A stretch of DNA of 37,238 nucleotides from Geodermatophilaceae bacterium. GTDB taxonomy: Bacteria; Actinomycetota; Actinomycetes; Mycobacteriales; Geodermatophilaceae. The notes under the pieces are model-generated. The model was given only the letters and a program-made list of their open reading frames with translations, searched no databases and was not told the origin of the DNA. Positions 1 to 37,238 of this stretch are shown here, piece by piece. The first letter of the stretch is position 1. Each line of letters opens with the position of its first letter. A program made the position numbers and the translations under genes. The stretch lies in contig JACCZY010000081.1 in NCBI GenBank assembly GCA_013695685.1, positions 1 to 37,238 on the forward strand, given 5' to 3'.

Positions 1-276
1 AGGCAACGGACGCCGGACGCGGCATGTGCAACCGACCGCCCGGCAGTCCCACGCGCACGATGGGCTCTACGAGTGGCGCATGAGCTTCGAGGGGCACCTC
101 GCCCACCTCGGCACCGATTCCTCCACCAGGGGCTTGCCGGCGATCCAAACGTCACAACGAAGTACCCGGCCACCGTCAGTAGCTCGACCAGCGTCCCGGG
201 GCTCGGCCAACGTCGATAGACCGACTGCCGGCCCACCGAGGGCTGCGCCCCGGTGCTAGGTCCTACGGTCTGCCAC
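1..276. other. no gene recognised
   Basis: A 77-codon open frame on the plus strand (26-259) has a low-complexity composition and resembles no family I know, so it is not called. On the minus strand short frames are broken by stops. The stretch may be decayed coding DNA like much of the next 4 kb, but nothing specific can be supported. Confidence 0.4.
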
Positions 277-615
277 ATGACCGACATCACGGGGTGGGCG
301 CACGTGACCCTGTCGGTGCGCCAGCATGACCTAAGCGTCCAGTGGTACTCAGACGTCCTCGGGTTCCATGCCCTTGCCAGCGAGACGACCGACCGGTGGC
401 AACGGACCCTCTGCCAGCACCCACAGAGCGGAGTGTCCCTCGTGCTGCATCAGCATGTTCCGACCAGTAGTGACGAGTTCGACGAGCGGCAGATCGGCCT
501 GGACCATGTCGCTCTGAGCACGTCAACCTTCGATGGCCTGCATGCCTGGGAGGAGCGACTGACAGAGATGGGTGTGCTGCACTCACCGCTCACGCTCCCG
601 TGCAGCGTTTCCTGG
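277..615 (+). pseudogene. VOC (glyoxalase/bleomycin-resistance) family protein, 3' end lost
   Basis: The start is taken at ATG 277. The N-terminal residues DITGWAHVTLSVRQHD and the segment WYSDVLGFHAL are typical of a VOC beta-alpha-beta-beta-beta module. A second half follows with IGLDHVALS and a helix ending near EMGVLHSP. The family normally closes with a strand of the FRDPDGIQLEFF type carrying the last metal-ligand glutamate. Here the frame loses homology after about residue 108 and runs on into the antisense of the convergent DUF6841-type gene, stopping at 813. It is therefore probably a broken gene created by a deletion or junction near 590-615. Sequence error cannot be excluded. The substrate is unknown. 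Confidence 0.6.
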
Positions 616-1020
616 TCACGTCGACGAGTGCACGATGATCGCCGAGATGCGGCGACCCGTCGGTCCGTCCGTGATGAGGTAGCTGGCCTCGAGCCTGCCA
701 ATCTGGGTGCCATCCGAGCGTACCCGGGAGAACTGCCCGCGGTGCAGTGCGCAGGAGCGGTTCAGGATGACCGTCTCGGAAGTGAGCTCTACGCTGCCGT
801 CGTAGCCCGCTGACCGCATGCCGTCGATCTGCTGCTGCGCGAAGGCCAGAACCTGCGCTTCGTCGGACAGCACCGTGGAGGCCACGTCAGTGCTGAGGAG
901 GAGCTGAACACCGTAATGGGCCAGCAGGCGCCGGCCGTCGTCCGTGTCGCCGCGTCCCAGTGCGACGAAGTCGCCGAGGTAGGAGGCGAGCCAGCGCTCA
1001 ACCTCGACGATTTCCATACC
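616..1020 (-). CDS. DUF6841-like (NTF2/SnoaL-type fold) protein
   Basis: A protein of about 134 residues, starting at the internal ATG (MEIVEVERWLASYLGDF). The longer frame from 1101 adds a proline- and cysteine-rich stretch that looks non-coding. It contains a helix-rich N-terminus, then VQLLLSTDVASTVLSDEAQVL, then alternating strands (SVELTSETVILNRSCAL, GTQIGRLEASYLITD, RRISAIIVHS). This is the layout of small SnoaL-like proteins grouped as DUF6841. I infer the family from this pattern. No catalytic residues are assigned and the function is unknown. It converges on the truncated VOC gene, whose frame reads through its 3' half in antisense. Confidence 0.55.
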   Translation of the reverse strand, partial: GMEIVEVERWLASYLGDFVALGRGDTDDGRRLLAHYGVQLLLSTDVASTVLSDEAQVLAFAQQQIDGMRSAGYDGSVELTSETVILNRSCALHRGQFSRVRSDGTQIGRLEASYLITDGPTGRRISAIIVHSST

Positions 1021-1236
1021 GCATTCTGCCTCCTGGCTCGGCGTAGGACTCGGCGGCGTCGTACACGGCTGGCACGACGGGCATTTGTCAGCGGTGACCA
1101 TGACGAAGCCAGCCGTTTCTCAGCTTGCTCCCCGGCCTATCGCCATTCCGGACAGTCGGTGTCACGTGGAGACCGGCCATCGGTACGAGCTGATGCCTGC
1201 ACGGTTGAGGCATCGATGATCTCAGTCGAGGTCTCT

Positions 1237-1271
1237 CACTGTGGTGAACTGTCGCATATCTTGCTACAGTG
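1237..1271 (+). promoter_or_regulatory. inverted repeat upstream of the Phd/VapC pair, candidate autoregulatory operator
   Basis: CACTGT at 1237-1242 and ACAGTG at 1266-1271 form a perfect 6-bp inverted repeat ending five bases before the antitoxin GTG. A further ACTGT lies between them at 1248-1252. Phd-type antitoxins repress their own operons from such sites, so this is a plausible operator. No footprint can be seen from sequence. Confidence 0.4.
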
Positions 1272-1275
1272 AGAT

Positions 1276-1524
1276 GTGACGAAGACCATCGCGCAGCGCG
1301 AGCTGCGCAACGAAAACGCGAAGGTGATCGAGGCTGTGACGGCTGGCGAAACCTTCGTGGTCACGCGCAACGGCGAACCGGTCGCCGAGCTCCGGCCGCT
1401 CCGGGCCGGCCGCCGCACATTCATCTCCCGCGAGGAGGTCGTGGCGCTGGCGGCAGCCGGTGTGCGGATCGACAGGCATCAATTCCGAGCCGACCTCGAC
1501 CAGGTGATCGACCAGGGACTGTGA
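1276..1524 (+). CDS. Phd/YefM-type antitoxin
   Basis: An 82-residue protein starting at GTG 1276. The N-terminus matches the Phd/YefM DNA-binding fold: a short strand, then the AQRELRNENAKVIEAV helix, then the GETFVVTRNGEPVAELRPL hairpin that defines the family. The remaining C-terminal part (from about residue 45) should wrap the partner toxin. It lies one base before the ATG of a PIN-domain toxin (stop 1524, start 1526), so the two form a classical operon. The usual role is neutralising the ribonuclease toxin and repressing the operon, probably through the inverted repeat just upstream. It looks full length. Confidence 0.9.
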   Translation: MTKTIAQRELRNENAKVIEAVTAGETFVVTRNGEPVAELRPLRAGRRTFISREEVVALAAAGVRIDRHQFRADLDQVIDQGL

Positions 1525-1525
1525 C

Positions 1526-1921
1526 ATGACATCCGGCCTGCTCGATACCTCGGTCGTCGTCGACTGGCACGACCCGATCGTTGTCACGGCGTTGCCGGAC
1601 CAGATGGCGATCTCTGCAATCACCGCTGCCGAGCTGACGGCCGGACCGCACCTTGCCACCACTCCGGCCGAAGCGGCGAAACGGCAGGCGCGGCTGCAAG
1701 AAGTCGAGGCGAATTTGGAACCGCTCCGGTTCGATGGTACGGCCGTGCGCAGTTACGGACTCGTGGTCGCGGCCGTTGTCCGCGAAGGACGCAAGCCGCG
1801 CAGCCGATTCGCGGACCTGCTGATCGCAGCTACTGCACACGCCAACGGTCTCGATCTATACACCCGCAATGGCGATGACTTCGCAGGACTAGAAGACCTC
1901 GTCCACGTCATCGCAATCTGA
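1526..1921 (+). CDS. vapC: VapC-type PIN-domain ribonuclease toxin
   Basis: A 131-residue PIN domain, typical VapC length. The acidic residues expected at the metal site are present: D7 in LLDTSVVVD, E36 in ITAAELTAG, D97 in FADLLIAATA, and the YTRNGDDF motif (N115, D117, D118). VapC proteins cut structured RNA such as tRNA or rRNA, with Mg2+ bound by these acids. The gene follows the Phd-type antitoxin by one base, so the two are co-transcribed. The frame is uninterrupted, and it is the first of two apparently functional PIN modules in this region. The RNA target cannot be predicted. Confidence 0.9.
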   Translation: MTSGLLDTSVVVDWHDPIVVTALPDQMAISAITAAELTAGPHLATTPAEAAKRQARLQEVEANLEPLRFDGTAVRSYGLVVAAVVREGRKPRSRFADLLIAATAHANGLDLYTRNGDDFAGLEDLVHVIAI

Positions 1922-2026
1922 TCGCCGAACAGGTCCGACCTGAGCCTGACACTGCGCCGGCAATCGATGTACCGGATCAGGCATGTGGCGGGCGTACACC
2001 ACGTTGATCGGAGGAAGTCAGCTGTC

Positions 2027-2254
2027 GTGGATCGAGTCGTCCGCTGTTACCGCTCAGCGCGGCGCCATCGCATCGGCACGGCCCACGCGATGGTGATCGC
2101 CTCCACCGAGCCGACGCATCTGCCGGCGTCCATTACCGCGGACGCCCGCCTGGTCTGGATTGGCGCTGGACGACCGCGCATCGAGCTGGAGATCGTGGCG
2201 CTGGACATCCATGACGCCGTCATCCACGTCATGCCGACGAGCCTGCGGAGGTGA
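2027..2254 (+). CDS. small toxin-like protein of a toxin-antitoxin pair
   Basis: A protein of about 75 residues. GTG 2027 is preferred because GGAGGA lies at 2010-2015 upstream and family homology seems to begin at YRSARRHRIG; a longer frame opens at 1967. The C-terminal pattern (ARLVWIGAGRPRIELEIVA, then VIHVMPTSLRR) resembles small BrnT/DUF4258-like actinobacterial toxins that end in an I-x-HxMP-type motif. The downstream gene overlaps by GTGA and begins like the matching antitoxin, which supports the pair. The family call is from memory of the pattern, and the mode of action is unknown. If the antitoxin is truncated as it appears, this toxin is probably inactive or poorly expressed. Confidence 0.55.
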   Translation: MDRVVRCYRSARRHRIGTAHAMVIASTEPTHLPASITADARLVWIGAGRPRIELEIVALDIHDAVIHVMPTSLRR

Positions 2255-2439
2255 CCTTCCTGTCTACGCCCACCAAGTACGCCGTCGGTACCGACGTCCC
2301 TGCGGTCGAGACCCTGCGTGACAGCGCCGGGCGGGTCGTTGATGACGCATACGTGGATGCCGCCGTTGAGGAGGCCATCCGTCAGGTCCGCGCGGCTTGG
2401 CCTCAGCCGGCCCGCCGGGTCGCCTTCTCTAGCGCCTGA
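2251..2439 (+). pseudogene. antitoxin gene, truncated after its N-terminal half
   Basis: GTG 2251 overlaps the stop of the preceding toxin gene by GTGA. The N-terminal segment (EVGTDVPAVE-like VGTDVPAVETLRD, GRVVDDAYVDAAVEEA) matches the start of antitoxins that pair with these small toxins. The family then usually has a GRPSLT-like linker, a strand of the RVAFR type and a helix-turn or ribbon-helix module. Here the frame ends at RVAFSSA after 62 residues, so the DNA-binding half is missing. A sequence resembling such a half is found immediately downstream on the opposite strand, which suggests an inversion (see findings). Confidence 0.5.
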
Positions 2440-2540
2440 CGGACCCATTCCGACCGTGAAGTCCCGGCGGCCCCGGCTGCGTGGCGAACGGATGCGTGCA
2501 GCTCACAGCAGATACGAACTCGAAGCCGAGCGCGTTGGCA
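2403..2540 (-). pseudogene. orphan ribbon-helix-helix antitoxin C-terminal fragment
   Basis: On the minus strand, reading toward 2403, the frame gives RVRICCELHASVRHAAG followed by AAGTSRSEWVRQALEKATRR and a stop. The spacing (strand, helix, AAG turn, SEWVRQAL helix) is that of an RHH/Arc-type antitoxin tail. There is no start codon or N-terminal half in frame directly upstream. The frame continues only into unrelated sequence. It overlaps the last codons of the truncated plus-strand antitoxin. Confidence 0.45.
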
Positions 2541-2824
2541 CGGGATCGTCACCAGGCTCGAGAACGACCTCGCTCGCAAGACCTCGGATCGTCGCCGTTC
2601 AGGGAGCGACCAACGCGCGTCGAAGCCGCGGTATCGCGGCGTCGCGGGACAGGACGACGACGGGCCGCCGGCCGATCTCGGCGAGATCCCCAAGGATCGC
2701 CTTTCGGTGCCTTTCATGTGGCCTCGCTGATCCAACCGAGTTCTCGTCTCGAGCAGTTGCGCGAACCATAGGGACCGAGAGAGCATTCGGGGAGGGTCGG
2801 CGCCGATGTCCGTACGGCTCAGCC

Positions 2825-3205
2825 GCCGACTACTCAGCTGAAGGTCTGCCGCCGCCACGGTTTCGCCGGTCAGGCCGGGGAGTGCGCGGGTCGCCTTGGT
2901 CGCGGCTACCACGGCGGGCCGATAGCCGAGGCTGATCGCCCCGCGGGCGGTTGAGTTCACGCAGATGTGGGTCATGAAGCCGGCAAGGATGAGGTCCTTG
3001 CCCGGACCGGACGCAGGCGCTGATCCAGGTCGGTGCCCGTGAAGGCGTTCGGGAAGCTCTTGACGATCACGGGTAGCCGTTGCGAGGGGAAACCTTGTCG
3101 ACGATCTTGCCGATGTCGTCCCGGATGTCGTACGGCCAGCCCGCTCCTGCGTCGTGCATGATCCGGATCATCAGGCGAGACCGAGTCAGAGACCACCAGG
3201 GGCAC
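2825..3205 (-). pseudogene. isochorismatase-family cysteine hydrolase, frameshifted remnant
   Basis: Three minus-strand frames must be joined to recover the family. One gives IMHDAGAGWPYDIRDDIGKI and VDKVSPRNG (about 3080-3170). A second gives PVIVKSFPNAFTGTDLDQRL (about 3015-3080). A third gives SGPGKDLILAGFMTHICVNS then TARGAISLGYRPAVV and ATRALPG down to about 2825. The FMTHICVNST segment carries the nucleophilic cysteine and is characteristic of isochorismatase-like hydrolases. At least two frameshifts separate the parts, and the N-terminal catalytic Asp region and the C-terminus are not recovered. It is a decayed gene; the substrate of the ancestor is unknown. Confidence 0.75.
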
Positions 3206-3340
3206 GCGATAGGCCGAGCATCTCCGTGTCAGAGACTTCCCCGAGGTGTTGGTCGAACTTGGATCGGGACATGGTGGTGAGCTTGTCGACAGCCGGTCTG
3301 CTGGTGAGGAGGCGCGAGGACGGCCCCACTCCGTACGAGG

Positions 3341-3740
3341 TTAGTCGGCAGCGAGGGCCTCGAAGCGCGCCAGCGGAACGACGTCCTTGGCCATGGTCGC
3401 CAGCGCGGGATCGACGGTGACGAGGGCGTCAGCTTGCAATCTGGTGACGGCGAGGTACTCCGCGTCGTACGTCGTCTCCCAGCCCTGCTCGCGCGCGATC
3501 CTCCAAGCGGTACGCCGCGAGACTCTGTCGCCGAGCAGCCGCATCTTCAGCTCAGTGAGACGTTCGTGGTGCTGAAGCGCCACCTCCTCGGTGAGGTCAT
3601 CCTGGCGTACGGCCTCCAGCAGCAGCGATAGCGCTTGGGAGCGAATGAGGTTCGGGGCAACGATCTGGTGCTTTGGCTGACCGGGACGCGCGTGGCGACG
3701 AGGTGCAGGAGGGGGGGCCGTCGATCACGTAACGAGTCAT
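3341..3740 (-). pseudogene. VapC-type PIN-domain toxin, frameshifted
   Basis: ATG 3740 gives MTRYVIDGP. The sequence then jumps frame to LLHLVATRVPVSQS and jumps again to KHQIVAPNLIRSQALSLLLE, followed by a good PIN C-terminus (LKMRLLGDRVSRRTAWRIAR, TTYDAEYLAVTRLQADALVT, VDPALA). The parts align well with full actinobacterial VapC proteins. The first break falls in a run of seven G/C bases (plus strand GGGGGGG near 3711-3717), where sequencing error is possible. The second break, near 3685, is not in a homopolymer. Upstream, DHKVERDRLADALRVPI ends in a stop overlapping the ATG (ATGA). It may be the tail of an antitoxin or the original N-terminus in another frame. Confidence 0.7.
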
Positions 3741-3847
3741 ATCGGCACCCTAAGTGCGTCGGCGAGCCGGTCGCGCTCGACCTTATGGTCGGAGACGGTT
3801 CCCCTTCTGCGTCGGCACAAATCGTTGGCGTTAATCCTTGGCCTGGG

Positions 3848-4252
3848 TCAGACCGGAAAGGTGATCAGCTGAATGAGGCAGCGCGGGCCGGAGGCACGAG
3901 CAAGGCGGCGGTCACCCGTGCAGAGCGGCCAATCGAGTGCCTCGGCGAGGGCGACATAGCAGGCGTCGTAGGTGGTCACATTCGAGCGTAGCTCGAACGC
4001 TCGATGCAGTAGTCCAACCGTGGGGAACCTGGCCACGGGAATGTCACCGAGGTCCTCGACGGCTTGCTCGAACCTCTCGTCGGTGATGGCCCCGGCGAGC
4101 CATCGACGCCTGAGCACCGCGGTCGTCTCCACGTCCACGAGATCAGGTGCGGCCAGTTCTCCGTGCGCGCGCAGCAGGTCGCGGGCGTGTCGGCCAGCCT
4201 GCTCGTCATCGCCGACAGCGTTGGCCAGCACGGAGGCATCGATGACAATCAC
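3848..4252 (-). CDS. vapC: VapC-type PIN-domain ribonuclease toxin
   Basis: A 134-residue intact PIN domain. Metal-site acids are visible: D5 (VIDASVLANAV), E42 (VDVETTAVL), D96 (TTYDACYVALAEAL) and D114 (CTGDRRLA). The length and order match VapC. The start ATG overlaps the stop of the upstream antitoxin by four bases (4249-4252), showing a translationally coupled antitoxin-toxin operon on the minus strand. It is presumed to cleave a specific RNA when the antitoxin is degraded; the target is unknown. It is clearly divergent in sequence from the other PIN toxin at 1526-1921, so these are independent modules rather than copies. Confidence 0.92.
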   Translation of the reverse strand: MIVIDASVLANAVGDDEQAGRHARDLLRAHGELAAPDLVDVETTAVLRRRWLAGAITDERFEQAVEDLGDIPVARFPTVGLLHRAFELRSNVTTYDACYVALAEALDWPLCTGDRRLARASGPRCLIQLITFPV

Positions 4253-4479
4253 CCGAATGGACGGTCCTCGGCCAGGTCAGCTGCCGCCTGAGCGAAACCG
4301 ACACGGCCGCCGCGGCGAGCGTTAATGCGCCGCAGGACATCATCGAGGGTGGGCGAGCCGGCCAGCCGGGTTAGCTCGGCAGTGAGGTACTGCTGTAGCG
4401 ACTGTCCTCGCTCTTGCGCCCGGCGGAGAAGTTCACGGTGCGTCTGTTCGGTGAGGTCACGCACGAGCACGTTCGTCAT
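4249..4479 (-). CDS. vapB: FitA/VapB-type ribbon-helix-helix antitoxin
   Basis: A 76-residue protein with a short N-terminal strand (TNVLVRDLTEQ), then two helices (THRELLRRAQERGQSLQQYL, TAELTRLAG), the ribbon-helix-helix arrangement of FitA-like VapB antitoxins. The C-terminal tail (about residues 42-76, with SPTLDDVLRRINARRG) would block the partner PIN domain. The four-base overlap with the downstream vapC gives coupled translation. Antitoxins of this type usually repress their own promoter. A weak AT-richer patch just upstream (4480-4500) could hold it, but no clear hexamers can be claimed. Confidence 0.88.
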   Translation of the reverse strand: MTNVLVRDLTEQTHRELLRRAQERGQSLQQYLTAELTRLAGSPTLDDVLRRINARRGGRVGFAQAAADLAEDRPFG

Positions 4480-4542
4480 GCTTGCATTGTGCTATCAGGC
4501 GGTGTGAGGCCGCAACTCCCCGATTGGCGATTGACGCTTCGC

Positions 4543-4875
4543 TCACTTCGGCGGCAGCGACCTGGCGTAGCCGACGCCGTGCTTGATCCAGCCCTTGAGC
4601 TCGTCGTCGGTCGCGTGTCCGTCGATGTCGATCCGCAGCCAGCCCTTCATCTGGCGTCCGCGCATGACAAACCGGCTCGCTCGTGGATCGGCGACCAGGG
4701 TGTCGGTCTGAGCCGGATCGACGCGCAGCAGGAGGCCACCCTGACCGCTTGCACTCACGGCCAGGTGCCCGGCCACCAAGAAAACCAGGCCGCCGAACAT
4801 AGATTTCTCGACGACTCCGGGCTCGCTGGCCAGAATCTCACGCAACCGATCGGCCATTCCGACGTCGTACGCCAC
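4543..4875 (-). CDS. TfoX N-terminal-domain protein
   Basis: A 110-residue protein. GTG 4875 is chosen because it gives VAYDVGMADRLREILA, the usual beginning of the family (MAYDxxLAERIRE); an ATG six codons later is the alternative. MFGGLVFLVAGHLAVSAS and LLLRVDP follow, then RGRQMKGWLRID and a C-terminal helix pair, covering the whole TfoX_N domain. The separate TfoX C-terminal domain of gamma-proteobacterial competence regulators is absent, as is normal for these stand-alone actinobacterial proteins. Their role is unknown; the name does not imply competence regulation here. It stands alone, between the TA pair and the CGNR gene, all on the minus strand. Confidence 0.85.
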   Translation of the reverse strand: MAYDVGMADRLREILASEPGVVEKSMFGGLVFLVAGHLAVSASGQGGLLLRVDPAQTDTLVADPRASRFVMRGRQMKGWLRIDIDGHATDDELKGWIKHGVGYARSLPPK

Positions 4876-4968
4876 GACCCCAGTATCCCGGGAGCAACAG
4901 ATGCTTGACACGCCCAGATGGCGCCGTTCGGCACCATCGCTGTGGTGCCGTACCACCCGTCCTCGTTG

Positions 4969-5532
4969 TCAGGTCACGGAGACCGAGGCGGTTGCCCGGG
5001 CTCTGCGCCGAGCGCGGAACGCGGCCACGTTGACGCGGTTCCCGCAGGAGGCGCTGCAGTAGCGCCGTGACCGGTTCTTGGATAGGTCGACGAGGACGTC
5101 TGAGCACTCCTCGGCGTCACAGACGCGCAGCCGGTCGAGCTCCTGCTGGCGCACGACGTCGACGAAGGCCATCGCCGCCTCCACGGCCATGCGGTCGGCG
5201 AGCGGCGCGTCCGGCGGTGTCGCGTGCAGGTGGTAACCCCAGTCGTCGTGGGTCACCAGTTGCGGAAGGGCACCGGCCTCCCGCAGCATGCGGTTCACGT
5301 GCTCGGCGACGTGGTCCTCGTCGGCCTGCCACAGCTCGCGTAGATGCGGTCGCAGTGCTCGAACCTCGTCGAGTTCGGCATGGTCGCCGCGCCGCGACCC
5401 GGTCCACCCCCACTGTTCGATGAAGGCGACGAGCGCCGCGAGGTCGGGCAACTGATCGCCCTCGGGCTGGTCGGTGTTGACGAGAGCGGCGGCACCGGCG
5501 AGAGCGGTCGCGGTGTCATGAGCGAAAGGCAT
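4969..5532 (-). CDS. CGNR zinc-finger / ABATE-domain protein, putative transcriptional regulator
   Basis: A 187-residue protein. The N-terminal two thirds is the ABATE (DUF1470) helical domain, with features such as ALVNTDQPEGDQLPDLAALV and the ELWQADEDHVAEHVN helix. The C-terminus carries the zinc finger: CDAEEC, then YCSASCGNRVNVAAFRARRR, with the signature CGNR. These proteins are thought to be sensors with a DNA-binding zinc finger. ATG 5532 is preceded by AGGAGT (minus strand) at good spacing. It is divergent from the EamA exporter at 5608, with 75 bp between them, so it may control that gene. The shared region holds a perfect 9-bp inverted repeat. Confidence 0.92.
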   Translation of the reverse strand: MPFAHDTATALAGAAALVNTDQPEGDQLPDLAALVAFIEQWGWTGSRRGDHAELDEVRALRPHLRELWQADEDHVAEHVNRMLREAGALPQLVTHDDWGYHLHATPPDAPLADRMAVEAAMAFVDVVRQQELDRLRVCDAEECSDVLVDLSKNRSRRYCSASCGNRVNVAAFRARRRARATASVSVT

Positions 5533-5533
5533 C

Positions 5534-5573
5534 TTGACTCCTTACACGGCCGGGCCTAGTCTCGGTAAGGAGT
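5534..5573 (+). promoter_or_regulatory. promoter with overlapping inverted repeat between the CGNR regulator and EamA transporter
   Basis: TTGACT (5534-5539) and TAGTCT (5557-5562) are spaced 17 bp and point toward the transporter. A perfect inverted repeat, ACTCCTTAC (5537-5545) and GTAAGGAGT (5565-5573), brackets the -10. The left arm also supplies the Shine-Dalgarno AGGAGT of the minus-strand regulator gene. The layout fits repression of both genes by one bound protein; this is inference. Confidence 0.5.
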
Positions 5574-5607
5574 GTAGAAGGTTTCGGTCCTTTAGAGGGG
5601 TGTCGGC

Positions 5608-6591
5608 GTGGTTCAGCGGTTCGCGGGCAGCGCAGGACTCGGCTTCGCGGTGCTGTCAGCGGCGACATTCGGCACATCGGGCGCCTTCGCCGCCAGCCTG
5701 CTCGAGGCCGGCTGGACGCCGGGCGCGGCGGTGACGGTCCGGGTCGTGCTCGCGGCGCTGGTGTTGACAGTGCCCGCGCTGCTGATGCTGCGAGGCCGCC
5801 TCGGGCAGTTGCACCGAGGGGCCGGCACCGTGGCCGTCTACGGCATCGTGGCGGTAGCCGGAGCGCAACTCTGCTACTTCAACGCCGTTCAGCACCTGTC
5901 CGTCGCGGTGGCGCTGCTGCTGGAGTACTCCGGTGCGCTGCTCGTCGTGGGCTGGCTCTGGCTGCGGCACGGCCACCGCCCGCGGCGGCTGACGATGGGC
6001 GGGGCGGCGGTGGCCGTCCTGGGGCTGACTCTGGTGCTGGACCTGCTCGGCAACACCGACCTCGACCCCGTCGGTGTCTTGTGGGGGCTCGGCGCCGCCG
6101 TGGGTCTCGCGACGTACTTCGTGTTGTCCGCCGGAACGGACGACGCCCTGCCACCCATCGTCGTGGCCTGGGGCGGACTCGCAGTCGGCGGCGCCGTCCT
6201 CGCCGCCGCTGGAGCGCTCGGCGCGCTCCCGCTCGCGGCGCCGCGCACCGACGTCACGCTGCTTGACACCGAGGTGAGCTGGCTGGTGCCGGCGCTTGGG
6301 CTCTCGCTCATTGCCGCCGTCGTCGCGTACGTCGCGGGGATTTTCGGGGCCCGATTGCTCGGCGCGAAGGTCGCCTCGTTCGTCGGGCTCACCGAGGTGC
6401 TCTTCGCCGTGCTGTTCGCGTGGCTGCTGCTCGGCCAGGTGCTCAGGCCGGTGCAGCTTGCCGGCGGCGTGCTGGTCGTCGCCGGAATTGCTCTGGTCCG
6501 GCTCGACGAGTTGCGGACGCCGCCGCCGGCAATAGCGCCGGTGGCCACGCCGCACCAGGACGTCCTGGCGGCCGAGCCGTTCCGCGGCTGA
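5608..6591 (+). CDS. EamA-family (DMT superfamily) transporter
   Basis: A 327-residue membrane protein starting at GTG 5608. Two EamA repeats are visible, each of about five hydrophobic segments. The first runs from FAVLSAATFGTSGAF to about residue 145, and includes the family feature ALLLEYSGALLVVGWLWLRH. The second starts near VGVLWGLGAAVGLATYFVLS and ends with EVLFAVLFAWLLLGQ and a last helix near residues 285-300. Members export metabolites or drugs by exchange or proton coupling; the substrate cannot be told. A short hydrophilic tail follows. It is divergent from the CGNR-type regulator, the most likely controller. The gene looks intact. Confidence 0.9.
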   Translation: MVQRFAGSAGLGFAVLSAATFGTSGAFAASLLEAGWTPGAAVTVRVVLAALVLTVPALLMLRGRLGQLHRGAGTVAVYGIVAVAGAQLCYFNAVQHLSVAVALLLEYSGALLVVGWLWLRHGHRPRRLTMGGAAVAVLGLTLVLDLLGNTDLDPVGVLWGLGAAVGLATYFVLSAGTDDALPPIVVAWGGLAVGGAVLAAAGALGALPLAAPRTDVTLLDTEVSWLVPALGLSLIAAVVAYVAGIFGARLLGAKVASFVGLTEVLFAVLFAWLLLGQVLRPVQLAGGVLVVAGIALVRLDELRTPPPAIAPVATPHQDVLAAEPFRG

Positions 6592-6620
6592 ACCCGCGGC
6601 GCCGGAAGGTGACCGCCTGG

Positions 6621-7086
6621 TCAGTCGTCGTCAGCCGCGCGTCGGAAGCCGGAAGGGCTACCGCGCTGACCGCGACACCGAGTACGCCGACCCAGAGTGC
6701 GAACGACTGGTGGGCGGCGTCGTTGCAGACCGAGAGGAGGCCGAATGCAGCCATGAGGGATGCGAGCACCACGACCGACAAGGTCTGTGTGACGGCGAAG
6801 AGCGGGAAGGCGCCGAGCACACAGGCGCGCGCCAGGTCGGTGCTCACCAGCAGCGGCTTGCGCCGCACCCTGTCGGCAAGCACGCCGACGAGCAGACCCA
6901 CCACGAGGTACGGCGCCCGCCGCGCTGCGTTGACCCAGCCGACGTCCGCGGCCGAACCGTCCAGGTTCACCACCACCAGGACCCCAACAGCCAGGGTGGC
7001 GATGTAGTGCCGAAATCTGAGATCGTCGACGCCGCCCAGAACCGGCGAAACCCGGGATGGTCCTTCAGGCGCAGCGGTTCGATCAT
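6621..7086 (-). pseudogene. MFS transporter with large internal deletion and a frameshift
   Basis: ATG 7086 gives MIEPLRLKDHPGFRRFWAAS followed by TISDFGT. The frame then slips by one base and resumes as YIATLAVGVLVVVNLDG, SAADVGWVNAARRAPYLVVG, LADRVRRKPLLVSTDLARA and FGLLSVCNDAAHQSF. This is the first three to four helices of a proteobacterial/actinobacterial MFS exporter of the macrolide-efflux kind. Directly after NDAAHQSF comes ALWVGVLGVAVSAVALP, apparently the last helix. About 250-300 residues of the normal 400 or more are missing. The start overlaps the stop of the VOC gene upstream (TGATG), so it was once the third gene of the methyltransferase-VOC-MFS operon. It cannot make a working transporter. 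Confidence 0.8.
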
Positions 7087-7451
7087 CAGTACAGCGGCTG
7101 GAGCAGTTCGATCCGATTGCCCACCGGGTCATCGACGTAGCACCGGCGGTACCCGGGAAAGTCCTCGTCCCAACGCGCCTCGACTCCGCTCTCACGCAGC
7201 CGGCTGACCAGCTCGTCCAGGTCATCTGTGAGCAGCCCCGGGTGCGCCTTGCGGGCCGGCCGGAAGTCCGCCTCGACGCCGAGATGCAACTCCACCGCGC
7301 CGGACCGGAACCACGCTCCACCTCGAGCGGCGAGGGCCGGCGGCTTGTCCACCTCCCGCATGCCGAGTACGCCGGCGTAGAACGCCCGCAGCGCCGGCTC
7401 GGAATCGGCCGGGCAACCCAGCAGGACGTGGTGCACCCCGACGAGCGTCAT
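7086..7451 (-). CDS. VOC (glyoxalase) family protein
   Basis: A 121-residue protein with a complete single VOC module pair. It starts with VGVHHVLLGCP, where the histidine corresponds to the first metal ligand. FYAGVLGMREV, WFRSGAVELHLGVEADF, HPGLLTDDLDELVSRLRESG and the closing strands FPGYRRCYVDDPVGNRIELL follow, the last carrying the terminal glutamate. The family includes dioxygenases, glyoxalases and resistance proteins; the substrate is not predictable. The start overlaps the methyltransferase stop by ATGA (7448-7451), and its stop overlaps the broken MFS gene by TGATG. It is therefore the middle gene of a coupled minus-strand operon. Confidence 0.88.
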   Translation of the reverse strand: MTLVGVHHVLLGCPADSEPALRAFYAGVLGMREVDKPPALAARGGAWFRSGAVELHLGVEADFRPARKAHPGLLTDDLDELVSRLRESGVEARWDEDFPGYRRCYVDDPVGNRIELLQPLY

Positions 7452-8194
7452 GTGTGTGCCGCCGCGAACACCCGCCGGAACGGGAACAGCGTGCCGAAGC
7501 GGCCGGATGGGTACGCCGCCCGCAGCGCGGCGCCGTACTCGGCCAGGAAGCCGGCATGGTGCTCCGGCGGGAGCGCGGCGAGCACCGGCCGCAGCGCCGT
7601 GCCCTTGACCCAGTCCAGCACGGGCTCAGGCCCGGCCAGCACCTGCAGGTACGTCGTTTCCCACGCGTCGACGCGGCAGCCGGCAGCGCCGAGCAGTTCG
7701 GCGTAGCCGGCCGGGTCGAGCACGGGCTCTGCGCGAAGCGCGAGGCCGGGCAGCCATCGCGCGGTCGCCTCCCGCAGCAACACGTGCGAGGGCGCCGCGA
7801 AGTTGCCGGGTACCTGCAGCGCGAGCCAGCCACCGGGGGCCAGACAACCCACCAGCTCGCGCAGCACCTGCTCGTGCCCCTCGACCCACTGCATGGTGGC
7901 CGAGCTCACCACGATGTCGATCGGACGGTCCGGACGCCAGTGCCGGGCGTCTGCCTGAGTGAACTTCAGGCGGGGCATGGACGACGGTGCCTGAGCCAAC
8001 ATCTCCGCAGAGCTGTCGACCCCGAGCACCATCGCCTCGGGCCACCGCCGCGCCAGCAACGCCGTCAACTCTCCCGAACCGCAGCCCACATCCACGACGT
8101 ACGACGGCGCACACGCCTCGACACGGGCCATCAGGTCGTGGAACGGCCGGCCCCGCTGGTCGGCGTACCTGCCGTACTGCGCCGGGTCCCACAT
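7448..8194 (-). CDS. tam: trans-aconitate 2-methyltransferase-like SAM methyltransferase
   Basis: A 248-residue class I methyltransferase. The start is taken at ATG 8194 because MWDPAQYGRYADQRGRPFHD is the usual beginning of Tam proteins; the frame opens further upstream without homology. Motif I is VVDVGCGSGELT (about residues 33-44). GVDSSAEML follows as the acidic ribose-binding strand, then ADARHWRP, VVSSATMQWVEGHEQ and LAPGGWLALQVPGN. The C-terminal half (TTYLQVLAGPEPVLDWVKGT and LRAAYP) is specific to this family. Tam methylates trans-aconitate, a by-product that inhibits aconitase. The substrate is inferred from family membership. It is the first gene of the minus-strand operon with the VOC gene. 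Confidence 0.85.
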   Translation of the reverse strand: MWDPAQYGRYADQRGRPFHDLMARVEACAPSYVVDVGCGSGELTALLARRWPEAMVLGVDSSAEMLAQAPSSMPRLKFTQADARHWRPDRPIDIVVSSATMQWVEGHEQVLRELVGCLAPGGWLALQVPGNFAAPSHVLLREATARWLPGLALRAEPVLDPAGYAELLGAAGCRVDAWETTYLQVLAGPEPVLDWVKGTALRPVLAALPPEHHAGFLAEYGAALRAAYPSGRFGTLFPFRRVFAAAHT

Positions 8195-8348
8195 GCGACT
8201 GACCGTCCCTTCGATAGGACGATACCGGTGACTCCGACGCCGCAACCCCCGCATGGGATCACCGGATGCCGGCGCGTCGGCAGTAAAGTGAGGCAGCCAT
8301 CCCCGGCGCACGCGAGTTGGGAGCCGAGTCATCGACGCGAGGCGATCG

Positions 8349-10379
8349 GTGGGCAGGCACGAGAACGCCGTCCTCGCGCTGTTGCGCATCCCGGTACTAC
8401 GCCGGATGTGGGCCGCCATCACCGTGTCCAGCCTCGGGGACTGGCTGGGTCTGCTCGCCAACACCGCGCTGGCTCAGCAGCTGACGTCGGATCGCTCGGT
8501 TGCCGCGCAGGGGGCGGCCATCTCCGGTGTGATCCTGACCCGGCTGCTGCCCGACCTGCTGCTCGGTCCGATCGCCGGCGCCCTCGCGGACAAGCTGGAC
8601 CGCCGACGAACAATCATCATCGGCGACGTCTCCGCCGGAATGCTGTTCCTGTCCATCGCCATCACCTACGACCTGGTGTGGCTCTACGTCGCACAGTTCC
8701 TCATCGAGGCGGTCGGCCTGTTCACGATGCCGGCCAAGCAGGCGATCTGGGTCAATATCGTTCCGCGCGAGAAGCTGCCTGTCGCGAATCAGATGTCGCT
8801 GATCTCGGTGTACGGCGCGGTTCCGGTGGCCGCGCTCATCTTCGCGCTGCTGTCGACCTTCAACCGGTTCTTTCAGGATCCGCTGCTCGCCAGCGCGCGG
8901 GTGCCCATCGTGATCGCGCTGGTCTTCAACGCGCTCACGTTCTTCGCCGCGGCGCTGACGGTCTACCTCGTGCGCCGCGACATCCCGGTTTTCCTGGCCG
9001 GCAGCGGCGAGACGAAGAACATGTTCTCCGCCATCCGCGAGGGGATGTCCTTCATCTGGACGAATCCGGTTCTTCGCGGTCTGTACATCGGAATCCTCGG
9101 CGCGTTCCTGTCCGGCGGCGTCGTGGTCGGCGTCGCGCAGCTCTACGTCGCGACCCTGGACGCCGGCAACGCCGGGTACAGCATCCTGTTCGGAACCGTG
9201 TTCACCGGACTGGCCCTAGGCATGATCGTCGGCCCGCGCATCCTGCCGGGCATCAGCCGGCGACGGCTCTTCGGCCTTTCCATCGGCCTGTCCGGCGCCT
9301 CGTTGGTGACCATGTCGCTGATGGGGGACTTCGTCCTCGTCCTGGCGCTGGCCCTGCTGGTCGGGTTCTTCGGCGGCATCGCCTGGATCAACGGCTACAC
9401 CATGATCGGGTACGAGGTGGAGGATCGGCTGCGCGGACGCGTGTTCGCCTTTATCTTGTCCTCGGTCCGGATCGCGCTGCTGCTGTCGGTCGCCGTCGGG
9501 CCGCTGCTGGCCGGTTCGCTGGGTCAACGCAGCGTCCGCATGCGCGAAAGCGAGCTGGCCTTCTCCGGCCCGAGCACCACGCTGCTGGTGGCGGGCTTGC
9601 TGGCCACCGCGGTCGGGCTCTACGCCTACCGTGCGGTCGGCGGGCGCGGGCGGCGACTCGTGGACATTTTGTGGCACACGGTTTCCCGACCGGACCTGCT
9701 AGGTGACGAGCATGTCGAGACCGGGCTGTTCATCGCCTTCGAGGGGTCCTCGTCAGATCAGATCGCCAGCCAGGCGATGAGTCTGGCCGAGCGGTTGCGG
9801 CGCGACGGGTACCGGGTGATCAGCACCGGCGAGCCGGGTGACACCGCGGCCGGCCGGCAGATCGCGGCCATCCTGAGTGGCCGCGCGACGACGACGCCGC
9901 TGGCGCCGGCGACGGAGTGCCTGCTGTACCTCGCCGACCGCGCCGAGCATGTGGCCAGGGTCGTGCGACCGGCGTTGCAGCAGCGCCAGGTCGTCGTCTG
10001 CCAGCGGTACGTCGACTCCACCGTCGCCTACCAAGGCGCCGGTCGCGGCCTGGACCCCAGCCGGATCCGGCGTACGTCGCAGTGGGTGACCGGCAGCCTC
10101 GCGCCGGACCTGACGGTCGTGCTGGACAGCGCCGTCGGTGCCGGTGGGGACGCGGCCGTTCGCCACATGTTCCTGGAGATCGCCGATGCGGACCCGGACC
10201 GCTACCTCGTCCTGCCCGCGGACCTGCGGGCGGATGCGATAGCCGGGGCCGTCGATGAGCAGGTGGCGGCACTGCTCGCCACCCGGTCGGAGCGGGTTGC
10301 ACGCGACCTTCCCGATGCCCGGCAGGCGTCGGCAGGTCACGGTGGCGGCACCGCCGGCACCGTCGCCGCTGCTGGGTAG
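8349..10379 (+). CDS. MFS transporter fused to a degenerate thymidylate-kinase-like domain
   Basis: A 676-residue protein from GTG 8349. Residues about 10-430 form an MFS-type membrane domain of roughly 12 helices, with the loop GALADKLDRRRTIIIGD between helices 2 and 3. Residues about 455-655 align with the neighbouring tmk (11217-11849). The P-loop FEGGEGAGKSTQ of the real enzyme is replaced by FEGSSSDQIASQ, TREPG by TGEPG and the DRYVDS motif by QRYVDS. The LID segment is absent. The stretch YVDSTVAYQGAGRGL is kept. The kinase part therefore should not bind ATP in the normal way or phosphorylate dTMP, although it may still bind a nucleotide. Automated annotation may call this dTMP kinase; I would not. 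It lies upstream of a methyltransferase, tmk and holB on the same strand, and its membrane cargo is unknown. Confidence 0.88.
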   Translation: MGRHENAVLALLRIPVLRRMWAAITVSSLGDWLGLLANTALAQQLTSDRSVAAQGAAISGVILTRLLPDLLLGPIAGALADKLDRRRTIIIGDVSAGMLFLSIAITYDLVWLYVAQFLIEAVGLFTMPAKQAIWVNIVPREKLPVANQMSLISVYGAVPVAALIFALLSTFNRFFQDPLLASARVPIVIALVFNALTFFAAALTVYLVRRDIPVFLAGSGETKNMFSAIREGMSFIWTNPVLRGLYIGILGAFLSGGVVVGVAQLYVATLDAGNAGYSILFGTVFTGLALGMIVGPRILPGISRRRLFGLSIGLSGASLVTMSLMGDFVLVLALALLVGFFGGIAWINGYTMIGYEVEDRLRGRVFAFILSSVRIALLLSVAVGPLLAGSLGQRSVRMRESELAFSGPSTTLLVAGLLATAVGLYAYRAVGGRGRRLVDILWHTVSRPDLLGDEHVETGLFIAFEGSSSDQIASQAMSLAERLRRDGYRVISTGEPGDTAAGRQIAAILSGRATTTPLAPATECLLYLADRAEHVARVVRPALQQRQVVVCQRYVDSTVAYQGAGRGLDPSRIRRTSQWVTGSLAPDLTVVLDSAVGAGGDAAVRHMFLEIADADPDRYLVLPADLRADAIAGAVDEQVAALLATRSERVARDLPDARQASAGHGGGTAGTVAAAG

Positions 10380-10389
10380 ATTCGCCGCC

Positions 10390-11220
10390 ATGGCCCACGG
10401 TGACCGCAGCGCGTGTACCCGGGAATGGACAGCCGCCGACGTCGAACCGGTCTCGTGCTGTGTCTGCCACATCGACGGCGACCGGGTCTACGACCTGCCG
10501 CCGTTCGCCGTCGTCCGTTGCCCGCGCTGCCGGCTCGCGTTCGTCAGTCCCCGGCTGCGCACGGAGGCCCTGCAGGCGGTGTACGACGACGTCGGGTACT
10601 TCGAGGGCGGGGTGTACGGCTCGACGTGGTCGCCGGCGATGGTCCTCCAGCGGGTCTGGACCGCCGGTCGGCTCGGCCTGATTCGTGCCGCGCTGTCCCG
10701 GCCCCCGGCCGGGACCCGGATGCTGGAGGTCGGGTGCGGCTACGGCCTGTTCCTCGCCGCCGCTCGACAGCGGGGGTACGACGTCACCGGCGTCGAACTG
10801 TCCCGCTCGGCCTCTCGCCACGCCCGCGACGTCCTGGACCTGAGCGTCCACCAGGGCCAACTCGACGCGGCGGTGCTCGACGGCCGGTACGACGTCATCG
10901 CCGCCTGGGACACGCTGGAGCACGTCCCCGACCCGGTGGCGTTCCTGCGGACCGCACGGACGCTCCTCGCCGACGACGGCGTGCTCGTGTTCTCCACGCC
11001 GTACTTCTCCTCGCTGCCCGCCCGGCTGCTGCGCACGCGGTGGTGGACGTTGAAGCCGACCGAACACATCTGGCACTTCACCCCGCAGAGCCACCACCTG
11101 GTTTTCGCCCGGGCCGGCCTGGCCGTCACGCGGATCCTGCGCAACCCGCTCGCGCCTGCCAACTTCGGTCGGCTGGACTCGCTGGTCGGTGTGGCGCGGC
11201 GTATTCCGGACCTCACGTGA
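10390..11220 (+). CDS. class I SAM methyltransferase with N-terminal zinc ribbon
   Basis: A 276-residue protein starting at ATG 10390, ten bases after the MFS-fusion stop. The N-terminus has CCVC (C23, C24, C26) and CPRC (C44, C47), a likely zinc ribbon, followed by LAFVSPRL. This is the beginning typical of Methyltransf_23-type enzymes linked to sugar or polysaccharide modification. The SAM-binding motif is LEVGCGYGLFLAAARQRGYD (about 112-131), with GVELSRSA as motif II and AWDTLEHVPDP as the post-II loop. The C-terminus (TEHIWHFTPQSHHLVFARAG) is also usual. The substrate is unknown. Its stop overlaps the tmk GTG (GTGA), so it is coupled to tmk. Confidence 0.85.
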   Translation: MAHGDRSACTREWTAADVEPVSCCVCHIDGDRVYDLPPFAVVRCPRCRLAFVSPRLRTEALQAVYDDVGYFEGGVYGSTWSPAMVLQRVWTAGRLGLIRAALSRPPAGTRMLEVGCGYGLFLAAARQRGYDVTGVELSRSASRHARDVLDLSVHQGQLDAAVLDGRYDVIAAWDTLEHVPDPVAFLRTARTLLADDGVLVFSTPYFSSLPARLLRTRWWTLKPTEHIWHFTPQSHHLVFARAGLAVTRILRNPLAPANFGRLDSLVGVARRIPDLT

Positions 11221-11849
11221 GTGGGCTCTTCGTCGCGTTCGAGGGGGGCGAGGGAGCCGGCAAGTCCACCCAGGTCGCCCGGCTCGACGGCTGGCTGCAG
11301 GAGCAGGGGATCAGCGCCCGACTGACCCGGGAACCAGGCGCGACGCCGGCGGGGGAGCGGATCAGGGCGATCGTTCTCGATCCCACGTCCTCGCTGACAC
11401 CGCGTGCGGAGGCCCTGCTCTACGCCGCGGACCGCGCACAACACGTCGAGACGGTGATCCGTCCGGTCCTCGCCGCCGGCGGAGTCGTCATCAGCGACCG
11501 GTACGTCGACAGCTCGCTGGCCTACCAGGGCGCGGGACGGGCGCTGTCCCTGCCGAAGGTGCGGCAGGTGTCGGAGTGGGCCACCGGAGGGCTGGTCCCC
11601 GACCTCACCGTCGTACTCGACATCGAGCCGGCAGCGGGGCTCGCGCGGGCCGCCGGTCACCGCAGCCCGGACCGGATCGAGCAGGAGTCTCTCGCCTTCC
11701 ACGAGCGGGTGCGGGCCGGGTTCTGCGAGCTGGCCGCAGCCGATCCGGCTCGCTACCTCGTCCTGGACGCCTCCGGTGACCCCGACGAACTCGCGGGGAC
11801 CGTCCGCGGTCGGCTGGCCCCCGTCGTGCGCCTGCTGGCGGCCCGGTGA
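11217..11849 (+). CDS. tmk: thymidylate kinase (dTMP kinase)
   Basis: A 210-residue enzyme that converts dTMP to dTDP with ATP, the essential step of dTTP supply. The P-loop is FEGGEGAGKSTQ (about residues 7-18), TREPGATPAGERIR follows, then the DRYVDSSLAYQGAGR motif that binds dTMP and Mg2+, and VVLDIEP. A LID-like segment, GHRSPDRIEQE, is present. All key residues are intact, in contrast to the fused domain at 8349-10379. Start GTG 11217 overlaps the methyltransferase stop, and its stop overlaps the holB GTG by GTGA, giving a tightly coupled run. The tmk-holB pairing is common in bacteria. Confidence 0.97.
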   Translation: MSGLFVAFEGGEGAGKSTQVARLDGWLQEQGISARLTREPGATPAGERIRAIVLDPTSSLTPRAEALLYAADRAQHVETVIRPVLAAGGVVISDRYVDSSLAYQGAGRALSLPKVRQVSEWATGGLVPDLTVVLDIEPAAGLARAAGHRSPDRIEQESLAFHERVRAGFCELAAADPARYLVLDASGDPDELAGTVRGRLAPVVRLLAAR

Positions 11850-13069
11850 GCCACCCTGGGGCGGCGGCGGCAGCCGGCGGCGTCTGGGAAGACCTCGTCG
11901 GTCAGCCGGAGACGGTGACCACGCTGCGTGCCGCCGCGGCAGCCGCGGGCCGCATCGTCGTGGGCCTCGACGCGCCCGCGCGCGATGCCGCATCGATGAC
12001 GCACTCGTGGCTGTTCACCGGTCCACCGGGCTCCGGGCGATCGGTCGCCGCCCGAGCGTTCGCCGCCGCCTTGCAGTGCCCGGACGGCGGCTGCGGGCAG
12101 TGCGGGCAGTGCCACACAGTTCGTGCCGGCACACACGCCGACGTGCACGTCGTCGTACCGGACGGCCTGTCCATTCCGGTGCGGGACATGCGCCAGCTCG
12201 TCCGTACGGCGGCCCGGCGGCCCTCGGCCGGCCGCTGGCAGGTTGTCATCGTCGAGGACGCCGACCGGCTTACCGAAGGTGCGGCCAACGCGCTGCTCAA
12301 GGCTGTGGAGGAGCCGCCGGCGCGAACCGTTTTCTTGCTCTGCGCCCCGTCGACGCACCCCGACGACGTGTCCGTGACCCTCCGGTCGCGCTGCCGGGTA
12401 GTCCCGCTGAGGGTTCCTGACGACGCTGCCGTCGCCGAGGTCCTCGTCCGCCGCGACGGCATCGACGCAGCCCAGGCGGCGTGGGCGGCGAGCGCGGCGC
12501 AGGGGCACGTCGGCAGGGCCAGGTGGCTGGCAGGCGACGAGCAGGCCCGGATCCGCCGCAAGGCGGTGCTGGACATCCCGTTGTCTCTGCGCTCCTTGGC
12601 CGAGTCCTTCGCCGCCGCCGACGAGCTGGTCGGTGGTGCCGAGGAGGAAGCGGCCGGCCGTTCCCGGGAACGGGACGAGCCGGAGGCGGAGGCCCTGCGA
12701 ACCGCGCTGGGAGCCGGCGGCACCGGCAAGGGAGCCACCGCCGCGGGCCGGGGTTCGGCGGCGCAGCTCAAGGACCTGGAGCGCCGCCAGAAGTCACGTT
12801 CGACCCGGGCGCAGCGCGACGCACTGGACCGCGCCCTGGTGGACCTGGCCGGGTTGTACCGGGACGCCCTGTCGGTTCAGTGCGGGTCGGGGACGAGGCT
12901 GTGGCACGCAGACCGCGAACCTGACATCCGGCGCCTGGCCCGCGGGCTCACCGCCGAGGGGATCCTGCGCCGGCTCGAAGCGGTGCTGGCCGCCCGTACC
13001 GCGCTGGAACTCAACGTCAAGCCGCGCGTGGCCATCGAGGCGTTGACCGTCGCGTTGCGGCTGCCCTGA
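11846..13069 (+). CDS. holB: DNA polymerase III delta-prime subunit (clamp loader)
   Basis: A 407-residue AAA+ protein. It begins VWEDLVGQPETVTTLR, then a Walker-A-like GPPGSGRS (residues 59-66) in which the usual lysine is arginine, then a zinc module C78, C83, C86, C89 (CPDGGCGQCGQC). The Walker-B-like VVIVEDADRLTEGAANALLK and the SRC motif (LRSRCRVVPL) follow. Delta-prime subunits are known not to hydrolyse ATP and act as the stator of the clamp loader, so the altered Walker A agrees with the function. Residues about 270-320 contain a charged, alanine-rich insertion (KDLERRQKSRSTRAQRDALD) before the C-terminal collar domain. It follows tmk with a GTGA overlap. Start GTG 11846 is supported by this overlap. 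Confidence 0.93.
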   Translation: MSHPGAAAAAGGVWEDLVGQPETVTTLRAAAAAAGRIVVGLDAPARDAASMTHSWLFTGPPGSGRSVAARAFAAALQCPDGGCGQCGQCHTVRAGTHADVHVVVPDGLSIPVRDMRQLVRTAARRPSAGRWQVVIVEDADRLTEGAANALLKAVEEPPARTVFLLCAPSTHPDDVSVTLRSRCRVVPLRVPDDAAVAEVLVRRDGIDAAQAAWAASAAQGHVGRARWLAGDEQARIRRKAVLDIPLSLRSLAESFAAADELVGGAEEEAAGRSRERDEPEAEALRTALGAGGTGKGATAAGRGSAAQLKDLERRQKSRSTRAQRDALDRALVDLAGLYRDALSVQCGSGTRLWHADREPDIRRLARGLTAEGILRRLEAVLAARTALELNVKPRVAIEALTVALRLP

Positions 13070-13103
13070 GAAGCACCGGCCACCCCGGTCCTACCCTGTA
13101 CCG

Positions 13104-13967
13104 ATGGGCATGCTCTGCGCGGTCAGCTTCACCAGGCACGGCCGGCTGTACTACTTCGATCCGGATGGATTCGCCCCCCGCGTGGGAGACAAGGTGCTCA
13201 TCCCGACCGACGACGGGAGTGAGGTGGCCGAATGCGTCTGGTCGGCGCAGTGGGCCGACGTGGACGTTGCCGGCTTTCCGTCGCTTGCCGGGATGGCCAC
13301 TGCGCAGGACATCGCACGCGATGACGCGCTGCGCCGCCACAAGGCGCGCGCGCGAGTCGCCGCCAAGCGACTGATCCGCGAGCATCAGCTGCCGATGAAG
13401 GTGGTGGCCGTCGACGCCGTCCTCGACGCGGCCGATGCGCCGACCCGCTCGATCGTGTTCTTCAGCGCCCAGCATCGCGTCGACTTCCGGGCACTCGTAC
13501 GAGACCTCGGTGCCACGCTCAAGACCCGGGTCGAGTTGCGTCAGCTCTCCGCCCGCGACGAGGCGCGCGTGCAAGGCGGCATCGGCTCCTGTGGACGTGA
13601 CCTGTGCTGCGCGACATTCCTCAAGGGCTTTGAGCCGGTCTCCATCCGGATGGCCAAGGACCAGGACCTGCCGTTGAACCCGATGCGCATCTCCGGCGCC
13701 TGCGGGCGGCTGATGTGCTGCCTGAAGTACGAGCATCCGCTGTACGCCGACTTCCTGGAAACCGCGCCCGCCATCGGCGAGCAGGTCGACACCCCGGACG
13801 GCACCGGCCGGGTCGTGGGGCGCAACGTGCCGTCGGACACGCTGACCGTCCGGCTGGACGACGGCGGCCGGCGCTGCGCGTGCAGCAAGGCGGACGTTTG
13901 CGGCTCCCGCGCGGCCTATACCGGCAGCGTCGCGGCCCAGGGTCCGGCCGGGGGCGGCCTGCCGTAG
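13104..13967 (+). CDS. PSP1-domain protein, RicT/YaaT-like
   Basis: A 287-residue protein with the PSP1 domain of RicT (YaaT). The N-terminal part has LYYFDPDGFAPRVGDKVLIP, the middle has the PSP1 core (LIREHQLPMKVVAVDAVLD, SAQHRVDFRALVRDLG, RVELRQLSARDEAR). The diagnostic cysteine patches follow: C163, C168, C169 in GSCGRDLCC and C200, C205, C206 in SGACGRLMCCLKYEH. In Bacillus the RicA-F-T complex carries Fe-S clusters and affects RNase Y-dependent RNA maturation. Actinobacteria have RicT-like proteins without a full Ric complex, so the role here is uncertain. The position after holB is the usual one. ATG 13104 begins the conserved GMLCAVSFTRHG segment. Confidence 0.9.
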   Translation: MGMLCAVSFTRHGRLYYFDPDGFAPRVGDKVLIPTDDGSEVAECVWSAQWADVDVAGFPSLAGMATAQDIARDDALRRHKARARVAAKRLIREHQLPMKVVAVDAVLDAADAPTRSIVFFSAQHRVDFRALVRDLGATLKTRVELRQLSARDEARVQGGIGSCGRDLCCATFLKGFEPVSIRMAKDQDLPLNPMRISGACGRLMCCLKYEHPLYADFLETAPAIGEQVDTPDGTGRVVGRNVPSDTLTVRLDDGGRRCACSKADVCGSRAAYTGSVAAQGPAGGGLP

Positions 13968-13987
13968 GCTTGGCAGCCGCGTACAGC

Positions 13988-14063
13988 GCCGCCTTAGCTC
14001 AGTTGGTAGAGCGATTCACTCGTAATGAATAGGTCGTCGGTTCGATTCCGACAGGCGGCTCCA
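13988..14063 (+). tRNA. tRNA-Thr (anticodon CGT)
   Basis: A 76-base cloverleaf with encoded CCA (14061-14063). The acceptor stem is GCCGCCT paired with AGGCGGC (14053-14059), with discriminator T 14060. The D arm lies at AGCTCAGTTGGTAGAGC. The anticodon stem ATTCA/TGAAT encloses loop CTCGTAA, giving anticodon CGT, which reads ACG threonine codons. The T arm is GTCGGTTCGATTCCGAC. It lies 20 bases after the PSP1 gene stop. The minus-strand GGDEF-EAL ORF runs into it from the other side. Confidence 0.97.
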
Positions 14064-16200
14064 CCTGCTCGGTGTCGCCAGCGGCCCGGGCCGTCGGGCG
14101 GCTGTGCTGGGTCAGCAGCAGTCGGCGATAGTCCGCGGCATCGAGCGGTTGGCTGAACAACCATCCCTGCCCGCTGTCACAGCCGATCTGCTCGACGCCG
14201 GCGAGCTGTTCCGGCGACTCGATGCCCTCCGCGACGACCTCCAGGTCGTAGGCGTGGGCGAGGTCGACGATCGCTCGGACGATCGCCGCCTGCCGGCTGC
14301 CGGGTGCGACGTCCTGGGCGAAGCTGCGGTCGATCTTGAGGAAGTCCAACGGCAGCCGCTGCAGCGAGTACAGGCTGGAGTGCCCGGTGCCGAAGTCGTC
14401 CAGGCCGACCCGGACGCCGGCGTTGCGCAGTCGTTGCACGCCGGCGACCGACGGCCCGGCCGGGTCGAGCAGCGCACGTTCGGTGAGTTCGACGCGCAGG
14501 GCCGTTCCGGGCAGTCCGGCGTCGGTCAGGGCGGTGGTGACCCACTCCGCGAATTGCCCGGCGGAGACGTTGCGGTAGCTCAGGTTGATCCCCACGAACA
14601 ACGCCGGATCCACAGCACGGAAACTGGTCTGGTCGGCCAGTGCCTGCCGCAGCACCCAATCGTCCAGCTCTCGGATGAGGCCGGTGTCCTCTGCCACGGT
14701 CAGGAACTCACCGGGAGCCAGTGCCCCGCCGGCCCCGTCGCGGATTCGGAGCAGCCCCTCGGCTCCCAGCACCTGCCCGTCGCTGATCCGCACGATCGGC
14801 TGGTACAGCAGGTACATGTCCTGCCCCGCGAGCGCCAGCCGCAGCGCGCGTTGGATACCGAGCCGGCGCAGGGCCCGAGCCTGCAGTTCGCCGTCGAAGA
14901 GCTCGTGCCGATCCCGGCCACGGTCCTTGGCCCGGTACAGGGCGAGGTCGGCCTCGTGCATCAGATCCTCGACGGGCTGGTCGGCTCGGGTGGTGACCGC
15001 GACCCCCACGCTCACCGTGAGCAGCAGGCTCTGCTCGTCGCCGGGCATCGGCCCGCTGACCTGGAACGGCTCGCGCAGCACGACGACGAGGCGCTCGGCG
15101 AGCTCGTGTACGTCCTCGGCGCTCGTCAGACCCTCAGCCAGTACGACGAACTCGTCGCCGCCGTAGCGGGCGACGCTGTCCGACGGGCGGCAGGCCGCCA
15201 CCAGGCGCTGCGCCGTGGCGACGAGCACCTCGTCCCCCACCCGGTGGCCCAGCGAGTCATTGACCCGTTTGAAGTGATCCAGGTCGATAAGCAGCACGGC
15301 GACAGTTCCCGGGGTGCGTTCCAGTCGGAGCAGGGCGCCACGCATGCGGTCGGTGAGCACTGTGCGGTTCGCCGTACCGGTCAACGGATCGGTCTGTGCC
15401 TGACGCGTGAGCGCGTCCTGTGCGGTCCGGCGAGCGTTGACGTCCCGCGTGTTGCCGATGACGGCGAGAAGCTTTCCGGTGTCGCTGTCCCTGATCTGCT
15501 GACCGGTGCTTTCCAGCCAACGGTAGGACCCGTCGGCGCGGCGGAACCGGGCCGAGATCGTGAGGACGCCGGGATCGGTCAGGAGGTCGTGCAGGCCGGC
15601 CCGCAGCCCCTCCACGTCGTCGGGATGGATGAACTCGTAGATGTCGCGCCCGACCATGTCCTGCGGCCGCCAGCCGAAGACCGTCTGCCCTGCCGGTGAC
15701 ACGTAATTGAACACGCCTTCGCGGTTGGATTCGGTGATGGCGTCGGAGGAGTTCTCGGCCATCAGCCGGTAGCGCGCCTCGGAGTCGACAAGGCGCATGT
15801 CGGCGAGCTTGCGCTCGGTGATGTCCCTCGCGATGGCGTACAGGAGTTGCTCTTCGGGATCGGCTGCCCAGCTCCAGTGCAGCCACCGGTACTCCCCGTC
15901 CGCGGCCCGGCAGCGGTTCTCCAGATGCTTGGTCTGGTCATCGCCGTTCACGGCGACGCGCAACGCCGCCGCGGAGATTTCGACGTCCTCGGGGTGCACC
16001 AGCTCGAGGAAGTGGCGCCCCACCAACGTGCCCGCAGAGCTGGTGAGGTCGTCCTCCCAACTCCCGGAGGCCCACCGGATGATCCCGTCGAACCCGCAGA
16101 TCGCCGTCAGGTCGCGGCTGAGCCGGTGCGACCAGTCGTCGCTGATCGCGCCGGGGGGTGGGGGTGACGGCACCGTCACTGATCGTCCGTCTCCCGGCAT
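13999..16200 (-). CDS. PAS-PAS-GGDEF-EAL cyclic-di-GMP turnover protein; ORF ends inside tRNA-Thr
   Basis: A 733-residue ORF with two PAS domains (about 25-130 and 140-258), a GGDEF domain (about 265-430) and an EAL domain (about 445-695). The active-site GGDEF is intact (347-351), and an RxxD product-inhibition site (R338, D341) lies exactly five residues before it. So c-di-GMP synthesis is plausible. In the EAL domain the signature is EGLL (481-484) instead of EALL. The metal and catalytic residues in INLS, VELTE, DDFGTGHSSL (601-610), KIDRSF and VVAEGIE are present, so phosphodiesterase activity is possible. No membrane segment is seen, so it is probably cytosolic. Residues 713-733 are the antisense reading of the tRNA gene; the real folded protein ends before about residue 700. 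The start is the ATG at 16200. Confidence 0.92.
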   Translation of the reverse strand: MPGDGRSVTVPSPPPPGAISDDWSHRLSRDLTAICGFDGIIRWASGSWEDDLTSSAGTLVGRHFLELVHPEDVEISAAALRVAVNGDDQTKHLENRCRAADGEYRWLHWSWAADPEEQLLYAIARDITERKLADMRLVDSEARYRLMAENSSDAITESNREGVFNYVSPAGQTVFGWRPQDMVGRDIYEFIHPDDVEGLRAGLHDLLTDPGVLTISARFRRADGSYRWLESTGQQIRDSDTGKLLAVIGNTRDVNARRTAQDALTRQAQTDPLTGTANRTVLTDRMRGALLRLERTPGTVAVLLIDLDHFKRVNDSLGHRVGDEVLVATAQRLVAACRPSDSVARYGGDEFVVLAEGLTSAEDVHELAERLVVVLREPFQVSGPMPGDEQSLLLTVSVGVAVTTRADQPVEDLMHEADLALYRAKDRGRDRHELFDGELQARALRRLGIQRALRLALAGQDMYLLYQPIVRISDGQVLGAEGLLRIRDGAGGALAPGEFLTVAEDTGLIRELDDWVLRQALADQTSFRAVDPALFVGINLSYRNVSAGQFAEWVTTALTDAGLPGTALRVELTERALLDPAGPSVAGVQRLRNAGVRVGLDDFGTGHSSLYSLQRLPLDFLKIDRSFAQDVAPGSRQAAIVRAIVDLAHAYDLEVVAEGIESPEQLAGVEQIGCDSGQGWLFSQPLDAADYRRLLLTQHSRPTARAAGDTEQVEPPVGIEPTTYSLRVNRSTN

Positions 16201-16499
16201 CTGCGGCTCCGACCTGCGCCCCGGCGAACCCCTAGTGGGGCAAATCCGTTGCGCTTCGGAGTCACTATATGCGTCTGAGTAGCAATGGCGTCAGCCGGTT
16301 GACGGACATGGTCGTTTCCTGCTCGCTCTGTAACCGTCGACCGAAACGGGGCCCGACCCTCGGTCAGCGGCATGCCGTTGTCAACGTATCGGCTGGGACG
16401 ACTCGCAACCCACCGACGGGCCTTAACCTGCTGGGCGAACGCGGCGCTTGCGCCCAGCGCGACGTCCGAACCCCGCCCACCTCCGTACAGTGTGCCGTC
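16201..16499. promoter_or_regulatory. 299-bp divergent intergenic region between the GGDEF-EAL gene and dacB
   Basis: No gene is seen. On the minus strand TATAGT (rc of 16264-16269) lies about 64 bases before the ATG of the GGDEF-EAL gene and could be its -10, but no good -35 pairs with it. On the plus strand TTGACG occurs at about 16299 and TTGTCA at about 16378, neither with a convincing -10. I see no strong hairpin or repeat. Confidence 0.3.
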
Positions 16500-17909
16500 A
16501 TGCAGCAGGGCCGACGGCCAAGCACCGCCATGGTCTACCGACGTCGGCGGGTCGCCCTGGGTGGCATCGTTGTCGGCCTCCTGGCGGCGGTGACCTTCGT
16601 CGCGGTCGGCAGCCCCGGCGCGCCGGACTCCGGTGCGCCGACGGTGCTCACCTCGCAGGCGCCCACCCCCCGTCTGCCCGAGTTGGTCGAGCCGTCCCCC
16701 GTTCTCGCCGCCGACATGGGCGCAGAGCCGGTGCCGGACCCGGCGGTGCTCGCCGACGTGCTCGCTCCCGCCCTCGCCGATCCGAGGTTGGGCGGGCGGG
16801 TCAATGGCCAGATCGTGGATGTTGCCACCGGCGAGGTGCTCTTCGAGCAGGCCGCTGACCGCGCCGTCGTACCGGCCTCGACGACCAAGCTGGCTACCGC
16901 GCTTGCCGTCGAGATCTCCGTCGAGCCGGGCTCGCGCCTCACCACGACTGTCCGGAGCGGCCCGAATCCAGGCGAGGTGGTCCTCGTCGGGGGCGGCGAT
17001 CCGACGCTCAGCAGCGCGCCGGGTGGCAACGTGTATCCCGGTGCGGCCACCCTCGCCGATCTGGCGGCACAGGTGAGCGTCGCGATGGGCGCACCGATCA
17101 CCGCCGTTCTGGTCGACTCCGCGCTGTTCACCGGTCCGACGACGGGGCCGGGCTGGGGGTCCGGCGACGCGCCGAGCCGGTACGCCGCCCCGATCACCGC
17201 CACGATGGTCGACGCCGGCCGGTTCGGCCCGGAGGACGACGGGGTACGCAGCGGCGCACCGGACCTCGCGGCGGGCAGGGCACTGGCCGCTGCCCTCGGC
17301 GTACCGGACGCCCCGGTCAGCGCGGGTACGGCGCCGCCGGGGGCGCGGTTGCTGGGCGAGGTCTCCTCCGCGCCGGTCGAGCGCCTCATCGAGCAGATGC
17401 TGAGCCTGAGCGACAACGTGCTGGCCGAGGCGCTGGCGCGGCAGGTCGCGCTGGCCGCCGGCGAGCCGGCCTCCTTCGACGGCGCCGCCGCGGCGGTGAA
17501 GTCCACGCTCGAGCGGGCCGGCTTCGACCTGTCCGGGGCGGTGCTTGTCGACGGGAGCGGGCTTTCGGTCGTGAACCGGCTGAGCTCCGCCCTGGTCAGC
17601 GACATCCTGCTCGCCGCGGCCGGCGATCCCCAGTCGTCGGGTCGGGCATTGCTGGCCGGCCTGCCGGTAGCGGCCTATGACGGGACCCTCGGGGAGCGCT
17701 TCGACGAGAGCCCGGCCGGCGGCGTGGTACGCGCGAAAACAGGCACCTTGAACGGTGTCAGTGGGTTGGCCGGCGTGGTCCAGACAACCGACGGCCGGTT
17801 GCTCGTGTTCGTCCTTCTGGCCGACCAGGTCCCGTTGGGCGGCCGGTTTCCGGCCGAGGCCGCCTTGGACGAGGTGGCGACCGCCCTTGCCGGCTGCGGC
17901 TGCCAATGA
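16500..17909 (+). CDS. dacB: D-alanyl-D-alanine carboxypeptidase/endopeptidase (PBP4, peptidase S13 family)
   Basis: A 469-residue secreted or membrane-anchored protein. ATG 16500 gives a positively charged start and a hydrophobic segment at about 19-37 (signal anchor), followed by a proline-rich linker. The penicillin-binding motifs are in order: SxxK as S127-T-T-K130, SxN as S304-D-N306 and KTG at 413-415. The long insertion between the first two motifs is typical of PBP4/S13 enzymes. It trims D-Ala from, or cuts cross-links in, peptidoglycan outside the membrane. The neighbour downstream is the DUF2342 metalloprotease, a standard actinobacterial order. The last 54 bases including the stop are repeated just downstream as part of a 71-bp tandem duplication. 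Confidence 0.95.
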   Translation: MQQGRRPSTAMVYRRRRVALGGIVVGLLAAVTFVAVGSPGAPDSGAPTVLTSQAPTPRLPELVEPSPVLAADMGAEPVPDPAVLADVLAPALADPRLGGRVNGQIVDVATGEVLFEQAADRAVVPASTTKLATALAVEISVEPGSRLTTTVRSGPNPGEVVLVGGGDPTLSSAPGGNVYPGAATLADLAAQVSVAMGAPITAVLVDSALFTGPTTGPGWGSGDAPSRYAAPITATMVDAGRFGPEDDGVRSGAPDLAAGRALAAALGVPDAPVSAGTAPPGARLLGEVSSAPVERLIEQMLSLSDNVLAEALARQVALAAGEPASFDGAAAAVKSTLERAGFDLSGAVLVDGSGLSVVNRLSSALVSDILLAAAGDPQSSGRALLAGLPVAAYDGTLGERFDESPAGGVVRAKTGTLNGVSGLAGVVQTTDGRLLVFVLLADQVPLGGRFPAEAALDEVATALAGCGCQ

Positions 17910-17997
17910 GCACCCGCCCGGCCAGGGAGGCCGCCTTGGACGAGGTGGCGACCGCCCTTGCTGGCTGCGGCTGCCGATGACCACCCGCCCGGGCAGG
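17856..17997 (+). repeat. 71-bp tandem duplication spanning the dacB stop codon
   Basis: Copy 1 (17856-17926) contains the last 17 codons of dacB, its TGA and 17 bases of spacer. Copy 2 (17927-17997) repeats this with four mismatches by eye. Copy 2 is not in the dacB frame context and is non-coding relic DNA. The unit length is not a multiple of three. Confidence 0.93.
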
Positions 17998-18039
17998 CTG
18001 TCGTGCGGTCGACGCAGCCGCCCGGCGTACCGTGGCGGC

Positions 18040-18126
18040 ATGAGCCGAGAGCGAGTGAGCATCGCAGCGAGGGACGAGCGGAGCGCTCGAGCGGAGCGAG
18101 CAGCGCACGAGGCGGACCAGCAGTGA
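18040..18126 (+). other. 28-codon leader mini-ORF in a GAGCG-rich repeat, coupled to the metalloprotease
   Basis: ATG 18040 opens a 28-codon frame beginning MSRERVSIAARDERSARAER and ending AAHEADQQ, with stop TGA 18124-18126 overlapping GTG 18123 of the next gene (GTGA). The DNA is built from GAGCG/AGCGAG-like units, unlike ordinary coding sequence. Such charged leader frames before genes recall dispersed actinobacterial repeats that carry a start codon. Whether the peptide is made is unknown. Confidence 0.4.
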
Positions 18127-19208
18127 GTTCGATGGTCGATTGGGATCTGGCAGCGGCTACCGGCCGGCGGCTGGTCCGCCCCGGCCCGGAGGTCTCCCTC
18201 GAGGAGGCCACCGCGGCTGTCACCGAACTGCGCGCGGCTACCGACGTGGCGGAGGTGCATGTCCGGGAACTGACCCGGATGTCCTCCGACGCGCCGCCTG
18301 CGCCGTTGCGCGTGGTCGATCGAGCCGACTGGATCGACGTCAACTGCGCAGGGATGTCGGCCGTGCTCACGCCGCTGGTCGAGCGGCTGCAGGAGCGGCA
18401 GGACAAGCCACCCGGTTCCCTCGCCATGGCGATCGGCTCGCGGGCGACCGGCGTACAGGCCGGGGCGGTCCTCGCCTTTGTGGCCGCGCGGGTGCTCGGC
18501 CAGTACGACGCGCTCGGACCGAGTGGTGGACAACTGCTTCTGGTGGCACCGAACATCGTCGAGGCCGAGCGGCGGATGGACGTGAACCCGTCGGACTTCC
18601 GGCTGTGGGTCTGCCTGCATGAGGTCACGCACCGCCTGCAGTTCACCGCCGTCCCCTGGCTGGCCGACTACATGCGGTCCCAGATCGGGGAGTTCGTCGC
18701 CGCCACGGACCTGGATCCCGAGGTTCTGAAGGACCGGCTGCAGACCCTGCTCAAGGGTGTGATGTCGTCGGTGCGCGACAGCGGGGCGGCGGGCGACGCG
18801 GCCGGCGAGGGCATCCTTGCCCTCGTACAGAACCCGGAGCAGCGCGCCGTCCTCGACCGGCTGACGGCGATGATGAGCCTGGTCGAGGGGCATGCCGAGT
18901 ACGTCATGGACGAGGTCGGCCCGTCGGTCGTCCCGTCAGTGGCGACGATCCGCCGCCGGTTCAGCAAGCGCCGCGAGGGCACCAGCACGCTCGACCGGAT
19001 GCTGCGCCGCCTGCTCGGCCTGGACCAGAAGATGAAGCAGTACGCGGACGGCCGCCGCTTCGTCTCCGGCGTCGTGGCCGAGGTCGGCATGGACGGGTTC
19101 AACGCGGTCTGGACCTCTCCCGACACCCTGCCGCGCAAGGACGAGCTGGGCGCGCCCGAGGACTGGGTACGCCGGGTGCACGGCCGCCCGCACGCCATCA
19201 ACGCCTGA
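18123..19208 (+). CDS. DUF2342 zinc-dependent metalloprotease-like protein (F420-biosynthesis-associated family)
   Basis: A protein of about 361 residues. The start may be GTG 18123 (overlapping the mini-ORF stop) or ATG 18132; both give MVDWDLAAATGRRLVRPGP, the standard family N-terminus. The zinc motif HExxH is HEVTHR in RLWVCLHEVTHRLQFTAVPW (about residue 165). A downstream GHAEYVMDEVG gives the likely third zinc-side acid. The C-terminus has RRLLGLDQKMKQYADGRRFV and FNAVWTSPDTLP. The family is annotated as zinc-dependent metalloprotease or coenzyme-F420-biosynthesis-associated; its substrate is not known. No signal peptide or membrane segment is seen. It sits between dacB and tilS, the conserved actinobacterial position. 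Confidence 0.92.
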   Translation: MSSMVDWDLAAATGRRLVRPGPEVSLEEATAAVTELRAATDVAEVHVRELTRMSSDAPPAPLRVVDRADWIDVNCAGMSAVLTPLVERLQERQDKPPGSLAMAIGSRATGVQAGAVLAFVAARVLGQYDALGPSGGQLLLVAPNIVEAERRMDVNPSDFRLWVCLHEVTHRLQFTAVPWLADYMRSQIGEFVAATDLDPEVLKDRLQTLLKGVMSSVRDSGAAGDAAGEGILALVQNPEQRAVLDRLTAMMSLVEGHAEYVMDEVGPSVVPSVATIRRRFSKRREGTSTLDRMLRRLLGLDQKMKQYADGRRFVSGVVAEVGMDGFNAVWTSPDTLPRKDELGAPEDWVRRVHGRPHAINA

Positions 19209-19222
19209 CCCGGACGGGCTCG

Positions 19223-20239
19223 ATGCCGAGGCCGGATGTGACGTCACAGCGCCCCGGCCGGCCCGACGCGGCGGTCGCCGAGGTACGGGTGGCGGTGCGT
19301 ACTGCACTGGCGGTGGTCCGACCCGGAGACCCGGTCACCGTGGCCTGCAGCGGCGGCGCCGACAGCCTCGCTCTCGCCTCGGCGGTCGCCTTCGAGGCGT
19401 CCCGCGCCGGGCTCGCGGCGGGAGCGGTCACCGTCGATCACGGACTGCAGCCGGGCAGCGCCGAGCGCGCCGCCGACGTGGTCGGCGTACTGCGGGGACT
19501 CGGATTCGAGCCGGTCATCATCTGCGCGGTCGCGGTGGAGGGACCGGGGGGCCCCGAGGCGGCGGCGCGACGGGCCCGCTACGCCGCGCTGCGTTCGGTG
19601 CAGTCCGCGCGCGGCGGCTGGGTCGCCCTCGGGCACACCCTGGACGACCAGGCCGAGACCGTGCTGCTCGGACTCGCCCGCGGGTCCGGCCCACGGTCGT
19701 TGGCCGGCATGGTCCCGGCCCACTTTCCCTGGCTGCGACCGCTGCTGACCGTACGCGGCACGACGACCCGGGCCGCCTGTGCGGCGCAGCATCTCCCGGT
19801 CTGGGATGACCCGCACAACGACGAGCCGGCGTACACCCGGGTCCGGATCAGGCACGAGCTGCTGCCGCTGATGGAGGACGTGCTGAACGGCGGGGTGGCC
19901 GCCGCGCTGGCCCGCACGGCCGATCTGCTGCGGGAAGACTGCGACGCCCTCGATGAGATCGTCGCCGAGCTGGCGGCCGGACGGCTCAGCCATGCCGATC
20001 CCGAGGTGAGCGTCTTCACCGGCCTTGCCCCCGCCCTACGACGCCGGTTGCTCCGGTGCTGGCTCCACGATGTCGGCGGGCTGACCGCGGCGCACCTGAC
20101 CGCGGTGGACGCCCTGGTTGTCGACTGGCACGGGCAGCAGGCAGTTGCCCTGCCGGGTGGCTGTGAGGTGCGCCGGTCGTCTGGCAGGCTGCACCTGCAC
20201 TTCCAGCCGAGCCGGGAGCCCCCACGTGTACGACGGTGA
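19223..20239 (+). CDS. tilS: tRNA(Ile)-lysidine synthase
   Basis: A 338-residue N-type ATP pyrophosphatase that converts C34 of tRNA-Ile(CAU) to lysidine so that it reads AUA. The PP-loop is SGGADS (residues 43-48). [13 protein letters not shown] follows, then [20 protein letters not shown] and [20 protein letters not shown], all diagnostic TilS motifs. The C-terminal substrate-binding portion is short, as in other actinobacteria. It begins 14 bases after the metalloprotease stop. Its 3' end overlaps the start of hpt by 14 bases, indicating co-transcription. Confidence 0.96.
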
Positions 20240-20768
20240 GATCGAGAAGGTGCTGATCGACGAGCGGCAGATATCCGCGCGAACCGTCGAGCTGGCCGAT
20301 GAGGTCTCCGCCGACTACGCCGACCGCGAGATCCTGCTCGTTGGGGTGTTGAAGGGCGCGGTCATGTTCATGTCGGATCTGGCGAGGGCGTTGTCCCGCC
20401 CGACCGAGCTGGACTTCATGGCGGTCTCGTCGTACGGCTCGTCGACCTCCTCCTCCGGGATCGTGCGGATCCTCAAGGACCTGGATCGTGACATCTCCGA
20501 CAAGCACGTCCTCGTCGTCGAGGACATCATCGACTCCGGCCTGACGCTGTCGTGGTTGCTGAGGAACCTGCGCAGCCGACGGCCGCTGTCCCTGGAGGTC
20601 TGTGCGCTGCTGCGCAAGCCCGACGCGATCAAGGTGCAGGTGCCGGTGAAGTACGTCGGTTTCGACATTCCCACCGCCTTCGTCGTCGGCTACGGCCTGG
20701 ACTACGCCGAGCGCTATCGCGACCTGCCCTACATCGGCCTGCTCAAGGCGGAGGTCTACGCCGGCTGA
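20226..20768 (+). CDS. hpt: hypoxanthine(-guanine) phosphoribosyltransferase
   Basis: A 180-residue enzyme of purine salvage that joins hypoxanthine or guanine to PRPP. GTG 20226 gives [20 protein letters not shown], the expected beginning. [17 protein letters not shown] is the PPi-binding loop, [11 protein letters not shown] the flexible loop, [11 protein letters not shown] (98-108) the PRPP signature and [19 protein letters not shown] the purine-binding end. It overlaps tilS and precedes ftsH, the common order in Firmicutes and Actinobacteria. The stop lies in a 12-bp short tandem repeat. Confidence 0.96.
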
Positions 20769-20790
20769 GCTGCCGGCTTAGCTGCCGGCT
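20760..20790 (+). repeat. 12-bp tandem repeat over the hpt stop codon
   Basis: GCCGGCTGAGCT, GCCGGCTTAGCT and a third partial GCCGGCT follow each other (20760-20771, 20772-20783, 20784-20790). The hpt TGA is inside the first copy. The rest of the 241-bp gap to ftsH contains a short palindrome, CGGGAGATCCCG at 20912-20923, but no promoter that I can defend. Confidence 0.85.
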
Positions 20791-21009
20791 GTGTGCCCCG
20801 CTGAGCTGCGGCTGGGTGGCCGGTTCCGCCCGCTCGGGCGGAACGTCTGCGGGTGTGCGGGCGTTGGGCAGGACAGCTACGTCGGGATGACCCGGTGTAC
20901 CGTTCAGCTGCCGGGAGATCCCGTTTCGGGGTAGTCCGCAGGTCCCTCGCGCGTTCGATGCGCACCAGTCAGGCAGGAGGACCGGGGGCAGCAGGCTCCC
21001 GCACCGTCG

Positions 21010-23013
21010 ATGGAACGAAAGCGCATCGTCCGCTCCCCATGGTTCTGGGTGGTGACCGCAGTGCTCCTGGCGCTGCTGCTGCCGTCGCTGTTCCAGGGCG
21101 ACGGTGGATTCGAGGAGGTCAAGACCTCCGTCGTCTTGGCTCAGATCGAGGACGGCAACGTCGAATCGATCGTCATCAACGACAAGGAACAGACCCTCAA
21201 CGTCACGCTCAAGGAAGCTGTCGACGGCAACACAGAGGTCACTGCCTCCTACCCGGCCGAGGCGTCCGGCGACATCTTCGACCTGATCCGGGAGACCGAG
21301 GGCGGAGCCGCCGGGTCGTTCGACACCGAGGTGAGCCAGGACAACCTGCTGGTGTCCATTCTGATCAGCGTCGTCCCATTCATCATCTTGTTGCTCCTGC
21401 TCTTCTGGTTGATGAGTTCGATGCAGGGCGGTGGCCGCGGCGTGATGAACTTCGGCAAGAGCAAGGCCAAGCTCGTCACGAAGGACACCCCGAAGACGAC
21501 GTTCGCCGACGTCGCCGGTGTGGACGAGGCGATCGAGGAACTGTACGAGATCAAGGACTTCCTGCAGAGTCCGGCGAAGTTCCAGGCGATCGGCGCGAAG
21601 ATCCCCAAGGGCGTGCTCCTCTTCGGCCCGCCCGGGACCGGCAAGACGCTGCTCGCCCGCGCCGTCGCCGGTGAGGCGGGCGTCCCCTTCTACTCCATCT
21701 CCGGCTCGGATTTCGTCGAGATGTTCGTCGGTGTCGGTGCCAGTCGCGTTCGGGATCTCTTCGAGCAGGCGAAGAACAACGCCCCGGCGATCATCTTCGT
21801 GGACGAGATCGACGCAGTCGGGCGGCACCGCGGCGCGGGCATGGGCGGCGGGCATGACGAGCGTGAGCAGACGCTGAACCAGATGCTCGTCGAGATGGAC
21901 GGCTTCGATGTCAAGAGCGGCGTTATCCTGATCGCTGCGACGAACCGACCCGACATCCTCGACCCGGCGCTGCTGCGACCCGGCCGCTTCGACCGGCAGA
22001 TCGCGGTGGACCGGCCCGACCTCGAGGGCCGCAAGGCGATCCTGCGGGTGCACGCGAAGGGCAAGCCGTTGGCCCCGGTTGTCGACCTCGACACCGTAGC
22101 CCGCCGTACGCCGGGGTTCACCGGCGCCGACCTGGCGAACGTGATCAACGAAGCGGCCCTGCTCACCGCACGGTTCAGCCGCACCCTGATCGACGACGCC
22201 GCGCTGGAGGAGGCGATCGACCGGGTCATCGCCGGCCCGGAGCGCAAGACCCGGGCGATGAGTGAGAAGGAGAAGAAGGTCACCGCCTACCACGAGGGCG
22301 GGCACGCGCTGGTCGCCTGGGCGCTGCCGCAGCTGGCGCCGCTGCACAAGGTGACGATCCTGCCGCGTGGCCGATCCCTCGGGCACACGTTGATTCTGCC
22401 CACCGAGGACAGGTACACCCAGACCCGCTCGGAGATGATCGACACGCTGGCCTACGCCTTGGGCGGCCGGGCGGCCGAGGAGCTCGTCTTCCACGAGCCG
22501 ACCACCGGCGCCGGTGACGACATCGAGAAGGCGACCGCGCTGGCCCGGTCGATGGTGACCGAGTACGGCATGAGCGCCAAGCTCGGCGCGGTGAAGTACG
22601 GCTCGTCAGACGCCCAGCCGTTCCTCGGCCGGGACATGGGCCACCAGCGGACCTACTCCGACGCCGTTGCCGCCGACATCGACGGCGAGATCCGCGCGTT
22701 GATCGAAGCCGCGCACGACGAGGCGTGGGAGATCCTGGTCGAATACCGCGATGTCCTGGACGAGCTGGTCCTCGAGCTGATCGAGAAGGAGACCCTCAAC
22801 AAGGAGGACATGCGGCGGATCGCCGGCCGGGTGGACAAGCGGCCGCCGCTGGCGCCGTTCAACGGCTTCGGCAAGCGCACGCCCTCGGATCAGCCCCCGG
22901 TGCAGACGCCGTCGGAGGAAGCGGAGCGCAACGGCACGCCCAGCAACGGGCATTCCCAGCACGTGCCCGAGCCCGAGCAGGTTCCCGCGCCGTCGTTGCA
23001 GAAGTCGCAGTAG
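21010..23013 (+). CDS. ftsH: ATP-dependent zinc metalloprotease FtsH
   Basis: A 667-residue membrane-bound AAA+ protease that degrades damaged or unassembled membrane proteins and some soluble regulators. It has transmembrane segments at about 11-28 and 114-134, enclosing the extracytoplasmic FtsH_ext region. Walker A GPPGTGKT lies at 206-213, Walker [12 protein letters not shown] at about 261-271, and the second region of homology includes [19 protein letters not shown]. The zinc site HEGGH is at 428-432. The C-terminal tail from about residue 610 is proline-, glutamine- and glutamate-rich, as usual in actinobacteria. A purine-rich AGGAGGA lies about 33 bases before the ATG, too far to act as a normal ribosome binding site. 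ATG 21010 is nevertheless supported by the conserved [13 protein letters not shown] start. Confidence 0.97.
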
Positions 23014-23042
23014 CCGTGCGCGCCGCAGTGCGGGGCGCGGCC

Positions 23043-23618
23043 GTGAGCACCGGGGTCGATATCCCCCGGGCCGAGGCCGCAGTACGCGAACTGCTGCTGG
23101 CCGTGGGGGAGGACCCCGACCGGCCGGGGCTGAAGGACACCCCGGCGCGGGTCGCCCGCTCCTACAACGAGATGTTCGCCGGCCTGTACTCCGATCCGGA
23201 AAGCGTGCTGCACACCGTCTTCGACGAGGGTCACGAGGAGATGATCATCGTCAAGGACATCGAGCTCTTCAGCACCTGTGAGCATCACCTGGTCCCGTTC
23301 CATGGGGCGGCGCACGTCGGCTACATCCCCAACTCCGCCGGCCGGATCACCGGGTTGTCCAAACTCGCCCGGCTCGTCGACCTGTACGCCCGCCGCCCTC
23401 AGGTGCAGGAGCGGCTGACCAGCCAGATCGCCGACGCCCTCGTGCGCCGGCTCGAACCACGCGGGGCGATCGTCGTCATCGACGCCGAGCACCTGTGCAT
23501 CTCGATGCGGGGCATCCGCAAGCCCGGCTCGCGTACGGTGACCTCCGCCGTACGCGGAAGCCTGCGGCAGAACCCGACCACCCGAGCCGAGGCGATGAGC
23601 CTGATCCTCGGCCGCTGA
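23043..23618 (+). CDS. folE: GTP cyclohydrolase I
   Basis: A 191-residue enzyme (from GTG 23043) that converts GTP to dihydroneopterin triphosphate, the first step of folate synthesis. An in-frame GTG at 23016, three bases after the ftsH stop, would add nine residues of no homology. Signature segments are [20 protein letters not shown], the zinc-binding [12 protein letters not shown] (C and H ligands), [20 protein letters not shown] and [16 protein letters not shown] with the second ligand cysteine. All catalytic elements are present. It heads the folE-P-B-K run after ftsH. Confidence 0.96.
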
Positions 23619-23621
23619 GCG

Positions 23622-24476
23622 ATGGCCGACGCCTTCCGCGGTTTTCCTGCGCTCGAGCGCACCCTCGTCCTGGGCGTGCTGAACGTGACCCCCGACTCGT
23701 TCTCCGACGGTGGCCGGTACGCCGACGTGGACGCCGCCGTGCGGCAAGGACTGCAGTTGCGCGCCGCCGGCGCCGACATCGTGGACGTGGGCGGCGAGTC
23801 CACCCGCCCGGGCGCTGACCGGGTCGATGCCGAGGAGGAACTCCGCCGGGTCGTCCCTGTGATGGTCGAGTTGTGCGCTGCCGGAGTGCCGGTGAGCATC
23901 GATACCACGCGTGCCGTCGTCGCCGAGCGGGCGCTGAGCGCGGGTGCTCTGCTCGTCAACGACGTGAGCGGCGGGCAGGCCGACAACAACATGGCCGCAG
24001 TGGTCAAGGCCACCGAAGCGCAGTGGGTGCTCATGCACTCGCGCGGGCACAGCCGGGACATGCACCTGCTGGCGTCGTACGGCGATGTCGTCGCCGAGGT
24101 GCGGGCGGAACTGACCCAGCGGGTGGAGGCCGCGGTCGCAGCCGGCGTCGACGCCGCACAGCTGATCCTCGACCCCGGGCTGGGTTTCGCGAAGGAGCCC
24201 GCGCACAACTGGCAGCTGCTGCACCGTCTCGACCGACTGCATGAGCTGGGGTTCCCGCTGCTGGTCGGCGCATCCCGCAAGAGATTTCTGGGCCGGCTGC
24301 TCGCCGATCCGGACGGAGCCGACCGGCCGGCCGAGGATCGCGACGACGCGACGACCGCAGTGTCTGCGCTGGCGGCGGCGGCCGGCGTCTGGGGAGTCAG
24401 GGTGCACGACGTCAGGGCGACCTGCGATGCGGTGCGGGTCGCGGCCGCCTGGCGAGCGGCCGGGCCGCCGGGATGA
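23622..24476 (+). CDS. folP: dihydropteroate synthase
   Basis: A 284-residue TIM-barrel enzyme that condenses p-aminobenzoate with dihydropterin pyrophosphate, the target of sulfonamides. The two pattern regions are clear: GVLNVTPDSFSDGGRY near the start and VDVGGESTRPGADRVDAEEE at about residues 47-66. GASRKRFLGRLLA near residue 216 has the loop lysine and arginine. ATG 23622 is three bases after the folE stop, and the gene ends with an ATGA overlap into folB. Length is normal for a single-domain DHPS. Confidence 0.97.
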   Translation: MADAFRGFPALERTLVLGVLNVTPDSFSDGGRYADVDAAVRQGLQLRAAGADIVDVGGESTRPGADRVDAEEELRRVVPVMVELCAAGVPVSIDTTRAVVAERALSAGALLVNDVSGGQADNNMAAVVKATEAQWVLMHSRGHSRDMHLLASYGDVVAEVRAELTQRVEAAVAAGVDAAQLILDPGLGFAKEPAHNWQLLHRLDRLHELGFPLLVGASRKRFLGRLLADPDGADRPAEDRDDATTAVSALAAAAGVWGVRVHDVRATCDAVRVAAAWRAAGPPG

Positions 24477-24856
24477 GCGACGTCATCTCGTTGACCGGTC
24501 TCCGGGTCCGCGGGCACCACGGCGTGCACGCCGACGAACGTCGCGACGGCCAGGACTTCGTCGTGGACGTCCGCCTCGAGTTGGACCTGTCGCCGGCTGC
24601 GCGCTCGGACGCCGTCGCCGACACGGTGCACTACGGCGAACTGGCCGAGCGACTGGCCGCTGTGGTGGCCGGCGAACCGGTCGATCTCATCGAGACCCTC
24701 GCCGGGCGGCTGGCTGACGTCTGCCTCGCCGACGCGCGGGTGGAGACGGCGGCGGTGACTGTGCACAAGCCGGCCGCCCCGATCCCGCTGCCGTTCACCG
24801 ACGTCGCCGTGACGATTCGGCGATCCCGCCCCGGCCGAGCGGCTGGGCAGCAGTGA
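24473..24856 (+). CDS. folB: dihydroneopterin aldolase
   Basis: A 127-residue enzyme that splits dihydroneopterin to 6-hydroxymethyl-dihydropterin and glycolaldehyde. RVRGHHGVHADERRDGQDFV carries the conserved glutamate after HGV. DTVHYGELAERLAAVV and VDLIETLAGRLADVCL follow, and the catalytic lysine is in VTVHKPAAPIP near the C-terminus. It overlaps folP by ATGA and folK by GTGA, so the three proteins are translated in tight coupling. Confidence 0.95.
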   Translation: MSDVISLTGLRVRGHHGVHADERRDGQDFVVDVRLELDLSPAARSDAVADTVHYGELAERLAAVVAGEPVDLIETLAGRLADVCLADARVETAAVTVHKPAAPIPLPFTDVAVTIRRSRPGRAAGQQ

Positions 24857-25335
24857 GCCGGGCCGTGCTGTCGATCGGCTCCAACGTCGGCGACCGGGCG
24901 GCACATCTGCGGACGGCGGTCGCGGAGTTCCTCGACGTACTGGTCGCGGCGTCGCCGGTGTACCAGACGCCGGCATGGGGCGGCGTACCGCAGGAGCCCT
25001 ACCTCAACGCCATCCTTCTCGTCGAGGGCGGCCACACGCCAGTGGAGTGGCTCGCTCGTGCTCACCATGGCGAGGCCGCCGGCGGGCGGGAACGTGCGGA
25101 GCGGTGGGGACCGCGGACCCTCGATGTCGACATCGTGCACATCGACGGCATCGTGAGCAGCGCTCCGGATCTGCGCCTGCCGCATCCCCTCGCGCACGAG
25201 CGGGCGTTCGTGCTGCTGCCCTGGCTCGACGTCGACCCGGCCGCAGAGTTGTCCGGCCGTCCCATCCGCGAGTGGCTGTCCACAGTGGACAGTGCAGGAA
25301 TACACCGCTGCTCCGACGTGGACATCCGGCCGTGA
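24853..25335 (+). CDS. folK: 6-hydroxymethyl-7,8-dihydropterin pyrophosphokinase
   Basis: A 160-residue HPPK that transfers pyrophosphate from ATP to hydroxymethyl-dihydropterin, giving the substrate of FolP. It starts AVLSIGSNVGDRAAHLRTAV, has SPVYQTPAWGGVPQEPYLNA, the Mg2+-binding RWGPRTLDVDIVHIDG and the closing LRLPHPLAHERAFVLLPWLD. The start GTG 24853 overlaps folB. The last bases overlap the DUF3180 gene by GTGA. The length and all motifs are complete. Confidence 0.96.
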   Translation: MSRAVLSIGSNVGDRAAHLRTAVAEFLDVLVAASPVYQTPAWGGVPQEPYLNAILLVEGGHTPVEWLARAHHGEAAGGRERAERWGPRTLDVDIVHIDGIVSSAPDLRLPHPLAHERAFVLLPWLDVDPAAELSGRPIREWLSTVDSAGIHRCSDVDIRP

Positions 25336-25799
25336 CGTTCACCCGGATCCGTGACCTCGCCGGCCTGGCTCTCGTGGCTGCGCTGATCTCCTGGCTCGTC
25401 ATCAGGCAGGTGTACGGCGACCTGCCGCCGTTCCCAGCGTACGTGCCCGTGTCCCTCGCCGTCCTGGCGGCCGCGGAGTTCATGCTGGGCTGGCAGTTGC
25501 GCTCCCGCATCGGCCGGCGTCCCGGTACGGCGCCGGTGCAGCCGCTCGTCGCCGCCCGCGCGGTGGCGCTGGCCAAGGCATCGTCACTGGTGGGAGCGGC
25601 GGCAGCGGGTTTCTGGGCCGGCCTGCTCCTGTACGCCATCCCGAATGTCGACTTCCTGGCCGCCGCGGCCGGGGATTCGCGCACCGGGGTGATCGGTGTC
25701 ATCTGCGCCGTTGCGCTGGCGGCTGCAGGCCTGTGGTTGGAGTACAGCTGCCGTGCGCCGGACCAGCCCGGGGACGACGAGCCCGCCCGCCCGGCGTAG
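25332..25799 (+). CDS. DUF3180 integral membrane protein
   Basis: A 155-residue protein with about four hydrophobic segments: DLAGLALVAALISWLVI (about 8-24), a second at PFPAYVPVSLAVLAAAEFML, a third at SLVGAAAAGFWAGLLLYAIP and a fourth at VIGVICAVALAAAGLWLEY. DUF3180 proteins regularly follow folK in actinobacteria, and the GTGA overlap here agrees. The role is unknown; the constant position suggests a link to cell envelope or folate genes, but this is only context. The C-terminus is acidic and probably disordered. Confidence 0.92.
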   Translation: MTFTRIRDLAGLALVAALISWLVIRQVYGDLPPFPAYVPVSLAVLAAAEFMLGWQLRSRIGRRPGTAPVQPLVAARAVALAKASSLVGAAAAGFWAGLLLYAIPNVDFLAAAAGDSRTGVIGVICAVALAAAGLWLEYSCRAPDQPGDDEPARPA

Positions 25800-25867
25800 C
25801 GCCGGCCCTGCTGGGCCACATGCGCGAGCCGCTGGGTCAGACCGCTCCGGCGGTCTCCGGCTCGACC

Positions 25868-26030
25868 CCCGTCGACCGACCGGCGCAGCGCCGCGTGCAG
25901 TGACTCCGGGGTGAGCACACCAAGGAACCGTGACCCGTCGAGTACGGCGACCCAGCCGGCCTCAAGCTGCAGCATCGTTGAGAACGCCGCCTTGAGCGAG
26001 GAGTGGGCGGGAACCCAGGCCTGGAGTTCG
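25868..26030 (-). pseudogene. CBS-domain fragment, probably the tail of an osmoprotectant ABC transporter ATPase
   Basis: The minus strand reads ELQAWVPAHSSLKAAFSTML, QLEAGWVAVLDGSRFLGVLT and PESLHAALRRSVD, a typical last CBS motif of ProV/OpuCA-type ATPases. No start, ATPase domain or first CBS motif is attached. The upstream end runs straight into a plus-strand remnant of another transporter subunit. Either of two frames could close the 3' end, so decay is under way. Confidence 0.65.
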
Positions 26031-26143
26031 ACTCCTTCACCGCTCTGGACGCGGGCGGCCCGCTGATGAAGACCGCTCTGACGACCGGGCAGGTCAGCAT
26101 CGGCCTGGTGTTCTCCTCCGACGGCAGCCTCGCGCAGGGCTAG
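26012..26143 (+). pseudogene. fragment of a glycine-betaine/choline-type substrate-binding protein
   Basis: Forty-three codons read NPGLEFDSFTALDAGGPLMK, TALTTGQVSIGLVFSSDGSL, AQG, then a stop. The segment GGPLMKTALTTGQVSIGLVF resembles the OpuAC/OsmF-type binding protein region. There is no N- or C-terminal remainder. The strand is opposite to the CBS fragment that abuts it, although the two normally belong to one operon. Confidence 0.6.
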
Positions 26144-26177
26144 TACCAGCCGCAGCGGTTCGGCTAGTACCAGCCGC
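26138..26177 (+). repeat. 24-bp-period duplication over the DUF1684 stop codon
   Basis: GGCTAGTACCAGCCGC occurs at 26138-26153 and 26162-26177. The second copy contains the last codons and stop (TAG on the minus strand) of the DUF1684 gene. The first copy lies just beyond it, where it also supplies the stop of the binding-protein fragment. Confidence 0.8.
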
Positions 26178-26781
26178 CGGGAGGCAGCTGCTCCCCGGCG
26201 GCGACACTCGCCTGCAGCCGGTTGCCTGCCGGTGCGAGCGGGCAGCTCCACTGCGGGTTGTAGGCGCACGACGGGTGGTAGGCGAAGTTGAGATCCACGA
26301 CGAGCCGGCCGTCGGTACCGCCGAGATCGGCGCCCTTCACCGTGTCCAGCACGTAGCGACCGCCGCCGTAGGACTGCGCCGATCCTTGGGTGTCCCCGGA
26401 CGACCCGTCGTGCAGTGGGAGGAAGATCCCGCCGCCGTAGGAGTCCAGCCACCACACGTCGAGGCTGCCCAGATCGCCGAGGGTGACCCGGCCGATCCGC
26501 ACGAAGGGGACGGCGCCGTCGGCCGCAGTAGGCACCTCCATCCGGCCGTCCTCGACGCCGCCGTCCAGCTCAGAGACGAAGCGAAGCGAGGGGTCGTACG
26601 GCGCAAAGGGGAGGCTGCGCGCGGCGGCCCGGTCCAGTGGTGAGTCCGGATGTTCGGCGAAGAGCCGGTCACGGCCGGCCCGCCAGCGCTCCCAGGCGCC
26701 GCGAGGATCAGAGTCGCAGGCGCGTACGTCGGCGTACAACCGGGCAACCTCGCGCCGCCAGCCGAGCAGGGTCAGGCTCAT
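26164..26781 (-). CDS. DUF1684 protein
   Basis: A 205-residue protein starting at ATG 26781 (MSLTLLGWRREVARLYADVR); the longer frame from 26823 would overlap the SDR gene start. WRAGRDRLFAEHPDSPL and the segment LPFAPYDPSLRF are family-typical. So are IGRVTLGDLGSLDVWWLDSY, the GGGIFLPLHDGSSG loop, and the C-terminal VVDLNFAYHPSCAYNPQWSC, PLAPAGNRL. DUF1684 proteins have an unknown function. The gene is divergent from the SDR at 26811 with only 29 bases between, so the two probably share a small promoter region. Confidence 0.88.
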   Translation of the reverse strand: MSLTLLGWRREVARLYADVRACDSDPRGAWERWRAGRDRLFAEHPDSPLDRAAARSLPFAPYDPSLRFVSELDGGVEDGRMEVPTAADGAVPFVRIGRVTLGDLGSLDVWWLDSYGGGIFLPLHDGSSGDTQGSAQSYGGGRYVLDTVKGADLGGTDGRLVVDLNFAYHPSCAYNPQWSCPLAPAGNRLQASVAAGEQLPPGGWY

Positions 26782-26810
26782 CGTCGAAGCCTCCCCTATG
26801 GTCGGCTGCC

Positions 26811-27614
26811 ATGAGCACAGCATCGCGGGGAATTCTCGTTACCGGCGCCTCGCGTGGGATCGGCGCGGCGATCGCACGGGCGTTCGCCGAGTGCGGCGAC
26901 CGGGTGGCGGTGCACCATCGAACGGCGACCGACTTGGCCGGGGCGGTGCTCGATTCGCTGCCGGGCGGCGGGCACCTGCTGGTGGGCGCCGACATCGCCG
27001 ACCCGGCCGCCGTCGCGGACATGGTGCAGGCGGCCGTCGACGGCCTCGGCCGGATCGACGTACTGGTCAACAACGCGGCTCTGTACGCCGACCCACCGGT
27101 CACCGGCAGCCGGCGGCTGGGTCATCCGGTGACGGACACGTCGTACGAGGACTGGGTGGCGGTGTGGCGCCGTACGGTCGAGGTCAATCTGCTCGGCACG
27201 GCGAACGTGACCTGGTGCGTGGCGCGGCACATGCTCGCCCTCGACCCGTCCGCCGGGCTGCCCCGAGGCCGGATCGTGAACGTCGGTTCGCGCGGGGCGT
27301 TTCGCGGTGAGCCGGAGGTTCCTGCGTACGGCGCCAGCAAGGCCGGGGTACACGCGATGGGCCAGTCGCTCGCCGTCGCCCTCGGCGCGCACGGCATCGC
27401 CGTCACGTCGGTGGCACCGGGTTTCGTGGCCACGGACATGGCCAGCCACGTCCTGTCCGGGCCCGAGGGAGACCGGGTTCGCGCGCAGAGCCCGTTCGAC
27501 CGCGTCGCCCGCCCGGAGGAGGTGGCCGCCGCCGTCGTCTATCTCGCCTCGCCGCAGGCGGAGTGGGCCGCCGGAGCGGTGTTGGATCTGAACGGCGCTT
27601 CCTACCTGCGCTGA
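26811..27614 (+). CDS. SDR-family NAD(P)-dependent oxidoreductase
   Basis: A 267-residue classical short-chain dehydrogenase. The cofactor motif TGASRGIG is at residues 11-18, and the NNA motif follows in LVNNAALY. The catalytic serine lies in VNVGSRGAF, and Y and K in AYGASKAGVH. The end APGFVATDMASHV and the GAVLDLNGASYLR tail are normal. Substrate and direction of reaction are not predictable; fabG-like carbonyl reductases look the same. The length is slightly above the usual 250 because of a loop near PVTGSRRLGHPVTDTSYEDW. Confidence 0.92.
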   Translation: MSTASRGILVTGASRGIGAAIARAFAECGDRVAVHHRTATDLAGAVLDSLPGGGHLLVGADIADPAAVADMVQAAVDGLGRIDVLVNNAALYADPPVTGSRRLGHPVTDTSYEDWVAVWRRTVEVNLLGTANVTWCVARHMLALDPSAGLPRGRIVNVGSRGAFRGEPEVPAYGASKAGVHAMGQSLAVALGAHGIAVTSVAPGFVATDMASHVLSGPEGDRVRAQSPFDRVARPEEVAAAVVYLASPQAEWAAGAVLDLNGASYLR

Positions 27615-27619
27615 CGCCG

Positions 27620-27671
27620 CTACTTGTCGATGTCACCGACGACGCCTACTTGTCGATGTCACCGACGACGA
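27620..27671 (+). repeat. 26-bp tandem duplication over the nuoD-like stop codon
   Basis: CTACTTGTCGATGTCACCGA followed by CGACGC occupies 27620-27645 and recurs at 27646-27671 with one mismatch. The second copy is the real 3' end of the nuoD-like gene (stop at 27646-27648 on the minus strand). The first copy lies in the 31-bp gap to the convergent SDR gene. Confidence 0.93.
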
Positions 27672-28803
27672 AGAACATCGAGCCGAGGATCGCGACGAGA
27701 TCGGGCAGCAGCGTGCCGGGCAGCACGTCGCCGAGCACCTGCACGTTGTTGAACGACGCTGAGCGGAGTTTGAGTCGCCAGGGCGTCTTGTCACCGCGGG
27801 AGACCAGGTAGTAGCCGTTGATGCCCAGCGGGTTCTCGGTCCAAGCGTAGATGTGACCCTCCGGCGCCTTCACGGTCTTCGGCAGGCGCACGTTCACCGG
27901 CCCGCTCACCGTGGCGAGTCGGTCCAGGCAGGCGTCGGCGAGGTCGAGGGAGACGTAGACCTGCTCGAGCAGGCATTCGAAGCGGGCGTGGCAGTCCCCG
28001 GCGGTACGGGTCACCACCCGCAGCGAGTCGCCCAGTTCGGCGTACCCGAGATACGGCTCATCGCGGCGAAGGTCGATGTCGAGTCCGCTGGCCCGGGCGA
28101 CCGGACCGCTGACGCCGTACCGTACGGCGGTGTCCCGGCCGAGGACTCCGACGCCGACGGTGCGAGCCAGAAAGGTCTCGTTGGAGCGAATCAGCCGGTC
28201 GAGGTCGGGCATCCGACGGCGGACGTCGGCGATTGCTTGCCGTACTCGGCCCGTCCAACCCGCCGGCACGTCGGCCTTGATGCCACCGACCTGATTGAAC
28301 ATAAAGTGCATCCGGCCCCCGGAGGCCTCCTCCATGACCGCCTGGATCGCCTCCCGCTCACCGAAGGCGTAGCGCGCGGGGGGCACGGCTCCGACCTCCA
28401 CCGGATAGCTGCCCAGGAACATCAGGTGGGACAGCACCCGGTTGAGCTCCGCGAGCAGCGTACGCAGCCAGGTCGCCCGCTCCGGCAACTCCAGGCCCAG
28501 CATCCGCTCGACGGCCAGGGCAAGCCCGAGTTCGTTGGAGAACGCCGACAGCCAGTCGTGCCGGTTGGTCAGCACCAGGATCTGCCGGTAATCCCGGACC
28601 TCGAAGAGCTTCTCCGCCCCTCGATGCATGTACCCGACGATGGGTTCGGCGGTGCGCACCCGCTCGCCGTCGAGCACGAGCCGCAGCCGCAGCACGCCAT
28701 GCGTGGACGGGTGCTGCGCGCCGATGTTGAGCACGATGTCTGCTGCCGGCCGGCCCGCTACACCGGCGGCGCCATCTCCGACCCCGACGGTCACCTCTGT
28801 CAC
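27646..28803 (-). CDS. nuoD: NADH-quinone oxidoreductase subunit D-like protein (orphan NuoD paralogue)
   Basis: A 385-residue protein of the 49-kDa subunit family. GTG 28803 is preferred because homology begins around [20 protein letters not shown]; the frame is open to 28866. Family signatures are [40 protein letters not shown], the [20 protein letters not shown] segment and the C-terminal [10 protein letters not shown]. In complex I this subunit helps form the quinone site. No other nuo gene is in the window, and the protein is shorter at the N-terminus than most operon-encoded NuoD. It is therefore probably a stand-alone second copy of unknown role. It reads convergently toward the SDR. 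Confidence 0.9.
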
Positions 28804-28855
28804 AACACCTATGGTGCCTGGGCGGTGCTCGCCGGCCCGACGCCGGCCACTCCTG

Positions 28856-28932
28856 GCGACGATCATGAAGACAGGTGGCCCGATTTGCCCGAAATGGCCG
28901 GCTTAGCGTGTCCGGATCTTCATGATCGTCGC
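28856..28932. repeat. 16-bp inverted repeat (45-bp spacer) between yceI and nuoD
   Basis: GCGACGATCATGAAGA (28856-28871) and TCTTCATGATCGTCGC (28917-28932) are perfect reverse complements. The spacer itself contains a smaller hairpin (GGCCCGATTT with AAATGGCC). It lies 3' of yceI and 5' of nuoD on the minus strand, so it could act as a terminator-like hairpin, or be a non-autonomous repeat element. No U-tract is seen. Confidence 0.85.
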
Positions 28933-28981
28933 GGCAGGGCCATCGTCGCCATGGGGGGACGACGGGGAGGGCGAACGGGAG

Positions 28982-29542
28982 CTAGCTCTGGTCGAGCACT
29001 GCCTCGATCTCGAGGTGGATGGAGATCTTGTCGCCGACGACCACGCCGCCGCCGTTCATCGGCATCTTGATGTCCACGCCGAAGTCGTTGCGGTTGATGG
29101 TCGTGCCGGCACTGAAACCGGCCCGGATTCCGCCGTACGGGTCGGGGCCGACGCCACCGAGTTCCAGCGCGAGGGAGACCGGGCGGGTGACGCCGTGCAG
29201 GGTCAGCTCGCCGTCGACCACGTAGTCCTCGCCCTCGGTGCGGACGCCGGTCGAGCGGTAGGTCATCGTGGGAAACTTCTCGACCTCGAAGAAGTCCTTG
29301 GTCCGCAGGTGGTTGTCGCGGTTCGCGTCGCGGGTGTCGATCGAGTCCATGTCGATCTCGGCAGTGACCGAGGAGGTCTGCAGGTCCTCGTTGACGGTGA
29401 TGTCCCCGCGGAAGGTGCGGAAGGCGCCGCGGAGCTTGCTGAGCATGAGGTGCCGGACGGTGAAGGACACCTCGGAGTGCGAGGGGTCGATGGTCCAGGT
29501 GCCGGCCCGCAGGCCCTGCACCGGGGCGATGACAGAGGTCAT
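28982..29542 (-). CDS. YceI-family protein
   Basis: A 186-residue lipocalin-like beta barrel. The start is MTSVIAPVQGLRAGTWTIDP, then SHSEVSFTVRHLMLSKLRGA, the core of the family. FRGDITVNEDL, TRDANRDNHLRTKDFFEVEK, GELTLHGVTRPVSLALELGG and RAGFSAGTTINRNDFGV follow, so the barrel is complete. No signal peptide is visible, so it is cytoplasmic, unlike the E. coli periplasmic protein. YceI proteins bind isoprenoid-like or other lipophilic molecules; the ligand here is unknown. It is divergent from a marR gene with a MarR-type palindrome between them, so control by that regulator is likely. Confidence 0.95.
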   Translation of the reverse strand: MTSVIAPVQGLRAGTWTIDPSHSEVSFTVRHLMLSKLRGAFRTFRGDITVNEDLQTSSVTAEIDMDSIDTRDANRDNHLRTKDFFEVEKFPTMTYRSTGVRTEGEDYVVDGELTLHGVTRPVSLALELGGVGPDPYGGIRAGFSAGTTINRNDFGVDIKMPMNGGGVVVGDKISIHLEIEAVLDQS

Positions 29543-29586
29543 GGTACTCCTTCGATTGAACGGTCAACTAGACTCTAGACTAAGGA

Positions 29587-29602
29587 AGTTGAGACTTCAA
29601 CT
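29587..29602. promoter_or_regulatory. candidate MarR operator between yceI and marR
   Basis: AGTTGA GACT TCAACT is a perfect 6-4-6 palindrome. A half-site TCAACT recurs at 29564-29569 with the same orientation as the right arm. It is placed within 45 bases of both start codons, where a bound dimer could block both genes. Confidence 0.6.
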
Positions 29603-29632
29603 ATTCCCTGGAAACCGGCTAAGGTGGGCACT

Positions 29633-30091
29633 ATGGACGAACCACGGTGGCTCAGCGCGCAGGAAATGCGGGCCTGGCGTGGCTACCTCGGCCTCGTCCG
29701 ACTGCTCGACGACCGGCTCAACCGTGACCTGCAGGGAGAATCCGGCCTAACCCTTGCCGATTACGAGATCCTGGTGCGGCTGTCGGAGGCACCGCAGCGA
29801 CGGTTGCGGATGACCGAACTGGCGCAGGGCGCGATGATCTCCAAGAGTCGGCTGTCGCACCAGATGACCCGGCTGGAGGAGCGTGGGCTGGCTCGCAGAG
29901 AGGGTTGCCCGACCGACCGCCGCGGAGCGTTCGCCGTACTGTCCGACGCCGGGTTCGACGTCCTCGCGGCAGCCGCGCCCGGCCATGTGGCCTCCGTCCG
30001 CCACCACCTCTTCGATCGCCTGACCTCGGAGCAGGTCGAGGCGCTCGGAAAGCTGTCCGATGCCGTGATTGCCGGACTCGGCCGAGAGTAG
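29633..30091 (+). CDS. MarR-family transcriptional regulator
   Basis: A 152-residue winged-helix protein. ATG 29633 is preferred because AAGGTGG lies about five bases upstream; GTG 29624 is the alternative. The recognition region is LTLADYEILVRLSEAPQRRL, RMTELAQGAMISKSRLSHQM and TRLEERGLARREGCPTDRRG, a textbook MarR DNA-binding wing (DRRG). The C-terminal helices (EQVEALGKLSDAVIAGL) form the dimer interface. It is divergent from yceI and probably represses it and itself, responding to an unknown small ligand. Confidence 0.95.
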   Translation: MDEPRWLSAQEMRAWRGYLGLVRLLDDRLNRDLQGESGLTLADYEILVRLSEAPQRRLRMTELAQGAMISKSRLSHQMTRLEERGLARREGCPTDRRGAFAVLSDAGFDVLAAAAPGHVASVRHHLFDRLTSEQVEALGKLSDAVIAGLGRE

Positions 30092-30137
30092 GCACTGCGA
30101 GAGTGCCTTGTAGATAGCGGCAGCCCGGCCGCTTACC

Positions 30138-31016
30138 TCACCCCGGTCTAGTGCGCTCGGCGGCTGCGCCGGCCGTCACCAGCGTCTGCCATTGGGTCTG
30201 CGCCGCCCCCGACCACTGGTCATGCCGGCGGCGAAACAGCGCTCCTGCCTTCCGGCCGGACCATCCGGGGGGCAACAGGGTGGCCGGCAGCGCCGGGTCG
30301 AGCAACGGGAAGCGCCGCCACGCATGGACGAGCTGAATCTGCGAGCGCAGCGTCTCCTGCGGTGACCTCGGCGCAAGCCGGTCGAAGGCGGCCTGAAACT
30401 GGTCGTAGCGACGCTCCAGAGCAGACAGGTCCCATGCCTGCTGGGCCATCCGGATCGGGTCACCGATCTCGGCCGCCCGAGCCACGAACGAACTCGCAGT
30501 GCCTTCCACACCGGCCTCCGCGAGGATCTGCCGCACCTCGTCCTGCCGTTCCGGGTACGGGCTGGCCCACAGACCGGGCGACGGGCTGCCGAGCCCGACC
30601 CAGCCGAGCCGGCTGCGCAGCAGATGCCGCCGGCGCCGGTCGGTCTCCGGAACGCTGACGAGCACGAATAGCCAGCGCCCGTCCCAGTTCTTCGTTACGC
30701 CGTGAAAGCCGTAGATCCGGGCGGCACCTTCGCTGAGCAGGCGGCTACCGGCCGCGGTGAGCTCCCACGCTGCCCGGCGGCCGTGTCGGACCGAGACGAT
30801 CCAGCCGTCGGCTGCGGTCCGCGCCAAGGCCTGCCGGGCCGACTTCTCCTCGACGTCGACCAGCGCGAGCGCCTCGATGAACGCCGACGTCCAGGCCGGT
30901 ACGCCGGGGTCGGCGGGAAGCACGAACTCCCCGAGCACGGTCAGCAGCAGGGACCGCGCGCTGGCCGAGCCGATGCCCTGTCGACGGGTGAGCGCGGGTG
31001 GTACGTCGGCAGGCAC
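30138..31016 (-). CDS. PaaX-family transcriptional regulator
   Basis: A 292-residue protein with an N-terminal winged helix (SARSLLLTVLGEFVLPADPG, then ALVDVEEKSARQALARTAAD, GWIVSVRHGRRAAWELT) and the PaaX C-terminal domain. Segments such as KNWDGRWLFVLVSVPETDRR, RRHLLRSRLGWVGLGSPSPG and LWASPYPERQDEV are diagnostic. PaaX-type repressors control phenylacetyl-CoA or other CoA-thioester aromatic pathways and are released by the CoA ester. Here it is divergent from boxC, so it most likely senses benzoyl-CoA or a related ester. It is not the classical BoxR (a shikimate-kinase-like regulator) of the proteobacterial box clusters. The start is ATG 31016. Confidence 0.93.
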   Translation of the reverse strand: MPADVPPALTRRQGIGSASARSLLLTVLGEFVLPADPGVPAWTSAFIEALALVDVEEKSARQALARTAADGWIVSVRHGRRAAWELTAAGSRLLSEGAARIYGFHGVTKNWDGRWLFVLVSVPETDRRRRHLLRSRLGWVGLGSPSPGLWASPYPERQDEVRQILAEAGVEGTASSFVARAAEIGDPIRMAQQAWDLSALERRYDQFQAAFDRLAPRSPQETLRSQIQLVHAWRRFPLLDPALPATLLPPGWSGRKAGALFRRRHDQWSGAAQTQWQTLVTAGAAAERTRPG

Positions 31017-31061
31017 CTGACACAGTCTAGGGACGGCACTGTGAGGCGTATCGTGCTACGA

Positions 31062-31099
31062 AACCTTGACGTCTGCTTATCAGTTTGTAGAATAAGGTT
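31062..31099 (+). promoter_or_regulatory. boxC promoter with nested inverted repeats, candidate PaaX-type operator
   Basis: TTGACG (31066-31071) and TAGAAT (31088-31093) with 16-bp spacing form a good promoter toward boxC. AACCTT (31062-31067) and AAGGTT (31094-31099) are inverted repeats flanking it, and CTTAT (31076-31080) and ATAAG (31092-31096) nest inside. A dimer bound here would cover -35 and -10. Confidence 0.65.
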
Positions 31100-31122
31100 G
31101 TCGTCGGCCGGAGGTGCGAATC

Positions 31123-32859
31123 GTGACCATCGTGAACGTGACGGCGCAGGCCGGCGCGACCGGCGAGGCCGCGCCCCCCCACGTCGACGAGCAGGCCATC
31201 GTCGTGTCCTTCCAGACCACGCCGGATCGATACCGGCACTGGTCGATCGGCATCGACGGGCCGGTCGCGACGCTCACGATGGCGGTTGACGAAGGCGGGG
31301 CGCTCGTCCCCGGCTACGCCCTCAAGCTCAACTCCTACGATCTGGGCGTCGACATCGAGCTGTACGACGCGGTGCAGCGGCTGCGCTTCGAGCACCCCGA
31401 GGTCCGGGCGGTGGTGATCACCGGCGGCTTGGACAAGGTGTTCTGCGCCGGAGCGAACATCCGGATGCTCGCCTCCTCCTCGCACGCCTGGAAGGTGAAC
31501 TTCTGCAAGTTCACGAACGAGACCCGCAATGGCATCGAGGACGCCACGGCGAGCAGCGGGCAGACCTACCTGGCCGCGGTGAACGGCACCGCGTCCGGCG
31601 GCGGATACGAGCTGGCCTTGGCCTGCGATCAGATCCTGCTGGTCGACGACGGCTCCTCGGCGGTATCCCTACCCGAGCTGCCGCTACTCGGAGTACTGCC
31701 TGGAACGGGTGGGTTGACCCGCATCGTCGACAAGCGGCATGTCCGGCGGGATCTCGCCGACGTCTTCGCCACGCTGCCCGAGGGCGTCCGTGGTGAGACC
31801 GCCGTCCGCTGGCGGCTCGTCGACGAGTCTGTCCCGCGCAACGCCTTCGCCCGGCGGGTCCGGGAATGCGCCGAGCAGGCCGCCGAGGGATCCAGTCGGC
31901 CCGGCGGCGCGACCGGTATCCCGCTGACACCGCTGGAGTGCGCGGCGACCGACGACGGTGTTCGGTACCGGCACGTCCGGGCGCAGTTCGACCGCAGTGT
32001 GGGCACCGTGTCGATCACGGTCAGCGGTCCGACCACGGGGGAGGCGCCGACGCTGGCGGCTCTGCACGAGCAGGGTGCGGACTTCTGGTCGCTCGCGGTG
32101 GTACGCGAACTGGACGACCTGATCCTGCACCTGCGCACCAACGAGCTGGAACTTGGCACCTGGCTCCTGCGCACCGACGGCGACGCGGGGCGGGTGCTGG
32201 CCCACGATCAGGTGCTGATCGACAACGCCGGCGACTGGCTGGCCACCGAGGTGCTGCACTACGTCAAGCGCACGCTCAAGCGACTGGACGTGACCAGCCG
32301 GAGCCTGATCGCGCCGATCGAGCCGGGCAGCTGCTTCGCCGGATCGCTGCTCGAGCTCGCACTGGCGGCGGACCGCTCGTACATGCTCAGCGGGACATTC
32401 GAAGACGCCGATGGTGGTTCCGCCGCCGCACCGGCAGCGCTCGTAGTCACCGCGCTCAACGACGGTCTGCTTCCTATGGGCAACGGCCTGAGCCGGCTCG
32501 GAACCCGGTTCCTCGGCGACGACGACGCCGTACGCCGCGTGCGGGAGGCCGGCGTACCGATCGAGGCCGACGACGCGCTCGACCTGGGTCTGGTGACGTT
32601 CGCCCCGGACGACCTGGACTGGGAGGACGAGGTGCGCCTGGCCGTCGAGGAGCGTGCGAGCTTCAGCCCCGACGCCCTGACCGGGCTGGAGGCCAATTAC
32701 CGCTTCGCCGGGCCGGAGACCCTCGAGACGAAGATCTTCGGCCGCCTCACCGCTTGGCAGAACTGGATCTTCAACCGCCCCAACGCCTCGGGCGCGGACG
32801 GTGCCCTGCGCAGGTTCGGCACCGGACAGCGGGCGACCTTCGACCGGAAGCGGGTCTAG
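31123..32859 (+). CDS. boxC: benzoyl-CoA-dihydrodiol lyase (2,3-epoxybenzoyl-CoA dihydrolase)
   Basis: A protein of about 578 residues of the crotonase superfamily that hydrolytically opens the ring of 2,3-epoxybenzoyl-CoA and releases formate. GTG 31123 is chosen because GGAGG (31110-31114) lies eight bases before it; the frame also opens at 31114. Crotonase elements are VITGGLDKVFCAGANIRMLA, NGTASGGGYELALACDQILL and LPELPLLGVLPGTGGLTRIV. The large C-terminal half, with VLIDNAGDWLATEVLHYVKR, is specific to BoxC. The length fits (about 550). It is followed at 76 bases by boxB, with a duplicated leader in between, and lies downstream of a strong promoter divergent from paaX. Confidence 0.94.
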   Translation: MTIVNVTAQAGATGEAAPPHVDEQAIVVSFQTTPDRYRHWSIGIDGPVATLTMAVDEGGALVPGYALKLNSYDLGVDIELYDAVQRLRFEHPEVRAVVITGGLDKVFCAGANIRMLASSSHAWKVNFCKFTNETRNGIEDATASSGQTYLAAVNGTASGGGYELALACDQILLVDDGSSAVSLPELPLLGVLPGTGGLTRIVDKRHVRRDLADVFATLPEGVRGETAVRWRLVDESVPRNAFARRVRECAEQAAEGSSRPGGATGIPLTPLECAATDDGVRYRHVRAQFDRSVGTVSITVSGPTTGEAPTLAALHEQGADFWSLAVVRELDDLILHLRTNELELGTWLLRTDGDAGRVLAHDQVLIDNAGDWLATEVLHYVKRTLKRLDVTSRSLIAPIEPGSCFAGSLLELALAADRSYMLSGTFEDADGGSAAAPAALVVTALNDGLLPMGNGLSRLGTRFLGDDDAVRRVREAGVPIEADDALDLGLVTFAPDDLDWEDEVRLAVEERASFSPDALTGLEANYRFAGPETLETKIFGRLTAWQNWIFNRPNASGADGALRRFGTGQRATFDRKRV

Positions 32860-32864
32860 ATCTC

Positions 32865-32934
32865 ATGAGTACCGAAGCCGACGCCTGCGGAGGCGAGCGA
32901 TGAGTACCGAAGCCGACGCCTGCGGGAGCGAGCG
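32865..32934 (+). repeat. two 35-bp tandem repeats, each a 12-codon mini-ORF, leading into boxB
   Basis: Copy 1 (32865-32899) and copy 2 (32900-32934) differ at two positions. Each starts with ATG and reads MSTEADACGGER or MSTEADACGSER with a TGA that overlaps the next ATG (ATGA). The second copy ends exactly at the boxB ATG. GGAGG or GGGAG precedes each following ATG by about five to seven bases. Confidence 0.93.
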
Positions 32935-34347
32935 ATGAGCATCGATTACGCAGAGCGAATTCCCAACAACGTCGACCTGCACGAGGACCGCCGGCTGCAA
33001 CGGGCGCTGGAATCCTGGCAGCCGAGCTTCCTCGGCTGGTGGCAGACGATGGGACCGACGTTGCCCACCGAGGACGTCTACCTGCGTACGGCGATGAACG
33101 TCGGCCGCGAGGGCTGGGCGCACTTCGGGCATGTTGCCATGAAGGACTACCGCTGGGGCATCTTCCTCGCCGAGCGCGACGGGGAGCGCAAGATCTCCTT
33201 CGGCCAGCACAAGGGCGAGCCGGCCTGGCAGAAGGTGCCCGGTGAGTACCGCTCCGACCTGCGCCGGCTGATCGTGATCCAGGGCGACACCGAACCCGCC
33301 TCCGTCGAGCAGCAGCGCAACCTCGGGGCGACCGCTCCGAGCCTGTACGACCTGCGCAACCTGTTCCAGGTGAACGTGGAGGAGGGACGGCACCTGTGGG
33401 CGATGGTGTACCTGCTGCACGCCTACTTCGGCCGCGACGGGCGGGAGGAGGCCGAAGCCTTGCTCCTGCGCAACTCCGGCAGCGACGACGCACCGCGCAT
33501 CCTGGGCGCGTTCAACGAGGAGACGCCGGACTGGTTGAGCTTCTTCATGTTCACGTACTTCACCGACCGCGACGGCAAGTACCAGCTGGGAACTTTGAAG
33601 GAGTCGGCCTTCGACCCGCTGTCGCGGACGTGTGAGTTCATGCTCAAGGAGGAGTCGCACCACATGTTCGTCGGTACAACGGGCATCGACCGCATCGTGG
33701 AGCGCACCGCGCAGCTGATGGTCGAGCACGACACTGACGACCCCGGACCGTACGGCGCGATCCCGCTGTCGACCATCCAGAAGTACATCAACTTCCACTA
33801 CACCGTGTCCCTCGATCTCTTCGGCGGCGAGCAGTCGACGAATGTCGCCAACTACTTCACCGCGGGGATCAAGGGCCGCTGGATGGAGGAACGGCGCAAG
33901 GACGACCACACCCTGCTGTCCGACTCCGCAGTCGTCGACGCGGTGGAGGACGGCCGGATCAGCTCGACGGAGATCCCGGCGCTGCTCGGGCTGAACCAGG
34001 ATCTCAGGACCGAGTACGTCGCTGACTGCGAGAACGGCCTGACGCGCTGGAACCGAGTCTTGGAGGAGGCCGGCATGCCGCAGCGACTGGCGCTTCCGCA
34101 TCGGGCGTTCAACCGCAGGGTGGGCGTGTTCGCCGGCCTGCACGTCACTCCGGCCGGCCAGGTGGTGTCGAAGGAGGAGTGGGATGTCCAGGCGGGGCAG
34201 TGGCTGCCGACCGATACCGACAAGACCCATGTCCGCTCCCTGATGCAGCCGGTCTACGAACGCGGCAAGATCGCCAGCTGGATCGCCCCGCCCCGCAACG
34301 GCATCAACGGCAAGCCCTTCGACTACGACTACGTTCATGTGGTGTGA
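32935..34347 (+). CDS. boxB: benzoyl-CoA 2,3-epoxidase, oxygenase subunit
   Basis: A 470-residue diiron monooxygenase that inserts one oxygen atom of O2 into benzoyl-CoA to give the 2,3-epoxide. Ligand-type residues are at E120 (QGDTEP), E150 and H153 (NVEEGRHLW), D211 (YFTDRDG), E240 and H243 (KEESHHMF), the usual set of carboxylates and histidines. The start DYAERIPNNVDLHEDRRLQR and the end SWIAPPRNGINGKPFDYDYV are characteristic of BoxB. Length equals that of known BoxB proteins. Translation is probably coupled to the two upstream mini-ORFs by ATGA. Electrons should come from the reductase/ferredoxin genes just downstream. Confidence 0.96.
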   Translation: MSIDYAERIPNNVDLHEDRRLQRALESWQPSFLGWWQTMGPTLPTEDVYLRTAMNVGREGWAHFGHVAMKDYRWGIFLAERDGERKISFGQHKGEPAWQKVPGEYRSDLRRLIVIQGDTEPASVEQQRNLGATAPSLYDLRNLFQVNVEEGRHLWAMVYLLHAYFGRDGREEAEALLLRNSGSDDAPRILGAFNEETPDWLSFFMFTYFTDRDGKYQLGTLKESAFDPLSRTCEFMLKEESHHMFVGTTGIDRIVERTAQLMVEHDTDDPGPYGAIPLSTIQKYINFHYTVSLDLFGGEQSTNVANYFTAGIKGRWMEERRKDDHTLLSDSAVVDAVEDGRISSTEIPALLGLNQDLRTEYVADCENGLTRWNRVLEEAGMPQRLALPHRAFNRRVGVFAGLHVTPAGQVVSKEEWDVQAGQWLPTDTDKTHVRSLMQPVYERGKIASWIAPPRNGINGKPFDYDYVHVV

Positions 34348-34383
34348 AGGCTTTAGCCGGCGGGAACCGGCGCCGCACATTGC

Positions 34384-34448
34384 CCGCCGATCTTGGTCAG
34401 ATCAACGTCACCCGGTCGCTGAGAGGTGCGTTTGACCAAGATCGGCGG
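34384..34448. repeat. 16-bp inverted repeat (33-bp spacer) between boxB and the reductase gene
   Basis: CCGCCGATCTTGGTCA (34384-34399) and TGACCAAGATCGGCGG (34433-34448) are perfect reverse complements. The element ends 35 bases before the reductase ATG. It could reduce read-through from boxB, protect the upstream mRNA 3' end, or be a dispersed repeat. Its arms match the yceI/nuoD element at 10 of 16 positions by eye. Confidence 0.85.
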
Positions 34449-34483
34449 AATTGGGTCAGCTGTCGCCGGTTGAGCGGAGCGGC

Positions 34484-35470
34484 ATGAGCACCGCGGTAGA
34501 CGTCGACGTACTGATCGTCGGCGCGGGACCGGTCGGACTGTACGGCGCGTACTACGCCGGCTTCCGCGGACTGTCGGTGGCTTTGATCGATTCCCTGCCG
34601 GAGGCCGGCGGTCAGGTCACGGCGATGTACCCGGAGAAGCTGATCTTCGACGTCGCCGGCTTCCCGGCGATCAAGGGCCGGGAACTGGTCGCGGGGTTGG
34701 TAGCCCAGGCCGCCGCGTTCGAACCGCGCTACCTGCTCGGGCGGCAGGCGGTGGCTCTGCAGCAGCAGCCTGACGGTGCCATGGTCGTGACGGCAGACGA
34801 CGGCACGGCCATCAACTGCCGCGCGGTGATTATCAGCGGCGGCATCGGCACGTTCACGCCGCGTCCGTTGCCAGCCGGTGGAGAGTACGTGAACCGCGGG
34901 TTGTTCTACTTCGTGCCGTCCCTCGCCGAGCATGCCGGCCGCGACATCGTGATCGTCGGCGGTGGCGACTCGGCGTTCGACTGGGCGCTGAACCTCGAGC
35001 CGATCGCCCGTAGCGTGACCCTGGTGCACCGGCGGCCCGCTTTCCGGGCGCATGCGCACACCGTCGCACAGGTCCGTGCCTCGCGGACCGAGATCATCAC
35101 CCCTGCCCAGGTCACCGCGGTACGTGGCGTTGATCGGGTCGAGGAGGTCGACATCAGCATCGACGGTGAGTCCCGCACCCTGCCGGCGCAGACGCTGATC
35201 GCCGCGCTGGGGTTCCTCGCCAATCTGGGGCCGCTCAAGGACTGGGGGATGACGGTGGTCGCACACCGGCACATCCCGGTGGACACCACCATGCTCACCG
35301 ACCTGCCCGGCGTCTTCGCCGCCGGTGACATCGCCGACTACCCCGGCAAGGTGCGGCTGATCGCCGTCGGGTTCGGTGAAGTGGCGACCGCGGTGAACAA
35401 TGCCGCTGTGCTCATCGATCCGTCCGCCCACCTGTTCCCCGGGCACTCCTCCGACGCCGTCCCCGCCTGA
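34484..35470 (+). CDS. ferredoxin-NADP reductase, thioredoxin-reductase-like type
   Basis: A 328-residue flavoprotein. FAD-binding [21 protein letters not shown] lies near residues 9-28. [20 protein letters not shown] and the NAD(P)-binding [20 protein letters not shown] follow, and [20 protein letters not shown] near the end binds FAD again. There is no CxxC redox pair, so it is a YumC-type ferredoxin reductase rather than thioredoxin reductase. ATG 34484 lies after GGAGCGGC-like DNA. The adjacent 7Fe ferredoxin gene starts 12 bases after its stop. Together they probably feed electrons from NADPH to BoxB in place of BoxA; this is inference. Confidence 0.9.
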
Positions 35471-35482
35471 GCTGGAGCGCCC

Positions 35483-35818
35483 GTGCCGTACGTGATCGCC
35501 GCCCCGTGCATCGACGTCACCGACAAGTCCTGCATCGAGGAGTGCCCGGTCGACTGCATCTACGAGGGCGACCGCAAGCTTTACATCAACCCGAAGGAAT
35601 GCATCGACTGCGGCGCGTGCGAGCCGGTCTGCCCGGTCGAGGCGATCTCACAGGACCGCCGGGTGGCAGCCGAGTACGGCGAGCACGTCGCCGACAACGC
35701 AGCGTTCTTCACCACCACGTTGCCGGGCCGCGACGCACCGCTCGGCAACCCCGGCGGCGCCACCGCGCTCGGCCCGGTAGGCGTCGACACCGAACTGGTC
35801 GCCGGATCCGAGACCTGA
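35483..35818 (+). CDS. fdxA: 7Fe-type ferredoxin ([3Fe-4S][4Fe-4S])
   Basis: A 111-residue ferredoxin starting at GTG 35483 (the MPYVIAAPCIDVTD beginning is standard). Cysteines C9, C17 and C50 fit the [3Fe-4S] cluster, and C21, C40, C43 and C46 the [4Fe-4S] cluster; C25 is the extra free cysteine. The rest of the core (KLYINPKECIDCGACEPVCP) is FdxA-like. The C-terminal 40 residues are glycine- and alanine-rich, common in actinobacterial forms. It is coupled to the amidohydrolase by TGATG. Expected partners are the upstream reductase and BoxB. Confidence 0.95.
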   Translation: MPYVIAAPCIDVTDKSCIEECPVDCIYEGDRKLYINPKECIDCGACEPVCPVEAISQDRRVAAEYGEHVADNAAFFTTTLPGRDAPLGNPGGATALGPVGVDTELVAGSET

Positions 35819-36678
35819 TGCTGGACGGCCGCGTCCTCGTCGACGCGCATATCCACGCTGCCGCCCAGCCCACGCTCAAGCTAGCCTGGCGGCAGTGGGC
35901 ACAGGATTTCGGCGACGCCGCCGACCTCGACCTGGTCTATCGCGCGGACGGGTACGTCGACCCGGCCGGTTTCAGCAGGCTGCTGGACGGCCAGGGCGTG
36001 GACCACGCGTTCCTGATGTGCGAGTACAGCCCCAAGGCGACCGGTATCCAGCCGATCGAGGACCTCCTGCCGATCGTCGAGTACGACCCCGACCGGATCC
36101 ATCTGATCGCGAACCTCAACCCGCACCTGCACTTTCCCATTGTCGAGGAACTCGAGCGACAGCTGGACCTCGGCGCGATCGCGCTCAAGGTGCACCCGGT
36201 GCATGGCGGCTTCGCGGTGAACGATCGGGCGCTGTACGCCGCGTACGAGCTGTGCCGCTCGGCCGGCCGGCCGGTCGTCGTGCACTGCGGCACGAGCAGT
36301 TTTCCCGGCTCGATGAACGCACTGGCCGACCCCGCGCTGCTCGACGACGTGCTTCGGGACTTCCCCGGTCTGGACGTCGTACTGGCCCATGGTGGGCGGG
36401 GGTGGTGGTATGACGCGGCGGCGTTCCTCGCGTTGTCCAACCCGAACGTGTGGATCGAACTGTCCGGCCTGCCACCGGCCCGGCTGCCGCAGTATTACGC
36501 ACGGTCGAACTTCACCCGGCTGTGCCGGCGCTTCATCTTCGGCACCGACTGGCCGGGAGTGCCGAGCATCGCCGGCAATGCCCGTGCGGTCGCGGCGCTG
36601 TGCCCGGACGACGAGACGGTCGATCTGGTGTTGAGTGGGAACGCACTGCGGATCTACCTCGATGAGGAGGCTGCCTGA
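35818..36678 (+). CDS. amidohydrolase-family (amidohydrolase 2 / ACMSD-like) protein
   Basis: A 286-residue TIM-barrel metal hydrolase or decarboxylase. The first metal pair is in LVDAHIHAAA (H11, H13). LGAIALKVHPVHGG, PVVVHCGTSSFPG and VVLAHGGRGWWYDAAAFLAL carry further histidines, and FGTDWPGVPS has the catalytic aspartate. These are features of the amidohydrolase_2 group, which includes aminocarboxymuconate-semialdehyde decarboxylase and related enzymes. The function in an aromatic pathway is unproven. It overlaps the ferredoxin stop by TGATG and its own stop overlaps the next gene by TGATG. It is therefore a fixed member of this operon. Confidence 0.85.
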   Translation: MLDGRVLVDAHIHAAAQPTLKLAWRQWAQDFGDAADLDLVYRADGYVDPAGFSRLLDGQGVDHAFLMCEYSPKATGIQPIEDLLPIVEYDPDRIHLIANLNPHLHFPIVEELERQLDLGAIALKVHPVHGGFAVNDRALYAAYELCRSAGRPVVVHCGTSSFPGSMNALADPALLDDVLRDFPGLDVVLAHGGRGWWYDAAAFLALSNPNVWIELSGLPPARLPQYYARSNFTRLCRRFIFGTDWPGVPSIAGNARAVAALCPDDETVDLVLSGNALRIYLDEEAA

Positions 36679-37238
36679 TGGAACACGGCGTCCCGGCGCA
36701 TGAGCTGACCGACGAGGAACTGGAACGGCAGGGGGTGCACGCCCACGCGACCCGGCACTGGGTGTTCCTGCACGGGACCGCCGAGCAGTTCCGCACCCAT
36801 ACGCACCGGATGCTCGAACTCGAGCAGGATTACCTGCGCCGTCATCCGCAGCGGACCTGGCAGGGCAGCGGGCCCGAGGGTGCACCGCCACCGGACACGG
36901 TTGCCGAGGTGGCCTCGGACACAGTCGCTGCCGCGACGCAGACCTCCCGGATCCGAGACCTCGTGCATACCTTCGTCCGCGAGATCGACTTCCTGCTCGG
37001 CTCGGGCGAGGACGACTCCGAGTCGGCACCCGGTACCGCCGAACGGCAGTTGCTGGCGCGGGTGGCCGCCGCCCCCGACGGGCAGCTGCACAAGCTGGAG
37101 GTACATCAGATCGCCCGTGAGGTCGGCAGCACGCCGCGCGCGGTCGCCGGTCTCTACAAGACCGACCCCCCGTTGCTGCGCGCCGACGGGGATCACCGGG
37201 TGATCACCGACGCCGGCCTGACCTGGTTGGTCGAGCAC
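36678..37238 (+). CDS. DUF6158-like protein, incomplete at window end
   Basis: ATG 36678 overlaps the amidohydrolase stop (TGATG), and 187 codons are open to the last base with no stop. The first 60 residues (GVPAHELTDEELERQGVHAH, TRHWVFLHGTAEQFRTHTHR, MLELEQDYLRRHP) resemble the short DUF6158 family of actinobacteria. A proline- and acid-rich linker follows (about 65-80), then a helical part and a segment resembling a winged helix (EVHQIAREVGSTPRAVAGLY, then RVITDAGLTWLVEH). The combination could be a regulator or adaptor of the box cluster. The family assignment is from pattern recall only. Confidence 0.6.
   Translation, partial: MEHGVPAHELTDEELERQGVHAHATRHWVFLHGTAEQFRTHTHRMLELEQDYLRRHPQRTWQGSGPEGAPPPDTVAEVASDTVAAATQTSRIRDLVHTFVREIDFLLGSGEDDSESAPGTAERQLLARVAAAPDGQLHKLEVHQIAREVGSTPRAVAGLYKTDPPLLRADGDHRVITDAGLTWLVEH

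Follow-up and report, generated by a model that had tools for sequence, protein, structure and literature searches.

A thymidylate kinase domain fused to a putative transporter has repeatedly lost its catalytic motifs and is largely retained in Actinomycetes

The stretch of DNA analysed here (the window: 37,238 nucleotides of contig JACCZY010000081.1, from the Geodermatophilaceae bacterium assembly GCA_013695685.1) encodes a 676-residue protein in which an MFS domain is followed by a thymidylate kinase (Tmk) domain that appears to have lost catalysis and kept its fold. We consider it probable, though far from certain, that this domain is a pseudoenzyme retained as a structural or assembly domain of the transporter. 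Judged from motifs and trees, the kinase half of such fusions has died at least three times independently: in the clade that holds the window, in family f15, and in family f32. The fusion lies in a tight, operon-like series with a methyltransferase gene, an intact stand-alone tmk 0.8 kb downstream, holB, and then a gene for a PSP1-domain protein. The features are as follows.

8349..10379, + strand: MFS–pseudo-Tmk fusion protein, 676 aa, GTG start (Pfam, NCBIfam, model)
8349..9650, + strand: MFS domain, residues 1-434, with 12 helices of at least 20 residues and a motif-A-like GALADKLDRRR
9717..10298, + strand: pseudo-Tmk domain, residues 457-650 (Pfam, NCBIfam, fold match)
9744..9770, + strand: degenerate P-loop GSSSDQIAS, residues 466-474 (GGEGAGKST in the neighbouring tmk)
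10002..10010, + strand: altered DRX motif QRY, residues 552-554 (DRY in the neighbouring tmk)
10131..10151, + strand: approximate site of the missing LID, residues 595-601 (alignment with tmk)
10390..11220, + strand: SAM-dependent methyltransferase (Methyltransf_23), likely start 10 nt past the fusion stop, 4-nt overlap with the tmk start
11217..11849, + strand: intact stand-alone dTMP kinase tmk, 210 aa (Pfam, NCBIfam, motifs)
11846..13069, + strand: holB, DNA polymerase III delta' subunit, 4-nt overlap with the tmk stop
13104..13967, + strand: PSP1-domain protein, RicT-like (Pfam)

Both halves of the fusion are recognized by domain models. MFS_1 (Pfam) matches residues 21-295 with 66.7 bits, and Thymidylate_kin (Pfam) matches residues 474-594 with 92.9 bits against a cut-off of 27; the neighbouring tmk scores 160.8 bits with the latter model and is 44% identical to the Tmk domain of the fusion. 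Together with the 12 predicted helices, these matches confirm the architecture proposed in the initial annotation, a TMK-like C-terminal domain of about 200 residues on a 12-helix MFS. The fusion also exceeds the cut-off of the dTMP-kinase equivalog TIGR00041 (NCBIfam; 95.7 bits against 83.25, far above chance), as does the fusion of the relative L203 (106.7 bits); the tested pseudo-fusions of Geodermatophilus and of families f3, f4, and f15 do not reach it. The MFS half scores 103.3 bits with the H+ antiporter subfamily TIGR00900, below the curated cut-off of 319.6, and so is not a member; it fell under the cut-off of every NCBIfam transporter model that matched. An anti-phage role was looked for with PADLOC, which gave no match for the fusion. 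Aligned with 20 intact fusions (634-696 aa each), the window protein is 38-44% identical, with both halves collinear over the full length. D31, W32, D81, R85, E120, K130, D359, and R362-G363-R364 are invariant in 31 sequences (11 pseudo-fusions and 20 intact fusions), and GALADKLDRRR is likewise invariant in the aligned fusions of both kinds; conserved MFS loop and membrane residues of such kind matter for transport.

The full-length structural model (mean pLDDT 83.8), made from an alignment without L278 (two stops) and L213 (one stop), contains a five-strand Tmk core and, in the MFS part (residues 15-431), 12 helices of at least 20 residues; its relative placement of the two domains is unreliable (linker 438-456 with pLDDT <50, pTM 0.64). 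The best Foldseek matches were thymidylate kinases (3uwk_B, TMt 0.87). Since the fold search with the full model (VIA-align) listed MFS chains, the Tmk domain was also folded alone (pLDDT 92.2, pTM 0.89), and it aligned with Thermus Tmk 5xal with a Z of 27.6 and an rmsd of 1.4 Å over 179 residues, so that the structure prediction and TMK alignment suggested earlier returned a predicted TMK fold. The MFS half aligned with VMAT2 8jtc (Z 34.4, rmsd 3.0 Å, 381 residues), and with VMAT2, NorA, YegT, and NupG at Z 30-34 and 8-13% identity, which speaks for the fold only; searched by sequence against solved structures, it gave no match at E ≤1.

Within this predicted fold, the catalytic motifs are altered or gone. 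The P-loop GX4GK[ST] is absent throughout the C-terminal part, its lysine included; TREPG of tmk has become TGEPG; DRYVDS has become QRYVDS, which keeps the Arg and loses the Asp; and the LID segment (D-R-I-E in tmk), which bears a catalytic Arg in type II TMPKs (PMC3169407), is absent. The initial annotation had listed these changes, along with the retention of YVDSxxAYQGAGR, and motif comparison agrees on every one; its broader claim of catalytic loss with fold retention is upheld by the missing motifs and by the match of the domain model to Thermus Tmk. A loss that it did not list is that of the alpha-2 arginine, replaced by alanine at residue 506. The P-loop stretch drifts even within the window genus (GSSSDQIAS, GSRSDQITA, GVRDEPADE). 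On its dTMP side, most of the pocket stays in that genus (Y527, R531, R553, S557, Q562, R566), R531 being the thymine-contact Arg on alpha-3. In human TMPK the longest helix is alpha-3, which makes the dimer interface and bears the thymine-contact Arg R76; residues of both alpha-3 and alpha-4 contact dTMP (PMC8679000).

In the genome that holds the window (2.98 Mb, 98.8% complete), the fusion and the tmk are the only two Thymidylate_kin matches. Between 8100 and 14000 we found no promoter-like site (shuffles: 0.2) and 2 terminator-like sites (shuffles: 1.7). The methyltransferase matches mad2 (PADLOC) with 52.9 bits, over residues 102-208 only. The nearest named relatives come from Geodermatophilaceae metagenome bins (L203-L205, 77-88% identical), followed by Geodermatophilus (L206-L211). 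Pseudo-fusion and tmk are adjacent in the one readable locus of genus g31 and in 5/5 f3 loci, and lie at separate loci in Geodermatophilus (g5). The pseudo-fusion stands upstream of holB in the window, L203, g31, f3, and 9/12 f4 loci, and topA is upstream of it in L203 and in both f4 loci tested. Intact fusions likewise have holB downstream in most loci read.

To place this protein among its homologues, samples of 200 genomes from the order and 296 from the class were surveyed, and motifs were read in 96 fusion loci of the order, 40 class-wide, and 20 more of family f32. The 96 order loci come from the matches listed, with further members, mainly of f10, f13, f15, and f16, left out, and four rows were dropped: L073 (the contig ends within the domain), a 42-aa piece of L152, L198, and L201. 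The full-length fusion is common across both samples yet not universal, which bears out the earlier expectation that the MFS–Tmk architecture is widespread in actinomycetes; family f8 and many class families (e.g., f41, f49, f51) gave only Tmk-level or weaker matches. GxxxxGK[ST] is present in 52/52 domain rows of the order set labelled intact, a label given by genus after the motifs were seen, and in 37 of the 40 class-wide loci, the other three being one pseudo-fusion and two loci whose halves are separated by a frame break; among the 37 are two loci from f33, a family of large genomes, and three from f40, whose genomes are small (1.2-1.6 Mb). The intact fusion shares with the window protein its domain order and full-length homology of both halves but differs in that P-loop, DRX, and LID are intact, and in 35 of 51 intact-fusion genomes of the order it is the sole Thymidylate_kin match (among up to 15 candidates scored in each genome), and thus often the cell's only candidate dTMP kinase. 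The intact fusion of Blastococcus xanthinilyticus (L268) scores 173.8 bits with TIGR00041. Among the matches listed, only genome G110 has two full-length fusions, both intact, and no genome has one intact and one pseudo-fusion. Again among the matches listed, a full-length fusion is absent from family f8, from 5/17 f4 genomes, from four f15 genomes of genus g38, and from 6/6 genomes of genus g6, which have a Tmk-level match only; the whole fusion appears to be dispensable in these places.

Pseudo-fusions occur in three groups: (i) the window genus, Geodermatophilus, g31, f3, and f4, hereafter the window clade; (ii) f15; and (iii) f32. A survey of the P-loop across homologues, as proposed at the outset, found GxxxxGK[ST] in 0/14 domains of the window clade without f4, 0/12 of f4, and 0/18 of f15, and a graded picture in f32. 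There the P-loop is intact in g77 and g144 (4/4) and fully changed in g122 (6/6), with partial stages in between: GAEGAGRST in 5/8 g94 and GAAGAGKTT in 2/4 g106 domains. GxxxxGK[ST] survives in 1/8 g94, 2/4 g106, and 0/6 g122, so that 3/12 g94 and g106 domains counted as pseudo retain it; all 18 pseudo-labelled f32 domains carry changes in both the EPG and the YQGAGR stretch. On the MFS tree the window clade (27 rows, 100/100) is separate from f15 (18 rows, 100/100), which is nested among intact fusions. When f32 was added, the resulting 120 rows, with the order set limited to at most two rows a genus and all 18 pseudo-labelled f32 rows counted as pseudo, needed three changes, and the starred branches force three.

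An intact P-loop in a related genus, which the initial annotation had counted against its pseudokinase reading, was indeed found, in Blastococcus, yet that reading is not refuted, and the intact Blastococcus fusion points to the state from which the window copy decayed. The MFS half of the window fusion groups with g31, f3, and f4, not with Blastococcus. Import of a pseudo-fusion into the window's family is unneeded to explain its place, as pseudo- and intact fusions share the position upstream of holB; the origin may lie in an old tandem duplication followed by differential loss, or in lateral transfer. Natural fission was considered for L198 (genome G422) and L201 (G411), in which the halves lie in overlapping different frames; probably a frameshift or an error of assembly is to blame, and the later tree omits both, the Tmk of L198 being one row of the Tmk tree.

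Another tmk nearly always accompanies the putatively dead kinase half. A stand-alone Thymidylate_kin match, with E 4.8e-44 or better, is present in 14 of 15 genomes of the window clade without f4, the exception (G165) being 76% complete with its fusion truncated by a contig end. A mycobacterial-type tmk above the NF005923 cut-off was found in 12/12 f4 and 18/18 f15 pseudo-fusion genomes tested and probably supplies the kinase activity there, and a further Thymidylate_kin match, in some cases weak, in 18/18 pseudo-labelled f32 genomes. On a quick Tmk tree the stand-alone tmk requires five changes, four of them forced by starred branches and one (L198) probably a frame error, so that stand-alone tmk arose repeatedly, by what we infer to be loss of the MFS head. 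The stand-alone tmk genes of Geodermatophilus and g6 cluster with fused tmk from within their own family, and the window tmk falls in a starred 35-row clade of its own family with f2, f7, f9, and f12, with no closer placement.

Selection on the dead domain was gauged by dN/dS (NG86), a rough measure, as the genes are GC-rich and some sequences are shared between pairs: it was 0.16-0.21 in the window genus (three pairs from three sequences; highest upper 95% bound 0.31), 0.13-0.31 in Geodermatophilus (three pairs), and 0.06-0.19 in f15 (four pairs), with 0.13-0.24 for intact fusions (five pairs). The domain is uncut in 44/44 pseudo rows of the order set, although L146 (f15) is gapped at the DRX stretch. 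These values indicate that purifying selection continues on the domain in the window genus, Geodermatophilus, and f15. The f4 values (0.39 and 0.50) are those of a weakly constrained domain, and f32 gave 0.23, 0.24, and 1.47, the last from a pair that is near-identical outside the domain and has low-complexity inserts.

Where the constraint lies was read from mean pairwise identity by structural element, in 11 representatives of the window clade without f4 vs 60 intact fusions. Identity is far lower in the window clade in the P-loop (0.28 vs 0.88), DRX (0.36 vs 0.89), alpha-4 (0.43 vs 0.89), and EPG (0.52 vs 0.81) and close to that of intact fusions in alpha-3 (0.69 vs 0.75), beta-1 (0.54 vs 0.58), beta-2 (0.52 vs 0.54), beta-3 (0.62 vs 0.66), and beta-4 (0.80 vs 0.79), with beta-5 (0.46 vs 0.71) and alpha-7 (0.40 vs 0.54) lower. 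Thus the active site has been released from constraint, which for the most part persists on the core and alpha-3. In f15 (nine representatives) alpha-3 stands at 0.79 and beta-1 at 0.76; in f4 (12 representatives) alpha-3 stands at 0.50 and alpha-2 at 0.05, and the pocket has lost almost everything on its dTMP side. Nucleotide contacts drift least in the window genus and partly stay in f15 (R531 9/9, R553 8/9, S557 8/9; Q562 and Y561 0/9).

The account that we favour, without great confidence, places the protein in a widespread actinomycete family where a dTMP kinase sits, as a cytosolic domain, at the C-terminus of an MFS transporter, as in the fusions still intact elsewhere. In the window lineage the kinase half, shorn of P-loop, DRX aspartate, and LID, would have become a pseudoenzyme, dTMP kinase activity passing to the stand-alone Tmk whose intact gene lies alongside in the same operon; such losses happened at least three times, judged from motifs and trees, and in the window genus purifying selection persists on what was left. 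The MFS half would still work as a transporter, and the pseudo-Tmk would be kept for folding, dimerising, or supporting it, not for dTMP phosphorylation or sensing. We infer this structural role because selection has preserved alpha-3, a long helix, along with the bulk of the core; a retained core and alpha-3 are expected of any folded domain, and dimerisation is not proved thereby. A broader variant, which we think rather unlikely, is that the Tmk domain always had a second, catalysis-independent job as a regulatory or assembly subunit, which became its sole job once another tmk was present, so that it was kept in three lineages; in the window genus the protein could then be a nucleotide-gated transporter that binds dTMP and is blind to ATP.

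Other readings can be set against the same data. The initial annotation had suggested a sensor or gate for thymidine nucleotides, in which the pseudo-Tmk, though catalytically inert, would control the transporter by binding dTMP or a similar nucleotide. The acceptor pocket mostly kept in the window genus, the three residues largely kept in f15, and the contribution of alpha-3 and alpha-4 to dTMP binding in the human enzyme (PMC8679000) leave such a function possible there, but across the window clade the contact stretches were lost much faster than most of the core: the DRX Arg remains in just 5/11 representatives without f4 and 1/12 of f4, Gln562 in 4/11, 0/12, and (in f15) 0/9, and the alpha-3 Arg in 0/12 of f4, while the window itself lacks R506 and D552; we hold a sensor to be unlikely. 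Alternatively, the pseudo-Tmk might heterodimerise with the real Tmk and anchor it to the membrane, so that the enzyme stays where it ancestrally was. The shared operon with its 4-nt overlaps, the adjacency of the two genes in g31 and f3, and the standing of the dimer helix alpha-3 as the best-kept helix all fit such a tether; however, the genes are apart in Geodermatophilus, and f4 and f15 have as their other tmk the distant mycobacterial type, with which dimers are unlikely to form, even though alpha-3 is best kept in f15; we regard this reading as improbable. That the domain is functionless and merely not yet lost accords with the strong erosion in f4 and the stepwise decay in f32, where it is possible that the domain is a relic and may be decaying (in f32, in parts of the family); a relic is unlikely in the window genus, Geodermatophilus, and f15, where the domain is uncut and its dN/dS is comparable to that of intact kinases, and for the window we rate it quite improbable. 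Least credible, to the point of being very hard to believe, is a domain still active as a kinase, either on some other nucleotide or with ATP bound at an atypical site: the fold persists, as does some of the acceptor pocket, but the P-loop stretch is unconserved even within the genus, and the LID with its catalytic Arg (PMC3169407) is gone.

Known systems resemble the fusion in part. The stand-alone type II dTMP kinases of TIGR00041 (the window tmk, Thermus 5xal, Pseudomonas 3uwk) have the fold of the fusion domain but differ in lacking a transporter and in having the catalytic motifs, and the mycobacterial-type dTMP kinase (NF005923 / PRK07933) is distant, the pseudo-fusion scoring 23.5 bits against its cut-off of 193. 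The acyl-[ACP]-phospholipid acyltransferase NF006386, which we take to be an MFS–enzyme fusion, is weakly similar in its MFS half (47.1 bits, cut-off 1221) and is a different enzyme. Pseudoenzymes and transporter–enzyme fusions are known kinds of protein. SCO3542 of Streptomyces coelicolor is presumably an MFS–Tmk fusion of the same kind. No account of such a fusion was found in the open literature. An expression table in PMC3897704 enters SCO3542 as 'putative thymidine kinase', and a tmk SNP in Streptomyces is mentioned in PMC11835810; the co-occurrence in PMC10892726, within gene maps of archaea, is due to chance. As far as the open literature shows, a repeatedly killed and largely retained Tmk domain on a transporter is thus undescribed; new here are the wide occurrence of the intact fusion in Actinomycetes, its frequent standing as sole Thymidylate_kin match, and the three independent losses.

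Since the fusions of the window genus pass the dTMP-kinase equivalog, genomes that carry them risk a wrong dTMP kinase annotation by automatic pipelines. In many Actinomycetes, an enzyme expected to be essential for dTTP synthesis is fused to a putative transporter, and the three independent, partly graded losses amount to a natural experiment in which the domain's catalytic role is set apart from its non-catalytic one.

Within the single family f32, the motifs read (loci L283-L302, L184 and L189) trace a stepwise decay of the kinase that is graded across genera: the P-loop is intact in genera g77 and g144 at the starting stage, has undergone a K-to-R change in five of eight cases in g94 (GAEGAGRST) at the middle stage, and is fully changed as a motif in g122 at the end stage. 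In many rows from this family, the former place of the LID now holds low-complexity inserts.

Genome G110, of family f10, carries two intact full-length MFS-Tmk fusions (loci L113 and L120) and is the sole genome with two among the matches listed; its assembly is 88% complete, with 3% contamination. In genome G078 of genus g6, the gene order at locus L162 is topA, methyltransferase, stand-alone tmk and holB. Because the MFS half is absent from this topA-to-holB row, and no full-length fusion occurs elsewhere in the genome among the matches listed, G078 has apparently lost the transporter.

The locus from Blastococcus sp. CPCC 205250 (L214) is of the pseudo type, with GADRELTRR at the place of the P-loop, in contrast to the other three Blastococcus loci read (L265, L268 and L271), which are intact. 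Its host is possibly a misnamed Geodermatophilus.

Elsewhere in the window, a tRNA gene overlaps the 3' end of an ORF on the opposite strand, whose C-terminal residues as called are GIEPTTYSLRVNRSTN; the true terminus of this ORF may differ, or the cell may tolerate the antisense overlap:

13988-14063, plus strand, tRNA-Thr(CGT)
13999-16200, minus strand, PAS-PAS-GGDEF-EAL ORF

Methyltransferase genes occur alongside the pseudo-fusion in several loci:

Window, 10390-11220, plus strand, Methyltransf_23 SAM methyltransferase directly 3' of the pseudo-fusion
Locus L065, 4124-4975, Methyltransf_23 SAM methyltransferase
Locus L079, 5380-6468, Methyltransf_23 SAM methyltransferase

In Geodermatophilus (genus g5), a Methyltransf_23 methyltransferase lies directly 3' of the pseudo-fusion in all seven loci (7/7). 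In family f4, one sits immediately upstream of holB in 6 of 12 loci, two of the six being just 30% and 42% identical. A functional link between this methyltransferase and the transporter is possible.
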